DNA of 64,000 bases from contig SVAP01000005.1 of NCBI GenBank assembly GCA_015059335.1, forward strand, positions 1-64,000, written 5' to 3'. The notes under the pieces are model-generated. The model was not told the origin of the DNA. It saw only the letters and a list, made by a program, of their open reading frames with translations, and did not search any database. The stretch is from Bacillota bacterium. Its GTDB lineage: Bacteria > Bacillota_I > Bacilli_A > RF39 > UBA660. Both the position numbers and the translations under genes were made by a program. Positions within the stretch are counted from its first letter, which is position 1. Every line of letters begins with the position of its first letter. Below, piece after piece: positions 1-64,000 of the stretch.

Positions 1-893
1 TCTGGTACTGCTACTACTATTATTGTTACACTAAGCGTTAATGCATATAGAATATGACCAAACATTACTGGAAAATTAGTAATAGTTGAAATAATTTTAT
101 TAATTTCAAATCCATTACTTATAACTACTACAGAAAATAAATATGAAATTGAAACTAATGCTGCACCAATATAACCTATTTTGCTAATGATTTGAGCCAA
201 ATGTCTAAGTCTTAATTTTAAAGGACTATCCGGCTGTTTTTCTTGGATTTCTTGTGCTAATTTTCCATAAAATGTTTTATCACCTACATCTGTTATTAAC
301 ATTTCACCTTCACCAGAATAAACAACAGTTCCTCGATATATTTTGTTTTTATAATTTATGGTTTTAGAAACAACATTAATTGGTTCTTTATGTGCTTCCT
401 TTGTCTCACCATTTAATGATGATTCATCAACACTAACATTTCCCCTTATTAAAACACCATCTGCAGGTACTTTATCACCAGATGACAATATCACAATATC
501 CCTACAAACTATATCTTCAATATTTACTTCTATAATTTGTCCATTTCTTTTAACTCTACATTTTATTTTAGATGATTCTTCTTGTAATTTTTCAAATGCC
601 TTTCCACTTCCATATTCTGATATTGTAGAAATAAATGAAGCAATAAAAATTGCGATTACTATACCAATAGTTTCAAACCAATCAAAATCTTTAAATAAAA
701 ATATTGTTTTAATCGCAAGCGCTATTAAAAGAATTTTAATGATTGGATCTCCTAGCGTTTCAACAAATAGTCCAAAGAAACTATCTTTTTTAGTGGAAGA
801 TATTTTATTATCTCCATATTTTTTTTTAGATTCTAATACTTCTTTATCTGTAAGTCCTGTTTTAGTATTACTATTATTTAAAATATTCCACAT
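1..893 (-). CDS. P-type cation (calcium)-transporting ATPase, N-terminal part
   Basis: The gene starts at the ATG at 893 behind an AGGAGG site and runs off the left edge, so about 297 residues are visible. The N-terminus (MWNILNNSNTKTGLTDKEV) is a typical cation-ATPase N-terminal domain. Two membrane segments follow, then the actuator domain with the VPADG and DESSLNGE motifs, then a second membrane pair. The sequence stops at VAVPE, where the family has its PEGLP motif in the transport helix. The phosphorylated DKTGT motif lies outside the window. By family it pumps Ca2+ or a related cation across the plasma membrane at the cost of ATP. The exact ion cannot be decided from this part. No partner gene is visible. 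Confidence 0.9.
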   Translation of the reverse strand, partial: MWNILNNSNTKTGLTDKEVLESKKKYGDNKISSTKKDSFFGLFVETLGDPIIKILLIALAIKTIFLFKDFDWFETIGIVIAIFIASFISTISEYGSGKAFEKLQEESSKIKCRVKRNGQIIEVNIEDIVCRDIVILSSGDKVPADGVLIRGNVSVDESSLNGETKEAHKEPINVVSKTINYKNKIYRGTVVYSGEGEMLITDVGDKTFYGKLAQEIQEKQPDSPLKLRLRHLAQIISKIGYIGAALVSISYLFSVVVISNGFEINKIISTITNFPVMFGHILYALTLSVTIIVVAVP

Positions 894-958
894 AGCATGT
901 CCTCCTACTTAAATATATTACGGACACACAATTTTTAGTTAAAAATTTTACGACAAAA

Positions 959-982
959 AAGAAGATTATTTCTAATCTTCTT
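959..982 (-). terminator. Rho-independent terminator
   Basis: A 10-bp perfect stem (AAGAAGATTA / TAATCTTCTT) with a 4-nt loop is followed on the minus strand by a T run. It closes the hypothetical gene that ends at 984 and separates it from the P-type ATPase. Confidence 0.8.
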
Positions 983-983
983 A

Positions 984-2024
984 TTATCTAATTATATATG
1001 GATCAGTTAATGTACCACTACCAGATTTATATATTACATTTGAATCTAAATATATTGTAGGTCTAACATATAGATTAACCTTATTATTCGCAAAACCTAT
1101 CTTTCCATCTGATAATATATAATAATTTTGATTTGATTCCTCATTTGTAGGTGTAGATAACCACCATGAAATATTTTCATCTGTTTCATATAAGTAATTA
1201 TCATTTTTGCATTCATTAGTTTTAGCGCTTTCGCACTTTATATCCATACTTGAATTAATATATTCATATAAACTTAATATTCCAATATATTTATTTTTTG
1301 TAACTTTATTACATTCAACACTACCATTGTTTATATTATTTTCTTCTTTTCTACTACCAATACATAATGGTTTTGATACTAATTTTTCTTTTATATCTTT
1401 ATTAATAAAATATTTATCATTGTATAAACTATCAAGAGTTTGTTCAAATTTATTATAAGTAGTACTATATTTACCACTATAAATTACAAGTTTTATAGAA
1501 TTATCAGAATCAATTTTTACAATTCTCCATAATTTATTTCCTATTTTAACAAAATTATTTATATTATTTCCTCTAAAAACTTTAAAATCGGATTGAATAT
1601 ATAATCCAGATCCTTCAGTGACTATTTGATTATCAGCTAATATTTTATTATAAAACTCCATAGTTTTATAATTTTTACCACAATCTAAATATGGAGTATA
1701 AAAATATTTATTATCATTATTTTTAATTACTACTCTCCCTGTACATGACTCATTTAAATATTCTTTTGATTTTTTTAATTCTCCTACTTCAACTAAATAG
1801 TCATATGGAACAATAATACTACTTCCTTTAGGTGGTAAATCTTTTTTGTTTTTTTCAAAATAATTAATCGCTACTTGTTTCATTTTATTTTCTAATTGTT
1901 CATAGCTCAACTTTTTATTAATCAGAAAGACTATTATACTAATAAAACTAATAATTATTACAATAAAAACAATTAAACTTTTTTTATTAAGTTTTCCTAT
2001 TTTATCCAAATATTTTTTCATCAT
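984..2024 (-). CDS. Membrane-anchored extracellular hypothetical protein
   Basis: The start is taken at the ATG at 2024 with GGATG six bases upstream; an earlier ATG at 2033 is possible. The protein has about 346 residues with one N-terminal membrane segment (residues about 15-37) and then a soluble, probably extracellular region with several cysteines. The C-terminal third (IGNKLWRIVKI, then WWLSTP, then YVRPTIYL, ending GTLTDPYII) resembles the DUF6273 type of extracellular domain seen in many gut Bacillota. That match is from memory of the motif pattern and is weak. It stands alone between two terminators. No function is assigned. Confidence 0.65.
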   Translation of the reverse strand: MMKKYLDKIGKLNKKSLIVFIVIIISFISIIVFLINKKLSYEQLENKMKQVAINYFEKNKKDLPPKGSSIIVPYDYLVEVGELKKSKEYLNESCTGRVVIKNNDNKYFYTPYLDCGKNYKTMEFYNKILADNQIVTEGSGLYIQSDFKVFRGNNINNFVKIGNKLWRIVKIDSDNSIKLVIYSGKYSTTYNKFEQTLDSLYNDKYFINKDIKEKLVSKPLCIGSRKEENNINNGSVECNKVTKNKYIGILSLYEYINSSMDIKCESAKTNECKNDNYLYETDENISWWLSTPTNEESNQNYYILSDGKIGFANNKVNLYVRPTIYLDSNVIYKSGSGTLTDPYIIR

Positions 2025-2074
2025 AATATTCATCCATTCTATTATTATGAATTAAGTATATCAGATTAACTTTG

Positions 2075-2109
2075 AAAAAACAAGAAAAATAGACTTATAA
2101 ATATAAGTC
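2075..2109 (-). terminator. Rho-independent terminator
   Basis: An 8-bp stem GACTTATA/TATAAGTC is followed on the minus strand by TATTTTTCTTGTTTTTTC. It lies directly behind the DUF421 gene. Confidence 0.7.
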
Positions 2110-2110
2110 C

Positions 2111-2836
2111 TTATTCTAAAACGTCAAATGATTTTTCTTTATTATTCCTATTATATAACACTAACTTTTCATTAATATCAACAGTACCAAGTAATATATC
2201 GCCTAATTCTTGTCCTCTAACTTTTAATTCCTTTAATAACCACTTTTCTGTCTTATGAATATGTTCAAGATTATTATACATTATTTTACCATCAATAATT
2301 ACATTTGCGCATAATCCTTGTTTTTGTGGTTTTAAATTCATATCTTGTACAGTAACTTGCTTATATTCACCTTTTGGTAAGATACTAAGTGTTCCATTTG
2401 CTTCCATAATCGCATACTCTATTTCATTAATATCAAAATAACCATTACTTCTACATTCTTCTAATAAATCATTTATATCAAATTTAACTTTTTTCAAGTT
2501 TTTTTCCATTAACTTACCATTTTGTATTAATAATGTTGGTGTTCCCATAAAAAATCTTCTTATTATAATACTTTTCATTGTCCATATTGATATTAGATAC
2601 GCAACTACACCAAATACAACAACCGCTACTATTCCATTCATATATTGAGACTCTACATTGATGGTCATTTCGGCTGCAAAGTTTCCTATTGATATTCCTA
2701 TCACATAATCAAAAACACTTAATTGTGAAACTTGTTTTTTACCAAGTAATTTTGTTATTAAAAACAATGTTACTAATGATATTAATGCACGAACAACTGT
2801 ATCTCCCACTTCAATCCAATTAGTATTTAAAAACAT
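2111..2836 (-). CDS. DUF421 (YetF/YcaP-like) membrane protein
   Basis: The start is placed at the ATG at 2836, with AGGTGAT just upstream; the longer reading opens with the GTG inside that site. The 241-residue protein has three N-terminal membrane helices (residues about 10-85) containing the family hallmark LLGKKQVSQLSVFDYVIGISIGN. A soluble C-terminal domain follows, with GTPTLLIQNGK and LSILPK. This is the layout of the DUF421 family, which in Bacillus includes YetF and spore-membrane proteins such as YkjA and YrbG. The biochemical role is not settled. The gene has its own terminator and is probably monocistronic. Confidence 0.85.
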   Translation of the reverse strand: MFLNTNWIEVGDTVVRALISLVTLFLITKLLGKKQVSQLSVFDYVIGISIGNFAAEMTINVESQYMNGIVAVVVFGVVAYLISIWTMKSIIIRRFFMGTPTLLIQNGKLMEKNLKKVKFDINDLLEECRSNGYFDINEIEYAIMEANGTLSILPKGEYKQVTVQDMNLKPQKQGLCANVIIDGKIMYNNLEHIHKTEKWLLKELKVRGQELGDILLGTVDINEKLVLYNRNNKEKSFDVLE

Positions 2837-2881
2837 AATAATCACCTATCATTATTATGAATATTTTTATGTTTTTTAAAC

Positions 2882-2916
2882 AAAAAAAGCAAATATTTTT
2901 AAATATTTACTTTTTT
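2882..2916 (-). terminator. Probable Rho-independent terminator
   Basis: A short AT-rich stem (AAATATT/AATATTT) is followed on the minus strand by GCTTTTTTTG. It overlaps the stop codon of the dehydrogenase gene ending at 2907. Confidence 0.55.
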
Positions 2917-3959
2917 ATAAACTTTAATTCACCCATTTGAGATGTTGGAACAAATCCAGGTCTTGATGATATAACATCTGGAATTCTATTTACAATAGCC
3001 GCACATGTAAGTTCTACTGTAGCAGGTCTTGTAATTACTAAATTAGTATCTGGTTCACCATAAATTGTCCAATCATTTTTATCACAATCATCTTTTGAAT
3101 ATACTTTACCAATACATTCTGTTTCTAAAACAATTCCTTCTTTTGTAGTAGTTGTTACTACAGCACTCATTCCAGTAGCCATACCTTTTTTTACTGTCAT
3201 TCCAAGTGTTGATGATTCAATATCTTCATCATGTGTTTGAGGAACACATTTTTGTGTTTGATTAACAACTGTTAAACCTAATTTATCACACAACCATCCA
3301 TTAACATTCCACATATAGCTTGGTGCGAATTCACCCTTTTCAATAATTAAATTTCTTTCCTCATCACTAATATTATCAGCTGATGCAATTTCGTTATCAA
3401 AATCTTCTAAACTAAGTCCTGCACCATGTGCTTTTGCAAGCGCAATTCCATAATCTTCTACATTATAACTAGAACTTCCTTTTATTTTAGTTATCTTATG
3501 AGTAGTTCCTGCAAGTGTTGTAATTAAATTTCCCCAAAATGCATCTTGATATCCACTACCAGTTATTGTACAATTGTTTTCTTTTGCTAATCTATCAATT
3601 TCTTTTGTTAATACTGGTGATGAATTCATTGGATAAAATGCTTCTTCACATGTTGTAATAGCATTTATTCCTAATTTAGCACATAACAATAATGCATCTT
3701 TTACGTCATTCATTAAACTCATTGTAGTAACAATACATACATCCGGTTTAATTTCTTTTAATAAGTTTTCAGCATCTTCTACTTTAGTTACCTTTACTCC
3801 TAAATTATCACAACCAATTATTTCACCAATATCTTTACCAATAATATCTTCATTTATATCAATTGCGCCAACAATTTGTCCACCATTTTCTAAAACATAA
3901 CGCATTGTATAAATTGACATCTTTCCACAACCATATTGAACAACTTTTACATCTTTCAT
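2907..3959 (-). CDS. 2,4-diaminopentanoate dehydrogenase-like NAD(P)-binding protein
   Basis: The 350-residue protein starts behind GGGAGG. The N-terminus has a Rossmann motif (VVQYGCGKMSIYTMRYVLENG) and a dihydrodipicolinate-reductase-like nucleotide-binding domain. The length and the C-terminal region (TVELTCAAIVNRIPDV, SRPGFVPTSQMGEL) fit 2,4-diaminopentanoate dehydrogenase-type proteins. Those enzymes oxidise 2,4-diaminopentanoate in clostridial ornithine fermentation. No other ornithine-degradation gene (ornithine aminomutase, AKP thiolase) is in the window, so the substrate is not established. It could act on another diamino acid or imine. Confidence is high for the fold and moderate for the substrate. 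Confidence 0.75.
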   Translation of the reverse strand: MKDVKVVQYGCGKMSIYTMRYVLENGGQIVGAIDINEDIIGKDIGEIIGCDNLGVKVTKVEDAENLLKEIKPDVCIVTTMSLMNDVKDALLLCAKLGINAITTCEEAFYPMNSSPVLTKEIDRLAKENNCTITGSGYQDAFWGNLITTLAGTTHKITKIKGSSSYNVEDYGIALAKAHGAGLSLEDFDNEIASADNISDEERNLIIEKGEFAPSYMWNVNGWLCDKLGLTVVNQTQKCVPQTHDEDIESSTLGMTVKKGMATGMSAVVTTTTKEGIVLETECIGKVYSKDDCDKNDWTIYGEPDTNLVITRPATVELTCAAIVNRIPDVISSRPGFVPTSQMGELKFIKK

Positions 3960-4055
3960 AATTAATTATTCCTCCCTAATCTTACAAATTTATTATAACA
4001 AAATAAACTAAAACAATAAATTTTTATAATACATATTTACACATATTATACACTT

Positions 4056-7000
4056 TTACACTAACTCAAAATTATTATCTATGTTTTTTAACGTTTCTTC
4101 TAATAACGAATATAAATATACTGATATTTTTTTATTTGTCTTTTCTTTTATATAATTTTTGTATCCTAATAATTGTTTAATATATTCCTCATCATCAATA
4201 TTTTTAAGTTTATAATCTAATATAATTATTTCGTTATCTTTTTCTAAAATTAAGTCAATCACACCATGATATTCGATATTATCTATTTCATAGATAAATT
4301 CATGTTCTTTAATAATCTTAGTATTATCAAAGCGATTAAATATTTCATTAGATAAAAATGTATTAATTTTATCAATATAGAATTTATTTAAATTCAATTT
4401 AGAAAAATCAGGATTTTTAAAATCTAACACTTCTAACGCATAGTGAATTTTAGAACCAATTTCTAGTTTTTCTTTTTCCTCTTCACTTATAATTGTATTC
4501 AAAACTTTTGAAAATTTCTTATCTTCAACTTCTTTACTCTCAATATTTAATTCATCAACAGTTATTATTTTATTTGAATGTGGTATTTTAGATTTATAAT
4601 TAGAGTTTTTAATTAAATTATAATTCTTACTCATATGAATATCTTCTAAACTAATATTATGAATATATTCACTAATTTCATTTTTAATTGAATTTATGAT
4701 ATCACTAAAAGATGAATATTTTAATCTAATATCGTTATTTACCAAACAATTATTATTAATAATATCTAAATCATTAAAACTATTTATAACAATCATTTTT
4801 TCTTTACATCTTGTTAGCGCAACATAAAATAAACGAATTTTTTCTGATATTTCTTCTTTTAAATATTGTTCTTTCAATAAACTTTTATATATTGTACTTT
4901 TAATACCTTCTTTAACATATGGTGTTATTATTCCATAAGTATTATCAAAAATAAATTTTTCTTTTAAATCACTAATATTAAATTTCGAATATAATGATGA
5001 ATAATAACATATAGGATATTCTAATCCTTTAGATTTATGTATAGTCATTATTTTACAACTATCACTATTTTCACTATTTGAAGAAAATTTAATATCATAA
5101 TTTTTTGAAGAAATATTTTCTAAATACTCATAAAAGTCTGTAATATTATATCCCATTTTTTCTAAATTTTTAGATAGATTTACTATATATTCAAGTCTAA
5201 TAATACTTTCTTTAATATTACCTACTGTTATTATCTTGTTATAAAAATCAAACTCATTAATAATAGTATCTAATAACATAGATATAGTAATACTATCAAT
5301 TTTTGACAAAATTTTATTTGAAATTTCTAAAATTATTGAGTCATCGTATTTATTGTTTGATATACAATTAAATATCTCATCATCATTAATATTAAATAAA
5401 TAACTACGCGCAATACTCATAAATGCATATTTAAAATCTTCATCGAAATTATTTAATTTTAGATTAATTAATAATTTTAAAATGTTTTTAATTAAATTTA
5501 TTTCTGTACCATTTGTAATCGTTTCATCTTTTAAAACTGATAATGGTATAGACATATATTCGAATATTTTTTTATATAAATCGAAATTTGTAGTTCTATC
5601 AATTAATATTACAAAATCACTATACTTAGCTTCTCTTATTTCAAGTGTGTCTTTATCAAAAATTTGATATTTATTGTCAATTTTATTTTTAATATCATTG
5701 GCGATTATAAAAATCTCTGTTTCTTCTTTTGTAAAACCTTTATCCTTATCAAATTCATAATTATAAAATTCTATATTGTTGTTTTGAGTTGTTTTACCTT
5801 CTTCTTCATAAGTAGAATTACCAAATATCATTTGGTGTGAAATCTTATATTCTGCTCCACCTATTAAATCATCCATTATTAAATTAAAGATAATATTTAT
5901 ATTATCCAACACTTCTTTTCTGGATCTAAAATTCTTGTTTAAATCTATTTTAATTCCTAATTCTCCATTAGTATATGTATCATATTTGTTTTTAAATATA
6001 TATGGATTAGCATTTCTAAATCTATATATAGATTGCTTGATATCACCTACCATATATACGTTATTATTTGAAATCATAGATATAAAGTCTTCTTGTAAAT
6101 CATTAGTATCTTGATATTCATCAATTAATATTTCATTTAAACTATTTTTTAATTCTAACGCTATACTAGGATTTTCTTTTAATATCTTAATTGCCATTTT
6201 TGCAATATCATTAAATTCATATAAATCTTTTTCAAATTTAAATTCATTTAACTTTTTATCAAGTTTTAAAATAATATCTATTATTATTTCAACATATTCT
6301 TTAGTATGTAAAATTGAGTTTTTAATTTCATCTTCATCTTTATATATAGCTAGGTTTTGAATTTCTTTTAATATATTTGAAATCTTTTCTTTAGATGCTT
6401 TTCCTAACTCATCTGTACCTCTAGGAATACTAGGTAATTTAACATCCATATTTATATATATATCTTCTATTGTTTTAGAAGAAAGTAATTTATTTAAAGC
6501 ATCATATATTTTAATATAATAATCAGATTCTACATACATATTTAAATTTTTTAATTCAAAGACTATAGAATTAATTTTTTCAATTAATATATTAGTAAAA
6601 GTTTTGATATCATTATATATTGCATCATTATTAAATCTTATTTTTACATAGTTTAATAAATATTCTTCCTTATCATATTTCAAATCTAATTTATTACTTA
6701 TTGATATAATAGAATCTTTTATTTCTTTATCATCTTTTACACAAAAATCTCCAATTAATTTTAAAAATTTATTATTATTTTCGTTATATAATTGTTCAAA
6801 TATTTCATTAATTATTTTTTCTTTTTCTAAATTAATAATACTTGATTCACATATTGAAATATTATTAGATACATTAAGAATATGATGATATTTTTTTACA
6901 ATTGATAAAGCATAACTATCAAATGTTGTAATATATGCGCCATCAATCTTATCCAATTGACTAGATAAATTAGGAACTTTCTTAATTGCTTTTCTAATTC

Positions 7001-7199
7001 TTTCTTTCATTTCGTGTGCGGCTGCTTTGGTAAAAGTTAAAATTAAAAGATTATCTATATTGACTCCATTTTTTAACTTTCTCAAAACTCTTTCTGTTAA
7101 TACAGCGGTTTTACCACTACCTGCTCCCGCACTTACAATAATATTTTTTCCTTCTAAATCAATTGCTTGTTGTTGTTCTTCTGTCCACCTTACTGCCAT
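4056..7199 (-). CDS. addA: Helicase-nuclease AddAB, subunit AddA
   Basis: This is the 3'-5' helicase and nuclease subunit of the double-strand-break resection complex. Walker A is at residues about 22-30 (SAGAGSGKT). Other SF1 motifs include DEYQDTND, the region around MVGDIKQSIYRFR, MTIHKSKGLEYP and FYVALTRC. The C-terminal RecB-type nuclease is intact (GVIDLI, then LDYKLK). At 1047 residues it is shorter than the roughly 1230 of Bacillus AddA. The ATG overlaps the addB stop by one base (TAATG), so the two are translationally coupled. The neighbouring short UvrD-family gene suggests one recombination-repair operon. Confidence 0.93.
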   Translation of the reverse strand: MAVRWTEEQQQAIDLEGKNIIVSAGAGSGKTAVLTERVLRKLKNGVNIDNLLILTFTKAAAHEMKERIRKAIKKVPNLSSQLDKIDGAYITTFDSYALSIVKKYHHILNVSNNISICESSIINLEKEKIINEIFEQLYNENNNKFLKLIGDFCVKDDKEIKDSIISISNKLDLKYDKEEYLLNYVKIRFNNDAIYNDIKTFTNILIEKINSIVFELKNLNMYVESDYYIKIYDALNKLLSSKTIEDIYINMDVKLPSIPRGTDELGKASKEKISNILKEIQNLAIYKDEDEIKNSILHTKEYVEIIIDIILKLDKKLNEFKFEKDLYEFNDIAKMAIKILKENPSIALELKNSLNEILIDEYQDTNDLQEDFISMISNNNVYMVGDIKQSIYRFRNANPYIFKNKYDTYTNGELGIKIDLNKNFRSRKEVLDNINIIFNLIMDDLIGGAEYKISHQMIFGNSTYEEEGKTTQNNNIEFYNYEFDKDKGFTKEETEIFIIANDIKNKIDNKYQIFDKDTLEIREAKYSDFVILIDRTTNFDLYKKIFEYMSIPLSVLKDETITNGTEINLIKNILKLLINLKLNNFDEDFKYAFMSIARSYLFNINDDEIFNCISNNKYDDSIILEISNKILSKIDSITISMLLDTIINEFDFYNKIITVGNIKESIIRLEYIVNLSKNLEKMGYNITDFYEYLENISSKNYDIKFSSNSENSDSCKIMTIHKSKGLEYPICYYSSLYSKFNISDLKEKFIFDNTYGIITPYVKEGIKSTIYKSLLKEQYLKEEISEKIRLFYVALTRCKEKMIVINSFNDLDIINNNCLVNNDIRLKYSSFSDIINSIKNEISEYIHNISLEDIHMSKNYNLIKNSNYKSKIPHSNKIITVDELNIESKEVEDKKFSKVLNTIISEEEKEKLEIGSKIHYALEVLDFKNPDFSKLNLNKFYIDKINTFLSNEIFNRFDNTKIIKEHEFIYEIDNIEYHGVIDLILEKDNEIIILDYKLKNIDDEEYIKQLLGYKNYIKEKTNKKISVYLYSLLEETLKNIDNNFELV

Positions 7200-9601
7200 T
7201 ACTCATCACATCCTAAAAAATCTAAATTGGTATGTTCTTCTAAATTAACTATGTTTTTTTCATTCATATAACACAAATCCTTATAACTGCAAAATTCACA
7301 TCCTAAATTTGTATTTCCAATTCTTTTTGGATTTATATCAAATGATGCATTTGTTATTCCATCAATAGCGTTATTAATATTTTTATCCACAATATCTGTT
7401 AATTTATCAATTTCTGATTTACTTAAAACTTTTGCGTAACTATAAAATCCTTTGCTACTCATTTTCATACTTTTTATTACTTCGCTATCTTTATAAGTAG
7501 AATCAAATAATTCAAGTAATGATTCATCATTAATACTATATCCATTTAACTTCAGTGCTTGTCTTTTTAATGATTCATAATCCTCATCATTTTTAACGCT
7601 AATTTCATTATTTAATATTTTTTGAAGATAAAAACCTATAAATTCAACATTTTGAAACTGTTTATAATTTTTAGCAAGATATAGATATATAGGTAACTGC
7701 ATATTAAGTCCATGCACAACATTATTAATATTTGTAGGTGTATTACCAGTTTTATAATCAATAATTGAAATATATGTTTTATCAGCATCTACTTTATATT
7801 TAATTTTGTCAATTATTCCCATAAAAGTTATCTTGATGTCTCTACTTTTATCAATATATATTTTTTGTTCATATAATGAATTATTTAATTTAGAATATTT
7901 GTCATTTTGCTTAATTGTTTCAATTACAAATAATAATTCATCCTTAAGTTTATTTACTAAAAACATTTCTTTATTGCTTAATGTTTTATCTTTTAAATAA
8001 CTATTAAATTCTTCATCATAATTAAAACCATCATCAAATGCCTTTGATAATATATAATGAAATAGATTACCTATAAATTGTGGAAAAGTTTCTTCATATT
8101 TATCTAACTTTAAAATATTATTTATATAATATCTAAACGCACATCTAAAATAATTATCAATACTAGAATAAGAAAGTAACAGTTTATTGTTCAAATACTC
8201 TTTTAAATTATTATTATTAATACCAGTAAAATTATTGTTATATGTTAAATAGTTTAAATCATTATAATTAGAATATAAAACATCTAGATTATCTTCTACT
8301 GTATTAAATTTAATCATTGTATCTAATTTTTTTGATAATTCTACCCTATTATATAAATTTGAATAATTATAATCTTCATTTTGTACAGTAATCACTTTCA
8401 TATTTAAATCTTCAATCAAACTTGAAGGATAATAACTATCAAAAGGTGATTCTAATTTATAAGTAATAACTAAATTCGAAATATTATTAATTATATTTGA
8501 AATAATTTGTTTTTCTATAATATTTTTTTCTGTTGATGTTTCTAAACCTAACAGATGTTTAATATTATCTCCTAAATACTCCTCATCTTTATATAACTTT
8601 GGTATTATACCTTGATTAAACCCTAAAATAAAGATATGTTCATCAGATTCAAAAATATTATCTAAAAGTTTAATACATCTAATTGAATTAGACCTATTAG
8701 CTTTATTAATATTTGTTAATTTTAATTCTTCTTCTATACAATTAATAACTGTATTATCTATATGTTTATAATTATATCTATTACATATATTAACTAGTTT
8801 ATTAAAAATTTTATTATTTTCACTAATATTAAAATCATAATTTTTTATAATGTTTTGAATTGATTCTTCAATATTAGCCGATTCTTTTAAACAATTTAAA
8901 AAACCCGACACAATCTTTGTTCCATAGATAGATTTATCCTCATCTAAAATTACAGGTAACTTATAAAACTCAAATATTCTTTTTATAACTTCATAGTATT
9001 CAGTACTAATATTAGATATAAATATTTTATTAATGTCCACTCCACTTTTTATTAAATCTATGATTTTTTGCGCAACAAAAGAAACTTCTAATTCAATATT
9101 TTTAAATTCATAAACAACAAAATCCCTTTTATTCTTATTTGACTTATTTATTATTTCTACTTTTGAATATATATTAACTTTATCAAACATTTTTTTATAA
9201 AACTTATTTATATGGTCATATCCATAAACAATTATTTTAAAATCCTTAATATAATTTATAAAGTTATTATCAATATCAAGTAATTTATTTTCAATTAATT
9301 CTAATTTTAAGTTATTTAAAAAATCTAACTTTTCATTTTTATAATTAACATCATCCACATAATATAAATTATCTAAATATTCTTTAGCGATACTGTATTT
9401 ATAACCGTATTTATTCATTAAATAATAAATGGACTTTTCTTTATAACTAAAATAAAATTTATTTTTAAATTCTTCTAAAGACATAAATTTAATATTTAAT
9501 AATATATCTTTTTTACTTAATGTTTTAATTACTTTATTCTTAATATTATTAGGAATAATAAGTAATGTATTATTAGTAATTATTAAATTGTTTATATCCA
9601 T
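7199..9601 (-). CDS. addB: Helicase-nuclease AddAB, subunit AddB (RexB-like)
   Basis: This is the partner nuclease subunit of AddA. ATG 9601 is preferred over 9613 because GGTGG lies at the right distance. The C-terminal nuclease motifs are present (FMGIIDKIKY and ISIIDYKTG). A four-cysteine iron-sulphur site is formed by the Cys in YFRCAFRYY and the terminal GCEFCSYKDLC. The N-terminus has no GxGKT Walker A motif, as in RexB of streptococci and unlike Bacillus AddB. At 800 residues it is short (Bacillus AddB has about 1160). It overlaps addA by one base. Confidence 0.88.
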   Translation of the reverse strand: MDINNLIITNNTLLIIPNNIKNKVIKTLSKKDILLNIKFMSLEEFKNKFYFSYKEKSIYYLMNKYGYKYSIAKEYLDNLYYVDDVNYKNEKLDFLNNLKLELIENKLLDIDNNFINYIKDFKIIVYGYDHINKFYKKMFDKVNIYSKVEIINKSNKNKRDFVVYEFKNIELEVSFVAQKIIDLIKSGVDINKIFISNISTEYYEVIKRIFEFYKLPVILDEDKSIYGTKIVSGFLNCLKESANIEESIQNIIKNYDFNISENNKIFNKLVNICNRYNYKHIDNTVINCIEEELKLTNINKANRSNSIRCIKLLDNIFESDEHIFILGFNQGIIPKLYKDEEYLGDNIKHLLGLETSTEKNIIEKQIISNIINNISNLVITYKLESPFDSYYPSSLIEDLNMKVITVQNEDYNYSNLYNRVELSKKLDTMIKFNTVEDNLDVLYSNYNDLNYLTYNNNFTGINNNNLKEYLNNKLLLSYSSIDNYFRCAFRYYINNILKLDKYEETFPQFIGNLFHYILSKAFDDGFNYDEEFNSYLKDKTLSNKEMFLVNKLKDELLFVIETIKQNDKYSKLNNSLYEQKIYIDKSRDIKITFMGIIDKIKYKVDADKTYISIIDYKTGNTPTNINNVVHGLNMQLPIYLYLAKNYKQFQNVEFIGFYLQKILNNEISVKNDEDYESLKRQALKLNGYSINDESLLELFDSTYKDSEVIKSMKMSSKGFYSYAKVLSKSEIDKLTDIVDKNINNAIDGITNASFDINPKRIGNTNLGCEFCSYKDLCYMNEKNIVNLEEHTNLDFLGCDE

Positions 9602-9648
9602 TTTTACCACCATCTTAATTATAACATAATATTTATCATAAACTCATC

Positions 9649-11178
9649 TTAACACTTATATATTTTTATTTTATTTTTATAATTTTTCCTTATTTCTTTA
9701 ACAAATATTGATTCATTATATTTAGGAACTAATAAAAAAACATAATTTTTAGTCCGTGTTAATGCAACATAAAATAATCTTCTCTCTTCACTATAAGGGT
9801 ATTTATCAGAAATATAAGATACAAATCTTAATACTTTTGAATCAACAATTTGATTTGGAAATCCCAACAATTTATTTTCTAAATTTATAATAACTACATT
9901 TTCTTCTTCCAATCCTTTAGATTTATGAACAGTTAAATATTTTATCTCTATATCAGGATTATCTAAAAAAATTATTTTATCATTATTATATTTGAAATAT
10001 CTCTTATCTAATATTAAATCAATATCATTATTATTCCTCCCTAAAACCATTATTGATGATTTTAATTTTTGATATAAATTTAAAATTAACTTCAAAAATG
10101 TTTCTTTAATATTAGTATAATATATTATTTGTATTGGATTATTTAAATGTTTTTCTGATTTTAAATCTTTTACAATTTGTATCTTATTTTTCATTACAAA
10201 GTTACCTGCTATACTAATTAATTCTTGACTATTTCTATATGTATTTTGAATTTTCATAATTTTAGAATCTTTTAAAAATAAATTAAAATTAACAAATAAT
10301 GATAAATCACATCCAGTAAATCGGTATATAGATTGAAAATCATCACCTACAACTAACAAATTTGATGAGGTGAATTTTAATAGTCTCTCAATTAGTCTAA
10401 ATCTTATATATGAAGTATCTTGATATTCATCAATAATAATATATTTGTACTTTCTATCTGTACCATTTTCCTCTATTAATTTAGTTGCGATTATTAACAT
10501 ATCATCAAAATCTATTTCATTATTATCTTCTAAATATTTAGTATATATTAGATAAATATTTAGTGAAATCACTAAAAATATTTTTTCTTTTTTGAATGTA
10601 AAAATATTTTTCTTTGCTATTTTTAGAAAATCAGTGAAATTTTCTAATTCATAATTATTACATTTTAATAATTTAATAAATGTTAAAATTAATCTTTTAT
10701 AATTTTCAATTAGAAATTTATTGTTATATAAAAAATTAATATATTGTTTTTTATTTTTATATTTGATATTAAAATATTTTAATATCAAACTCATAAATTT
10801 AGAATTTTCTAAAACATCAATATATATAAATTTGTGGATAATATTATTTAATGTATCAGATTGTGTTATATCATAGTTTACACTATAATCATTTAATATT
10901 TCTAGTGATAATTTATGAAATGTATATACCGGTAAATCTAAATTAAATTCATCTTTAATTTTTTCTTTCAAACTATGTGCGGCTGCTTTAGTAAATGAAA
11001 TACATAATATTTCATTTTTATTTATATTTTTATATTTTAATAAATAATTAATCTTACCTAATATAGTTAGTGTTTTACCACTACCTGCACCTGCAACAAC
11101 AAGTAGATGTTTTGATTCATCTAAAACAATTGCTTCTTGTTCCCTATCTAAATAATAACCACATATTTTTTCTTGCAT
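9649..11178 (-). CDS. Short UvrD/Rep-family superfamily 1 helicase
   Basis: The 509-residue protein has the SF1 order: a Q-motif-like LDREQEAIV, Walker A (VAGAGSGKT, residues about 27-36), SFTKAAAHSLKEK, DEYQDTS, VVGDDFQSIYRF, LTVHKSKGLEEE and RRLFYVALTRTK. It is much shorter than PcrA/UvrD (about 700-750) and has no nuclease domain, so accessory subdomains 1B/2B are reduced. It lies 48 bases upstream of addB on the same strand. The role is inferred to be DNA unwinding in repair or recombination. It is not the canonical PcrA by length. Confidence 0.8.
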   Translation of the reverse strand: MQEKICGYYLDREQEAIVLDESKHLLVVAGAGSGKTLTILGKINYLLKYKNINKNEILCISFTKAAAHSLKEKIKDEFNLDLPVYTFHKLSLEILNDYSVNYDITQSDTLNNIIHKFIYIDVLENSKFMSLILKYFNIKYKNKKQYINFLYNNKFLIENYKRLILTFIKLLKCNNYELENFTDFLKIAKKNIFTFKKEKIFLVISLNIYLIYTKYLEDNNEIDFDDMLIIATKLIEENGTDRKYKYIIIDEYQDTSYIRFRLIERLLKFTSSNLLVVGDDFQSIYRFTGCDLSLFVNFNLFLKDSKIMKIQNTYRNSQELISIAGNFVMKNKIQIVKDLKSEKHLNNPIQIIYYTNIKETFLKLILNLYQKLKSSIMVLGRNNNDIDLILDKRYFKYNNDKIIFLDNPDIEIKYLTVHKSKGLEEENVVIINLENKLLGFPNQIVDSKVLRFVSYISDKYPYSEERRLFYVALTRTKNYVFLLVPKYNESIFVKEIRKNYKNKIKIYKC

Positions 11179-11368
11179 ATTAAATTGAAAATTCTCCTTT
11201 TACAGGCATATTATAAAATAATAATAATAACTGTTCAAATATAAGAATTTTAATATCTTAAATTAATTGAATACCAAATAACACATTTTTCTAATAACAA
11301 TTTAATATATTTTTTTAATTAACTTTACCAAATTAATATAATAAACATATTTTCAATTTTATAAAAAT

Positions 11369-11393
11369 AAAAGGAACACGTAGTGTCCCAACT
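11369..11393 (-). terminator. Rho-independent terminator
   Basis: On the minus strand GGGACAC and GTGTTCC form a 7-bp stem with one G-U pair, followed by TTTTATTTTTAT. It lies 3' of the methyltransferase-like gene. The rest of the gap up to 11178 is AT-rich with nothing else recognisable. Confidence 0.7.
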
Positions 11394-11404
11394 ATATAAA
11401 TCAT

Positions 11405-12076
11405 TTACCAAATAAATGGTATTATCTTATATTTAACTTTATTTTTATATTCTAAGTATCCTTTTAATTCTTTTTCCAATACTTCCTCTTCATTTTTAAT
11501 CCTTTTAGCAATTATAAATGGATATATTAAAAATATTATGAATGAAATAATAGAACCCAATATTAATGGCATTGATAAAAATAAGAATATTGTTGCTGTA
11601 TACATTGGATGTCTTACTATTCCGTATAAACCTGTGTCTATTACTTTTTGATTCTTTTGAACCTCAACGGTACGTGCTAAAAAAGCATTTTCTCTTAACA
11701 CTTCTGCATATAGAATGTAAGATAATATAAATATTACAGATGATATGATTATTATGATATTAGGTAATACTATCCAATTATATTTATAATTTAACCCAGC
11801 AATTATAAATCCAACTAAAAACATTAAACCACTTAACACTACTACTTCTTTTTGTTCACTTTCTTTTTCCTTAACATTAAGTCTATTTTTTAATAAATTA
11901 GGATCTTTTATCATCATTATAATACCCACAATAAACATAGGTATAAATAACAATCCCATAAATAACCAACCATTCCAATAATTAATTGTATTAGCTGGTA
12001 AAAATAATAGTAAAGCTACAATTAATACTCCTAATACAAATTTTATTATTGCTTCAAAAAACAACTTTAAACTCAT
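11405..12076 (-). CDS. Isoprenylcysteine carboxyl methyltransferase (ICMT/PEMT)-family membrane protein
   Basis: The ATG at 12076 has AAAGGAG upstream, so the longer reading to 12124 is rejected. The 223-residue protein has about five membrane helices. The C-terminal family motif reads TGLYGIVRHPMYTA, followed by a conserved acidic stretch (KNEEEVLEKELKGYLEYKNKVKYKIIPFIW). Members bind S-adenosylmethionine and methylate lipophilic carboxylates or phospholipid head groups. In Bacillota the substrate is usually unknown. It follows the small membrane protein gene by 22 bases, so the two are probably cotranscribed. Confidence 0.82.
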   Translation of the reverse strand: MSLKLFFEAIIKFVLGVLIVALLLFLPANTINYWNGWLFMGLLFIPMFIVGIIMMIKDPNLLKNRLNVKEKESEQKEVVVLSGLMFLVGFIIAGLNYKYNWIVLPNIIIIISSVIFILSYILYAEVLRENAFLARTVEVQKNQKVIDTGLYGIVRHPMYTATIFLFLSMPLILGSIISFIIFLIYPFIIAKRIKNEEEVLEKELKGYLEYKNKVKYKIIPFIW

Positions 12077-12098
12077 AACCTTATACTCCTTTAAAATA

Positions 12099-12425
12099 CT
12101 ATTTACAATCAGATAATTTCTCAATAATTATACCAACTAATAAACCTATTGACGATATAACCAAATACCAAATCGAATGAATTAGTGCTGACTCATTATA
12201 ATATATAAATACAGATGGTATAAACAATGTCGCAATAACTACTGGATATAAATATTTTATTTTTTCTTTAGAAATACTACCTATTAAAGCGGATAATAAT
12301 GCTGTTACAAATATTATAATTAATACCATTCCTATTGCATCAGTTGGTCCAGCAAATAACGGGAACACATAAAACATAAATAGTTGAATTAGTAATATTA
12401 TAATTTCTTTTAAATATCTTTTCAT
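12099..12425 (-). CDS. Small multi-pass membrane protein
   Basis: The 108-residue protein has a GGAGGAAGC site before its ATG. It has four predicted membrane helices and little soluble sequence. It is not recognised. It is first in a two-gene unit with the ICMT-family protein. Confidence 0.6.
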   Translation of the reverse strand: MKRYLKEIIILLIQLFMFYVFPLFAGPTDAIGMVLIIIFVTALLSALIGSISKEKIKYLYPVVIATLFIPSVFIYYNESALIHSIWYLVISSIGLLVGIIIEKLSDCK

Positions 12426-12507
12426 GCTTCCTCCTACTAAAATAATTTATCATACTATCTACAATTAGTATAACAAATAAATATATTTATGTAAATTTTA
12501 TATATAA

Positions 12508-12549
12508 CAAAAAAGCTAGGATTTCCTATTGAAATTCCTAGCCTTTTCT
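12508..12549. terminator. Hairpin with T runs on both sides
   Basis: The arms GCTAGGA and TCCTAGC (12515-12521 and 12536-12542), extended by a TTT/AAA stretch, are flanked by A and T runs. It can terminate in either direction between the small membrane protein and the tRNA-His-side segment. Confidence 0.6.
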
Positions 12550-12672
12550 ATGTTTACAAACATAATGTTTGATTTTCCCATATATGGGGCGTGTTATGAA
12601 CATAATAGAAGCCCCCTATTTTAAATTGTCCTTACAATAAATTTTATACTGCGTAATTTAAATTTAGTCTAG

Positions 12673-12705
12673 AATTTTTGACCTTTTTTTGACCAATTTT
12701 TGACC
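12673..12705 (+). repeat. Left array of three 11-nt TTTTTGACC repeats
   Basis: Three adjacent 11-mers read AATTTTTGACC, TTTTTTTGACC and AATTTTTGACC. Their GAC triplets begin at 12680, 12691 and 12702, exactly 11 nt apart. It lies 19 bases 3' of the orphan ORF. Confidence 0.85.
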
Positions 12706-12723
12706 ATGTTAATTTTACTAGAT

Positions 12724-13797
12724 TTAGTTTTTCTTATTATTTATTAACAATAATGTTTTTTGTCCTTTTTCAGATAATCTATCTAAACTAAACAATTCTG
12801 AATATAAATACATTTTTCTAAATAATTTATCATCTTTACTACATCTATCTTCAATTCTTTGTTTAAGACAATCTGATAAAATTTCTTTAGGAATATTTAC
12901 TATAAATCCACAGTGTGGACATACTTGATAATATCTATATAAACGGTCATTTGGATTAACAAATATTTCATTTTCTTTAATAATGAAATATTCACCGCAA
13001 GGTTTAGTATTTTCTGGTCTTCGTAACCTTGTTTCAATCAAGGTTTCAATATACTCTTCTTCAATACCACAATTTATTTCTAAATCATTTGGTAATTCAT
13101 CATGATATCCTAAATATATTTCTTGTTTTTCTCTTTCTGTAAAAATTGAGTTATTATATTCAAATTTAGGTGAATTTGAAATTGTTGTTATAAACTTATT
13201 TTTCTTAATTCCTATATCATTTCTATCTCTTCTTGGTTCTTTTTCTTTTTTTGGAAGAACAATTGAATCAAAATCATGTAAATCTGGTTTTATACCACTT
13301 GTATAAATTTTTCCATTATTTTTATATCTACCAATTCTAAAGTATTCATCTAAAACTTTCATTTTATTAACTTTATTTTTCAAATCACCTGATTGTTCTT
13401 CAATATATCTAGCAACAGCACCTAAAATACTCCAATGATCTAATTTAATATGCATTATTGCATCTTTACCTTCATTAGCTTTTTCTATCAATTGCATTCC
13501 ATTTTTTACTTTTTCCAAATATTTTTTATTATTTTTTTTATTTTCTGTCGTTTCATATAATATACTTTCTTCCATAGGAGTATCTGTAAATAAAAAATCT
13601 TCAAATAGTATATTTATATCATTTTTATAGTCCAATTTTAAATATATATACGGTTTATCAAAACCAAATTTTTCTTTACTTTTTTTAAATTCTTCTTCCG
13701 TTTGTTCATACATATATGGTGCTACTATTAAGTAAGCATTTTCATAAATATATTTATATCTTTTAACTAACTCTTCTTTTGCTTTTTCTAATGTCAT
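12724..13797 (-). CDS. Orphan protein with C-terminal zinc-ribbon-like cysteines
   Basis: Not recognised. The ATG at 13797 has GGAGG eight bases upstream; that site contains the earlier ATG at 13812, which is rejected. About 357 residues, soluble and highly charged. An early acidic/aromatic part (IVAPYMYEQTEEEF, PYIYLKLDY) is followed by a basic linker (PRRDRNDIGIKKNK). A C-terminal CPHCG, with further cysteines in LSDCLKQ and EDRCSKDD, could bind zinc. The gene stands alone, with phased TTTTTGAC arrays on both sides and tRNA-His next door, so it may be cargo of a small integrated element. Confidence 0.6.
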   Translation of the reverse strand: MTLEKAKEELVKRYKYIYENAYLIVAPYMYEQTEEEFKKSKEKFGFDKPYIYLKLDYKNDINILFEDFLFTDTPMEESILYETTENKKNNKKYLEKVKNGMQLIEKANEGKDAIMHIKLDHWSILGAVARYIEEQSGDLKNKVNKMKVLDEYFRIGRYKNNGKIYTSGIKPDLHDFDSIVLPKKEKEPRRDRNDIGIKKNKFITTISNSPKFEYNNSIFTEREKQEIYLGYHDELPNDLEINCGIEEEYIETLIETRLRRPENTKPCGEYFIIKENEIFVNPNDRLYRYYQVCPHCGFIVNIPKEILSDCLKQRIEDRCSKDDKLFRKMYLYSELFSLDRLSEKGQKTLLLINNKKN

Positions 13798-13878
13798 TGA
13801 CAAAACCTCCATTTATATTTTTTATTATAACATACAAAACCTGTTTAAAACAAACAATTTCATAAAAAGTCCAGTACT

Positions 13879-14010
13879 ATTTTTTGACTTATTTTTGACC
13901 TTTTTTTGCCCATTACATGACTTTTTTCTCTATATTTTTGACTTTTTCTGTACTTTTTCAGTACCTTTTCGGGACTTTTTGGGGACCAAAAGTTGACTTA
14001 TTTTTGACTT
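13879..14010 (+). repeat. Right array of about twelve degenerate 11-nt TTTTTGAC repeats
   Basis: GAC (or TAC) triplets preceded by T-rich sequence begin at 13886, 13897, 13919, 13940, 13951, 13962, 13973, 13984, 13995 and 14006. There is a GCC in phase at 13908. The spacing is 11 nt, with one 10-nt correction between 13919 and 13940. The spacing is close to one DNA turn, so the units would lie on one face of the helix. The array begins about 50 bases beyond the tRNA-His 3' end. Confidence 0.85.
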
Positions 14011-14061
14011 TTTTATGCAAAGAAAAAGTGAAGCGTATTTCAGCTTCACCAAATTACTTAA

Positions 14062-14138
14062 TGGGGCGAAATATGGGGATCGAACCCATGCATACCGGAG
14101 CCACAATCCGGCGTGTTAACCACTTCACCAATTCCGCC
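14062..14138 (-). tRNA. tRNA-His (GUG), CCA encoded
   Basis: The minus strand folds as a cloverleaf with the extra 5' G(-1) typical of tRNA-His facing C73. The acceptor stem GCGGAAT pairs with ATTTCGC. The anticodon stem CCGGA/TCCGG holds the loop TTGTGGC, anticodon GTG. The T arm is GTTCGATCC-like, and the 3' CCA is encoded (plus-strand TGG at 14062-14064). Confidence 0.95.
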
Positions 14139-14261
14139 ATGTAATAAATTAAATATTACGTACATTATTTTACCATTTAATTTAAATTTTAGCAAGTAAT
14201 TTATATAATTTTATTTATTTAAAACAATAAATCGGTTATAATAATTGTGGATGGTGATAGA

Positions 14262-14483
14262 ATGAGTACAGAAGAAAAAATAAAAGAAGTAATTGAAAAA
14301 ATAAAACCAATACTTCAAAATGACGGTGGAAATATAGAATTTATTAAGTTTGAAGAAGGTATTGTATATGTTAGTGTTAGTGGTGTATGTATGCACTGTT
14401 ATATGCTAGATCAAACATTAGAAGGAATTGAAATGGCATTAATGAGCGAAATACCAGAAGTAAAAAAAGTTGAGCTTGCTTAA
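14262..14483 (+). CDS. yutI: NifU C-terminal-domain iron-sulphur protein (YutI-like)
   Basis: A 73-residue NifU-type protein; ATG 14262 is chosen because GGTGATA, the commonest ribosome site here, lies directly upstream. It contains LQNDGGNIEF and the cluster-binding CxxC in GVCMHC. Such proteins carry or transfer Fe-S clusters in the cytoplasm. It is one of only three plus-strand genes in the window. Its neighbours yutH, yutD and yunB match the Bacillus subtilis yut/yun region, which supports the YutI name. Confidence 0.88.
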   Translation: MSTEEKIKEVIEKIKPILQNDGGNIEFIKFEEGIVYVSVSGVCMHCYMLDQTLEGIEMALMSEIPEVKKVELA

Positions 14484-15413
14484 TTATAATTTTTTTGTTA
14501 ACCACTCTACAGGAGGAATAGGATATTTTAGTGATAAATAATTATAAATATCACATAAAAAATCTTCATATTCTTCTTGTTTTTTTATTATAAAGTGTAA
14601 ATCTTTCTCATCACGTTCACCTTCTATTATTTGATCGTACAAATCAAAATAATAAGTAGGATATAATAGTCTTGCAAATAACATTCTAACACTATATAAA
14701 GAAAAATTATTATTAGAGAAACAACTATTTATTTCTTCCCACAAATTTTGTTTATCATAAAAGAATTTAAATTTTATATATTCTGATATATCTCTAACTT
14801 TATAATCAATAATAAATTCTAAAGGATTATACAGATCAAATAAAGTTGTATAATTATTAATTCTCCTATGAGATATAACTAATGAATCCGAAAAATCTGG
14901 TTTCAATTCCATTGTTGTATTCTTTGTATATAAAATAGCATTTTCTGCCAAACCAATATAATAACTAAACGTTTCACATATAAGAGGATATTTTATTCCA
15001 AACTGACTTACTTGATATTCAAGATAATCATTTTTATTTTCCCACAACGAAACCCAATTAGATTTATCTAAAAAAAAGTCATGCTTTTTAGTTTCAGTAT
15101 TACTTTGGAAATAATTAATATCATCAATATCTATAGAATCATTTTTTTTAATAAATGATTTAAACAATACATATGGTATTTCATTTATAACAGTTACAAT
15201 ATTTTTTTGTTTATTTAAAATTATTTGATGTACTAAAAAATTTTTATTTAATAATTCTATATCTACTTGATAAATAGAATTTAATTCCTTTTCATCTCTT
15301 GATAAAGGATAAACAAAAAATCTAGTATTATTAACTTTAAAATAATATATATCATCTTTTTGATGTATATCAACAGGGTTCAAGTTATAATAATATTGGA
15401 TTGCATTTTTCAT
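14484..15413 (-). CDS. yutH: YutH-like spore-coat-associated kinase-fold protein
   Basis: The 309-residue protein is distantly kinase-like. Its C-terminal part (SVRMLFARLLYPTYYFDLYD, then YEDFLCDIYNYL, ending PIPPVEWL) resembles the CotS/YutH spore-coat family. The usual HGDxxxxN catalytic loop is not obvious (VISHRRINNYTTLFDLYNP sits in its place), so catalysis is doubtful. It is convergent with yutI, the two stop codons being adjacent. The assignment rests on these motifs plus synteny. Confidence 0.75.
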   Translation of the reverse strand: MKNAIQYYYNLNPVDIHQKDDIYYFKVNNTRFFVYPLSRDEKELNSIYQVDIELLNKNFLVHQIILNKQKNIVTVINEIPYVLFKSFIKKNDSIDIDDINYFQSNTETKKHDFFLDKSNWVSLWENKNDYLEYQVSQFGIKYPLICETFSYYIGLAENAILYTKNTTMELKPDFSDSLVISHRRINNYTTLFDLYNPLEFIIDYKVRDISEYIKFKFFYDKQNLWEEINSCFSNNNFSLYSVRMLFARLLYPTYYFDLYDQIIEGERDEKDLHFIIKKQEEYEDFLCDIYNYLSLKYPIPPVEWLTKKL

Positions 15414-15486
15414 AAGATACCCCCTATTTTAATATATGATTAACATATATAATTATTCAAAAACAAGATAATTTGAGACAAAGAAA

Positions 15487-15510
15487 AAAGTAGACATTAG
15501 TCTACTTTTG
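15487..15510 (-). terminator. Rho-independent terminator
   Basis: The stem AAAAGTAGAC / GTCTACTTTT is followed on the minus strand by a T run. It includes the last codons and the stop of the gene ending at 15497. Confidence 0.8.
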
Positions 15511-16696
15511 AAATTGTTTCAAATGTTTGTTGGAACATTGAAATTTTCTTATTAAATTCCATAATTCTTCTATTTAAATCGTTATCTTTATCAGCAAGTT
15601 CTTTTTCAGCTTTTCTAAGTTCTTTTTCTTTTTCTCTAGTTGATAACATAGCTGATTTTTGTCTTTCTTCTCTCTCAACTAATTCTTTTTCTAACTTAGA
15701 AATTAATCTTTCCTTAGCTTCTAAATCACGATTTCTTTTATTTAATTCTTTTTCATATTCTGCTAATTCACTAACTTTTTTCATAAATTCTAAACCAATT
15801 GATTGAATAATATTTTCATTTGATTCGTCACGTTTTTCTTCTTTTTCTTCAGGAATATTTTGATAATAAGAAGCTTTACTTAATACAGAATCTACACTTG
15901 GCATTTCTTTAATTTGTGAAACTTCATCTTCAACTTCTTCCTCTTTTTCTTCTTCGTATTTTGGAACTTCAAAATCAAAGCTTGGTTTAAATTCTTCTTT
16001 TTCTTCTACTTCAGGACGTACTTTTTCTTCTTCAACTGTAGGCATTTCAATTGGACTAAATTCAACATCAGCAACAGGTGTTGGTTCAAAAACAGGAATT
16101 TCTGGCACAAATGTTGCAATATCAACTTCTGGTATTTCAACTGCTTTTGGTTCTTCTATTTCTACATTGATTGGTGTAGGTTCTTCTTCAACTGTAGGAA
16201 TTTCTACTGGCTCTATAACTGGTTGTGGAATTTCCACTTCAGGTTCTGGAGCAACTACAGTACTAACTTCTTCTTTAACATTGTTTACATAACAATTAGT
16301 AATACCTGTTTTATAATTAGGTCCTATTTTTGCAGCTTTAGTTTCAGAAAGATTAACAGAAATTGGTTCATTCATTTGTGACTTAACTTGATTAGCAGAG
16401 ATTAATTTAATTGTACCGTTATCAGTACCATCTCCACCATCTTTAGCCATATATTTCATAATAGATTTAATACGTCCCCATTCTTCTGAATCTGCGATTG
16501 AAGTAAAAGTATATAAACCATCAACTTCCATAATTCTTGAAGCATAGATTTTTACTAAGCCTTGAGCATCCTCTTCGTTAAATGTATATATCGCATATTT
16601 ATTTTGATTTTCCAATATTTCGAATAAACTGATAACACTTGCTTCTATTTCTTTAGCTTCTTCAGTAATTACACGAATTATTAAATTGTTATCCAT
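15497..16696 (-). CDS. Acidic, Pro/Glu/Val-rich protein with C-terminal coiled coil
   Basis: Three parts are visible in 399 residues. Residues 1-90 form a small domain (IIRVITEEAKEIEASVISLF, YAIYTFNEEDAQ) that resembles DUF1292/YrzB-type domains. Residues about 145-275 are a low-complexity P/E/V linker. Residues about 300-395 are heavily charged heptads predicted to form a long coiled coil. No signal peptide is visible, so it is probably cytoplasmic. RBS AGGTGATAT. It could be a scaffold or structural protein. No function is assigned. Confidence 0.6.
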   Translation of the reverse strand: MDNNLIIRVITEEAKEIEASVISLFEILENQNKYAIYTFNEEDAQGLVKIYASRIMEVDGLYTFTSIADSEEWGRIKSIMKYMAKDGGDGTDNGTIKLISANQVKSQMNEPISVNLSETKAAKIGPNYKTGITNCYVNNVKEEVSTVVAPEPEVEIPQPVIEPVEIPTVEEEPTPINVEIEEPKAVEIPEVDIATFVPEIPVFEPTPVADVEFSPIEMPTVEEEKVRPEVEEKEEFKPSFDFEVPKYEEEKEEEVEDEVSQIKEMPSVDSVLSKASYYQNIPEEKEEKRDESNENIIQSIGLEFMKKVSELAEYEKELNKRNRDLEAKERLISKLEKELVEREERQKSAMLSTREKEKELRKAEKELADKDNDLNRRIMEFNKKISMFQQTFETISKVD

Positions 16697-16770
16697 ATAA
16701 TATCACCTTACCCTTTAATTATTCTATTTAAATTTTAACACATCTAAATAATAATTCCAATACTAAAATC

Positions 16771-16802
16771 AAAAAAAATATCAAAAAAATGATATTTTTT
16801 CT
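16771..16802 (-). terminator. Rho-independent terminator
   Basis: An AAAAATATCA/TGATATTTTT stem with T runs lies 3' of yutD. Confidence 0.7.
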
Positions 16803-16811
16803 CAATAATTG

Positions 16812-17084
16812 TCACTTTACACGTTTTATTACAAAATATTTACATCCTACTGCGCAATAATCTCTTAAATATTGTTCTAAATTATCAATATTATTAATGT
16901 CTTTTACTTTAGGATTTTTTGAATCATAAAATCCCTTAAGTCTTAATTTAGAATATGCAATATCTCCTACTATGTAATCAAACTCATAAAAATAATCTGT
17001 AAATAAATTTTCAAATTCCTCTTTATTCCATGCATCTTTCTCATTTTTAATTAATTCATAATTTTTATCATTTATATTTATCAT
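16812..17084 (-). CDS. yutD: YutD-like protein (DUF1027)
   Basis: A 90-residue protein with the full DUF1027 pattern: YELIKNEKDAWNKEEFENLF, then YDYIVGDIAYSKLRLKGFY, then YLRDYCAVGCKYFVIKR. The family role is unknown. It overlaps the preceding glycoside-hydrolase-like gene by one base (TAATG), so it is translationally coupled. It lies in the yut/yun conserved neighbourhood. Confidence 0.9.
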   Translation of the reverse strand: MININDKNYELIKNEKDAWNKEEFENLFTDYFYEFDYIVGDIAYSKLRLKGFYDSKNPKVKDINNIDNLEQYLRDYCAVGCKYFVIKRVK

Positions 17085-18805
17085 TATTTGTACTCCTTTT
17101 GATAAGCTGCTATTTGTGACTTATATTTTTCTAAACTACTTGATGAATTCCATGTCATATACCCACCGTTAAGTCCAGCGTCAAACAATCCTTTTATTTG
17201 TGCTTCAACTTGTTCCGCACCATATTTATATCCACCAGCATGTTTATAATTAGGAACATCATATGTTTGAATCCATGTTCTTACAATTGCTGGAGTTGAC
17301 GCACCTTCTTGTCTAGGATTTACATATGTATTTCCCCAGAAATTAAGCAATTCATATGGCTTTGTCCATACTGGTTCTTTAAAGTTATATTCATATTTAT
17401 TAAAATGGTCTGGATAAGGCATTGCGCTTATTACATCGACAACGTTAGAAATCGCACTCCAATATTGACCATATGCAGTTACATATTTATGCGCTGATTC
17501 ACCAAATACATCTGCTGAAACATACGCACCAACTTTATGAATTTCATCGCATGCATACATTAAAAATCTTTGTATAGCTTGTGCCTTTTCTTCAGCATAT
17601 TCATTTCTAAAATCCATTAATCCATTTCTTTCATATTGTAAAACCCTATCAGGGAATCTAACATAGTCAAACTGTATTTCATTAAAGCCCATTTCAGTTA
17701 CCGCTTCTTTAGCAAGTTCAACATTAAACATCCATACATTTCTTCTATATGGACTTGGCCAATAAGTATTAGAATGCAAAAATGAAGTATTAGTTCTAGT
17801 ATCCATTATCGCATCCTCTGGATGATCCTCTGCATAATATTTATCTTTAAATACAGTAATTCTACCTATCACATAAAAACCTGCATCCTTAATTTTTTGA
17901 ATAGCCGTTTTATAATCTTCTTTAGAATTAGATGCTTTATTATAATTTGTTGGTGACATTGCTTTCATAACATCTGAAGTATATGCAGGAGCTTCATTAT
18001 CTTTAATATCAACAACAAAACTATTTATTTTAGTTGTTTTAGCAAACTCTATATAACTATCCACATTACTTATTACATCTTTACCACCATTTAAATATAA
18101 AGAATAAACAACATCTGGCATTTTATTGTTTTCAAAAGAAGGCTTGTCCACTGGATAATAATCTAAATTTTCTGCACTACCTCCACCTAAACTATGTCCA
18201 CTTAATGCATGAACATTATGATATTTTTCTGGTTCATAATAAGCGAGTGACAAATCTTTATTAGAAACTAAATATTTACCATAAACATATCCAGTTTGTT
18301 CACCTATTTTAACTTTATATGCATTAACACGTCCTTGTTCTAATTTATCATATCCAATTATAGATAACTCATCACCTTTGTTTACTAATCCAATAATTGT
18401 ACCTTTTTCAATATCAGAGTAAAGTGTAGCAGGTGTTCTTACATACATAACCTCTTCTGTTGCTAACTTATTTTTGTTAGTAGTAACATTATCCTTTAAT
18501 ACATAATAAACATTATCATTGTAAGTTATTTTATTATAAACATTTCCTTTTTCATCACTAACTTCATCGTTATTATATAAAGTAATTAAAATTCCACGTT
18601 TTAAATTTTCTTCAATTTCAAACTTCTCATTATATATTGGAATTTCCACTTCAGTTCCTTTTAAATAATAAATATTATTATCTTTTTTAATAGATATATT
18701 ATCAAAAAAATTAAAATAAATACATGAACCAATAATAATTAAAATAATTATTAAAAATATAATAATATTTTTAAGTTTAATTTTTCTCTCTTTTTTATTA
18801 TCCAT
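17084..18805 (-). CDS. Putative glycoside hydrolase (DUF4015) with SH3-like domain
   Basis: The 573-residue protein has an N-terminal membrane anchor (residues about 10-30). An SH3-type region follows (about 85-185; VRTPATLYSDIEKGTIIGLV, TGYVYGKYL). A C-terminal TIM-barrel-like DUF4015 domain (about 230-565) has FVVDIKDNEA, FNEIQFDYVRFPDR and a conserved ISAMPYPDH segment. The family is predicted to cleave extracellular polysaccharide. Acidic residues in FDYVRFPD are candidate active-site groups. It is coupled to yutD downstream. Confidence 0.85.
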   Translation of the reverse strand: MDNKKERKIKLKNIIIFLIIILIIIGSCIYFNFFDNISIKKDNNIYYLKGTEVEIPIYNEKFEIEENLKRGILITLYNNDEVSDEKGNVYNKITYNDNVYYVLKDNVTTNKNKLATEEVMYVRTPATLYSDIEKGTIIGLVNKGDELSIIGYDKLEQGRVNAYKVKIGEQTGYVYGKYLVSNKDLSLAYYEPEKYHNVHALSGHSLGGGSAENLDYYPVDKPSFENNKMPDVVYSLYLNGGKDVISNVDSYIEFAKTTKINSFVVDIKDNEAPAYTSDVMKAMSPTNYNKASNSKEDYKTAIQKIKDAGFYVIGRITVFKDKYYAEDHPEDAIMDTRTNTSFLHSNTYWPSPYRRNVWMFNVELAKEAVTEMGFNEIQFDYVRFPDRVLQYERNGLMDFRNEYAEEKAQAIQRFLMYACDEIHKVGAYVSADVFGESAHKYVTAYGQYWSAISNVVDVISAMPYPDHFNKYEYNFKEPVWTKPYELLNFWGNTYVNPRQEGASTPAIVRTWIQTYDVPNYKHAGGYKYGAEQVEAQIKGLFDAGLNGGYMTWNSSSSLEKYKSQIAAYQKEYK

Positions 18806-18850
18806 ATTTCACCAACTTCTGACATATTTTTACAAACTAATTATATCATA

Positions 18851-19630
18851 TTATTCAGTTATAGGAATACTAAAAGAAGATGATTTTTCATTTATCCCAT
18901 TAGAATAATATTCTGGTACTTTACCTTCAATAATTTTCATAGCAACTGGTATATTTGTTGATACAGTTATTACTTTAGATCCAAATGGTAACACAACCTG
19001 TTCACTAACAGATGCATTAATACTAACCTCTAATACAACATTATTAATACCATAATCTTGTACTTTTGTATCGATGCCACATTCAACAGAACCAACTAAA
19101 TTTAATTTAACAGGAATTTTAGGACCCAAATTTGATAAGAATGAATTTTGTGTGATTAAACCAACAGGTATTTCATAGATTATCCCCTTTTTTAAATTAT
19201 CATCACCATAATCCATAGTTACACCTTGCGGTAATTCAATCATATCAATTTTACCCTCTTCTAACCATTTTAAATTTAATTGTATAGTGTTTGTAACAGT
19301 GTTTAAAACTTTATTAACTAAATACGGATTAAAATCCACTGACTCTATTTCATTGTTATTATTTTTTTGTGTAATAATAAGTTCATCCAATGCTATCTCA
19401 CTTGCTATTTGTTTTGATACAGCTCTGTTTATTATTATCGTTGCTAACTTTTTTGTTTCCAATTCCGCATAATTTAAAAGAATTGGCATAGCCTTTTTAT
19501 TAAATAAATCAATTGTAAAAATTGAGGTTATCATCACTAAACATAGTATAACCAAAATCTTAACTAATATTATTTTTTTACCAATATTTTTAATATTTCT
19601 TGGACCTCTTAACTTCACTCTTTTTACCAT
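18851..19630 (-). CDS. yunB: Sporulation protein YunB
   Basis: ATG 19630 is chosen because AGGTGAAAAT precedes it. The 259-residue protein has an N-terminal membrane segment, then AELETKKLATIIINRAVSKQIA, the YunB signature. A region including SFLSNLGPKIPVKLNLVGSV follows, similar to YunB/SpoIIR-region proteins. In Bacillus subtilis yunB is a SigE-controlled gene needed for efficient sporulation. It is strong evidence that this organism belongs to a spore-forming lineage. Confidence 0.88.
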   Translation of the reverse strand: MVKRVKLRGPRNIKNIGKKIILVKILVILCLVMITSIFTIDLFNKKAMPILLNYAELETKKLATIIINRAVSKQIASEIALDELIITQKNNNNEIESVDFNPYLVNKVLNTVTNTIQLNLKWLEEGKIDMIELPQGVTMDYGDDNLKKGIIYEIPVGLITQNSFLSNLGPKIPVKLNLVGSVECGIDTKVQDYGINNVVLEVSINASVSEQVVLPFGSKVITVSTNIPVAMKIIEGKVPEYYSNGINEKSSSFSIPITE

Positions 19631-19678
19631 ATTTTCACCTAATAAAGTATATGAAAATAAAAAGAATAACAATCTTTT

Positions 19679-19714
19679 TTTTATTATGTGACTTTGATGA
19701 GTCACATAATAAAA
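19679..19714. repeat. 15-bp perfect inverted repeat upstream of yunB
   Basis: The arms at 19679-19693 and 19700-19714 (core ATTATGTGACT / AGTCACATAAT) surround a 6-nt spacer, about 50 bases upstream of the yunB start. Neither strand has a T run after the stem, so it does not look like a terminator. It could be an operator or a 5' mRNA hairpin. Confidence 0.6.
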
Positions 19715-19744
19715 GTTACAGATAATTAAAAATTATCTGTAACT
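19710..19744 (-). terminator. Rho-independent terminator of the secretion locus
   Basis: A 14-bp perfect stem (AGTTACAGATAATT and its complement) with a 3-nt loop is followed on the minus strand by TTTATT. It marks the end of the VirD4-like gene and of the whole locus. Confidence 0.8.
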
Positions 19745-19767
19745 ACTAAATATAACTTTTATATAAT

Positions 19768-21843
19768 TTATTCATCAGCAAAGAAGTCATCAAAGAATTG
19801 ATCATCACTAATTTCTTCTTCATCATTTTTTACATTTTCAGTAACTATTGGTTTTATTACATTACTTTCATTTGTAACATTTAATGATTGCGGATTAATT
19901 ACATTGCTATCAATTGCAGGAATGATATTTTCTCTTTCTTGTTTTTCCTTTTCAAGCTTTTCTTTTTCTCTTCTTTCTTCTTCCTCTAATTCAGCAATTT
20001 TAGCATCTATCTTTTTAACTAAATCATCAACATTAAAATCATTATCGTCTGATGGCATAGCGAATGGATTAAATGGCGCAGCAGGTATACTAGGACCTCC
20101 ACCATTTGAACCTTCTAGAATATTAAACAAATTACTTTTTTTCTTTTCTTTAACAAATTCTTTTAATTCGAATACCTCAACAGGTTTTTTATCCCTAGTA
20201 GGAAGTTCAGCCTTTGAAGTATCTTGTGGCCCCCAATTCATTTGGAATTGTGGAGTCATTTTAGTTTTAAATGGGAATTTACGAAGTCTTAATACTATCA
20301 TCTCAAACTTCTTCATTCTTTGTAAATCACTTACTGTAACCAACGGTGTAGAACTTGTTTTTTCTTTTTCTTTTGATTTAACTTCCCCACATAGTTTACT
20401 TATTTCTTCAAGAGCTTGTAACTCTGTACTTATTAAATAAATTGTATTACCACAGTTACCTCTGATAGTTTCTGCATTTTCTTTACCATAAACTTGTGTT
20501 AATTGTGCAAAGTTTTGAATAATAAAGTTAAATCTTATTTGTCTAGAACGAGCAGCAGTAATCATTGTAGTAACATCTTTTAATGGTGGCATATTAGCAA
20601 ATTCATCCAAAATGAAGTTAGTTCTAACAGGAAGTTTCCCACCATTTTCTTGAGCAACATCAATTAATGTTTCATAAACTTGTTTTAAGAATATTGTTGC
20701 AAGTGGATGATATGTTTTCTTTTCATCTTGAATTATAATGAAAACAGCAGTTTTTTGTTTTCCAATATCTTGCATATCAAAGTCACTATGACTTAACATT
20801 TCAGATAAATTTTCTTTTGATGAAAACAATTTTATTTTTTGTCTAAATACTGAAAGAATACCACCCTTAGTTTCTGTAGGCGCATTGATTGTACTAGATG
20901 CATTAATATATGCAGGTTTAGTTGGATCTTTCATATTAAAATATTCTTTTATATATGTAGAACCACCAAACTTATCTTCCCCTACTGTACTCATATAATT
21001 TATAGAATTAAGATTAATTTTATCTTCTTCTGCATCTTCAAACATACCTAATGATAATCCAGTAAAATAGTCAGCAGAAGTTTTTTCCCAGAATGGGTCA
21101 TTACTTTGACTCTTTTCATCATATAGAATATTAATTGCCAAGTCATCTAGTAATTCTGTAGATTTATCACCATTTCCACTCTTATATAATTTATATGGCA
21201 TTTGAAATGGATTCCATGCATTACCACGTTGTGGATCACGCAAATTTAATACAATAATTTTATATCCACGTTCTTTTAACATATTAGCAGTAGCATCATA
21301 AATTTCACCTTTAGGGTCGGTAATAATCATTGATTCACCTTTTTTAGCTAAAACATTAACCATTGGAAAAACAATTAATTGTGTTTTACCAGAACCAGTA
21401 GACCCTATAATAAGATTATGATACTCACCATCATCAACCCATACAGTCTTACCATCATTAATAATTGGAATACCTGCATATTCACTATCTTTTGCTGTAG
21501 GATTAACAGGCTTTAATTCCCTTTTAATTTCATCTGGTTTAGCCCATCTTGAATATCCCTTATCACTTTTAGATGTAGAAAAACCAGTACCTTTTTCTCT
21601 ATCAAAAAAGTATGATTTAACACTACCAAAAGCAACTAAAATTGCAATAATGTAAAATACCATTGTTGGTTTTAAATATTCGAAATTAGTAAACGCTGGT
21701 ATTGGATTTAATCCATGAAATGAACCAGTATTTGCTAGTGACGCAAAATTTAGTACAGCAATCGCTACTAAATATAACATCATTATTAACATTAATATAA
21801 ATATTAACCAATCCTCTTTATTAGCAGTAAACTTAAGTTTCAT
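19768..21843 (-). CDS. VirD4/TraG-family coupling protein
   Basis: ATG 21843 has GGGAGGC upstream. The 691-residue protein has two N-terminal membrane helices (about 12-35 and 60-80). The VirD4/TraG ATPase core has Walker A GSTGSGKT (about 147-154), DPKGEIY, Walker B-like NFILDEFANMPPL and AARSRQIRFNFIIQNF. The C-terminal 120 residues are a charged coil ending in an acidic tail (DDQFFDDFFADE). By family it recruits DNA or protein substrates to a type IV secretion channel. No relaxase is present nearby, so the substrate is unknown. Confidence 0.9.
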   Translation of the reverse strand: MKLKFTANKEDWLIFILMLIMMLYLVAIAVLNFASLANTGSFHGLNPIPAFTNFEYLKPTMVFYIIAILVAFGSVKSYFFDREKGTGFSTSKSDKGYSRWAKPDEIKRELKPVNPTAKDSEYAGIPIINDGKTVWVDDGEYHNLIIGSTGSGKTQLIVFPMVNVLAKKGESMIITDPKGEIYDATANMLKERGYKIIVLNLRDPQRGNAWNPFQMPYKLYKSGNGDKSTELLDDLAINILYDEKSQSNDPFWEKTSADYFTGLSLGMFEDAEEDKINLNSINYMSTVGEDKFGGSTYIKEYFNMKDPTKPAYINASSTINAPTETKGGILSVFRQKIKLFSSKENLSEMLSHSDFDMQDIGKQKTAVFIIIQDEKKTYHPLATIFLKQVYETLIDVAQENGGKLPVRTNFILDEFANMPPLKDVTTMITAARSRQIRFNFIIQNFAQLTQVYGKENAETIRGNCGNTIYLISTELQALEEISKLCGEVKSKEKEKTSSTPLVTVSDLQRMKKFEMIVLRLRKFPFKTKMTPQFQMNWGPQDTSKAELPTRDKKPVEVFELKEFVKEKKKSNLFNILEGSNGGGPSIPAAPFNPFAMPSDDNDFNVDDLVKKIDAKIAELEEEERREKEKLEKEKQERENIIPAIDSNVINPQSLNVTNESNVIKPIVTENVKNDEEEISDDQFFDDFFADE

Positions 21844-21932
21844 AAAATTGCCTCCCATAATTAAATAACAAATTCAAATATATTATATCATAAAAAATCA
21901 TAAATATTAATTAATATTTATGATTTTATTTA

Positions 21933-22646
21933 CTATATACTGATTGAGTTTTTATTTTTACGATACATAACAATTGTTATTAACAAAGTAATTGTTAATA
22001 ATGTTCCTATTCCTATTATCGAAAACAGATTATCATTTATAAAGTCCTTTATTATAATATCATATCTTTTTTTACTTTTATCAATACTAAACATAATATT
22101 TCCAGACTTACTATCTTGATTTAATATCCATGTATAAGTATTTGTTTTTTCATCATATTTTTGAGCATTATTTTCAACTACATCATTATGGAATTTAATA
22201 TTAACTTCTATATCCTCCATAAAAAATTCAAAATCCTCTTCTGACACAAAAATTGAAGGATTATATCCAGAAGTTTGTATATTTACTATATTACCATATT
22301 CTAAAAATTGTATATCCTCAAATATTGTTGTGAGTACAAACGAGTCTCTATATTTTTCCAAGGAACTGAATTTAGTTTGTATAACACCACCTGTTTTATC
22401 TTTTTCAAATATTTTTTTAATTAGTTTATAATTCTTAAAAGTACTCATTTCTTTATATTGTGAAAATTTTTGATCAGGAACTAACTTTAAATTATTATTA
22501 TATACTTCTAATGTTTTGTTGTTTTCATATAGCGTTACCGTTTCTTTTAAATTAAGGTCAGAATCTATTGTAAGGTCATATTTCGTCGAACAACCTGTTA
22601 TAAATATTAATGAAATTATAATCAATAATTTTAAATTTCTACTCAT
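21933..22646 (-). CDS. LppM-like lipoprotein with C-terminal membrane anchor
   Basis: The N-terminus has a lipobox (FITGC) and would be lipid-anchored outside the membrane. A beta-rich domain follows (YDLTIDSDLNLKETVTLYENN), of the type in DUF3153/LppM lipoproteins. A C-terminal helix (residues about 205-228) and KKN tail return it to the membrane. It lies between the triple-domain wall enzyme and the VirD4-like gene, so it is probably part of the envelope machine. 237 residues, RBS GGAGG. Confidence 0.72.
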   Translation of the reverse strand: MSRNLKLLIIISLIFITGCSTKYDLTIDSDLNLKETVTLYENNKTLEVYNNNLKLVPDQKFSQYKEMSTFKNYKLIKKIFEKDKTGGVIQTKFSSLEKYRDSFVLTTIFEDIQFLEYGNIVNIQTSGYNPSIFVSEEDFEFFMEDIEVNIKFHNDVVENNAQKYDEKTNTYTWILNQDSKSGNIMFSIDKSKKRYDIIIKDFINDNLFSIIGIGTLLTITLLITIVMYRKNKNSISI

Positions 22647-22662
22647 AATTCAGCCTCCATAA

Positions 22663-24891
22663 TTATTCAAAAATCCAAATACCATTTAAAATATTGCTAG
22701 TAACGTCTGAAATTGGATATGTTTTTGTTCTAGCTCTATTTCCAGGATCATATACTGATACATTATCTCCGCTAATACCACCAAGTACAAAATAATGTCC
22801 AGCACCACTAGGATTAAATATTCCACCTTTAACATTAACTATTATCATTTTACCTTGATTAAGTTCATCTTTTATTTTGTTTTTATAATCAGAATTAATA
22901 TATGTGCTTTTCAAACCATAATCTGACAAAAACGATTGATTAGTAAGAATATCACTTCTTGTACCTGAACCAGAAACTCTATAATCACGATAATTTGAAC
23001 AAATATTATCAGCAACCATGTTTGGAGAAATCTCTGGATTTTTCATTGAGGCAGCTATTATAGCAACTGAAGTAGGCAAACAACCACTATTGGCTATGGT
23101 AGCCTGATTACTACCCGACATATCACCAGGACAATATTGTTGTTGATAATCACCTTGATTATAATACTTACGATCATTTTTTATCATATCATTAAAAATA
23201 GAAGTACCCGCATCTATATCATCTAATATAAGTTTAGGGTCCATATATTCTATTATTTCTCCATTGGCATTAACTTTAATAACTTCAAAGTGAAGGTGTG
23301 GACCGGTTGACATTCCTGTGGAACCAACTTTTGCAATCATTTCTCCTCCAGCAACCTCATCACCAACTGTAACAAGATTTTGACTATTATGTCCATATAG
23401 AGAATGATAATCATATTTTCCATCTGCATCGATATCATGACCAATAACAATATGAAATCCATACCCCGAACTTGATTTTGCTTCTTTAATTACTTTACCG
23501 GGTGCAAACGCATATATAGGAGTACCAGCGTTAGCTCCCATATCCAACCCAGTATGACCTTTTTTTTCTTTTGTAACAGGATGAATTCTCAAACCAAAAG
23601 GGGAAGTTATAGTATATTTATCAACATCAATAGGATGTCTTAATTGTCCACTTCCAAATATACCTACACAAGTTGTACTAGACACCTTCAAGGTTTTTTC
23701 TGATAAATCATACAATTTAAATGCACTATAATGATATCCTAAAATTTCTCTATATGTTTTATCAGTAGTCCTATTTGCAGTTTGTTGTGCAAGACAAGTA
23801 CCGTCTCCTTTAGAACAAAAATTACATATTCCAAAATCTGAACAATACTGGGTCAATGCAATATTATTATTTTCGTCAACAATAAAATCATTTCTTGTTG
23901 CTTCATAGGCTTCTTCAAATCTACTTCTAGTAATTTCATTTATCTTGTTAACATCCATATACTCTTGATCCTTAGTAGATCCCAACATATATATAACATA
24001 TTTACCATCAACTTCATGCCAAACTCTATTCATTTCTCTAATTCTAGCAAGCGTATAACTCTTTGTTGCAACAAACTGAGCTTTTAATGCTTCAATATTT
24101 GTGGTATTATTTTCTGCAGCAACAACACCAAATATATAATCTTTAAATGGAATTTCTGCTATCCAAGATTGGCAATCTTCAAGTGTTCCTGTCTCACAAG
24201 ATGATGAAGCAACTTTAACCCACACATTATCTAAATTTTTTATATCAATTTCAGCGGTACCAACATCATCGTAACTACCATAACAAACTTCAGAAAATCT
24301 ATTTGATTTTGAATCACATTCAACCGAACTAGCTATAGATATCATATCATTATAGATTCGATCTTTTTCAGCATTTTTATCACTTGCATCTTTAAGTAAT
24401 TTATTGTATGGATTTGAATCCAGAAATTTATTCTTCACATACTCCTCATATTCATCCATATCACCATCTTTAATTTTTTTAACAAGTCTTTTTGCGTCAC
24501 CAAGTATTTCACCATATGGTAGATCAGCATCTGGATCTGCTTCCACATCTGGTTGTGGATCTTCAGTAGCTCCTTCAAATTCCGCATCAGGAGCTGTTTG
24601 ATAATAATACATTACAGTAGAAGTAACAAGTTTTCTATCTTCACAATCTAATCCATCTAACAATTTATAATATGACTCTTCGTATGTATTCCATCCTCTA
24701 CCTGTAAATAATCCTCCAAAGCGTTCGAAAAAGTCTCCTACTCCATTTGCTGCGTTTCCCACAAACTCCTTTGCAGCAACAATAGGTGCCATAATCACAA
24801 TAATTATTAATACAAAAAGAGCAATTTGTAAAAGAAAAGGTCCAATTATGGGTATTAATCTAATTAACAATTTTTTAATATTAGGATTCAT
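22663..24891 (-). CDS. Wall-remodelling protein with SpoIID, M23 and C39-like domains
   Basis: ATG 24891 follows GAGGAGG. The 742-residue protein has an N-terminal membrane segment (about 15-40) and an acidic linker. Residues about 215-390 resemble SpoIID/LytB (EIPFKDYIFGVVAAE, FVATKSYTLAR). An M23 endopeptidase lies at about 420-555, with HTGLDMG and the zinc motif GPHLHFE. A C39-like cysteine-peptidase domain lies at about 585-742, with GCLPTS, GHYFVLGG and YDPGN. In type IV systems of Gram-positives, wall hydrolases open the peptidoglycan for the channel. The three-domain combination is unusual. Confidence 0.85.
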   Translation of the reverse strand: MNPNIKKLLIRLIPIIGPFLLQIALFVLIIIVIMAPIVAAKEFVGNAANGVGDFFERFGGLFTGRGWNTYEESYYKLLDGLDCEDRKLVTSTVMYYYQTAPDAEFEGATEDPQPDVEADPDADLPYGEILGDAKRLVKKIKDGDMDEYEEYVKNKFLDSNPYNKLLKDASDKNAEKDRIYNDMISIASSVECDSKSNRFSEVCYGSYDDVGTAEIDIKNLDNVWVKVASSSCETGTLEDCQSWIAEIPFKDYIFGVVAAENNTTNIEALKAQFVATKSYTLARIREMNRVWHEVDGKYVIYMLGSTKDQEYMDVNKINEITRSRFEEAYEATRNDFIVDENNNIALTQYCSDFGICNFCSKGDGTCLAQQTANRTTDKTYREILGYHYSAFKLYDLSEKTLKVSSTTCVGIFGSGQLRHPIDVDKYTITSPFGLRIHPVTKEKKGHTGLDMGANAGTPIYAFAPGKVIKEAKSSSGYGFHIVIGHDIDADGKYDYHSLYGHNSQNLVTVGDEVAGGEMIAKVGSTGMSTGPHLHFEVIKVNANGEIIEYMDPKLILDDIDAGTSIFNDMIKNDRKYYNQGDYQQQYCPGDMSGSNQATIANSGCLPTSVAIIAASMKNPEISPNMVADNICSNYRDYRVSGSGTRSDILTNQSFLSDYGLKSTYINSDYKNKIKDELNQGKMIIVNVKGGIFNPSGAGHYFVLGGISGDNVSVYDPGNRARTKTYPISDVTSNILNGIWIFE

Positions 24892-24920
24892 ATTGAACCT
24901 CCTCACTACAAACTATATTA

Positions 24921-26705
24921 TTATAATCCTCCAGCACTTCCAAATGATTCTAATTCTTTTTCTGTTGGAATTATATTTATTATCATACGTCTGCTACCAC
25001 AGACAAATAATGCTTCACCTTGATTAAATCTTTTAATGTTGTCTTTTTCATTATCATTTAAATCAATTAATTTCGCTAAATCTTCAGTTGCTTGTTTCTT
25101 TAATCCCATTACTATATAGTAAGCAGCATTATCAAATATTGCTTTACCTTGAGTAATTATTGCAGGATCAGAGAAATCTGTTGGTTGTTGTGTACTTATT
25201 ATAGTACCAGTGTTATATTTTCTAGCACGTCTTTGTACTTGTGCTAAGAAATCCGCACCTAATACGTTATTACCAGCTAATAAAATATGTGCTTCATCTA
25301 CTGATAAAACAGTGTTTTTATTTTTATCTAAGCATAATCCCCATGCATATTTCAATACATTGAAGAATAATGCATTTCTAACATTATTATCAGAATTCAT
25401 CAATTCTTTTAAATTAAATATTATAAATTGAGAATCTCTTTTAATAGTTGTATGACCACCAAAATAGAATCTTAATTCTTTTACTAATGGTCTAACTTTA
25501 ATTTCAAGGTGTTCCATAATATCTCTTTCACGAGTTTTTTCGTTCATAGATAATAATCTACCTTTAATAGTTTCATATACATCAGCAAAAACTGGATAAT
25601 CTTTTGAAGTGAACTTAGAAAAATCAGTTTCAAAATCTATTCCAAATCTTTTATATGTATCTTGAACAACTTCACTAAATGTTGTTAATACATCTTCAGT
25701 AATATCTGGAGAATAATATCTCATAAACGCTTTTAAAAATTGTAACGTTTTTGTTAATACTGTGTATCCTAATCCTTGTGATAATTCTTCTTCATCAGCA
25801 TCAACAACAACTTCAAGTGGATTTATCATACCAAATTGACCACCTTTTCCAAGGTCAATCATATCTGCACCAAATGCTTTACCCATATCTCCTAATTCAT
25901 CTTCTGGATCTATCGCAACAATTTGTGCATCATTTCTAATATGAGATCTAAGTATAATCTTAGCAGTTGTACTCTTACCACTACCAGATGTACCTAAAAT
26001 AATCATATTGGCATTATTTCTATTATGCTCTTTTTTAATTTGATATAAGAATTGATTAAATAAAATAACCCCACCAGAGAAATCTACCCCTAATAAACAA
26101 GATAATCCAGGGTCTTTTATACTATCAAATATAAATGGATACATAGCTGCCATAGTAACAGATGGAATTGGTGTACCAATTCTTTGTTCTATATCTTGAT
26201 TTGGGAAAATAGGAAGAATTGATTTTAACACTTTTTCTTGTTCAAATCTAAGTGATATAGCTCTCATCTCCATAGCTTCAAGATAGTTTTTAACTTGAAC
26301 TTTTTTAGTTTCTAATGCTTCTTTAGAATCTGCAGTTATCATAATGTGCATTTGAAAATCAAAAATTCTTGCTTGAGAAGCAGCCAACATTTGAATAAAA
26401 TATTCTAATGAATCAATATCTTGTCTAATTCTTTCTTGAATAGTTTTATCATTTTCCTCTTGATATCTTTGTTTTAAATCAGCAATTTCTTTATTTAACA
26501 TTTTTGTTATTACTGAAAAAGGAAGCGGTATATGCTTAATAACCATTTTTATTCCAGACATATTTGTCAAATTAGCTAAATATCCTGGATGTATAAATTT
26601 AGGATATGATACAACAGTCATTATAGTTGCATACTTATCACTAATAATAAAATCCCCTGCATTAAATTGTAAGCCCTTAGGCGCTAATTCACTTTTTAAT
26701 TTCAT
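24921..26705 (-). CDS. VirB4-like secretion ATPase, C-terminal ATPase part
   Basis: The 594-residue protein has the VirB4/TraE core: Walker A GTSGSGKST (about 238-246), IDPEDELGDMG, Walker B VLSVDEAHILL, QVQRRARKYNTGTIISTQQ. The region before residue 220 is a partial VirB4 N-terminal half. The remaining N-terminal sequence is encoded by the preceding gene, overlapping by 4 bases (ATGA). It powers the type IV channel at the inner face of the membrane. Confidence 0.9.
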   Translation of the reverse strand: MKLKSELAPKGLQFNAGDFIISDKYATIMTVVSYPKFIHPGYLANLTNMSGIKMVIKHIPLPFSVITKMLNKEIADLKQRYQEENDKTIQERIRQDIDSLEYFIQMLAASQARIFDFQMHIMITADSKEALETKKVQVKNYLEAMEMRAISLRFEQEKVLKSILPIFPNQDIEQRIGTPIPSVTMAAMYPFIFDSIKDPGLSCLLGVDFSGGVILFNQFLYQIKKEHNRNNANMIILGTSGSGKSTTAKIILRSHIRNDAQIVAIDPEDELGDMGKAFGADMIDLGKGGQFGMINPLEVVVDADEEELSQGLGYTVLTKTLQFLKAFMRYYSPDITEDVLTTFSEVVQDTYKRFGIDFETDFSKFTSKDYPVFADVYETIKGRLLSMNEKTRERDIMEHLEIKVRPLVKELRFYFGGHTTIKRDSQFIIFNLKELMNSDNNVRNALFFNVLKYAWGLCLDKNKNTVLSVDEAHILLAGNNVLGADFLAQVQRRARKYNTGTIISTQQPTDFSDPAIITQGKAIFDNAAYYIVMGLKKQATEDLAKLIDLNDNEKDNIKRFNQGEALFVCGSRRMIINIIPTEKELESFGSAGGL

Positions 26706-27247
26706 CCTGGCATCACAGCTCCAAATCTAGTGGTTTGTCCACCATTTAAGAAGTTTTCTAATAAAACTCTCAAATCATCATTAGAAGTTTGAGCAGCACT
26801 CAAACCACAACCTGCTAAATGATTAATTAATAATCTTATTCTTTTTTGAATAACATCATCGTTAGTTTCTCTAAATAATAGATAATATTCTGTATCAACT
26901 ACATTATTTGAAACATACATATTAGCTTTATTAATATCTTCCATAATTAACTTTCTTACATGTTGTTTTTGTGTTTGATTATACAAAAGTTGTAATTGTG
27001 ATAAGTATAATGAAATATCTACAGGTCTATCAGCGGAAACAATCCAAAATTCAAAATCAAGAAGATTATATAAATTTTTAAGTGAAATCAATGCTGCATC
27101 TTGACTTGATTGATCTAGGATAAAAATATTTCTAGGATTTATTTTTACTCCTGTAACTTTCCATTTATTATCTAGTATTATCATTCCATTCATTATAGAA
27201 TTAATAGGTAACCAATCTTCTGTATACTTACTGCTTGTTGTCGCCAT
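26702..27247 (-). CDS. VirB4 N-terminal-domain-like protein
   Basis: Here the ATG at 27247 is used; a GTG at 27256, with AAAGG five bases upstream, is the alternative. The 181-residue product (GMIILDNKWKVTGVKINPRNIFILDQSS, YNLLDFEFWIVSADRPVDISLY) looks like the first part of VirB4-family proteins, which in relatives precedes the ATPase domain on the same chain. It overlaps the next gene by 4 bases and the previous PrgI-like gene by about 20. I infer that VirB4 is split into two coupled subunits. Confidence 0.65.
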   Translation of the reverse strand: MATTSSKYTEDWLPINSIMNGMIILDNKWKVTGVKINPRNIFILDQSSQDAALISLKNLYNLLDFEFWIVSADRPVDISLYLSQLQLLYNQTQKQHVRKLIMEDINKANMYVSNNVVDTEYYLLFRETNDDVIQKRIRLLINHLAGCGLSAAQTSNDDLRVLLENFLNGGQTTRFGAVMPG

Positions 27248-27548
27248 TAGTAACACACCAACCTTTCCATATATAATTTCTTCTATTATTTATAAATGTA
27301 TATAAACTAGTTATAAAAACTAATACATTATGATAATTAGGTATTGGTGCGACTAATAACGCACCAATAGCAGCAGGAGCCAGTATAGCAATTGTTTGTC
27401 CTAAACTACCTGTTCCAATTATCAATAATAATATAAATGATACTCCTAAACCTACCCCAAATATAATTAAATCTACCATTCTAAAATAGTTGAGAATTAA
27501 CTGACCCCTTTTAGAATTCGCCGGAATTAAATATCCTCCACTCAACAT
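27228..27548 (-). CDS. PrgI/VirB3-like membrane protein
   Basis: The 106-residue protein has two adjacent membrane helices (about 25-47 and 50-72) and ends in a soluble tail (YTFINNRRNYIWKGW). Size, topology and position directly before the VirB4-like genes match the PrgI family of Gram-positive conjugation systems, the counterpart of VirB3. It overlaps the next gene. Confidence 0.75.
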   Translation of the reverse strand: MLSGGYLIPANSKRGQLILNYFRMVDLIIFGVGLGVSFILLLIIGTGSLGQTIAILAPAAIGALLVAPIPNYHNVLVFITSLYTFINNRRNYIWKGWCVTNGDNKQ

Positions 27549-27566
27549 ATAATCACACCCTTTTTA

Positions 27567-29411
27567 TTATTTATTACCTTTGTTAATGGCATTATCAACT
27601 TGAGTTGCTCTTTGATATTCAGCACTTTGTTCAAGAACTGTGCTTCTGTTTTTAACTTCGCCATAGTTTGCACCTAATTCACTAGCATTTGTAGCATGTG
27701 ACATACCTTGGAAAGTTTCAGAATTTTCAGACATTAATCTATCCATGTTTGCACTTATTGCACCAATAGATGTTGTAGAATCCCTCATATCGTGGTCTAT
27801 TGCCATATTAGTAGCATCATCCCATTGCTGTTTTCTTAACATTATTTCTGATTCTGACATACCACTGTTAACAGCTCTTTCATATGCTTCTTTAAAGTCA
27901 TTAACCTTAGTATAACCAGTACCACCAATTGCAGCTAAGTAACTTCTATTATTTTTATCGCCTTCTGCAATTGCTTTAATGCTTTCTCTACCTTTAGCGT
28001 ATTGATTAAGAGCATCTAATCTAGATTTCATTTTTTGACCAGTAGTTTGCATTCCCAATCCACTAGTAACCTTAGCACCAGTTCTTTCCCACCAACCAGT
28101 TGTTCCTTTATTGAATGTTTGTTGACCTCTCTTTTGAGAAATATTTAAAGCGTTAGTTCCAGCTTTAAATGGATTTTTACTTTTAGCACCTGAAGCTGCA
28201 CCAGCTACTGCTCCACCAAATAATCCTCCTGTACCAGCCAACAATGCTTTACCAAATCCATTTCCGGCTTGTCTAGAAGCACCATACTGACTTATTGCAG
28301 AACTAATACCACCAAGTCCACCACCAGCAGCAAGACCAGCCGCACCAAGTAATGCAGTTTTAGCAATTCCTTTAAATCCACTTTCTTGATCCATTTTAAT
28401 TCCAAATAAATCACCTATTAAATTAGTAGCATTTTTAGCAAACACTAATAACCCAAGATAAATAAGAACTGTACCAAGTCCAGATGTAATCCCTTCAATT
28501 GAATCAGTAACCTTTGAAGCAAAATAAACTATAAAATAAATTACTATTAATTTCACAAATAAACTAACATATGCAGAAACAGTCATTTTTGTCCATTTAC
28601 CAAACGAGTTTTCTTTTCCACCACCAATATACGAAACTATACATACTGGCGCAATTAATTGCAAAAATGTTAATTTTATTAAACGAACACCAATGTCTAT
28701 ACAAAAACCTACCATAAGCCAAGCAACCATTCCAAGAGTTAAACTTGAGACAATAATTTTATAATCATAGACGTACTTATTATCGTATTGATATTTAAAA
28801 CAGTTAGTATCGCCATCTACATTTTCTAAACTATCAATGGTACTGTAGTCATCATCTCTAAGTGCTGCAACACATTTTTTTTCGCCATCATCAGTCATAT
28901 TAGCTACAACTTTATCTTTCCCTGGATCAGCCATTGATTTAAAAATATTAATAGACATTAATGCCCCTTGACTTTGGATACCTGCATTATTTGATGAAGC
29001 ATTAGGTGATGAAGCGTTGGGTTCACTATCACCTAATATTAATCTACCAATCAGATTATCTTGTAATACTGCTGATTGTAAATCATAAGCATAATCAAAA
29101 ATTGTAGGAATCATGACTATAAGCGCGAATGAAACAACAACTCTTGTAGCAAGCTTACCCGCTCCTTTTTCTTTGTCAGACATCATATCAGGATTTGCAA
29201 GCATTTGAATTAAAGAAAATGCCACCCTAAATAACACAAATATTCCAACAATAATATATAAATTATTTATTAATGTTTCAAAAAATTCTGATTTTACTCT
29301 ACCCTCAGCAACTTCAATAAATAATTCAAACAATAAATTATTTATATTAACTATAACTTTATCAATCCATACAAAAAGACCAATAATGATATCCATAACC
29401 CATTTACCCAT
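27567..29411 (-). CDS. VirB6/TrbL-like polytopic membrane protein
   Basis: The 614-residue protein has several membrane helices: two between residues about 45 and 115, and four to five between about 220 and 330. It then has a Gly/Ala-rich segment (LLGAAGLAAGGGLGG) and a long polar C-terminal tail. This is the layout of VirB6/TrbL proteins, which form the inner-membrane channel of type IV systems. The tail has no recognised domain. RBS GGAGGAG. The gene lies between the VirB2-like proteins and PrgI. Confidence 0.8.
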   Translation of the reverse strand: MGKWVMDIIIGLFVWIDKVIVNINNLLFELFIEVAEGRVKSEFFETLINNLYIIVGIFVLFRVAFSLIQMLANPDMMSDKEKGAGKLATRVVVSFALIVMIPTIFDYAYDLQSAVLQDNLIGRLILGDSEPNASSPNASSNNAGIQSQGALMSINIFKSMADPGKDKVVANMTDDGEKKCVAALRDDDYSTIDSLENVDGDTNCFKYQYDNKYVYDYKIIVSSLTLGMVAWLMVGFCIDIGVRLIKLTFLQLIAPVCIVSYIGGGKENSFGKWTKMTVSAYVSLFVKLIVIYFIVYFASKVTDSIEGITSGLGTVLIYLGLLVFAKNATNLIGDLFGIKMDQESGFKGIAKTALLGAAGLAAGGGLGGISSAISQYGASRQAGNGFGKALLAGTGGLFGGAVAGAASGAKSKNPFKAGTNALNISQKRGQQTFNKGTTGWWERTGAKVTSGLGMQTTGQKMKSRLDALNQYAKGRESIKAIAEGDKNNRSYLAAIGGTGYTKVNDFKEAYERAVNSGMSESEIMLRKQQWDDATNMAIDHDMRDSTTSIGAISANMDRLMSENSETFQGMSHATNASELGANYGEVKNRSTVLEQSAEYQRATQVDNAINKGNK

Positions 29412-29466
29412 AGTATATCTCCTCCACTACATATTTAACGAATAGAAAACAAAAAATTCAATTTAC

Positions 29467-30657
29467 TTATCTACCAATATCACAAGTACTAACGTTATTA
29501 CCTAAAGCACCATCTAATAAGCTTAATAATAAATCAACTATAAAAGGCAATAATATAATAATTGCAGCTATTATAACTCTTTTAACAAAAGCACCTTGTG
29601 CTTTTTTAATTGCATCATTATCACTTGCTGCTACTGCTTTAGTAAAATCTACTACTCCAAATATTACTAACATAATTGGCGCAGCAATTTGTATCCATGT
29701 AAATACACTTCTTACTATCTTATATGTTTCTGTATTCTTTAATGACTCACATGTCATTGGATTTCCTGTTGCGAGTCCAACCACACCTATCGCACCAGGT
29801 GGTAAAGTATTTTTTATTTCAGTATCAAAATAATGATCACCACTCTGAACATAATTAGTGCCTTCTTGAGTTTGTAATTCATTATCATGTTGTCTATAGT
29901 TGTCAACAATTGTTTTTACATCATCGCGCAATGTTTTTAATTTTTCAGTTTTATCATTACTTATTTTCATTTCTTGTAACGATTTCAAAAGACTAGTACC
30001 AGTATCAATATAATTATTAACAGTTGGTTCAATATAAGTTTTACAATCATTGATTGTTTCTTCAGGCTTTGTAACTTTGTCACATCCATCACTTATAAGT
30101 TTTTTTTTAGCCTCATCAAGTTCATCAATTGAACTATCAACAGCAGCCATAATATTTGCATTTGTTTTTTTGAATCCATCTGCTAGAGGTATTATTTGAA
30201 ATGAATGGTAATATTCACTATCAACTAAATTTTGAGCAGTTTTTTTTACATCATCTTCGTCATATCCAGAATATATATCAACATATTTCTGACCATCAGT
30301 CACTTTAAAAAGAATCACAAATTCAGGACAAACTTTAACTCCAACTGTTTCAGCAAAAAAATTAGATAAAGAAATATAATCGGTACTGTTATCTCCGGTT
30401 TGTATTTTAACTGGTCTATTTTGGTGCTCACGATAAAAACTTGCGTCTTTACCACCATATTTCAGTCCTTCAGCTGAACCTTGGTATCTACTTTTACTAT
30501 AATCGAACTTTACTTCAACATAATAGTTACCATTATCTTTAGAGTATGCACAACACTTATTTTCAAGTTTACAATCCTCAGCATTAACATCCATATCAAA
30601 CACAAAAAAACAAGATAGAATTAATATTAATGTATATACAATATTTCTAACTTTCAT
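29467..30657 (-). CDS. VirB2-like protein with large N-terminal ectodomain (paralogue 1)
   Basis: ATG 30657 aligns with the start of its neighbour paralogue. In the 396-residue product a signal peptide (VYTLILILSCFFVFDMDVNA) is followed by a cysteine-containing extracellular region of about 265 residues. A C-terminal two-helix module (IQIAAPIMLVIFGVVDFTKAV, KKAQGAFVKRVIIAAIIILLPFIVDLL) has the VirB2/TrbC pilin layout. The last 300 bases are nearly identical to those of the next gene. The ectodomain has no recognised fold. It is presumably exposed on the cell surface. Confidence 0.75.
   Translation of the reverse strand: MKVRNIVYTLILILSCFFVFDMDVNAEDCKLENKCCAYSKDNGNYYVEVKFDYSKSRYQGSAEGLKYGGKDASFYREHQNRPVKIQTGDNSTDYISLSNFFAETVGVKVCPEFVILFKVTDGQKYVDIYSGYDEDDVKKTAQNLVDSEYYHSFQIIPLADGFKKTNANIMAAVDSSIDELDEAKKKLISDGCDKVTKPEETINDCKTYIEPTVNNYIDTGTSLLKSLQEMKISNDKTEKLKTLRDDVKTIVDNYRQHDNELQTQEGTNYVQSGDHYFDTEIKNTLPPGAIGVVGLATGNPMTCESLKNTETYKIVRSVFTWIQIAAPIMLVIFGVVDFTKAVAASDNDAIKKAQGAFVKRVIIAAIIILLPFIVDLLLSLLDGALGNNVSTCDIGR
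29472..29770 (-). repeat. Near-identical 300-bp repeat, copy 1 (VirB2-like module)
   Basis: It matches 30787-31085 at a constant offset of 1315 bases with only a handful of mismatches. Both encode the C-terminal two-helix module. This indicates a recent duplication or gene conversion. Confidence 0.9.
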
Positions 30658-30742
30658 AAATAACACGTCCATTTCTTGTTTTGCTAATATAAACTATATT
30701 AGTACATTTTATCACACTTTAAAAAAAAATGATATATAAAAT

Positions 30743-30774
30743 AAAAAAAATATCAAACAATTGATATCTTTTCT
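30743..30774 (-). terminator. Rho-independent terminator
   Basis: An AAAGATATCAA/TTGATATTTTTT hairpin lies directly 3' of the gene ending at 30782. Confidence 0.7.
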
Positions 30775-30781
30775 TTATTAA

Positions 30782-31696
30782 CTATTTACCAATATCACAA
30801 GTACTAACGTTATTACCTAAAGCACCATCTAATAAGCTTAATAATAAATCAACTATAAAAGGCAATAATATAATAATTGCAGCTATTATAACTCTTTTAA
30901 CAAAAGCACCTTGTGCTTTTTTAATTGCATCATTATCACTTGCTGCTACTGCTTTAGTAAAATCTACCACTCCAAATATCACTAACATAATTGGCGCAGC
31001 AATTTGTATCCATGTAAATACATTTCTTACTATTTTATATGTTTCTGTATTCTTTAATGACTCACATGTCATTGGATCTCCCGTTGGCAATCCAATATTA
31101 TCTATTGACTCTCCAGGTAAATTTCCGTTTTCATCATACTGAACATCAGGTGATAAATCTGTTTGCTTATTTGTAAGTTCAAAGTAACGATTAGAGCATG
31201 CGGCAAAACTCGTCTGATATATGGTATCAACTACTGCACGAGCTGAATTACCAGCTTGAGCAGCTGGGTAACATGCCCAAAGCTTTGTAGGACAAGAATC
31301 TTTAAATTTTGAGTCTTCAAAATTATTTGCTTTGATAAATCCTGTATTACCATAAGTATCTAAAACTACAGAATTATCACTATAATAAGTAACTAACATT
31401 GTTTTATTATTATTTTGATAGTAAACACATTCATTAATAGATGTTATGACTGGAGTTTCAATATTTTTAACATCGGAATCATACAATTTTAATTGTTGTA
31501 TTTTTAGTTTTTTATTTAAATTATCTTTATTAACAGAAACTTCTATTGTATAAGTACCAGTATTGCTAGCTTTGTTTGTATAGTATAATACAGGACAGGT
31601 ATATTTATTATTATCTTCTTTCATTTTCATTGCGGTAATAGCTATAGGTTTTATAGTGATATCTTGATAACCTACTAATCCTCCACCACGGCCCAT
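30782..31696 (-). pseudogene. VirB2-like protein paralogue 2, 3' part after a frameshift
   Basis: This frame encodes most of the ectodomain and the C-terminal two-helix module, but has no signal peptide and no ribosome site before its first ATG (31696). Reading it back past that ATG gives GAIQNKR, which joins the frame of the upstream part (31675-31905) if one G is added near 31716-31718 (AAGGTGCT to AAGGGTGCT). I infer a one-base deletion, a sequencing error or a slippage site. The C-terminal module is nearly identical to paralogue 1. Confidence 0.7.
30787..31085 (-). repeat. Near-identical 300-bp repeat, copy 2 (VirB2-like module)
   Basis: Partner of 29472-29770. The signal-peptide-coding sequences (30580-30657 and 31835-31905) and some upstream sequence are also duplicated, while the ectodomains between them have diverged completely. 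Confidence 0.9.
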
Positions 31697-31905
31697 ACGT
31701 TTATTTTGGATAGCACCTTATAATTAACTTTATTATTTTTAGTTTCAACATAAACGGAGAAATGATTTTGTCCAGACATATCTTTGTCCCCGGTTACAGA
31801 ATACCAACACTTCGCATAACTTTCCTCTGCATTAACATCCATATCAAACATAAAAAAACAAGATAGAATTAATATTAATGTATATACAATATTTCTAACT
31901 TTCAT
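31675..31905 (-). pseudogene. VirB2-like protein paralogue 2, 5' part before the frameshift
   Basis: ATG 31905 has GGAG upstream. The product starts with the same signal peptide as paralogue 1 (VYTLILILSCFF, then FDMDVNA) and about 50 residues of ectodomain. It then runs into a stop after INVWAVVED. It overlaps the downstream frame (30782-31696) by 22 bases. Together the two would make a protein of about 365 residues. Confidence 0.7.
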
Positions 31906-31992
31906 AAACAACACTCCACTTTTTGCTATCACAATATAAACTATATTAATACATTTTATCATACTTTTTAAAAAAATGATATTCAAAACAAC

Positions 31993-32023
31993 AAAAAAAG
32001 ATATCAAAATTTGATATCTTTTT
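31993..32023 (-). terminator. Rho-independent terminator
   Basis: A stem AAAAGATATCAAA / TTTGATATCTTTT is followed by a T run on the minus strand, 3' of the 134-residue VirB2-like gene. Confidence 0.75.
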
Positions 32024-32426
32024 AATCTTCATCTGGATAGTTACAAGTTTTATTAGACCAATTACCACCATCAGCTTCACAAATTTTTTCTTCGTCAGCA
32101 TCCCAACATGCTTTATAATTTAATTCTACACCATGATTTGTTTTTCCAGCTGGTAATAATCCTATAACTAAAGAAACAATAAGTGGAATAAAGAATACTA
32201 TTACAGCTGCAATTGCTCTTTTAACAAATGTTCCTTGTGCCTTTTTAATTTCATCTTCTTTACCAGCCATAACTGCTTTCATTAAATCAAGTGATCCCAT
32301 TATTATTAATAATATTGGTACTGCAATTTGAATAATTGTAAGAACGGATTTTACAACACCCATAATCACTAACATATCTCCATCACAAATTTGTTCTGCA
32401 GTTTTTCCTATTAATATTAAATCCAT
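32022..32426 (-). CDS. VirB2/TrbC-like two-helix protein (paralogue 3)
   Basis: The 134-residue protein has two membrane helices with the same central pattern as the other paralogues (PILLIIMGSLDLMKAV, KKAQGTFVKRAIAAVIVFFIPLIV). It has a short N-terminus without a clear signal peptide and a Cys-containing polar C-terminal tail (YKACWDADEEKICEADGGNW). It is the most minimal, pilin-like member of the family here. RBS GAGGAGG. Confidence 0.75.
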   Translation of the reverse strand: MDLILIGKTAEQICDGDMLVIMGVVKSVLTIIQIAVPILLIIMGSLDLMKAVMAGKEDEIKKAQGTFVKRAIAAVIVFFIPLIVSLVIGLLPAGKTNHGVELNYKACWDADEEKICEADGGNWSNKTCNYPDED

Positions 32427-32520
32427 ATATACTCCTCCTCTAAATATAATTAAATTATACCATAAATTTTATATTTTTAAAGTGTTTTATAACAATTTGA
32501 TGAATTTTACACTTTAATCT

Positions 32521-33000
32521 TTAACATGTACTAGGGTTTAAAACACAAGTAAGACAGTTAGAACCATCCGCACCAGGTAATATTCCCATAATTATATTGA
32601 CAATAAGTGGTATTAAAAATACTATTACAGCTGCAATTATTCTTTTAACAAATACTGATTGTGCTTTTTTTATATCATCTTCTTTACCAGCTACAACTGC
32701 TTTCATAAAGTCTATTGAACCTAATACAATTAATAATATTGGGACAACAATAAATGCTACTTTAAGTAGGTTTCCAATAAATTTGAATACTTTAAGTGAA
32801 TTAGGGTTTTTACATATATCCCATTTAGTTTCACGATTAGTATCGTCAGCTATTAACATTGAGTCAACAAATATGTTACTATCTTTTTCTACAATTTTGT
32901 TATTACTATTAATAACAGTTATTTCTTTAGCTTCAACACCAACAGGCATTAAACATACAATAGATAAAAATATTGAAACAATAATTTTTTTAATATTCAT
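32521..33000 (-). CDS. VirB2/TrbC-like two-helix protein with signal peptide (paralogue 4)
   Basis: ATG 33000 follows AAAGGAAG. In 159 residues a signal peptide (about 1-27) is followed by about 50 exported residues and the two-helix module (VVPILLIVLGSIDFMKAVVAG, KKAQSVFVKRIIAAVIVFLIPLIV). The C-terminus carries two or three cysteines (NCLTCVLNPSTC). It lies between the TadZ-like gene and the other VirB2-like genes, at the join of the Tad and VirB halves of the locus. Confidence 0.75.
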   Translation of the reverse strand: MNIKKIIVSIFLSIVCLMPVGVEAKEITVINSNNKIVEKDSNIFVDSMLIADDTNRETKWDICKNPNSLKVFKFIGNLLKVAFIVVPILLIVLGSIDFMKAVVAGKEDDIKKAQSVFVKRIIAAVIVFLIPLIVNIIMGILPGADGSNCLTCVLNPSTC

Positions 33001-33037
33001 ATGTATACTTCCTTTCATATATCAATATTATAACATG

Positions 33038-34027
33038 TTAATTATTACTTTTAAATAGTCCTAAAACTTTTCCTTTGTTTTCTTCAACAAACGTTGAATT
33101 TTTATTAAAGCCCAACATATTAAGTAATCCACTTAACACACTATGTTCTTTCTTTTTATCATCAAGTGGTGGAATATTATAAAATACTTTACTTCTAGAT
33201 TCATATTCAAAATCAGTGATATCTTTTTGATCTAATAAACTTTTATTTAATACAATCTTTTTATTTTTAAGTTTATTGAATATCATTCTATCTCTTCTAA
33301 TTAATTTATTTAATTTTATATATGAAGGTTCTAATAGATATAAAACATCACTACATCCTTCTTCACTAGTTTCATTTAAATCAACTAATATTATATCATA
33401 TCCCGAATACTTAGATAGTGTACTAGCTAATTCAGATGCACTACAACTAACCATGTTTTGTGAGTTAAAATTACTAAAGTCTCTTTTATTTACTTCAACT
33501 GCTACTACATTATATCCTTGAAGTTCTAATTGATTTTTTAACATATATATAAGTGTTGTAGCTCCTGCATGTTCAGTTATATTTTTAACACCTAAAACAT
33601 TCATATTATAGTTTTCTATTTTATCAGTTACAACCGATGTTAAATTATCTAATTGTTGAATATGCGCAACATCTCTATAAGAATTAGGATTATTATAAAG
33701 ATACATTATACTATCTAAATTAGTAGCAAAATTATATATACCCATTGATACTAATTTTGAAAGATATATTGATGAATTACTCTCTGGTGTGTTATTAAGT
33801 ACAAGTATTACTTTATCCATATCTAAACTCATAGATAGTTTTTGAATATTTCTTACATCTTGATAATTTTTAATTGCAGTTATATCTAAAATCATCTTAT
33901 TAAAAAAGAAATTAGAAAACATACTTACTAATTCATCAGCTTCATATTCACCATTAAGTGATTTAATAACATCTATTTCTAAATTAACTAACATATCCCT
34001 TGCTTGATTTGAAATTATAACATTCAT
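33038..34027 (-). CDS. TadZ/CpaE-like protein
   Basis: The 329-residue protein has a receiver-like N-terminal half (to about 125) and a MinD/ParA-like second half. The P-loop position reads ITEHAGATTLIYML, so the catalytic lysine of the normal GKT is absent. LVDLNETSEEG occupies the Walker B position. TadZ proteins place the Tad pilus machine in the cell and often have such unusual ATPase sites. It lies directly downstream of the TadE-like gene. Confidence 0.75.
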   Translation of the reverse strand: MNVIISNQARDMLVNLEIDVIKSLNGEYEADELVSMFSNFFFNKMILDITAIKNYQDVRNIQKLSMSLDMDKVILVLNNTPESNSSIYLSKLVSMGIYNFATNLDSIMYLYNNPNSYRDVAHIQQLDNLTSVVTDKIENYNMNVLGVKNITEHAGATTLIYMLKNQLELQGYNVVAVEVNKRDFSNFNSQNMVSCSASELASTLSKYSGYDIILVDLNETSEEGCSDVLYLLEPSYIKLNKLIRRDRMIFNKLKNKKIVLNKSLLDQKDITDFEYESRSKVFYNIPPLDDKKKEHSVLSGLLNMLGFNKNSTFVEENKGKVLGLFKSNN

Positions 34028-34050
34028 ATTATCACCATTTATTCCTAAAA

Positions 34051-34509
34051 TTAATCATTTGTAATAACCTTTGTTTCACCTTTTACTGGTAATTTTAAAA
34101 ATTCCCCTACAATTGGCAAATTAAAACTTACAAATGTAGTTACTCTATAATAAGTATCTCCATTAGAGTTTGAAAGTTTTTTTATACATAATCCCTTAGC
34201 TTTTCTACTACTATCACTACTTAGATGTACATTTGATCCAGTATTATCGTTATTTCCAAGACATACATAGTCATTATTATCACATGAACAATCAACATTT
34301 CTATAATAACCAGAAGAATTAATATATTCAATAATTTCTTCTTCACTAGTTTCATTCATTCCTTCATATTGTTCTATATAGTTTATAACTTGATTTTTAA
34401 TTCTAAATGCTTGTGAGTAATTAATAGCGATTGCTAAAAAAGCTGTAAAAAAGAAGATAAAAACAATCATAATATTAAACAAAAATGTTCCACCAATTGC
34501 TTCTCTCAT
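34051..34509 (-). CDS. TadE-like minor pilin
   Basis: The 152-residue protein has a very short leader (MREAIG), a hydrophobic helix at residues about 8-30 and then an exported domain with several cysteines. The leader MREAIG resembles MKEATG of the Flp-like pilin, so both may be cut after the glycine by the same prepilin peptidase (not in this window). The TadE-like assignment is based on size, topology and position. Confidence 0.65.
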   Translation of the reverse strand: MREAIGGTFLFNIMIVFIFFFTAFLAIAINYSQAFRIKNQVINYIEQYEGMNETSEEEIIEYINSSGYYRNVDCSCDNNDYVCLGNNDNTGSNVHLSSDSSRKAKGLCIKKLSNSNGDTYYRVTTFVSFNLPIVGEFLKLPVKGETKVITND

Positions 34510-34629
34510 TATATATCATCTTCTTTCTACTCTTTATTCTTCATACTACTAGTATATATTATTTTAAATATTTATTCAATATATTTAGTTTGCCTTTTTA
34601 ATAATTGTGGTTTTAATTTAAATTAAAAA

Positions 34630-34651
34630 TTATCCACAAATTTGTGGATAA
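34630..34651. promoter_or_regulatory. Two inverted consensus DnaA boxes
   Basis: TTATCCACA at 34630-34638 and its exact complement at 34643-34651 are separated by 4 bases. Both match the consensus DnaA box perfectly. The site is intergenic, about 120 bases upstream of the TadE-like start. It could bind DnaA or simply be a palindrome. Confidence 0.5.
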
Positions 34652-34653
34652 AA

Positions 34654-34687
34654 GAAAAAAACACTTATCATTGATAAGCGTTTTTAA
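34654..34687 (-). terminator. Rho-independent terminator
   Basis: A hairpin of about 14 bp (core CGCTTATCA/TGATAAGTG) with T runs lies directly 3' of the Flp-like pilin gene. Partial termination here would give more pilin mRNA than downstream mRNA. Confidence 0.8.
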
Positions 34688-34693
34688 AAACTA

Positions 34694-34927
34694 TTAACCT
34701 GGTTCATTTCCAGAACCAACTTTACAGCACCAACCGCTACCTTCTCCTATACAGTCTCCAGTATCACTTGTAGAGTACTTATATCCAGGACCATATGTTT
34801 CACATACTTTACCTTGTATAGATCCACGAATAAGTGGTAATACAAAAGTCATAAAAATTGCAACAACTGCTGCTATAGCTATAACAGTAACAACTGTCAT
34901 ATTTAATTCTCCAGTAGCTTCCTTCAT
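34694..34927 (-). CDS. Flp-like type IVc pilin
   Basis: The 77-residue protein has a leader of about 6 residues (MKEATG), then ELNMTVVTVIAIAAVVAIFM, a hydrophobic helix like that of Flp pilins, then a short exported part with four cysteines and a glycine-rich end. It sits behind TadC and in front of a strong terminator, the usual place for the major pilin. It lacks the canonical GxxxxEY pattern, so the cleavage site is inferred. Confidence 0.68.
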   Translation of the reverse strand: MKEATGELNMTVVTVIAIAAVVAIFMTFVLPLIRGSIQGKVCETYGPGYKYSTSDTGDCIGEGSGWCCKVGSGNEPG

Positions 34928-35010
34928 TTATATCTTCCTCCCTTATTTTTATATTTAACAACTTTATTATATATTATTTATTTTTTTTATTCAATAAATA
35001 TAGTAATATT

Positions 35011-35799
35011 TTATAAGTTTGTCATCAACATTAACATTGATACTAGCAATAATACTACTACTCCTGCACCAGTAACACCAAGCATAACCATAGTTTTGTT
35101 TTGCATCTTTTCTAATCTTTCTTTATATTTTTGTTCTCTAGCCTTATTTTGTAAACTAGATACAGTTTTAGAAAGTAATAGTAATTGTTCTTCTTTATTC
35201 TCTTGAAGACCTAAACCTAAACGATAAAGTAATCTCATCATTCTCATTGAATCTCTAACAGGATACTGTTTAGCAAATGCCATATATGGTTCAATCGATG
35301 AATCACCTTGTTCTATTTTTCCAATAAGTTCTTTTAAACCTGGTTTAAATATATCTGGTGCATCATCTATTGATTTTTGTATAGCGATTGGAACAGTATA
35401 ATATTGGACTAAAACTTCCAATGATTTTAAATAATATGGAAGCAATAAATCAATATCATGTAAATGTTTTTTATAATAACTTCTTAAATTTGAATATCCT
35501 GACTTAAATATGAATATTGCAACTACAATACAAATTAATATATTTAAAAAACTTATATTTGTAATAAATAAAATCATCATTACGCCAAACACCAATACAG
35601 AATTTTTAATTCTTTTATTAAATAAATCATCAGGATTAACTTTTTCACCATATTTTGCATGGACTAAAAAATCATAATCATTTTCTTTCAAAAGTTTTAA
35701 ATAAACACTATTATCTTGAAAAAATCCTTTACTATCAATCACACCATTTACGGACAAAACAACTAATACTATTGTTGTTACAATTAATAATTCCCACAT
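35011..35799 (-). CDS. tadC: TadC-like inner-membrane platform protein
   Basis: The 262-residue protein has membrane helices at the N-terminus, at about 70-105 and at the C-terminus. A cytoplasmic GspF-type helical domain between them includes LLPYYLKSLEVLVQYYTVPIAIQKS. With TadB it forms the membrane platform of Tad pili. It overlaps the tadB stop by one base (TAATG). Confidence 0.8.
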   Translation of the reverse strand: MWELLIVTTIVLVVLSVNGVIDSKGFFQDNSVYLKLLKENDYDFLVHAKYGEKVNPDDLFNKRIKNSVLVFGVMMILFITNISFLNILICIVVAIFIFKSGYSNLRSYYKKHLHDIDLLLPYYLKSLEVLVQYYTVPIAIQKSIDDAPDIFKPGLKELIGKIEQGDSSIEPYMAFAKQYPVRDSMRMMRLLYRLGLGLQENKEEQLLLLSKTVSSLQNKAREQKYKERLEKMQNKTMVMLGVTGAGVVVLLLVSMLMLMTNL

Positions 35800-36701
35800 T
35801 ATTCTCCACCTACATTCTCATTATAATATTTTTCACCATTAAGTAGAAAATAACTGTTGGATAACAATATTGCATGCAATACTATTTGTATATACCATAA
35901 TTCAATCATTTTTAAATATTGGTCTTGTCCTAATAGTAATTGGATAATTGCCACTAACAAATATAACATTAATCCATATGTAATAAATTGTTTATGGAAT
36001 TGTTCTCTATCTATTCTATCACGATATACACCTTCAACAAGTGTATCTATATCAAGTGACATATTATCAAGTGAACCACTTACATCTCTCGCACCTTCTT
36101 TAGTAACTTGCAAGAATAATTGATGCATATTTCTAACTATGTGATATGGATATTTAGTATTCATAAAATCAATTGAATCATCAATTTGTCCTCTTTCATA
36201 TGCCATATCAAGCATTGTTTTAACATCTGTTAGTACTGGATCTTCTAAAACTCCAGAACTGTATACGCCTTCAAGCGCTTTTACAAATGATTTGGTTGTT
36301 TGGTATTCCATGATAACATTAGTAGCGTAAACTTGTATTTGTTCAAAAATAAATTCACTGTATACTTTCTTATATCTTAGATACGTTATATATGGAATTA
36401 TACTAACTGCTAATAATGCGTATATAATTGACCATATAATACTATAAAAGTATAAATATGAAATAACACTAGCTACACCAGCAAACAAAATGGCTTGTGT
36501 TATATATTGTCTTGGTGTATAATCTGCTTTTAAATTTTTAACTTTTTTTCTAATTTCTTTATACGAGTATGGTGCGACTTTATCATATACTGTGCCTATT
36601 TGATCAGAAATAAACTTGTATACATTTTCATTCTTTTTAGCTCTATAAGCTACAACAAAGAATGCAATAAATGTAATTATCAAAAAGACAATAAAAGTCA
36701 T
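35799..36701 (-). CDS. tadB: TadB-like inner-membrane platform protein
   Basis: The 300-residue GspF-type protein has membrane helices at about 1-18, 70-110 and 230-290. The cytoplasmic helical domain includes YATNVIMEYQTTKSFVKALEGV. It follows the CpaF-like ATPase and precedes TadC, the standard Tad order. RBS AAGGTGGTGAT. Confidence 0.82.
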   Translation of the reverse strand: MTFIVFLIITFIAFFVVAYRAKKNENVYKFISDQIGTVYDKVAPYSYKEIRKKVKNLKADYTPRQYITQAILFAGVASVISYLYFYSIIWSIIYALLAVSIIPYITYLRYKKVYSEFIFEQIQVYATNVIMEYQTTKSFVKALEGVYSSGVLEDPVLTDVKTMLDMAYERGQIDDSIDFMNTKYPYHIVRNMHQLFLQVTKEGARDVSGSLDNMSLDIDTLVEGVYRDRIDREQFHKQFITYGLMLYLLVAIIQLLLGQDQYLKMIELWYIQIVLHAILLSNSYFLLNGEKYYNENVGGE

Positions 36702-36713
36702 AATATCACCACC

Positions 36714-37847
36714 TTATATAATTATTTCTTCTATTTCTGGAATATCAATATGTTCAACTTTAACATTATTATTTTGTGGTTGAACATTTTGAGATATAGT
36801 AGCTGATTTTGATAATACAATACCTTGAGCATCCAAATAATCGATTAAATACTTTGTTGGTTCTTTTCTTGTAATCTTACCAGTTGATGTTTTTCTATAT
36901 ATTGTATTATGTTTTGGTCTATTTTCTTCATCAACATAAAATTCGGTTACTTCTACAATTTCTCTTTGGAAACGTTTATATTCTTTAGAATAATAACCTC
37001 TTACATGAACTCCTAATTGAACATATCTATGAATAGACGCTAAAAATTGATTTATATCAATATTAGTTTCAAGTAAGCTGTACATTCTGGTAGGAATTGA
37101 TTCTGCTTTATCCGCATGAATTGTTGATAAAATATTATGACCAGACGAAATTGAGTTACGAACAGCCATAACTGCTTCCGCACTTCTGACTTCCGATAAT
37201 AATATCCACTTAGGATTTTGTCTCATACACGTTACTAGAACTTCAGAATATGAAGCAATATTATTCGTTTTCATTGCTACAATATCTCTATGAGGAAATA
37301 TTCTATCCAAATGAAGTTCAAGTGTATCTTCAATTGTTATAATTTTTTCATTTTCTTTTGTATGAGCGGCTAAATATTTAACAAATTCTGTTTTACCTGA
37401 ACCTGTTTCACCACTTACAATAATATTACAATGACCAAGTACACACTCTATTAAAAAGTCATGTATATCTAGTGTCACATAATTTTCATTTAATAATTTT
37501 TGTTTTTCTAGTCTGATTTTAGCAGGAGTCTTTCTTAATACAACCGCAATACCGTTTTTTGCAATAGATTCATGAACAAAGTTTAAACGTAGTTCTTCAC
37601 CTTCAGCATCTAAAAATGGTTGTGCCATATTAAATGTTTTCCCCATTGCATTTGAACATTGAAATGCAATTTTTTCCATTAGAGCATTATTGATATCTTT
37701 TTCTTCTACACGATACACACCCTGAGAAAGTGTTTTAATCCATAATTGACCACCATTACTATACGAAATATCTGTAACATCATCATTATCTAAATATTTT
37801 TGTAATGGGCCAAAATCAATATGAGAAAATATAGTATCTTGTTCCAT
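36714..37847 (-). CDS. cpaF: CpaF/TadA-like pilus assembly ATPase
   Basis: The 377-residue secretion ATPase has an N-terminal domain with DVTDISYSNGGQLWI, Walker A SGETGSGKTE (about 145-153), the Asp box ITIEDTLELHL, Walker B-like WILLSEVRSAEA and a His-box SGHNILSTIHA. It drives pilus polymerisation from the cytoplasmic face. It starts two bases after the cpaB stop codon. Confidence 0.92.
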   Translation of the reverse strand: MEQDTIFSHIDFGPLQKYLDNDDVTDISYSNGGQLWIKTLSQGVYRVEEKDINNALMEKIAFQCSNAMGKTFNMAQPFLDAEGEELRLNFVHESIAKNGIAVVLRKTPAKIRLEKQKLLNENYVTLDIHDFLIECVLGHCNIIVSGETGSGKTEFVKYLAAHTKENEKIITIEDTLELHLDRIFPHRDIVAMKTNNIASYSEVLVTCMRQNPKWILLSEVRSAEAVMAVRNSISSGHNILSTIHADKAESIPTRMYSLLETNIDINQFLASIHRYVQLGVHVRGYYSKEYKRFQREIVEVTEFYVDEENRPKHNTIYRKTSTGKITRKEPTKYLIDYLDAQGIVLSKSATISQNVQPQNNNVKVEHIDIPEIEEIII

Positions 37848-37849
37848 AA

Positions 37850-38731
37850 CTATTGCTCTTCTCCATTTTCTACTTCAACTTCAGGAGTATCAGTTTCAGG
37901 AAGTTCATCTAATGGAACATCAATTGTTCTAGATTCAATAAATTCTCTTAAATAACTACTTGTTATTTCAACAGTACCTTCATAATCTTCATCACTTACT
38001 GATTCAGTAACTGGCACTGGAATAAGTTCTACAGAATATCTAGATAAATATCTTGCCTTTCTCAATAATAAATGTAAATCTTCATCAACACTAAATATAA
38101 GTGTTGCAGGCGTTCTATTTTCATCAGTATTTTCAAAAACATCTCTACCACTTGAATCTAAAACTGCAAGAACTTTAACATTTTGAATTAACTTTCCTAT
38201 CATTGTTTTACCAGTATCGTCAACAGCTTTCATGTATATATTTACATACATTCCATCCATTATTGCATTACCATATGTATCACTGTAATTAATTGAAAAT
38301 GCATAAGGTACTTGTCCTTTATCTATTTTTAGTAAAACTGATGAAGGAATTTTTGAACGTTCAACTGTATTAACATTTCTTATTAATGGAGTACCAGCTG
38401 GAATTAGTGAATTAACATTTGAATATGCTCCATCAGCAAAAGTACTAAGCTCTGCATTGCTTCTAAGTACAGAAACACCTCCACCATAATTACCCATCAT
38501 TTTGTTATACATAACTCTAGCAATACTAACTGTTTCAACCATATCACTAGTTATTTTTGTTCTTGGTTGAATATCTTGTTTTGCAACTAATACTGTTATT
38601 TGTTCTACTTGTTGATTAATTCTCCAAGTATATCCGAAATATAGAACAGCAATTGAAACTAAAACCCCTAGAATTGTTACCGTATTTTTATTTGTAAAAA
38701 ATCTTTTTATTGAATCTGAAAAATTGTTCAC
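37850..38731 (-). CDS. cpaB: CpaB/RcpC-like Flp pilus assembly protein (SAF domain)
   Basis: A GTG start follows AGGAGG. The 293-residue protein has one membrane helix (about 17-37) and then an SAF domain (ITVLVAKQDIQPRTKITSDMV, SLIPAGTPLIRNVN) and a RcpC-type extension with an acidic tail. It is first in the Tad part of the locus and has a recognisable promoter upstream. Confidence 0.85.
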   Translation of the reverse strand: MNNFSDSIKRFFTNKNTVTILGVLVSIAVLYFGYTWRINQQVEQITVLVAKQDIQPRTKITSDMVETVSIARVMYNKMMGNYGGGVSVLRSNAELSTFADGAYSNVNSLIPAGTPLIRNVNTVERSKIPSSVLLKIDKGQVPYAFSINYSDTYGNAIMDGMYVNIYMKAVDDTGKTMIGKLIQNVKVLAVLDSSGRDVFENTDENRTPATLIFSVDEDLHLLLRKARYLSRYSVELIPVPVTESVSDEDYEGTVEITSSYLREFIESRTIDVPLDELPETDTPEVEVENGEEQ

Positions 38732-38758
38732 ACTAACTCCTCCTATCTTAATATTAAC

Positions 38759-38767
38759 ATTATATCA
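38759..38767 (-). promoter_or_regulatory. Extended -10 promoter of the pilus/secretion locus
   Basis: On the minus strand TG-A-TATAAT lies about 30 bases before the cpaB GTG. No good -35 is visible at 17 bases, which fits an extended -10 promoter of SigA type. Confidence 0.5.
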
Positions 38768-38865
38768 TATTTATTTTTAACTTTCTATACAAAATCTAAA
38801 ATTTATATAAGTTACTAATATTGATATTTATTAATTAAAATGATATATTTTAATTGGTGATAACA

Positions 38866-39273
38866 ATGAAAAAGTATTTTAAATTAATATTTATAATAAT
38901 GTACATAATATGTGGATGTACAAATTCGAAAATATCAGAAATAAATTATACTAAGTTTAATAATTTAATAACTGAAAAAGAAAGTTTTATACTCTATGTT
39001 GGAAGTGATACATGTATTAATTGCATGGAATTTAAACCTAAATTCGAGAAAATTATTAAAGAAAATAATATAAACAATTCATATTATATTGATCTTGATA
39101 AAATGAATAAAGATGAAAAAAAGTCTTTAACTAGTATCATAGATATTACTGGTACACCTACAGTTGTATTTATTACTAACGGAGAAGAAACATCAACATT
39201 TAACAGAATAAATGGAGATGTTTCTAAAGAAAAAATAATAACAAGATTAAAAGCTAATAACTATATTAAATAA
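38866..39273 (+). CDS. Thioredoxin-like lipoprotein with CxxC
   Basis: ATG 38866 follows GGTGATA. In 135 residues a lipobox (ICGC at about residues 16-19) is followed by a thioredoxin fold. The active site is SDTCINCMEFKP and the cis-Pro segment is ITGTPTVVFI. It would act as an extracytoplasmic thiol-disulfide enzyme on the membrane surface. It is divergent from the pilus locus, whose secreted proteins contain many cysteines, so it may serve them. That link is inference. Confidence 0.8.
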   Translation: MKKYFKLIFIIMYIICGCTNSKISEINYTKFNNLITEKESFILYVGSDTCINCMEFKPKFEKIIKENNINNSYYIDLDKMNKDEKKSLTSIIDITGTPTVVFITNGEETSTFNRINGDVSKEKIITRLKANNYIK

Positions 39274-39299
39274 ACACCTAACTTAGTTAGGTGTTTTTA
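39273..39299. terminator. Bidirectional terminator
   Basis: A perfect 10-bp stem AACACCTAAC/GTTAGGTGTT with a 3-nt loop has a T run on the plus side. It separates the thioredoxin-like gene from convergent trmL. Confidence 0.8.
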
Positions 39300-39301
39300 T
39301 G

Positions 39302-39811
39302 TTAATCTTCTAATATATGATTTTTACCTTTAAAACTATCGTAAAAATCTAACCCATCAAATTCTTGTTGTCTTAACGCTTCAAATGTTACTATCGCAAC
39401 TGCATTAGATACGTTTAAAGCTCTTATTTTATTATTTGTAGGAATTCTTAAACAAGTGTCAAAATATGGTTTTAATATTTCTAAAGGAATACCTGTACTT
39501 TCTTTTCCAAATATAAAGTATATATTCTCATCTTTATTTGAGTAATCAAATTCTGTATAACTCTTATTACCATATCTAGTTAAAAAATAATATGTACCAA
39601 CATTTTTAGATGTAAAATCTTCAAAATTTTCATAAACTGTATAATTACATTTATCTATATAATTAGCTCCACTTCTTTTCACACTTTTCTCATCAAGTGA
39701 AAAACCTAGTGGTTTAATAAGATGAAGTTTAACATCTGTACCTGCACAAGTTCTCATAATATTTCCAGTATTCATAGGTATCTCTGGTTCAAACAATACA
39801 ATATTTATCAT
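39302..39811 (-). CDS. trmL: tRNA (cytidine(34)-2'-O)-methyltransferase TrmL
   Basis: A 169-residue SPOUT enzyme with INIVLFEPEIPMNTGNIMRTCAGT, IFGKESTGIPLEIL and the knot segment IRALNVSNAVAIVTFEALRQ. It methylates the wobble ribose of tRNA-Leu in relatives. It overlaps the preceding thioredoxin-like gene by 4 bases. Confidence 0.92.
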   Translation of the reverse strand: MINIVLFEPEIPMNTGNIMRTCAGTDVKLHLIKPLGFSLDEKSVKRSGANYIDKCNYTVYENFEDFTSKNVGTYYFLTRYGNKSYTEFDYSNKDENIYFIFGKESTGIPLEILKPYFDTCLRIPTNNKIRALNVSNAVAIVTFEALRQQEFDGLDFYDSFKGKNHILED

Positions 39812-40317
39812 TTTATATATTCATGCCCTTCTAAAAATTTTAATATATCTGACTTAGATATTTTATAATCCTCATCACTGACTAAAATATCCACTATTTT
39901 CATATCATTAAATACAGCAATAGCTGGTATTCTATCTAAATTATTTAGTAAATTAGTTTTATAATATTTCTTTTCAATATTATCTAACACATTTTCATTA
40001 CCAGTTAAATTTAAAAACACAATTTCATCAGTTAATTCGTTATCTTTAATTATTTTATATAATTGTTTTTCGATATTTATACTAGCTTCAGAATTTGTTT
40101 TGCTAATATAAATTATTACATTTGGATTTTCTAAAATATAATTTTCAAACTCATCATAATTAATTTCTGTAACATATTTAGAAATGTAAGAATTTTCTAA
40201 TTCTGATATTTTGTAAGCTTTATACCACTCATTAGTATAGAATACAGCAACTAAGGTTACAATAACAATAAAGCCATAAATAATGTAATTTTTCATAGGT
40301 ATTTTTCTCTTTTCCAT
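39808..40317 (-). CDS. Membrane-anchored thioredoxin-like protein lacking CxxC
   Basis: The 169-residue protein has an N-terminal membrane helix (about 10-28) and a thioredoxin-type fold: NVIIYISKTNSEASINIEKQL, VFLNLTGNENV, LDRIPAIAVFND. The usual CxxC position reads SKTNSEAS, so it has no redox centre. It may be a binding or chaperone variant. It is the first gene of the unit with trmL. Confidence 0.65.
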   Translation of the reverse strand: MEKRKIPMKNYIIYGFIVIVTLVAVFYTNEWYKAYKISELENSYISKYVTEINYDEFENYILENPNVIIYISKTNSEASINIEKQLYKIIKDNELTDEIVFLNLTGNENVLDNIEKKYYKTNLLNNLDRIPAIAVFNDMKIVDILVSDEDYKISKSDILKFLEGHEYIK

Positions 40318-40403
40318 ATTATCACCATCCTAATATAATTTTATCACAGTTTAAATTTGATGTAAATTGAATAAAATTAATTTGTAATGAGAGTGGTGAT
40401 AAC

Positions 40404-41519
40404 ATGACAAAAAATAAAATAAAAATCAAAAAATATATTTTGATTTTAACTATGCTATTATTACCTATTATTTGTTTAAATTTTTCAGACATAAAACTTA
40501 AGAAATTAAATTATTCTAATGAAGCAATTAGAGTAATTAAAAATAATAATATAGAAAATAAAGTAATAAACAATAACTATTCTAAAACTTTAGAAATAGC
40601 TCTAACATCAAATGAATTTAAAAAAGATAATATAGATATTTATTTAAATATTAAATATAACAATAATACAAATGTTATTAATCAGATTAACAATTTGAAA
40701 GATATTGGTTATAACAAAGATGAAATTAGTAAAATTTATGAAAAACTTGAAAGTAATCAAATTGATTTTATAACAAACTATACTTATATTGAAAACTTAA
40801 AAAGCTATTTAGATTACAAAATATTTAAACCAGAAAATTTAGAAAGATATATTAATTATAAAAATATTGAAAACAACATTAATTTATCATATAAAGATAT
40901 AATTTTAAATGTTAATATGGATCTTGATAAAGCTTTTTATGATAATCCAAATATAATTAAAAATCCGGATGATTTATTAGTGTTGGTAAATAAATATAAT
41001 AGATTACCTGATAACTACGAAGCAAAAGATTTAGAACAAATAGATAATAGGTTTACAGTTTCTAAAATGTATTTAAATAAAACAGCTAAAAATGCATTTG
41101 AAGAAATGTGTAGCGATGCCAAAAGTATAAATTTAATTATAACTGCAATATCAACATATAGAACAAAAGATTATCAAAAAAAATTGTACGATAAATATAT
41201 TGAAACCAAGGGAATTGAATACGCAGAAAAATATTCGGCAAGACCTAGACATTCAGAACATGAAACAGGACTTGCGATTGATGTTAGAGGAGGACTATCT
41301 TCATACACCTTATTTGAAAACACAGAAGAATATAAGTGGATAAAACAAAACGCACATACATATGGATTCATAATAAGATACGAAAAAAACAAAGAAAGTA
41401 TAACAGGTTATAATTATGAATCATGGCATCTAAGATATGTTGGTAATGAAGTTGCCTCATATATACATAAACACAAGATAACATTTGAAGAATATCATGC
41501 AATATTTTTAAATAATTAA
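40404..41519 (+). CDS. VanY-like D-alanyl-D-alanine carboxypeptidase (M15B)
   Basis: ATG 40404 follows GTGGTGATAAC. The 371-residue protein has an N-terminal membrane/signal helix, then about 170 residues of extracellular helical sequence. The C-terminal M15B domain has SARPRHSEHETGLAIDV (zinc His and Asp) and ESWHLRYVG. It trims D-Ala from peptidoglycan stem peptides outside the membrane. The long spacer is unusual for the family. A terminator follows directly. Confidence 0.88.
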   Translation: MTKNKIKIKKYILILTMLLLPIICLNFSDIKLKKLNYSNEAIRVIKNNNIENKVINNNYSKTLEIALTSNEFKKDNIDIYLNIKYNNNTNVINQINNLKDIGYNKDEISKIYEKLESNQIDFITNYTYIENLKSYLDYKIFKPENLERYINYKNIENNINLSYKDIILNVNMDLDKAFYDNPNIIKNPDDLLVLVNKYNRLPDNYEAKDLEQIDNRFTVSKMYLNKTAKNAFEEMCSDAKSINLIITAISTYRTKDYQKKLYDKYIETKGIEYAEKYSARPRHSEHETGLAIDVRGGLSSYTLFENTEEYKWIKQNAHTYGFIIRYEKNKESITGYNYESWHLRYVGNEVASYIHKHKITFEEYHAIFLNN

Positions 41520-41547
41520 AGCACTAGATCCATCTAGTGCTTTCAAT
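41518..41547. terminator. Bidirectional terminator
   Basis: An 11-bp perfect stem AAAGCACTAGA/TCTAGTGCTTT lies between convergent genes. It overlaps the last codons of the minus-strand gene ending at 41524. Confidence 0.75.
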
Positions 41548-41886
41548 TTCAGTACCATCAAATGTATTAGAATATTCTATTAATTTAACAGTTATTTTAT
41601 AAGTATAATATTTTTCTTTTGTATCAACATCAACTAATTTTGTTTTTAAAAACTTTCTGAATTTATAATTATCAACATACTTTGATAACGCCATATCTAA
41701 ATTACTTAAAAATTCAGTTTCTTCCTTACTATTCATATCTATATTATCAATCAATTTAATATAAAAATTAATCATTGTAAAAGAAAATGTATCTCCTTCA
41801 AAAAACTCATATGAATTAATCTTTTCATAATTAGGACATATTTTTAATAATTGATTAATTTTATCACGTGTATTCATTCCATCCAT
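41524..41886 (-). CDS. Small cytoplasmic hypothetical protein
   Basis: A 120-residue protein, not recognised; it has no signal peptide or membrane helix. Alpha/beta character with alternating charged residues (YYTYKITVKLIEYSN). RBS GAGGGGT. It lies 17 bases downstream of rseP and may be cotranscribed with it. Confidence 0.6.
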   Translation of the reverse strand: MDGMNTRDKINQLLKICPNYEKINSYEFFEGDTFSFTMINFYIKLIDNIDMNSKEETEFLSNLDMALSKYVDNYKFRKFLKTKLVDVDTKEKYYTYKITVKLIEYSNTFDGTEIESTRWI

Positions 41887-41903
41887 TTTGTTACCCCTCT
41901 TTT

Positions 41904-42944
41904 CTAAAATAATCTCAAAATATCGTTAAACGTTACTAAAATCATTAATCCGATAAGTAGGAAAAATCCAACATAGTGAAACATATTTTCCACTTTAGAA
42001 TCTACTGGTTTACCTTTAATTTTTTCTATAATCAAAAATAGAATTCTACCACCATCAAATGCTGGGAAAGGTATTAAATTAATGAATCCAACATTTATAC
42101 TTAAGAAAGCAGTTAAATATAAAATACTATCAAAACCTGCTTTAGCTTGTTCACCGATAACATTATATATACCAACAGGTCCAGACACATTACTAACAGA
42201 TATTTTTCCTGTAAATAATCCCGCAAGCGTTGAACCCATAGATTGCGTTAATGACATTAATTTAGAACTAGCATATGAAAGTGATGGTAATATACCTCTT
42301 TCTCTTTTTGATCCAGTTCCTATTCCAAATCGATAAGTTACAACGTCATCTTCAACAATTTTTTCTGGTTTGATATTTATTGTTTTTTCCTTATCATTAT
42401 CATCTTCTATTACAAAAGATACTTCTTTTGAACCGTCGATCATTTGTAATTGCATCATAACTTGATCCCAATTATTAACTCTTTTATTATTAATACTAAG
42501 AATAGTATCTCCAATTTCTAATCCTGCTTTATCAGCTGCTGAATTTTTTACAATCGCACCAATAATTGGTTTAGTTGGAGTAGCCCCATATATTAATCCA
42601 ATTGATAAAAGCAAAACAAAAGCTAAAATAAAATTGAATAATGGTCCAGCAAAAATTACCATAAATCTTTGAAACCATGTTTTATTTTGCAACAATTTAT
42701 CTTTAGGTACATTCTGCTCATCTTCATTAGATTCACCAGCCATTGAACAAAAACCACCTAATGGAATTAATCTAATTGAATATTCAGTCTCACTTTTTTT
42801 TGATTTTTTACTAAATACTTTAGGACCCATACCTATAGCAAATTCAAAAATTTTAACACCTGCTTTTTTAGCAAATAAGAAATGTCCTAACTCATGAATA
42901 AAAATTATAACACCAAGTATTAATATAAAATATATTATTGTCAT
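41904..42944 (-). CDS. rseP: RseP/RasP-type site-2 intramembrane metalloprotease
   Basis: In 346 residues the zinc motif HELGH lies at residues 17-21 in the first helix. A PDZ domain (about 115-200; ADKAGLEIGDTILSINNKRV) and the second catalytic motif NLIPFPAFDGGRI follow. It cleaves membrane-embedded anti-sigma factors and signal-peptide remnants. It follows cdsA by 8 bases, the usual Bacillota order. Confidence 0.93.
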   Translation of the reverse strand: MTIIYFILILGVIIFIHELGHFLFAKKAGVKIFEFAIGMGPKVFSKKSKKSETEYSIRLIPLGGFCSMAGESNEDEQNVPKDKLLQNKTWFQRFMVIFAGPLFNFILAFVLLLSIGLIYGATPTKPIIGAIVKNSAADKAGLEIGDTILSINNKRVNNWDQVMMQLQMIDGSKEVSFVIEDDNDKEKTINIKPEKIVEDDVVTYRFGIGTGSKRERGILPSLSYASSKLMSLTQSMGSTLAGLFTGKISVSNVSGPVGIYNVIGEQAKAGFDSILYLTAFLSINVGFINLIPFPAFDGGRILFLIIEKIKGKPVDSKVENMFHYVGFFLLIGLMILVTFNDILRLF

Positions 42945-42952
42945 AATGCCTC

Positions 42953-43753
42953 CTATAAAAATGATATTACTAATACAAATCCTAATAAAACAAATATTAT
43001 GCTATCTAATCTATCAAGTATCCCACCATGACCAGGAATAAGATTAGAAAAGTCTTTTTTATCATAATATCTTTTAAAACTACTAAATACTAAATCACCA
43101 ATTTGACCAACTAATGAAAGTAAGGTAACAATAATCGCTAATAGAAATACATCAACATGCGTATTTATAACTTGATAATAAAATATACTACTAATTAGAA
43201 CACCAAAGAATGTTCCACCAAGTAATCCTTCCCAAGTCTTTTTAGGAGATATAAGTACAGCTAGTTTTGTTTTACCAATATATTTACCAGTAATGTATGC
43301 GAATGTATCAGTAACAATAGTAATTAGTACTAAAAACAATAAATACATCAAACTATAATTACGTACCAATATAAGTAAATTAAATGCAACTCCTAAGAAA
43401 AATAGAACACCAATTAGATACATTGCATCATTTATACTATATTTTTTTCTATCTTGATAAAATACTAATGGAATTAATAACAAGAATAACGTTAATGATA
43501 TAAATTTATAATCTAATACATATTCAAATATATTTGAATTATTATTTGTTAATATCAATATTGTAATTATTAAATATGACATTAGTTTCATAAGAAATGG
43601 AAATTTCTTTTTTGTTTCTCTAATATCAATCATTTCTTTTAACGCACATAATCCTATAATAAGTGTTGCGACAGTAAATGGAATACCACCTATTATACTA
43701 ATTGGTATTACTATCGCTAACATAACTAATGAGCTTATTATTCTTATTTTCAT
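42953..43753 (-). CDS. cdsA: Phosphatidate cytidylyltransferase
   Basis: The 266-residue protein has about seven membrane helices. The CDP-diglyceride synthetase signature is LVFSSFKRYYDKKDFSNLIPGHGGILDRLDS, given here in two parts (SFKRYYDKKDFSNLIPGHGG, then ILDRLDS). It makes CDP-diacylglycerol for phospholipid synthesis. It lies upstream of rseP. Confidence 0.93.
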   Translation of the reverse strand: MKIRIISSLVMLAIVIPISIIGGIPFTVATLIIGLCALKEMIDIRETKKKFPFLMKLMSYLIITILILTNNNSNIFEYVLDYKFISLTLFLLLIPLVFYQDRKKYSINDAMYLIGVLFFLGVAFNLLILVRNYSLMYLLFLVLITIVTDTFAYITGKYIGKTKLAVLISPKKTWEGLLGGTFFGVLISSIFYYQVINTHVDVFLLAIIVTLLSLVGQIGDLVFSSFKRYYDKKDFSNLIPGHGGILDRLDSIIFVLLGFVLVISFL

Positions 43754-43763
43754 ATTATTCCTC

Positions 43764-44138
43764 CTAATAGCAATTACTTTCGGTTCCCATAGAAATAGAT
43801 GATGTAAGTTTAATTACATTGTTAACTTCCTTTGGAATTATTTTTATTATTCCATTATAAGGTGCACCATTTGAATCAACATATTCATCTAAATATCCAT
43901 CAAAAACCAAATTTTCTTGTATACAAATATTATATTCTTGATCTAATTCAAAATCACTTACATTATCATCAAAATATAACTCTGCAGTACTTATAAGCAT
44001 TTCCTCTTGATATTTATCTAAATCGTTTTTAGCACTACCCACTGAATTCATAATTACTCCAACAGATATTACTCCTAATATAGAAATAATCGCAATTGTA
44101 GCTAAAAGTTCTACTAATGTAAATCCAGAATTTTTCAT
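43764..44138 (-). CDS. Type IV prepilin-like protein (N-methylation site)
   Basis: The 124-residue protein has the class III leader MKNSGFTLVELLATIAIISIL, cut between G and F (given as MKNSG / FTLVELLATIA). A hydrophobic helix is followed by a small exported domain with two or three cysteines. It belongs to the ComG/type II pseudopilin family, not the Tad family. RBS AGGTGATAGC. It lies 10 bases upstream of cdsA, an unusual neighbour. Confidence 0.82.
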   Translation of the reverse strand: MKNSGFTLVELLATIAIISILGVISVGVIMNSVGSAKNDLDKYQEEMLISTAELYFDDNVSDFELDQEYNICIQENLVFDGYLDEYVDSNGAPYNGIIKIIPKEVNNVIKLTSSISMGTESNCY

Positions 44139-44212
44139 GCTATCACCTATTTTCTAGGATACTATCCTAAATAAATTATAATAGAAATAGTTAAAAAGCT
44201 CAATAGTAAAAA

Positions 44213-44252
44213 GAAAAAAAGATTAAAATGAATCAATATCAATTTTAATCTT
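44213..44252 (-). terminator. Rho-independent terminator overlapping khpA
   Basis: The arms AAAGATTAAAA and TTTTAATCTTT with a T run include the last codons of khpA. Confidence 0.65.
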
Positions 44253-44471
44253 TTTATTTCCGTTTAAATAACCACTTGCTTGTACTATGGTTCTAATTGC
44301 CTTAGCAGTTTTACCATCTTTACCTATTAAAGCACCCATATCATCATTATCTACCATTACTTGAATATGATGAAATCCTTCTTCTTCAGTAGGAAACTCT
44401 TTAACAGATATCATATCTGGATTCTTTACTAAAGCACTTACTAGTTCTTCAGTTAATTTTACAAAATCCAT
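44223..44471 (-). CDS. khpA: KH-domain RNA-binding protein KhpA
   Basis: A single-KH protein of 82 residues (GALIGKDGKTAKAIRTIVQA is the GxxG loop). It binds RNA with KhpB and affects cell division and wall synthesis in streptococci. It follows rpsP by two bases, as in Bacillus (ylqC). Confidence 0.93.
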   Translation of the reverse strand: MDFVKLTEELVSALVKNPDMISVKEFPTEEEGFHHIQVMVDNDDMGALIGKDGKTAKAIRTIVQASGYLNGNKKIKIDIDSF

Positions 44472-44473
44472 TA

Positions 44474-44746
44474 TTATTTACCTCTTTTTTGTTCATGAAA
44501 TTTTGTCATTACACCAGCTTTGCTGAATAAGTTTTTAACAGTATCAGTTGGTGCAGCACCTTCGCTAAGCCATTTTAATGCTTTCTCATCATCAATTTTA
44601 ACTTCTGCTGGAGTTACGATTGGATTATAATATCCAACTTCTTCTATAACTCTACCATCTCTTTTATTTCTTGAATCAGCAACTACTATTCTATAGAAAG
44701 GTCTCTTTTTAGCACCCATTCTTTTTAATCTTATTTTAACTGCCAT
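44474..44746 (-). CDS. rpsP: 30S ribosomal protein S16
   Basis: The 90-residue S16 has [20 protein letters not shown] at the N-terminus and [20 protein letters not shown]. It is full length and in the usual rpsP-khpA pair. RBS GGAGG. Confidence 0.97.
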
Positions 44747-44790
44747 TATATTTCCTCCTTTTTTCTATATGTATTATAACAAACAAAATA

Positions 44791-44820
44791 AAAAGTGTCA
44801 ACATTTTTTGGTTGACACTT
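44791..44820 (-). terminator. Rho-independent terminator of cotE
   Basis: A 10-bp perfect stem AAGTGTCAAC/GTTGACACTT with a T run lies directly behind the 3' part of cotE. Confidence 0.8.
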
Positions 44821-44822
44821 AA

Positions 44823-45230
44823 TTATATGAATTTTTCCTCTACATTATCATCTATTTCTTTTATAACTTCTTCATCAACTTCATCATCATCTATAATATC
44901 CCATGGTTCTTCATCTTCTTCAATTGCTATTTTCATTTTTGTTTCACCCATTATTTCAATACCAAGTTCTTTTTCAATAGTATAATCAATTTTACCATCA
45001 TTTATATTAACATTTGAACATGTTGGTTGTTTTAAACTTCTAACTATTATACTATTATTACTTGATAGACTGGAATCTTCTCTTTTTCTCACAGTAACAG
45101 TTTCACTATATTCTTGTTTTTTAGTTACTACAGATGTTTTACTATTATTATCATATGAATACCAAATATTTACATCATAACTACCATCAATTACTATTTT
45201 ACCATTAGTTTCGTATCCTTTAAATTGATG
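44823..45230 (-). CDS. cotE: Spore coat morphogenetic protein CotE, 3' segment of a split gene
   Basis: This frame encodes the last 134 residues of CotE (QFKGYETNGKIVIDGSYDVN, then IWYSYDNNSKTSVVT) and the acidic tail typical of the family (DDDEVDEEVIKEIDD). The N-terminal 43 residues are missing here and are encoded at 60612-60740, just after miaB. The frame continues to 45272 only through element sequence, whose TTG start is not a credible gene start. A joined CotE has 177 residues (Bacillus subtilis 181). CotE organises the outer spore coat. Without joining, no working protein can be made. Confidence 0.9.
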   Translation of the reverse strand, partial: HQFKGYETNGKIVIDGSYDVNIWYSYDNNSKTSVVTKKQEYSETVTVRKREDSSLSSNNSIIVRSLKQPTCSNVNINDGKIDYTIEKELGIEIMGETKMKIAIEEDEEPWDIIDDDEVDEEVIKEIDDNVEEKFI

Positions 45231-45253
45231 TGTGATGGTTTTTGGTGATAACT
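45227..45253. other. Recombination junction at the cotE 3' segment (att half-site)
   Basis: Plus-strand GATG (45227-45230) is the sequence shared with the other junction. Element sequence follows, ending in the arm TTGGTGATAACT (45242-45253), whose exact complement occurs at 60590-60601. The presumed crossover dinucleotide is TG at 45229-45230. It lies only 11 bases from the recombinase stop codon. Confidence 0.85.
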
Positions 45254-45264
45254 TTTTGCTTTTT

Positions 45265-46908
45265 TTAAACAACTGACTTAAGTTGTTTTAGTTTAAAATA
45301 TAAATCTACAGTTTTATCTTGATGAATTTCAATTTTATCTACTATTTTAAGTATTAACTCTCTTGGTGGATTTTTTCTTGTCTTAAGATATTCTTTTACC
45401 ACCTTCCCCGTTTCTAATAAATCCTCTACGCAATTCTTTTCTTTATATTCTATAGCAGCAGTTTTTAATTCATCAATTTCATATTGTTTCTTTTGTTTTT
45501 GTTCTTCAAACTTATCTGTTAATTTTTTATAAGTATCTGGTGAGATTATATCATTTAATCTATCCATATATAATTTTTCAATTTTTAGGTCAATGCTTTT
45601 TATATCAATTTCTAATTTACCGATTTTCTTTTCTAATGTGTCTGTATATGTTGAAAGAGTCTTTTTTCTTTTTTCTACTACATCCTCATATCCAATTAAA
45701 TCTATATATTTTTTACATACATTAGAAATAATATCTAATAGTTGTTCCTCTAAATTATTGTAGTTCATTGTATGTGGAGTACATTTATTATAAGCACTAT
45801 TTTTTCTGTAGAAATTACAATAGGTGTAAACATACTGCTTGTGGGTAGGACGATTATCTCTTTTTGGATTACCAACACCTATTTTGTGTCCACATTCATG
45901 ACAATACATTAATCCTTTAAAAGTTCTTATGTTTTCAGGTGTGGGTTGCCTATAATTTACTGCTAATAAATTTTGTACTCTTTCAAAAGTATCTTTATCA
46001 ATAATTGGTTCATGTGTTCCTTCAACAATTATCCAATCTTCTTCATTAGTCTTAACTATTTTCTTTTCTCTAAAACTCTTTTTAGTATGAACGTTTTGTA
46101 CCATATCACCAATATACATTCTGTTTCTTAACATATTCCTAATTGTGTGATAATTCCATTCGTAAGGAAATTGTGATTTCAATCCACGTCTAGTTTTTTT
46201 ATAAACTTCAGGAATAGGAACCTTTTCCTCACTCAATCTTTTCATAACTGCACTTTGTGATTGTAATTCTAAATATAAACTAAATACTTTTCTTACTATA
46301 TCTGCTGCTTCTTCATCTATAATTAGTTTGTGTTTATCATTTGGATCTTTAATATATCCAAACACTGGAATACCTCCCATATATTCTCCAGCAAATTGTT
46401 TAATTTTATAAACCCTTCTAATATTCTTTGATAAATCCCTAGAATATTTTTCATTTATAAAGTTGTTTAATGCTGCATACTCATTATTTGAGTTTTCTGA
46501 ATTCCCCGTATCTATTTGTTCTTGTATTGCTATATATCTAATATTATTATCTGGAAAATAACAATCTAGGTAGTAACTACATTCAAAATTACTTCTTCCA
46601 AGTCTTGATAAACTTTTAGTAATAACAACTTTAATAGTGCCATTTTCCATAGCTTCTTGCAATTCTTTCCAACCCGGTCTATCAAAGTTAGTACCACTAA
46701 CACCATCATCTACAAACTCTCTACACTTTTCTCCTATATTACCATTTCTAGTAATAAATTCATTCATTAACCTTCTTTGATTAGTAACACTCTCACTTTC
46801 ATCACTTGCTCCCACTTCATCAGCTAATGATAATCTAATATATTTAGCTATTTCATTTGATTTGTAATTCCTCAAAGTTGTATAGTAATTAGAACAATCG
46901 TAGTTCAT
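45265..46908 (-). CDS. Large serine recombinase
   Basis: The 547-residue protein starts behind GGAGG. Residues about 20-165 form the resolvase domain with the nucleophile Ser27 (KYIRLSLAD) and SRLGRSNFE. A PF07508-type recombinase domain lies at about 190-300. A zinc ribbon follows (CHECG at about 350, then C-terminal cysteines near YTYCNFY and NKCTPH). A long coiled coil lies at about 410-500. This architecture belongs to phage- and skin-type site-specific integrases. It lies at the cotE 3' junction, so it is the likely enzyme for the element. It is probably cotranscribed with the small ORF upstream. Confidence 0.95.
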   Translation of the reverse strand: MNYDCSNYYTTLRNYKSNEIAKYIRLSLADEVGASDESESVTNQRRLMNEFITRNGNIGEKCREFVDDGVSGTNFDRPGWKELQEAMENGTIKVVITKSLSRLGRSNFECSYYLDCYFPDNNIRYIAIQEQIDTGNSENSNNEYAALNNFINEKYSRDLSKNIRRVYKIKQFAGEYMGGIPVFGYIKDPNDKHKLIIDEEAADIVRKVFSLYLELQSQSAVMKRLSEEKVPIPEVYKKTRRGLKSQFPYEWNYHTIRNMLRNRMYIGDMVQNVHTKKSFREKKIVKTNEEDWIIVEGTHEPIIDKDTFERVQNLLAVNYRQPTPENIRTFKGLMYCHECGHKIGVGNPKRDNRPTHKQYVYTYCNFYRKNSAYNKCTPHTMNYNNLEEQLLDIISNVCKKYIDLIGYEDVVEKRKKTLSTYTDTLEKKIGKLEIDIKSIDLKIEKLYMDRLNDIISPDTYKKLTDKFEEQKQKKQYEIDELKTAAIEYKEKNCVEDLLETGKVVKEYLKTRKNPPRELILKIVDKIEIHQDKTVDLYFKLKQLKSVV

Positions 46909-46962
46909 AGTCCTCCTTTTCTTGAATAATCAATTTTGAAATTTTTGTAAGTATAAATTTTA

Positions 46963-47082
46963 TTATTTTAATGTTTTTTTTATATAATCATTCAAAAAAT
47001 CATTAAAATCCTTCATTAGTACATCTAATATGGTTTCTCCATCTTCTCTATAATACAAATTAATATTCAACGTTTTATTCAT
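46963..47082 (-). CDS. Small 39-residue protein upstream of the recombinase
   Basis: ATG 47082 follows AAAGGGGC with correct spacing. The product (MNKTLNINLYYREDGETILD, then VLMKDFNDFLNDYIKKTLK) is an intact short frame ending at 46963, 54 bases before the recombinase. Not recognised. Small ORFs beside large serine recombinases sometimes encode the directionality factor or another accessory protein. That role is inference. Confidence 0.6.
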   Translation of the reverse strand: MNKTLNINLYYREDGETILDVLMKDFNDFLNDYIKKTLK

Positions 47083-47103
47083 GTTTATTGCCCCTTTTAT
47101 TTA

Positions 47104-47131
47104 AGCATATGAATACAAAGCTCATTTATTA
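47104..47131 (-). promoter_or_regulatory. Possible SigE-type promoter for the recombinase unit
   Basis: On the minus strand TAATAAA (47131-47125), a 13-base spacer and CATATGCT (47111-47104) resemble the SigE pattern (KMATATT, 13-15 bases, CATACANT). It lies about 22 bases before the start of the small ORF. In such AT-rich DNA a chance match is possible. Confidence 0.3.
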
Positions 47132-47173
47132 ATCATTAATTTTTATTCTACAAAAAATCAGTTTTAATGCAAA

Positions 47174-47212
47174 CAAAAAAACTAAACATACTATCTATTT
47201 TAGTTTAGTTCT
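47174..47212 (-). terminator. Probable terminator behind the HAD gene
   Basis: The arms AACTAAAC and GTTTAGTT with a 15-nt loop are followed by TTTTTTTG on the minus strand. Confidence 0.55.
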
Positions 47213-47225
47213 TATTTCTTTATTT

Positions 47226-48008
47226 TTATATATTTAACTCGTTTAAAAATATTGCTACTCCATCTTCATCATTACTTTTAATTCTATATGTTGCCTTTTC
47301 TAACGCATTTTTTGTTGAATTACTAACTGCTGCACTTATTTTAGCTATTTCAAACATTGAAATATCATTATTGTCATTTCCGATAGCAATTATGTTTTCT
47401 TTTGATATATTCAAATATTCAGCTAATTTTAAAACCGCTATTCCTTTAGATGCTTCATTACTCACAACACTAAACCAAGTTTCTTCATTATTTTCTTTAG
47501 AAGAATCAAGAATATTCATTTTATATTCATTCTGCACTATTTCTTTAAATATATTGATTTTATTTTTTTCATGTCCAATTACCATAATTTGCTTTACTTT
47601 ACTATTAATAACTTCATCAAAATTTTGTTCTGTTAACAAGATTTGATTATCATTTCTTGTAAACTGAGTTACATACTCGATATTTTCTAATACAAACATT
47701 ATTCTTATATTATGTAGAATTGCATAATCATATAACAATTTACAATTTTTTTTATCTATATATTTTGCCCATATAATTTTTTGCTTCTGAACATCATATA
47801 TTTCTGAACCGTTTGAAGAAATCATAAAACTATTTATACCAACCTCATTGCTTATTTTGAGAGTATGATATCTTGGTCTCGCTGTACAAATTACTACTAT
47901 GTTTTCTTTTTCAATTTGTTTTTTTATTACCATTTTAGTAAAATCAGAAATCGTACCATCTGTTTTCCTAAGTGTTCCATCACTATCAATAGCAATTATA
48001 TGTTTCAT
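47226..48008 (-). CDS. HAD-superfamily (Cof-type) phosphatase
   Basis: The start is set at ATG 48008, with GAGGTGAAT upstream; ATG 48011 is equally possible. In about 260 residues motif I is IAIDSDGTLRK, the cap domain of type C2 follows, and motif IV is IAIGNDNNDISMFEIA. Cof-type enzymes dephosphorylate sugar phosphates, FMN or PLP. Here it is part of the element cargo. Confidence 0.85.
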   Translation of the reverse strand: MKHIIAIDSDGTLRKTDGTISDFTKMVIKKQIEKENIVVICTARPRYHTLKISNEVGINSFMISSNGSEIYDVQKQKIIWAKYIDKKNCKLLYDYAILHNIRIMFVLENIEYVTQFTRNDNQILLTEQNFDEVINSKVKQIMVIGHEKNKINIFKEIVQNEYKMNILDSSKENNEETWFSVVSNEASKGIAVLKLAEYLNISKENIIAIGNDNNDISMFEIAKISAAVSNSTKNALEKATYRIKSNDEDGVAIFLNELNI

Positions 48009-48031
48009 CATATTCACCTCAACATATTAAA

Positions 48032-48056
48032 ATATCAGTTCAAAGAGAACTGATAT
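48032..48056 (-). terminator. Rho-independent terminator
   Basis: ATATCAGTTC/GAACTGATAT stem with a 5-nt loop is followed by TTTTAATA on the minus strand, 3' of the Nudix gene. Confidence 0.7.
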
Positions 48057-48067
48057 TAATTTGCAAA

Positions 48068-48586
48068 TTATTCGTTTATTGTTGTTTTATATACACCAAA
48101 CAAATCGATCATTTCTCTTGCAATCCCTTTTTTATCACCATATTCTTCTGCATTTGCTTTCAATACATTTTCAACATCTGATAATGGTATATATCTCAAC
48201 TCAAAATTACCATCTTTTTCATTTTCAGTATATTCGGTATTTTCTAAATTAGGTTCTTCATCTGTCTTAATTTCGTAATAATATATTTCTATTTTTCTAT
48301 TCTTACCTTCTGCCGGCCAATCTTTATAATATCCAATTGCACAAGCAAAAGGTTTGATATTAGTTACATTTAATTCTATCCCAGTTTCTTCTAATACTTC
48401 TCTATTAACTGTTTGAATCAGCGTTTCATTATCTTCAACATGTCCTCCAGGAAATTGATAGTTGTTATGTGAATATCCTAACAACACTTCACTATTAGAA
48501 TTTACTAATAATACCTTTACCCTTTTTACAACCTCTGTCATATCTGAATCTGTCAAATTATATTTGTTAGTAATTATTTGTTTCAT
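48068..48586 (-). CDS. Nudix hydrolase
   Basis: The 172-residue protein has an intact Nudix box: GHVEDNETLIQTVN followed by REVLEETGIEL. It should cleave a nucleoside diphosphate linked to another group. It overlaps the end of the thymidylate-kinase-like gene by 20 bases, suggesting coupled expression within the element. Confidence 0.87.
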   Translation of the reverse strand: MKQIITNKYNLTDSDMTEVVKRVKVLLVNSNSEVLLGYSHNNYQFPGGHVEDNETLIQTVNREVLEETGIELNVTNIKPFACAIGYYKDWPAEGKNRKIEIYYYEIKTDEEPNLENTEYTENEKDGNFELRYIPLSDVENVLKANAEEYGDKKGIAREMIDLFGVYKTTINE

Positions 48587-49316
48587 TATTATCCCTCTCT
48601 TTTCTTAAAACTTTAGTTTTATTAGTTGAAACATTACTATTTATCTTATTACTGATTAATTCTGTAATTTTTTGAAAAGAGTATTGTTTATTCAAAAATA
48701 AATTTTCTATGGAAAATAAATCTTTTAAAATATCCAAATTTTCTCTTTTTTCAATAACTAAATCTAATAAGGTTAAAACTAAAGATGCTGTTTCTTCTAC
48801 TGATAAATCTTCATTATTTATCAATAAATATGGCATATTATATTTTTTTAGTGCTTCAAAATATTTATCATATCCATCAACATATAACCTTTTCTTTTTA
48901 AGATCATTATCAGATATATTTCTATTTTTAATTCTTTTTATTCGTTCTTCAACAGTTGCATACAATATTATTGTTAAATCAGGTAATCCATAATTTAAAG
49001 CAAACATATCAAATAAAGTTGAATTTTCTTCATTGTACGAAAAATAATATGTTGATAAAAAACCACGATCCATCAATATATCCTTTTTTTTAGAATCTTC
49101 TAATACAGATAAATATCCTACCAAATAGTACATTGCTTGAATATTACTAGAATAACAACCATATATTTTTTCTGTTATTTTTTTTGATTGTTCATCATTT
49201 AAATACAGCAATTTCTTTATTGGTTTCTCTGCTATTGGCATATTTAATGACATTGATAAATGATTTATAATCGTACTTTTTCCTACACCATCTAACCCTT
49301 CAATACTTATTAACAC
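48567..49316 (-). CDS. Thymidylate-kinase-like P-loop kinase
   Basis: A GTG start follows GGGGG. The 249-residue protein has Walker A EGLDGVGKST at the N-terminus and a DRGFLST motif corresponding to the DR(Y/F) motif of dTMP kinases. A LID-like basic region (ERIKRIKNRN) follows. A C-terminal extension of about 50 residues exceeds normal Tmk (about 210). As accessory cargo it may act on another nucleotide or small substrate. It is unlikely to be the housekeeping Tmk. Confidence 0.78.
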   Translation of the reverse strand: MLISIEGLDGVGKSTIINHLSMSLNMPIAEKPIKKLLYLNDEQSKKITEKIYGCYSSNIQAMYYLVGYLSVLEDSKKKDILMDRGFLSTYYFSYNEENSTLFDMFALNYGLPDLTIILYATVEERIKRIKNRNISDNDLKKKRLYVDGYDKYFEALKKYNMPYLLINNEDLSVEETASLVLTLLDLVIEKRENLDILKDLFSIENLFLNKQYSFQKITELISNKINSNVSTNKTKVLRKERDNNETNNY

Positions 49317-49374
49317 TTTAATCCCCCCTATAGAAAATTATAACAATTATATATATATTATAACATAAAATTTT

Positions 49375-50286
49375 CTATTTAATAAGTTTTTTGCTTTCAG
49401 TGAATAAAATATCATGATATAGTTTATGTTCAGGATAAGCATTTAACCATTTTAATGAATTTATACAATCATAAACCAACAATCTGTTTTCAAAATTCTC
49501 CACTTGACAAACTTCAGGATAATATTGAACTAAATAATACATAATTTTGTCATAGTCCTTTGGATTTACAGGTGATTGTAATCCTTTTTTTATTAAATTA
49601 TTGGGATTTCTAACCATTCTATTTATAGAATCAAAATCTTTATCTAATGGCGCAATACCACAGCATTCAAAATCTATCAATTTTAAACCATCATCTGAAT
49701 ATATAATATTATTAAAATGGATGTCTCCATGAGTAAATCCAAAACTAGCATTTTCAAAATACGATGCAAAAATATTTCTTAATTCACTCAAATAGTATAT
49801 CTTATCAGATGAAATTATTTTAGATAATTTAATGCTATTTAAATATTCATCATATTTTAATAGCATGTTTGCAATAGCTTCATTTTTTTGTTCTGTTGGT
49901 TTATGTATTTTTTTTAGTATTTGAACTAATTTATTTAAACAATGTTCCCTTTGAGATTCATTTAAAGATCCCCATACATTAAATAAGTTGTTACCACTTA
50001 TTTTTTCCTCAATAGTATAGATATATGGAATTGTTTCTTTTGAAGTATCATATGTTATTAATTTTGGATTAAAATAATTTGGGTTATCTATATAATATTG
50101 AATTTCATTTATTATTCCAAGTTCTTTTTCACTATTAATACAAATTTTAATTATATACATATTATTTATATTATATACAGCTCTATTAAACCCAATATTT
50201 TGTCGTTTGCAGCTCCAAACTTTCCCAAGACTATTCTTATTACATATTTCAACAACATAATTTATCAATGTATCTTCATTATTCAT
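49375..50286 (-). CDS. Aminoglycoside phosphotransferase (APH)-fold kinase 1
   Basis: The 303-residue protein has the catalytic loop FTHGDIHFNNII and the metal motif KLIDFECCG. An N-lobe precedes it. It could phosphorylate a small hydroxylated metabolite. It lies 36 bases downstream of the radical SAM gene. RBS GGAGG. Confidence 0.83.
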   Translation of the reverse strand: MNNEDTLINYVVEICNKNSLGKVWSCKRQNIGFNRAVYNINNMYIIKICINSEKELGIINEIQYYIDNPNYFNPKLITYDTSKETIPYIYTIEEKISGNNLFNVWGSLNESQREHCLNKLVQILKKIHKPTEQKNEAIANMLLKYDEYLNSIKLSKIISSDKIYYLSELRNIFASYFENASFGFTHGDIHFNNIIYSDDGLKLIDFECCGIAPLDKDFDSINRMVRNPNNLIKKGLQSPVNPKDYDKIMYYLVQYYPEVCQVENFENRLLVYDCINSLKWLNAYPEHKLYHDILFTESKKLIK

Positions 50287-50322
50287 TATTTAATCCTCCA
50301 TATTCCTATAATTATTTTTATT

Positions 50323-51252
50323 TTAATTAATTTTTTTTATTAGTTTTTTTATATTTGGATTATTTAGTTCCTGAATATTATCAATACCTAGCTCTCCCAT
50401 TTTATCACCTAAACACCATGAACGATCATTATAAAAATCTTTATATAAATAAATTTCCTTATCTATAATTTCTCCTACTTCATATCCAGGTTTACATATG
50501 CAAGTACACCCATATACTTTATTATCAGGAGTTATACATACTTTTTTTACCCCCGCACTGCATTGAAACCTATTTGGTTCATACACAGTATCTACACCAA
50601 ATGTACCACTTCTTCTAACTTCTAATTCATTAATATTATATTTTTCTCTAGCTTTTTTAATTTGTGAAAAAAAATCATTATAATCAACTAAATTCAATCC
50701 AATATCTGTTAAATTTTTAGCACGTCCTTGAATAAAAATTTTATTAAATTCAATTCCTGATGCACCTAATTCATATGCTGTATCACAAATATTAAAAGTG
50801 TCTTTAGCATTTTTATTTGTTATAGTAGTCATCAAAACAACTCTCAAATCTTTTTCTTTTAATTTTCTTATAACTTCATTTAACATCTCATTTGTAATTC
50901 CATTTAAGCTGTCTTGAATTCCAAAATGATATGACATAAATACAGTTTTAATTCCCGAAGATTTTAATAAATCAATGATTTCTGGTTCTTTAAATATTCT
51001 TAATCCATTAGTCATAATCCAATCTTGTCCTACTATTTTATAAGAACTTAAATATCCTAAATCAACTAGAGGTTCTGCACCATCTATTCTTACTATTTTA
51101 TATCTTTCAGAATAAAATTTTGCCAATTCTTCTAATTCTTCAGGTGTTCTATTACCTGTATAACCAATATAACAATGTTTACATGCTACATTACATTTTG
51201 AACAAGCCATTAAAATAACTCTATTCCCTTCATATTTTTTTAATTCACGCAT
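50323..51252 (-). CDS. Radical SAM enzyme with extra C-terminal cysteines
   Basis: The 309-residue protein has the radical SAM cluster CNVACKHC (a CxxxCxxC) near residue 18 and DGAEPLVD in place of the common GGEP. A C-terminal SPASM-like group of cysteines follows (CSAGVKKVC, GCTCICKPG). It would form a carbon radical for methylthiolation, epimerisation or cross-linking. The substrate is unknown. It starts next to the stop codon of APH-fold kinase 2. Confidence 0.88.
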   Translation of the reverse strand: MRELKKYEGNRVILMACSKCNVACKHCYIGYTGNRTPEELEELAKFYSERYKIVRIDGAEPLVDLGYLSSYKIVGQDWIMTNGLRIFKEPEIIDLLKSSGIKTVFMSYHFGIQDSLNGITNEMLNEVIRKLKEKDLRVVLMTTITNKNAKDTFNICDTAYELGASGIEFNKIFIQGRAKNLTDIGLNLVDYNDFFSQIKKAREKYNINELEVRRSGTFGVDTVYEPNRFQCSAGVKKVCITPDNKVYGCTCICKPGYEVGEIIDKEIYLYKDFYNDRSWCLGDKMGELGIDNIQELNNPNIKKLIKKIN

Positions 51253-52137
51253 TTACTTTTTCCTCCTCGCTTTTATATCTTTTTTAAACCAATTAGGTAT
51301 ATCACTTTGAAAATAATTGGTGAATTTTAAAAATTCTTTTAATTTTTGTTCACCATCAACCAATGATTTTCCATCAATCCTTAATGTATACAAAATATAG
51401 TCCAATATATATATAGAACCGAATAAATTATATACTTCCCAAAATTCCATAGGTATATTATTTTGAAAATAATTTTTAATTACACTTGAATAGAAATTAG
51501 GAAATTCCATATTACAAGCGTTACTAGTCAAATCCATCCAAGGATGTGAAATAGCACAAACATCCATATCAATAAATACTAATTTATTATCGTCAACTAT
51601 AATATTTCCTGGATGAAAATCGCCATGAATTATACTATTACCTTTTAATTCTTTAAGTGTATTTAGATGTTTCATTACAAAATCACGCAATAACATAATA
51701 TTTTCTTTTCCTATTTCTAACTCCAACACTTTTTTAATTTTTTTTGAAAATGATTCTATAAATCTATCATAAATTGCTATTTGACTAGATATATTAATAT
51801 TGTGCATTTTTAATAACTCTTTTGCAGCATATTCACCATATTGAATTTCTGTTTCAATATCAGTTATTTTTTTTTCTAAACTTGTACCATCTATCCATTC
51901 TAATAAAGCATATCCTTTTTCTTCAGTTAATAATCCTTTAGAATATATTTTAGGTACAGATATACCATTTTTTAATAACATTTCTATATTTTCTAAAGCT
52001 TTATATCTACTATTCATAAATCTCGCATCAAAAATTCTTAACAAATAATATTTATTGTTTTTATATAATTTATACTTTTCAACAGATGATGCTCCAGAAT
52101 TAATTTTTTCTACTACTAAATAATCTTCAAATTTCAT
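51253..52137 (-). CDS. APH-fold kinase 2
   Basis: In 294 residues the catalytic loop is IIHGDFHPGNIIV and the metal motif VFIDMDVCAISHPWMDL. It is closer to choline/homoserine kinase-type APHs than kinase 1. It starts immediately after the ABC ATPase stop. The pair of kinases on both sides of the radical SAM gene suggests a phosphorylated intermediate. Confidence 0.85.
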   Translation of the reverse strand: MKFEDYLVVEKINSGASSVEKYKLYKNNKYYLLRIFDARFMNSRYKALENIEMLLKNGISVPKIYSKGLLTEEKGYALLEWIDGTSLEKKITDIETEIQYGEYAAKELLKMHNINISSQIAIYDRFIESFSKKIKKVLELEIGKENIMLLRDFVMKHLNTLKELKGNSIIHGDFHPGNIIVDDNKLVFIDMDVCAISHPWMDLTSNACNMEFPNFYSSVIKNYFQNNIPMEFWEVYNLFGSIYILDYILYTLRIDGKSLVDGEQKLKEFLKFTNYFQSDIPNWFKKDIKARRKK

Positions 52138-52812
52138 TTACTCAATTTCTTTCTTTTTTATATTATCTTGTAAAATTGCTTTACCTCTTTGTATATGAAT
52201 AATTTTATCAGATATTTTATTAACAAATTCTTCCTCGTGAGAAACAATCAATAAAGTCATATCATCTTTAACCATTCTTATAATTAAATTTATTACTTCT
52301 TTTTTCATTTCTTTATCTAATGCGCTAGTTGGCTCATCCAATAAAATCAATTTTGGTTTCATAACTAAAGTACGAGCTATAGCAACTCTTTGTTTTTGTC
52401 CGCCAGATAATTCATCAGGATAACTATTTATTTTATCCTCTAGTCCTATTTTTTTCAAAATTTTCATTGATTCTTTTTTTGCACATATTTCTGAATATTT
52501 CTTTATTTTTATTAGACCAATAGTTAAATTTTGCAAAACGGTTAAATGTTCAAATAAATTATATTCTTGAAAAACTATCCCTACTTTTTGCCTCAAATCT
52601 AATATATTCATTTCAGTAATGTCAATATTGTCAAAATAAATATTACCATCATCAATAGTTTCTAATCTATTTATACATTTTAATAATGTACTCTTTCCGC
52701 ATCCTGATTTACCAATTATTGAAACAACTTCACCTTTGTTTATTTCCAAATTGATATTTTTTAAAACATAATTATTTTTATATTTTTTTGAAGCATTAAC
52801 TATTTTCAACAT
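52138..52812 (-). CDS. Amino-acid ABC transporter, ATP-binding protein
   Basis: The 224-residue GlnQ-type ATPase has Walker A GKSGCGKST, signature LSGGQKQRVAIAR and Walker B LILLDEPTSALD. It overlaps the permease stop by one base. Together with the next two genes it forms a complete polar amino-acid uptake system. Confidence 0.95.
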   Translation of the reverse strand: MLKIVNASKKYKNNYVLKNINLEINKGEVVSIIGKSGCGKSTLLKCINRLETIDDGNIYFDNIDITEMNILDLRQKVGIVFQEYNLFEHLTVLQNLTIGLIKIKKYSEICAKKESMKILKKIGLEDKINSYPDELSGGQKQRVAIARTLVMKPKLILLDEPTSALDKEMKKEVINLIIRMVKDDMTLLIVSHEEEFVNKISDKIIHIQRGKAILQDNIKKKEIE

Positions 52813-53588
52813 TATTTATCACCCCTTGCATAATTTCGCGGGTTTACTTTTTTATATAATAAATCTAAAATTTTGCTGATAAAATAGCACAATATAAAAT
52901 AAATTATAGCTGTTATTATTAACGGAAAGAACGCTTCATAAGTTCTATTTCTAATTATATCACTTGCTTTTGTAAGATCCATAATAGATATATACCCAGC
53001 TATAGAAGTTAATTTTACTAATGATACAACTTCATTTTTATATACTGGAATTGTATATGTTAAAGCTTGTGGTAATATAATATATTTTATAGTTTGAAAT
53101 TTATTGAATCCAAGTGCATATGCTGAGTGAATTTGTGAAATATTAATAGAATCCATAGCTCCTTTAAAAATTTCAGAAACATATGCAGAAAAATAAATAG
53201 AAAATGTAATAATTGCAACTAATACAGGTTCTATATTTATTCTCCCGAAAATAACATAATAAGCAGTTAGAAGCAACACAGTAATCGGAACACCTTGCAT
53301 CACTTTTACATAAAAACCCCCAATTTTTCTTAATGTTCTAAATTTGCTTTTTCTTATACAATAAATTAGTATTCCTAGCATTGTTCCTAAAATAATAGAT
53401 ATTATAGAAATAATTGTAGTTGATATAAATCCTTCTAATAATAATTTATATCTTTGTTCCTCTATTACAGTTCTAAAAAAACTTTCTATTATATTACTTA
53501 TAAAAAACCTTACATCAATTTTTAAAATAATGAACAAAATAATTACTAACAATATTATTAATAATATTTTTAATATATTTCTTTTCAT
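52812..53588 (-). CDS. Amino-acid ABC transporter, permease
   Basis: In 258 residues a long N-terminal helix is followed by an HisM/GlnP-type permease domain with five helices and the coupling EAA-like loop (SAYALGFNKFQTIKYIILPQ). The C-terminus is basic (RNYARGDK). It is coupled to the ATPase gene. Confidence 0.93.
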   Translation of the reverse strand: MKRNILKILLIILLVIILFIILKIDVRFFISNIIESFFRTVIEEQRYKLLLEGFISTTIISIISIILGTMLGILIYCIRKSKFRTLRKIGGFYVKVMQGVPITVLLLTAYYVIFGRINIEPVLVAIITFSIYFSAYVSEIFKGAMDSINISQIHSAYALGFNKFQTIKYIILPQALTYTIPVYKNEVVSLVKLTSIAGYISIMDLTKASDIIRNRTYEAFFPLIITAIIYFILCYFISKILDLLYKKVNPRNYARGDK

Positions 53589-53600
53589 ATAAACACCTTA

Positions 53601-54371
53601 CTATTGTCTTGTAACTAAAACTATTCCACCCGTATAATTTGGTTCAGAAAATAATACAACTTTTTGTCTTTCTTCAGTAACAATTATAGAACAACCTGCC
53701 ATATCTACTTTTCCAGAAACAAGAGCAGCTATCATTCCTTCAAACGCCATTTCGACAATTTCTATTTTATACCCCAACTTGTATCCAATATAATTGATTA
53801 TGTCAATATCATATCCAACTATTTTATTGTTTTTCATATATGCAAATGGTGCAGATCCTGATACAGTAGCAAATTTTATAATATCAGTATATTTATAATT
53901 GTATTTTTCTAATACTTTTAGTTCCTCTTTATCACCAAACCATTTTTCTTCTAGCTCTGTTAAGGTACCATCTTTTTTCATTTCTAAAATAATTTCATCT
54001 ATTTCTTCTTTTAAAGTATTTTTTTGTGGATTTATAGCAAAAGCATAACTGTCTATTGTCAATTTTTCATTTAAAATTTTTAATCCGTAATTATTTTTCA
54101 ATATTTCCTTTGCAAGTGGTTCATCTGTTAAAAAAGCATCTATCTTTCCAGATTTTAAAGCTGATATTTCATCGCTATAACTATTATAATAAGCAGGTGT
54201 TGCACTTTTTATATTGTTTTTCAGTATAGTATCATATTCTGAACCAGTATATACACCTATTTTAGAATTTGACAAGTCTTCAATATTATTAATAGATTTA
54301 AAATTATTAATACATCCAGTAATTAGTAAACAAAATGTTACTAATACTACATAACTAATTTTTTTTAACAT
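53601..54371 (-). CDS. Amino-acid ABC transporter, substrate-binding lipoprotein
   Basis: In 256 residues a lipobox (LITGC) is followed by a family 3 solute-binding domain in two lobes (IGVYTGSEYD, KIDAFLTDEPLA, IVGYDIDIINYIGYKLGY, GKVDMAGCSIIVTEERQ). The two-lobe sequence seems circularly arranged, with the usual first-lobe motif GYDIDI in the second half. It overlaps the ATP-grasp gene by 17 bases. It feeds an amino acid to the permease, perhaps the precursor of the cluster product. Confidence 0.9.
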   Translation of the reverse strand: MLKKISYVVLVTFCLLITGCINNFKSINNIEDLSNSKIGVYTGSEYDTILKNNIKSATPAYYNSYSDEISALKSGKIDAFLTDEPLAKEILKNNYGLKILNEKLTIDSYAFAINPQKNTLKEEIDEIILEMKKDGTLTELEEKWFGDKEELKVLEKYNYKYTDIIKFATVSGSAPFAYMKNNKIVGYDIDIINYIGYKLGYKIEIVEMAFEGMIAALVSGKVDMAGCSIIVTEERQKVVLFSEPNYTGGIVLVTRQ

Positions 54372-55620
54372 ACGCTACACCCTTTTCTTTTATATCTTTA
54401 TCTGTTTCGATAACAAATTTATCGAATATTAATTGCATTTTTTTCAATGTTTCTGTTTCACTTTCACCCATAACTTGAACCCATCCAGAAGCATCATTTC
54501 CCACTCTTCTTTTAACTTGAAATTCGCCTAATTTTGCAAACATTTCTCCTCGTATAACACCATCCATTTTTAATAATTCATCTAATGCTGTTATACCTGT
54601 TATTATACCTTCCTTATTAGGCAAATATAAATCTCCTACACTAATAATCTTATCACGATAATTTAGTTCAACTTTTTTCTCTATCATAATATCAATTAAT
54701 AATTCATAAATATTAATTCCATATGAAAAGCTATGGTTAGTAGTTGCTTGACATCCTGGTAATCTCCATCCTAATTCGCTAGGCATCACTTTACCATCAT
54801 CGCTTATAAAAACTTCAATTGTCATGACTCCATTTTTTAAACCCATTCCAGAAACTATCGTTTGAATTAAATCTTTAGGAACAAATTGAAAATATTCAGG
54901 AACTTTTGGAACTGTCATATGACAATTTAAATTATTAGCAATTGCTGCCCAAATAGTTGCATTTGGAATATATGTAATATAAGAATCTAATACTTTTCCA
55001 TCCTGCACAATACTTTCAATAGACCACTCATGATCATCACAAAATGTTTCTACCATATATTTATTAGGTTTTATTTGTAAAGATAAATTTTCAATATCTT
55101 CTAAACAATTGATAATATATGTATCTACACTATTCATTCCTCTTCTTGGTTTGAAAACGATTCTTTTCCCACCATGATTATTAAAAAAATTTATTATATC
55201 TTGTTTATTTTCTATTGCAGAAAAAGAGACTGTATTTAGACCTATTTGGTTAAATCTTTCTTTCATATTCACTTTATCTCTTACCCATAATACTTGTTGT
55301 TCTGTTAGGGAAGGTAAATTTAACAATCTTGCAAAATTATTAGCATATTCCAAATAATATTCTGAATCATTTAAAAAATTAGTTGGATTAAGATTATTTG
55401 CTTGACACCAAATTTTGAATTTATCAACTTCTTCAAGAATATCATTTTCATAATTAGCGACAAATACATTATATTTTTTTGTTTGTTCTAAATATTCTTG
55501 TGAGAAAAATTTTAGATTTTTAGTAGTTCTTAAAATTATTATATTTAAATCTTCTCTGCCAAACAAAGTTTTTGATAGTGGGCATTCCATCTCCTCAAAA
55601 TATAACAAAGTCTTTTTCAT
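54355..55620 (-). CDS. ATP-grasp ligase 1
   Basis: The 421-residue protein has an N-terminal preATP-grasp region and an ATP-binding core with KPRRGMNSVDTYII (substrate loop), EVFISDDGKVMPSELGWRLPG (metal-binding segment) and a C-terminal lobe. ATP-grasp enzymes join a carboxylate to an amine via an acyl phosphate. It lies next to a second ATP-grasp protein, so the pair could make a dipeptide-like compound. Confidence 0.85.
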   Translation of the reverse strand: MKKTLLYFEEMECPLSKTLFGREDLNIIILRTTKNLKFFSQEYLEQTKKYNVFVANYENDILEEVDKFKIWCQANNLNPTNFLNDSEYYLEYANNFARLLNLPSLTEQQVLWVRDKVNMKERFNQIGLNTVSFSAIENKQDIINFFNNHGGKRIVFKPRRGMNSVDTYIINCLEDIENLSLQIKPNKYMVETFCDDHEWSIESIVQDGKVLDSYITYIPNATIWAAIANNLNCHMTVPKVPEYFQFVPKDLIQTIVSGMGLKNGVMTIEVFISDDGKVMPSELGWRLPGCQATTNHSFSYGINIYELLIDIMIEKKVELNYRDKIISVGDLYLPNKEGIITGITALDELLKMDGVIRGEMFAKLGEFQVKRRVGNDASGWVQVMGESETETLKKMQLIFDKFVIETDKDIKEKGVAYVKKN

Positions 55621-55621
55621 T

Positions 55622-56488
55622 TTATATTCTCCTTTCTATTTTTTTTACTAATGTGTTTAAAACCTTTCCTTGAACTTCTTCATCAGAAATATATTTTATA
55701 AGTAAATCAGGTTCTGTTAATTCTACTTCCATTATATATGGTCTATTATTTTGTAAAACAATATCAATTCTAGCATATAAGTATCCAGAAAATTCAGGAA
55801 TATTTGATACTTTTATTGCTAAATCGAATACACTTTTGGGAATTGTTGTTAAATATTGTGGTTTTTTTTGTTCTCCTAAAACTCCAGGAAATCTTAACAT
55901 ATTATGAGTATTAATTCCATCTATATAAATACAAGAGTATTCACCTTTATTAATACCAGCAATGAATGGTTGGATTATCAAACCATTATCAGATTGCTGT
56001 AATATTGTTTCATATTTTTTTATAACATTTTCGTCTATTTCTTCAGTTAAATCAAACTTATATGTATTATTTCCACTACCCGATATAATAGGTTTTATAA
56101 CAAATTTTTGCCCATACAAACCCAGTTTATTCCAATCAATTGCTTCTTTTATTATAGTTGTTGGAATACAGGGAATATCATATTTTCTTAATATCTCAAA
56201 TTGGATATCTTTTTTTATATTATCTAATATTATATTTACATCATTAAATATAACAATATTATTCGATTTAACAAACAATAACCATTCTTTAAATTGCTCA
56301 TAATAATCTTGATATCCCCAAACAGATCTTAAAATTAAACAATCATATTCAATATAGTTAATACCACTATTTTGCCACGAGATTATTTCTGCATTTATCC
56401 CATTTTTAATTAATTCTTTTTGAAATAATAAATCTTCTTTAATTTTACCTTTCCACTTATCGCAAGACACAATTCCAATTTTTTTCAT
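55622..56488 (-). CDS. ATP-grasp ligase 2 (DcsG/RimK-like)
   Basis: The 288-residue protein has CLILRSVWGYQDYYEQFKEWL (seen in parts: LILRSVWGYQDYY, then EQFKEWL), which resembles the N-terminal region of DcsG-type ligases of cycloserine biosynthesis. KFVIKPIISGSGNNTYKF and MEVELTEPDL follow. The chemistry is again carboxylate-amine ligation. It starts three bases after the aminotransferase stop, so the two enzymes are cotranslated. Confidence 0.82.
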   Translation of the reverse strand: MKKIGIVSCDKWKGKIKEDLLFQKELIKNGINAEIISWQNSGINYIEYDCLILRSVWGYQDYYEQFKEWLLFVKSNNIVIFNDVNIILDNIKKDIQFEILRKYDIPCIPTTIIKEAIDWNKLGLYGQKFVIKPIISGSGNNTYKFDLTEEIDENVIKKYETILQQSDNGLIIQPFIAGINKGEYSCIYIDGINTHNMLRFPGVLGEQKKPQYLTTIPKSVFDLAIKVSNIPEFSGYLYARIDIVLQNNRPYIMEVELTEPDLLIKYISDEEVQGKVLNTLVKKIERRI

Positions 56489-56491
56489 AAT

Positions 56492-58015
56492 TTATTTCAA
56501 CTTCCTTAAGCATCTATTCATTGCTCCAAAATGTCCAATTAGATCTTCTCTTGGTAAAGCTGTAGTAACTCTTCCCACTATTTGTTCTGGATTAGGCCAT
56601 GAAATAGATTGTCCTAGAATTATTTTTATTTTTTCCTGCTCATACATATATTTTAATAATTCACTCTCATTTGAGATTATTCTTCCATAATCACTTTTTT
56701 TGTTTTTTAAATTTGTATAATCTAACATCGCAAAAAATCCTGATTCTGGTATCGTTCCGTTTACAAATTGTACTCCAGGAATTCCTTCAAAAATTTCCTT
56801 TACATTAAAATCATTTTTTGCATACCTTATAATGTCTCTTTCTATTTGGTGTCTAATTTGATAATCTTCAATTGTATCTAGGCCTTGAATTAAAGATTTT
56901 AATAATTCTAATCTATATTTATATTCGCTAATTATTGGATTAAAATATTTTTGATATTCTATCTCCCTCTTTTCTGTTGCATTAAAAGCGCCTGCTAATG
57001 CTTTACCTTGTAATACAGGCGAAGAATCCATCGTTTGAAAAATATAATTTCTTATTCCTCTTATTATTATTTCGTTTGCAACTACCATACCAGACCGTAT
57101 TGAAGCCATTCCATAACTTTTTGATAATCCAGTTATAGTTATTGTATTATCAAAATATTTTTGATATGTTCCCATAGGTTTTGATAAATTATTTCTATCA
57201 TATGTTAAATCCCTATAAATAATATCATCTATTACAAATACACCTTTTTTTAAACAAATATCACCAATTTGTTCTAATAATTGAGAATTCTTTTCACTCA
57301 TAACCTTTCCTAATGGATTATGTGGATTTTCATTTAAAAAAGCAACAACTTTTGGTATATAATTTAATTTTCCTTCATATTGTTTTTTTAATTTACAATT
57401 AATTTCATCTATTCTTTTAGAAAGTTTTTGAGGATTTACATACCAATTATCGTCTTCAGACAATGGTAAAATTTCTACTGTTGCACCAGATGCCCTTTCA
57501 GGAACAAATGTAAATAATCCATAGTTTGGCCCTGTCATCAATATAACATCATATGGTCTTGCAATTATTTTCATAATAATGTTAAATGCTTGAGTTGTTG
57601 AAACAGTAAAAATAATATTATCATGACTAATACCAGTGTTACTTTTAAAACCTTCTTTTTTTAAATAATCAGCTATAATTTTCCTTGAATTTTCATCACC
57701 TGCAGCCATAGGATAATCAGAAAGTTTATCCTGTTGTATTTCTTCAATTAACGCCTCTTTACAGGGAGGAAATGCTGGGGTTCTCATTGGACTCCCACCA
57801 CCTAAAGATCTAGAATTCAAATCTTTAATTTTATCATTTTCTAAAACATACAAATCATTACCATATAATTCAAATGCATTATATATTTTTAAAACTTCTG
57901 GAGAAAATGAATTTCCATCTTCTCTTCCTCCTAAATTTGGCAATCCCCTAACAAATGATTCTAACACAGGATTTTTTTCTATTACTCTTTTTAATGAATC
58001 AGTTATATTTTGCAT
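56492..58015 (-). CDS. PLP-dependent class I/II aminotransferase
   Basis: The 507-residue protein has an N-terminal extension, NENPHNPLGKV, the DDIIYRDLTYD aspartate region and the PLP lysine in TGLSKSYGMASIRSGMV. It is longer than standard aspartate aminotransferase (about 400) and shares the extended type of some bifunctional enzymes. It starts the likely operon with the two ATP-grasp ligases and the transporter. RBS AGGTGGG. Confidence 0.88.
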   Translation of the reverse strand: MQNITDSLKRVIEKNPVLESFVRGLPNLGGREDGNSFSPEVLKIYNAFELYGNDLYVLENDKIKDLNSRSLGGGSPMRTPAFPPCKEALIEEIQQDKLSDYPMAAGDENSRKIIADYLKKEGFKSNTGISHDNIIFTVSTTQAFNIIMKIIARPYDVILMTGPNYGLFTFVPERASGATVEILPLSEDDNWYVNPQKLSKRIDEINCKLKKQYEGKLNYIPKVVAFLNENPHNPLGKVMSEKNSQLLEQIGDICLKKGVFVIDDIIYRDLTYDRNNLSKPMGTYQKYFDNTITITGLSKSYGMASIRSGMVVANEIIIRGIRNYIFQTMDSSPVLQGKALAGAFNATEKREIEYQKYFNPIISEYKYRLELLKSLIQGLDTIEDYQIRHQIERDIIRYAKNDFNVKEIFEGIPGVQFVNGTIPESGFFAMLDYTNLKNKKSDYGRIISNESELLKYMYEQEKIKIILGQSISWPNPEQIVGRVTTALPREDLIGHFGAMNRCLRKLK

Positions 58016-58102
58016 AATATCCCACCTAACTATAAGTATTATATAATGATAAATAACAATTTAATTATTCAAATTTTCAATAATAGTAATCTAAATATTT
58101 GA

Positions 58103-58798
58103 TTATCCTTTTTGAATTAAAGATATATCAGGCAGAGAAACTATATATCGATAATCTTTAATTTTATCATTTTTCAAATTTAAATAATCATAATTTTTCT
58201 TTTTAATTAATTTATATGCATAATCAATTGTTGATACAGGTAACCAATATATAGTTTCTTTAGTATATTTATTACTAAAGAATTCAATACCTTGACCTAG
58301 TTTCAAAGCCGTACTATATGAATAATTAAAATAATCATACACATCTCCAATAGGTCTTATCATATCTAAAAATTTTAGAGATTTTATTTCTATATTATCA
58401 TTATTAAAATCCTTTTTCATAATTCCTTTTGTAACATCGTCAAAGGAAAAAGTACCATTATCATTTTGAACTAAATTTATCATATGTCCCTTTATACAAA
58501 CACACATTGAATATATATTAGCCTTTTCTAATAATAACTTATATATTACTGATAACGAATTACATATTCCCTTTTTTCTTATTAAAACATCTTGAATTTC
58601 TAATCTACGATCGCATCTAATATTTTTAAATCTTAATTCATATAATTTTTTATAATCGTAAGAAATATTATTAATAAAAAAATCAAAAATTTTCTTTCTT
58701 TTTTGAAGTGTATTATCCAATTGAGTTATATTGATTTCTGTATACATATCACTAATCAACTTATCATAATCAATATAAGATAAATTCAACATAAACAA
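58103..58798 (-). CDS. Transglutaminase-like protein
   Basis: The 231-residue protein reads from a TTG at 58798 with AGGT at good spacing; ATG 58792 is the alternative. The transglutaminase-type Cys-His-Asp set is visible in KGICNSLSVIYK, KGHMINLV and FSFDDVTKGI. It has no signal peptide. It may be a peptidase or an acyltransferase of the cluster. No close relative is recognised. Confidence 0.75.
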   Translation of the reverse strand: MFMLNLSYIDYDKLISDMYTEINITQLDNTLQKRKKIFDFFINNISYDYKKLYELRFKNIRCDRRLEIQDVLIRKKGICNSLSVIYKLLLEKANIYSMCVCIKGHMINLVQNDNGTFSFDDVTKGIMKKDFNNDNIEIKSLKFLDMIRPIGDVYDYFNYSYSTALKLGQGIEFFSNKYTKETIYWLPVSTIDYAYKLIKKKNYDYLNLKNDKIKDYRYIVSLPDISLIQKG

Positions 58799-58999
58799 TG
58801 ATTACCTACCTTTCCTATATTATGTTAATACATTTTATGCTATGTAATTTTCTTTTAGTTTTTAAATAATTTATTAAGCATAGATTAAAACATTAATTAA
58901 AAAATTGACATTAATAAAATATATCAATTTAATTATATAATAAAAATTAAGCACTTAATTATACCAATTTTTAATTAAGACTATAACAAAATTTGATAA

Positions 59000-59033
59000 A
59001 GAAAGAGACTAATTATTTATATTAGTCTCTTTC
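59000..59033 (-). terminator. Rho-independent terminator
   Basis: A 13-bp stem (GAAAGAGACTAAT and its complement) with a T-rich tail overlaps the last codons of the gene ending at 59009. The gap 58799-58999 is AT-rich with an ATTGA/TCAAT inverted repeat and no gene. Confidence 0.75.
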
Positions 59034-59533
59034 ATAAAAGGTATTACATATTCTTCAATTCGAGGAATCAAAACCCATGCAATTTCACCATTTTCAATCA
59101 TATTATATAGTTCATTCAAATCAATCCACTTTACTTGAACAGCTGTATTATCAACAAAACATATTTCATTTAAATCAATATCCTTGTTTATAATATAAGT
59201 TTCATAAATATAATGATATGGATCGCGTAATTTTGTATCAATCTTTCTTAATTCTGACTTTGATATTTGTATTCCAATTTTAGATTTTACTGATTTGATA
59301 CAAGTATCAATTTGATTATCTCCGCTTAAAACATTACCATTAATACTATTCCAAAAACCAGGATAATGAATATTATAATTTAAAGTGTTTCTTATTAACA
59401 ACAATTGTTTTTTAGAGTTTAATATCCATACATTTATAGAATAATGGTATAAACCATCTGGTATTTCATCAGTGTTATTTATTATAATACCTGTATTATT
59501 AAAATTGCTATCGTACAAATCCCATTTACTCAT
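59009..59533 (-). CDS. Nudix-fold protein with degenerate Nudix box
   Basis: ATG 59533 follows GAGGAGG. The 174-residue protein begins like Idi-type Nudix proteins (SKWDLYDSNFNNTG). The box reads GNVLSGDNQIDTCIKSVKSKIGI, with REUXEE replaced by KSVKSK; the positions needed for metal binding are lost. It is probably non-catalytic, perhaps a ligand sensor. It overlaps the end of the LysR gene by 8 bases. Confidence 0.75.
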   Translation of the reverse strand: MSKWDLYDSNFNNTGIIINNTDEIPDGLYHYSINVWILNSKKQLLLIRNTLNYNIHYPGFWNSINGNVLSGDNQIDTCIKSVKSKIGIQISKSELRKIDTKLRDPYHYIYETYIINKDIDLNEICFVDNTAVQVKWIDLNELYNMIENGEIAWVLIPRIEEYVIPFMKETNINN

Positions 59534-60419
59534 TAAAATCCTCCTCATACTGTTTTTTTAATATATTAATAAATTTAATAATATTACTGATGTTATTTCT
59601 TTTATTATATACAATATATATATTATCCCTAAAAAATTCTTCTTTCAATTTAATTTCCTTAATATCACCACTTGCTATTTCTTCCTTAAAAAACTCTCTA
59701 TTACCAAAGCATAATCCTAAATTATTCTTCACTAATTCTTTAGATAGTATACTATCATTAATTGCAACAATATTTTCAAATAAAATACCATTTTCAAAAC
59801 ATATTTTTTGAAATTTACCATTTTTCTTATTTGGACACATTGATATTAATTTTGTATTTCCTAATTCACTAATTGACTGAATTGATTCATAATTTTTTGA
59901 TAAATCTCTACCTGAAACAAAAATATTATCCAAAACACATAACAAACTTTTATTATCTGAATTAATTAAATTTGTATAATCCTCATAATCAATAACAATA
60001 TCATATTCATCATTAAATTTTTTAATATCTAACTTTGAATATAATTTTACATTAATATGTATATTAGGATATGTATTTATAAATTCTACTATCGAATTTT
60101 TAAATATAAAATCAGACAAATAATGGCGAACACCAATATTTATTTCCATAGTGTTTTTGTTATCAAATTGTTCCAAATTTTGATTTAAAATACTAAATGC
60201 TGATTTAAGATTCTCATATAAATTATACCCGTCTTCTGTTAATTCAAAATTTTTATGATCCCTAATAATTAAAACTTTATCTAACTGTAATTCTAATTGT
60301 TTTATATTATAACTTAAAGATGATTGTGCGATATTCAAATTTTTCGATGCATTTGTAAAACCATTATAATAAACTACATAATAAAAGTATTTAAATAGGT
60401 TCAAGTTAAAATTATTCAT
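59526..60419 (-). CDS. LysR-family transcriptional regulator
   Basis: ATG 60419 follows AAAGGGGA; longer reading to 60470 is rejected. The 297-residue protein has the N-terminal helix-turn-helix (FYYVVYYNGFTNASKNLNIAQSSLSYNIKQLE in two parts: NGFTNASKNLNIAQS, SLSYNIKQLE) and a ligand-binding domain. It is the gene nearest the cotE 5' junction and probably controls the element's metabolic operon. Confidence 0.88.
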   Translation of the reverse strand: MNNFNLNLFKYFYYVVYYNGFTNASKNLNIAQSSLSYNIKQLELQLDKVLIIRDHKNFELTEDGYNLYENLKSAFSILNQNLEQFDNKNTMEINIGVRHYLSDFIFKNSIVEFINTYPNIHINVKLYSKLDIKKFNDEYDIVIDYEDYTNLINSDNKSLLCVLDNIFVSGRDLSKNYESIQSISELGNTKLISMCPNKKNGKFQKICFENGILFENIVAINDSILSKELVKNNLGLCFGNREFFKEEIASGDIKEIKLKEEFFRDNIYIVYNKRNNISNIIKFINILKKQYEEDFNE

Positions 60420-60575
60420 AAAATTCCCCTTTCCTAAGAAAAAAATACAAGATAATTGAACGCTTGTCAAATTATATTTTTTTTATAGTGGAAAAATGCC
60501 ATTAAAATTATATTAATTATATTAATTATAATATATTTTGTCAACCTATAAAAAATCAACAAAATCCTGCTTTTG

Positions 60576-60740
60576 TTAATTAAAATAATAGTTATCACCA
60601 ACGACCAAGAGATGATTTATTACCCAACAACCTAATACTGTCGTAGGTTCTACCTCTGTAGTTAGAGTGTAGTTGTTTTTAAAATATTTTTTACCTTTTC
60701 CAAGAATTGCTTTTGTAACAATTTCTTTGAATGCTGCCAC
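60576..60740 (-). CDS. cotE: Spore coat morphogenetic protein CotE, 5' segment of a split gene
   Basis: A GTG at 60740 follows GAGGGGGG. The first 43 codons encode a CotE N-terminus: MAAFKEIVTKAILGKGKKYF, then PTTVLGCWVINH. After the CAT codon (60614-60612) the frame enters element sequence and stops at 60576. It is too short for the standard ORF list. The location just after miaB is the same as in Bacillus subtilis (miaB-ymcA-cotE). Joined at CATC to 45230, it continues as NH-QFKGYE in frame. Confidence 0.92.
   Translation of the reverse strand: MAAFKEIVTKAILGKGKKYFKNNYTLTTEVEPTTVLGCWVINHLLVVGDNYYFN
60590..60614. other. Recombination junction at the cotE 5' segment (att half-site)
   Basis: The plus-strand arm AGTTATCACCAA (60590-60601) is followed by CGACCAAGAGA and the shared GATG (60611-60614). 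The arm is the exact complement of 45242-45253. The presumed crossover dinucleotide is TG at 60613-60614. Confidence 0.85.
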
Positions 60741-60759
60741 TACTAATCCCCCCTCACTT

Positions 60760-60768
60760 TAATTTATG
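60760..60768 (-). promoter_or_regulatory. SigK/SigE-like -10 of cotE
   Basis: On the minus strand CATAAATTA matches the SigK -10 pattern CATANNNTA. GACA lies 17 bases upstream as a partial -35. It is about 20 bases before the GTG of cotE. Bacillus cotE has SigE and SigK promoters. Confidence 0.4.
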
Positions 60769-60774
60769 CTTATA

Positions 60775-60808
60775 ACACAAAAAAGTGTCTAAAATTTTAG
60801 ACACTTTT
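60775..60808 (-). terminator. Rho-independent terminator of miaB
   Basis: A 28-bp perfect palindrome (AAAAGTGTCTAAAA and its complement) is followed by TTGTG after a T run on the minus strand. It isolates cotE from miaB transcription. Confidence 0.75.
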
Positions 60809-62225
60809 AACTAACTATTTCACCATTAAGACTCCATGTCTTAACATCTGTAATTTTTACATTAACAATTTTACCTATATTATCCTCTGTAGCTTTAACA
60901 TTTACTAATTTATTTGTATCAGTATATCCAGTAAGCATATTATTATCTTTTTCACTAATACCTTCTATTAATACTGGAACAATCTGATCTAACATTTTTT
61001 TATTGTTTTCTAATGCATATTTATTTATTAGTAAATTTAATTCAGCTAACCTATTTTTCTTTTCATATTCTGTGGTTTTATCAGGAAGCTTTGCTGCAGG
61101 AGTATTTTCTCTTGGTGAGTATACAAAAGTATACGCTAAATCGTATTTACACTCATTAACTAAGTTTAGAGTTTCTTCAAAGTCTTCTCTAGTTTCTCCT
61201 GGGAATCCCACTATTATATCTGTTGTAATACTAACATTATCAATCTTACTTTTAATTTTATTAAATAGTGTAATATATTCTTCTTTAGTATATCTTCTAC
61301 CCATTAATTTTAATATTCTATCACTACCTGATTGAACAGGTAAATGAATAAATGGCATTATATTTTTATTTTCTGCAATAACATCTATCATTTTGCCAGT
61401 AAAATCCCATGGATGTGAAGTAACAAATCTAATTCTATCAATATTAGTTTGTGATACATCATATAATAAATCTTCCATACCATAATTATCATACAAATCT
61501 TTACCATATGCGTTAACGTTTTGACCAAGTAATGTAATTTCTTTAACACCACTATTAATTAATTGTTTTACTTCAGCAATAATATCTTCTTTTTTTCTAC
61601 TTCTTTGTTTACCCCTAGTATATGGAACTATACAATAAGTACAAAATTTATCACATCCATACATGATATTAACCCATGCCTTATATTTGTTTTCTCTTTT
61701 ATATGGTAAATTTTCAATTACATTACCTTCATTACTCAACACTTCTATTTCTTGTTGTTTTTTATTAATAGCTTCTAATAATATATTAGGTAATCTATGA
61801 ATGTTATGTGTACCAAATACTATATCTACCCATTTATATTTTTTGTTTATATCAGCTACTACAATTTCTTCTTGTGCCATACAACCACACAAACCTATAA
61901 TTATATTTGGTTTAGTTTCACGTAAATGTTTAATTCTACCAAGCATTCCAAATACCTTATTATGTGCGTTTTCTCTAATCGCACAAGTATTTAATAAAAT
62001 TATATCGGCTTCTTCCATGACATCAGTTTTAGTAAATAACATCTCTTCTAAAATTGCACATAACATTTCAGAATCGTGTTCGTTCATTTGACAACCATAT
62101 GTTTTAATAAAGTATTTTTTATTTTTACCGATTTTCATATTTTGATTTACATTATATTCATTATACAAAAATTCAGGTTTTACATTTGTTCTTTTTCTTG
62201 CTTCTTTCATGTTTGGAAGTAACAT
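60807..62225 (-). CDS. miaB: tRNA-2-methylthio-N6-isopentenyladenosine synthase MiaB
   Basis: About 472 residues; ATG 62225 has GAGTG upstream, and starts to 62234 are possible. The UPF0004 domain has three cluster cysteines (KTYGCQMNEHDSEM, LNTCAIRE, GLCGCMAQE). The radical SAM motif is YGCDKFCTYCIVPYTRG. A C-terminal TRAM domain ends the protein. It thiomethylates tRNA A37. Its position before cotE is conserved. Confidence 0.96.
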   Translation of the reverse strand: MLLPNMKEARKRTNVKPEFLYNEYNVNQNMKIGKNKKYFIKTYGCQMNEHDSEMLCAILEEMLFTKTDVMEEADIILLNTCAIRENAHNKVFGMLGRIKHLRETKPNIIIGLCGCMAQEEIVVADINKKYKWVDIVFGTHNIHRLPNILLEAINKKQQEIEVLSNEGNVIENLPYKRENKYKAWVNIMYGCDKFCTYCIVPYTRGKQRSRKKEDIIAEVKQLINSGVKEITLLGQNVNAYGKDLYDNYGMEDLLYDVSQTNIDRIRFVTSHPWDFTGKMIDVIAENKNIMPFIHLPVQSGSDRILKLMGRRYTKEEYITLFNKIKSKIDNVSITTDIIVGFPGETREDFEETLNLVNECKYDLAYTFVYSPRENTPAAKLPDKTTEYEKKNRLAELNLLINKYALENNKKMLDQIVPVLIEGISEKDNNMLTGYTDTNKLVNVKATEDNIGKIVNVKITDVKTWSLNGEIVS

Positions 62226-62277
62226 GTACATCACTCATTTCTAAACACAAGTATTATACCACATATAAAAGAAAAAA

Positions 62278-62301
62278 ATAGAAAAAACATTAAAGTTTTT
62301 T
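62278..62301 (-). terminator. Weak hairpin terminator
   Basis: AGAAAAAAC/GTTTTTTCT arms with a 6-nt loop lie 3' of the gene ending at 62302. Confidence 0.45.
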
Positions 62302-62871
62302 CTATCTTATACTAAGTTCTGTACCATAGCTTTTAACAACAAATTCAGCAGATAATACTTTATTCTGTGCTTCATTACCCACTTCGCTGTCAAGCCACAT
62401 TGTATATTCAAATGTTTTTTCACTATTCTTATCTATTTCACCATTATGTAATATAAAATCAACACAATTATTTTCTTCATTAAATTGTAGATTATATAGA
62501 AAATCCACATATGAATTATCATCTATAATTAATTGATATTTTAAAAAGTTATAATCAAGAGTTGATGAATTATGAATTCTATAAATTATTGAATATTTTG
62601 AATTAACATTTGCATTATTTATAAGTTTAAACAAACCTTTATTATTGTTATTAATGGCTTTTGAATCACTTATTGGGTATATATTTTCTAATTTTAAAGG
62701 TTTAACTTCTTGTAATAAAACAGTTTGATTACCATTAGACTCTGCAAACGCTGCCATTGTAGTATTTGGGTTAATCCAAAGTGAGAACGCTAATGTAAAT
62801 ATAAAAGTAGCAAAACATACTTCAACAACTAAATTTCTAATCTTTCTATTTATAATTTTTAATTCATCCAT
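62302..62871 (-). CDS. Secreted/anchored beta-sandwich protein next to TasA-like genes
   Basis: The 189-residue protein has one N-terminal membrane segment (about 14-32) and an extracellular beta-rich region (YSIIYRIHNSSTLDYNF, KTFEYTMWLDSEVGN, LSAEFVVKSYGTEL). It resembles SipW-dependent TasA/camelysin-like proteins in layout but lacks their clear signal. RBS AGGGGG. It is followed by a weak terminator. No firm function. Confidence 0.6.
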   Translation of the reverse strand: MDELKIINRKIRNLVVEVCFATFIFTLAFSLWINPNTTMAAFAESNGNQTVLLQEVKPLKLENIYPISDSKAINNNNKGLFKLINNANVNSKYSIIYRIHNSSTLDYNFLKYQLIIDDNSYVDFLYNLQFNEENNCVDFILHNGEIDKNSEKTFEYTMWLDSEVGNEAQNKVLSAEFVVKSYGTELSIR

Positions 62872-62950
62872 AATAATCCCCCTTAGTTGATAACATTATA
62901 CCATTTTTTTGTGTTTTTTTCAAATCGGCATCATATATAGTATAAACAAA

Positions 62951-62974
62951 AAATTCGGGAGCATTCCCGAATTT
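62951..62974. terminator. Bidirectional terminator
   Basis: A 10-bp perfect stem AAATTCGGGA/TCCCGAATTT with T runs separates the two secreted-protein genes. Confidence 0.85.
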
Positions 62975-62988
62975 AATTATTTAAGAAA

Positions 62989-63624
62989 TTATTTTTGTTT
63001 TGCATCAACTGAAACTGTTGCACCAATTACTAAACCTTGTAATTGATCTTGTACAGCATCTGCAGTATTTTCAATATAGATTAATACTTTATATTCATCA
63101 ACAGATCCACCTTCTGGAATATTGATTGGAGCAGTGTTTAATTGTTTTTTATCGAAGTTTCCATCAGTTTTTCCTACAGCCATTTTGAAGTTTCCACTTG
63201 CTTTAACTTCTTTAACATCATCAGTGATTTGAACTAATTCCCATTTTAATTGTTCTAAATCCCCACCATTTAATGGGTTTTTAGTAGTACCAGCATTTAA
63301 TTTAACACCAGTAGTAGTTAAGAATATATTATATTCAGAACTAATTGTTGTATCAGTTGTATTAACTGTTACAGGTAATTTAGCAACATCAGCGTGTCCT
63401 AATTTTTTATCAATTGTATTAATGTCATCTGCATCAACAGGTATAATATTACTTTCTTGAACAGCAGTAGATGCTGCAGAAATTTTTAATACACCAGTAT
63501 CAACATTTTGATTAACAGCATTTCCTGTTGCACTGAAGTATGCAAATGATGCACCAACAATAGCAACTAATAATGTAGCAACTGCAATAACTGTTAATAA
63601 AACACTATTTTTACCTCTATCCAT
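62989..63624 (-). CDS. TasA/camelysin-like SipW-type secreted protein
   Basis: The 211-residue protein has the signal typical of SipW substrates (LLVAIVGASFAYFSATGN) and an extracellular beta-sandwich (ISSEYNIFLTTTGVKL, LKWELVQITDD, YKVLIYIENTADAVQ). TasA-like proteins assemble into fibres of the biofilm matrix. The same type of sequence begins the next gene, indicating a small paralogous array. RBS AAGGAGG. Confidence 0.8.
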   Translation of the reverse strand: MDRGKNSVLLTVIAVATLLVAIVGASFAYFSATGNAVNQNVDTGVLKISAASTAVQESNIIPVDADDINTIDKKLGHADVAKLPVTVNTTDTTISSEYNIFLTTTGVKLNAGTTKNPLNGGDLEQLKWELVQITDDVKEVKASGNFKMAVGKTDGNFDKKQLNTAPINIPEGGSVDEYKVLIYIENTADAVQDQLQGLVIGATVSVDAKQK

Positions 63625-63662
63625 TATTGTTTTCCTCCTTATAAATTTTAATTGTTTTTAAA

Positions 63663-64000
63663 TTATTGAGCGTTTTGAGTAGCTTTACCGTTTAATGTAA
63701 TTGTAAAGTCGATGTCTTGTAATTTATTTTGATCGTCACCAGAATCTTTTACATAAACGTATAATACATAAGTATCAATTAATTGTTGATTAGCTATGAT
63801 TGGTTTATCTTTAAGAATTTGATGTTTTGTTGTAGCTTCAAATGCTGTTTCACCAATAATTTCTTCATCACCATCGTATAATCTGTATTTAATATCTGAT
63901 ACATCTCCACCTTTTAATTCAACAGCTTCTCCGCCTTGATTTTCAACAACTGTTCCAGCATTAAGACTAATAACAGTTTCTAAATCAACAGCATAAGTAC
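63663..64000 (-). CDS. Second TasA/camelysin-like protein, C-terminal part
   Basis: This partial gene ends at 63663 and continues beyond the right edge. The visible 112 residues (TYAVDLETVISLNAGTVVEN, VLYVYVKDSGDDQNKLQDID, FTITLNGKATQNAQ at the end) resemble the C-terminal half of the gene at 62989. It lies in the same orientation 38 bases upstream. No signal peptide is visible because the N-terminus is outside the window. Confidence 0.7.
   Translation of the reverse strand, partial: TYAVDLETVISLNAGTVVENQGGEAVELKGGDVSDIKYRLYDGDEEIIGETAFEATTKHQILKDKPIIANQQLIDTYVLYVYVKDSGDDQNKLQDIDFTITLNGKATQNAQ

Follow-up and report, generated by a model that had tools for sequence, protein, structure and literature searches.

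What lies between the tRNA-His gene and its native terminator on contig SVAP01000005.1 of a Bacillota bacterium (assembly GCA_015059335.1), and how did it arrive there? Within the 64,000-nucleotide stretch of this contig that was analysed (the window), the tRNA-His 3' end ATGGGGCG occurs in exact form at 12584 and 14061 and nowhere else, against 0.07 occurrences expected. An earlier note on this DNA had taken the recurrence of the tRNA end with its CCA at 12584 as the mark of a minimal tRNA-His element, and comparison with related genomes bears this out. Positions 12584-14068 constitute an integrase-less insertion of 1,477 bp at the 3' end of tRNA-His, with the core duplicated at both insertion ends and the target tRNA-His intact (Table 1). 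Between the cores there is only one long ORF, without a Pfam integrase match.

Table 1. Parts of the insertion at tRNA-His and its flanks (positions in the window)
Feature	Position	Strand	Remark
tRNA-His (GTG), target gene, intact	14062..14137	-	ARAGORN
Proximal core CGCCCCAT = attL, tRNA 3' end including CCA	14061..14068	-	second copy at 12584
Cassette left end = P' half-site and terminator hairpin	14018..14060	-	gives tRNA-His a terminator
11-nt phased array, GTCAAAAA-type on the minus strand	13870..14012	-	12-13 units
Leader: TATAAT-like box and GGAGG ribosome-binding site	13813..13869	-	alignment and BLASTN
Single cargo ORF (listed length 362 aa)	12724..13812	-	
Second 11-nt array, 3 exact units	12675..12704	-	
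Cassette right end = P half-site region (...GGGGGCTTCTATTATGTTCATAACA)	12592..12674	-	homologous to L020 end and G251 cassette 4
Distal core CGCCCCAT = attR	12584..12591	-	
Displaced native 3' flank of tRNA-His, B' half, strong terminator	12507..12583	-	

The empty site was found in G002, a genome of the same genus, in which tRNA-His is joined directly to the distal flank of the window. The sequence following tRNA-His there, TTTATGGGAAAATCAAAC...GCTAGGAATT...AATCCTAGC, corresponds to the minus strand of the window left of 12584 (BLASTN: 83% over 86 nt, E 2e-17), and contig C37 of G002 carries the window's upstream genes (NifU-like and a 309-aa gene) and ends in tRNA-His. The occupied and empty pair that the earlier note had proposed as a check is thereby in hand, with the window occupied and G002 empty, and it follows that the 1,477 bp entered at the 3' end of tRNA-His and separated it from its native terminator. 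Relative to this empty site, and as read from the sequence, the event is a site-specific insertion into tRNA-His. In G002 the only overlap between two contigs, L053 and L054, is tRNA-His itself, a hint that strains in the source sample may vary there.

The crossover lies within the 8 bp CGCCCCAT common to both sites. The left end includes a hairpin terminator of the cassette's own (GTGAAGC-N8-GCTTCAC followed by a T run; -11.3 kcal/mol, z -2.2), so that tRNA-His retains a terminator after the native one (hairpin -19 kcal/mol, z -5.8) is displaced. This P' half and hairpin are kept in the cassettes of G251 and beside the core of L020, both described below. For the candidate attP a formal palindrome score was not discriminating, and by eye only an outer AGCTTC...GAAGCT pair is apparent. 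A TTATG motif near the core prompted a comparison with XerCD/dif sites; by eye there was neither an XerC half nor dif-like spacing, and the candidate was dropped.

The insertion belongs to a family of cassettes. A 29-mer made of the right end and core, searched with up to three mismatches in 386 family genomes, matched in the host and in G251 only, in the latter four times in a row. In G251, a member of the same family, six cassettes of 1.1-1.4 kb stand in tandem between tRNA-His and ligD, with five cassette boundaries, the last of which has a mutated core, TGCCCCAT. The left end of the window insertion matches those of cassettes 4, 5 and 6 at 80% over 292 nt, 85% over 168 nt and 84% over 227 nt, respectively (E 1e-75 to 4e-49), the right end matches that of cassette 4 at 88% over 113 nt (E 9e-36), and the leader is conserved in cassettes 4 and 6. 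Despite these conserved ends the ORFs are unrelated; cassettes 1-3 contain diverged copies of one gene whose product is probably membrane-anchored. The six combine two types of left end and two types of right end in various ways. The cargo ORFs of G251 gave no confident Pfam assignment and only weak PADLOC or PHROG matches, to families mostly of unknown function. All genomes used are apparently draft or metagenome-assembled; misassembly of the G251 array is unlikely but not impossible, since six different units lie on one 157-kb contig. Homologous recombination in the shared terminator could be an alternative origin of the G251 junctions past the first.

The same attachment end was found on a phage. 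L020, picked from viral contigs with three exact repeat units, is a prophage end that runs from terminase to endolysin and on through an 11-nt array, a P half with core and a terminator to ligD, the gene that also terminates the G251 cassette array. Its P half is 74% identical to that of the window over 151 nt and is the only phage match of the cassette P half. The contig begins after the lysogeny module, the integrase gene lying off the contig. Phages related to L020, with terminases 79-91% identical, are common in the viral collection; two of six sampled relatives encode large serine integrases (597 and 505 aa; PF00239 and PF07508), and a tyrosine integrase (PF00589) was detected in none of the six. 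As judged by sequence, the cassette is flanked by att sites, lacks an integrase and shares its right end and core with a related autonomous element, L020, which is how a trans-mobilised element or CIME is recognised. Together with the tandem sister cassettes, this prophage end favours what the earlier note had proposed in part, namely that the insertion would be a passenger of another element's integrase.

Which enzymes act at this tRNA gene is suggested by other genomes of the family. In four of them (G007, G081, G076 and G118) tRNA-His is occupied by large serine integrases. The enzyme of G007 lies directly downstream of tRNA-His and is 96% identical to that of phage G427 over 54 aa, at a contig end. 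G081 has a complete 6.95-kb element, located between tRNA-His and a repeated GCCCCAT at the far end, with genes for a small ORF, a 606-aa serine integrase and a Mob_Pre relaxase. With the G081 integrase as the query in an independent sample of 117 family genomes, matches were obtained in 57. Among 29 other sampled loci, a tRNA or tmRNA 3' end was located 431-904 bp upstream on the same strand in 24, and the genes concerned were those for tRNA-Gly, Leu, His, Arg, Thr, Phe and Cys and tmRNA; one of the remaining five had almost no testable flank. Whichever the tRNA, the conserved P' half usually starts right after the encoded CCA. Two intragenic core matches in G072 were disregarded, about 0.07 chance matches being expected per 8-kb flank from base composition. 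Loci of this tRNA- and tmRNA-targeting clade, with the integrase about 600 bp downstream of the RNA gene, were noticed at L284-L312, L150, L221, L263, L271-L274, L276 and L281. A 2014 survey described serine integrases as not known to use tRNA-type targets (PMC4383910).

Elements without an integrase also occur at tRNA-His. Islets bounded by tRNA-His and a second GCCCCA plus terminator were found in G022 (L059; 0.79 kb, one gene), G010 (L222; 2.6 kb), G069 (L223; 3.3 kb, with a protein kinase gene) and G068 (L234; 3.3 kb). The four have different P halves, and that of G068 is the same as that of the G081 serine-integrase element, which directly supports that non-autonomous elements share sites with autonomous ones. 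In G029, tRNA-His is accompanied by a solitary P' half of the integrase type. Against a profile of serine-integrase P' halves, those of most cassettes scored above about 99.5% of shuffles and far below most true members. No recovered integrase has an attP that fits the cassette, and a serine integrase at tRNA-His is missing from both host MAGs, which are 90% and 78% complete. Elsewhere in the window there are a large serine recombinase of a different clade (PF07508; 45265-46908, minus strand), one of nine PF07508 matches in the host genome, and a type IV coupling protein (T4SS-DNA_transf; 19768-21858, minus strand), which suggests conjugation genes in the window.

From the insertion, the cassette family with its tandem array, the att end shared with a prophage and the serine integrases of the family at tRNA-His, all read in the sequences compared, we infer circularisation and mobilisation in trans by a serine integrase. 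The insertion is thus probably a non-autonomous single-gene cassette that entered tRNA-His by site-specific recombination of the serine-integrase type. Such a cassette would circularise at its joined ends, and the circular junction would carry ...TTATGTTCATAACACGCCCCATTAAGTAATTTGG...; insertion and excision would depend on a large serine integrase supplied in trans, from the clade that in these Bacilli targets the CCA at tRNA and tmRNA 3' ends. The most likely carrier of the helper enzyme is a phage of the L020 type, in which the integrase gene would be expected beside a P' half like GCCCCATTxAG..TTTGGTGAAGCT. Each insertion would recreate a usable junction at tRNA-His, so that cassettes could then grow in tandem.

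The role of the phased arrays was considered separately. As the earlier note had described, there are two arrays with 11-nt spacing, of 3 and about 12 units. Exact TTTTTGAC units lie at 12675, 12686 and 12697 in the short array and at 13881, 13892, 13935 and 14001 in the long one (13881-14008, 12 units), the remaining units of which are degenerate. The regular phasing over about 130 bp is real apart from one 10-nt step: lag-11 self-identity of 13868-14012 is 0.60 versus 0.34 +/- 0.04 in dinucleotide shuffles, 0 of 5,000 of which reach 0.60, and a pattern of seven GT[CA] units at 11 nt is present in the long array and in 0 of 100 shuffles. The three-unit pattern has no second occurrence in the 1.3-Mb host genome, and the repeats are confined in the host to the att-flanking position; their scatter over non-att positions would have refuted the earlier note. 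In other genomes, pairs of repeat units are background and not at tRNAs; the six-unit arrays of G346, G192 and G309 are built from other motifs and lie inside phages or satellites; and of the viral contigs with three TTTTTGAC units, most (L015-L019, L021) have them away from att sites. GTAACGT-type 11-nt arrays were also seen beside a DnaD-like gene in phage-like regions of G346 and G192 (L148 7251-7449 and L149 7291-7463).

A reading of the arrays as binding sites for a helper protein, possibly an origin resembling an iteron-type site for a replication initiator, is put forward with low confidence and is the weakest step of the best explanation. It is favoured because the islets of G022, G010, G069 and G068 have no 11-nt array, which argues that phased arrays are no general need for recombination at tRNA-His, and because the arrays of L019, L147 and L148 adjoin genes matching families of phage replication initiators. 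The arrays might instead be regulatory, acting through a repressor or DNA curvature on the cargo promoter and having no connection with mobility or replication. In favour of such a role, the window insertion and all six G251 cassettes have the long array immediately before the promoter and ribosome-binding site. It is nevertheless considered unlikely, because the window insertion and G251 cassettes 4 and 6 have another array on the downstream side of the ORF, and because the array at the L020 phage end is placed between a gene and the att core.

A tyrosine integrase with the arrays as arm-type sites on either side of the core, as the earlier note had envisaged, would move the same cassette by another enzyme. 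Such a mechanism has some basis, in that the arrays flank the core inside both ends of the window insertion and occur on the L020 prophage end as well, and that tRNA 3' ends are commonly used by tyrosine integrases (PMC4383910). Furthermore, the host has a resident tyrosine integrase (contig G000:C8 near 308.7 kb; L127) with an array of TTGTTTGCAG units phased at 10 nt immediately behind its gene (L127 8704-8848), a plausible arm array; a 24,355-aa open frame in the same contig proved to be a run of masked N. However, among the tyrosine integrases of the host, G251 and G002 and 69 viral relatives, none has GTCA arms or a CGCCCCA core, and the matching arm sites that the earlier note had suggested looking for elsewhere in the host genome were not found; these negatives come from incomplete MAGs, in which absence is no proof. 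The L020-type phages have serine integrases, the right-hand array is absent from G251 cassettes 1-3 and 5, core identity extends over 8 bp only, and in this family tRNA-His is a serine-integrase site. Movement by a tyrosine integrase is accordingly quite unlikely.

It is still more doubtful that the insertion is what deletion has left of an L020-like prophage or larger island, namely two ends and one cargo gene, as the earlier note had allowed in speaking of a remnant. The homology of its right end to the L020 prophage end and the abundance of related phages would fit such a loss. A lone remnant is hard to reconcile, however, with six similar-sized cassettes in G251 that keep both ends around unrelated ORFs and combine their end types variously, or with further single-gene islets at the same tRNA.

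The probable start of the cargo ORF is the second ATG, at 13797 (MTLEKAK...), which fits the homologues, and the C-terminus of the protein has a CxxC/C Zn-ribbon-like motif. No PADLOC or PHROG family and no confident Pfam assignment was obtained, and the structure model (pLDDT 59) is of low confidence, its fold not usable. The earlier note had spoken of one orphan ORF: a single ORF does lie between the arrays, but it is no orphan, having homologues with 55-72% identity on six other Bacilli MAG contigs, including Candidatus Caccenecus. On none of the six are the repeats present or is the gene beside tRNA-His; since the homologues occupy ordinary chromosomal positions, the cassettes appear to pick up chromosomal genes. 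The same positions could be cited for an ordinary chromosomal gene that stands beside tRNA-His with repeats by chance, a notion that is hardly credible given the duplicated core and conserved cassette ends and that the empty site excludes, provided that the G002 contig is not chimeric.

Mobilisation in trans of a single-gene cassette by a serine integrase remains the preferred reading, and a bolder version of it may be offered tentatively, as rather improbable in full: the cassettes might be the smallest known phage satellites, each made up of a full att site for a serine integrase, an iteron-like array serving as origin and a single exchangeable gene, while a helper phage supplies every protein; they would pile up at tRNA-His like integron cassettes with no resident integrase and form a branch of the elements that use serine integrases at the CCA end of tRNA genes. 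The findings suggest a gene-capture system in small-genome gut Bacilli, integron-like yet relying on a tRNA gene as its site and on the serine integrase of another element, and point to a clade of large serine integrases that target tRNA and tmRNA genes at their CCA ends. Serine integrases with natural single-copy tRNA sites would be useful tools.

Integron cassette arrays and CALINs consist of tandem single-gene cassettes whose recombinase lies outside the cassette. The present cassettes resemble them in both respects; unlike in integrons, no IntI is seen, the cassettes share long ends, and each has a promoter, a terminator and, in place of an attC, the two half-sites that make up a full att. 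The pdif (dif) modules of Acinetobacter, as outlined in PMC13141974, are likewise small gene modules without a recombinase, served by an enzyme in trans, but that enzyme is host XerCD acting at plasmid-borne dif sites, whereas the present site is a tRNA gene and the enzyme probably a serine integrase of a phage or IME. As in tRNA genomic islands (Islander, PMC4383910), the target tRNA is restored and a displaced fragment marks the far end. Minimal phage satellites (PICMI), in the account of PMC10803314, are also small and phage-dependent, a dependence that here is a proposal; they encode their own life-cycle genes, whereas the present cassettes have a single cargo gene and perhaps an array for replication. 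CIMEs, as described in PMC3146451, are similarly flanked by att sites, lack integrase and transfer genes and stand in tandem with relatives; in that description they move with an adjacent autonomous partner, whereas here none is adjacent and the element sharing the att is a phage. A parallel in arrangement is found in the ssrA islands of Dehalococcoides, which are built on serine recombinases and stand in tandem where an RNA gene ends at its 3' side; some have no integration module and are regarded as cis-mobilisable (PMC3146451). Those islands are larger, with a CcrB-like two-gene recombinase and a 20-bp repeat at tmRNA (PMC3146451), whereas the elements at tRNA-His are single-gene cassettes of about 1.1-1.5 kb, each with its own terminator, promoter and phased arrays.
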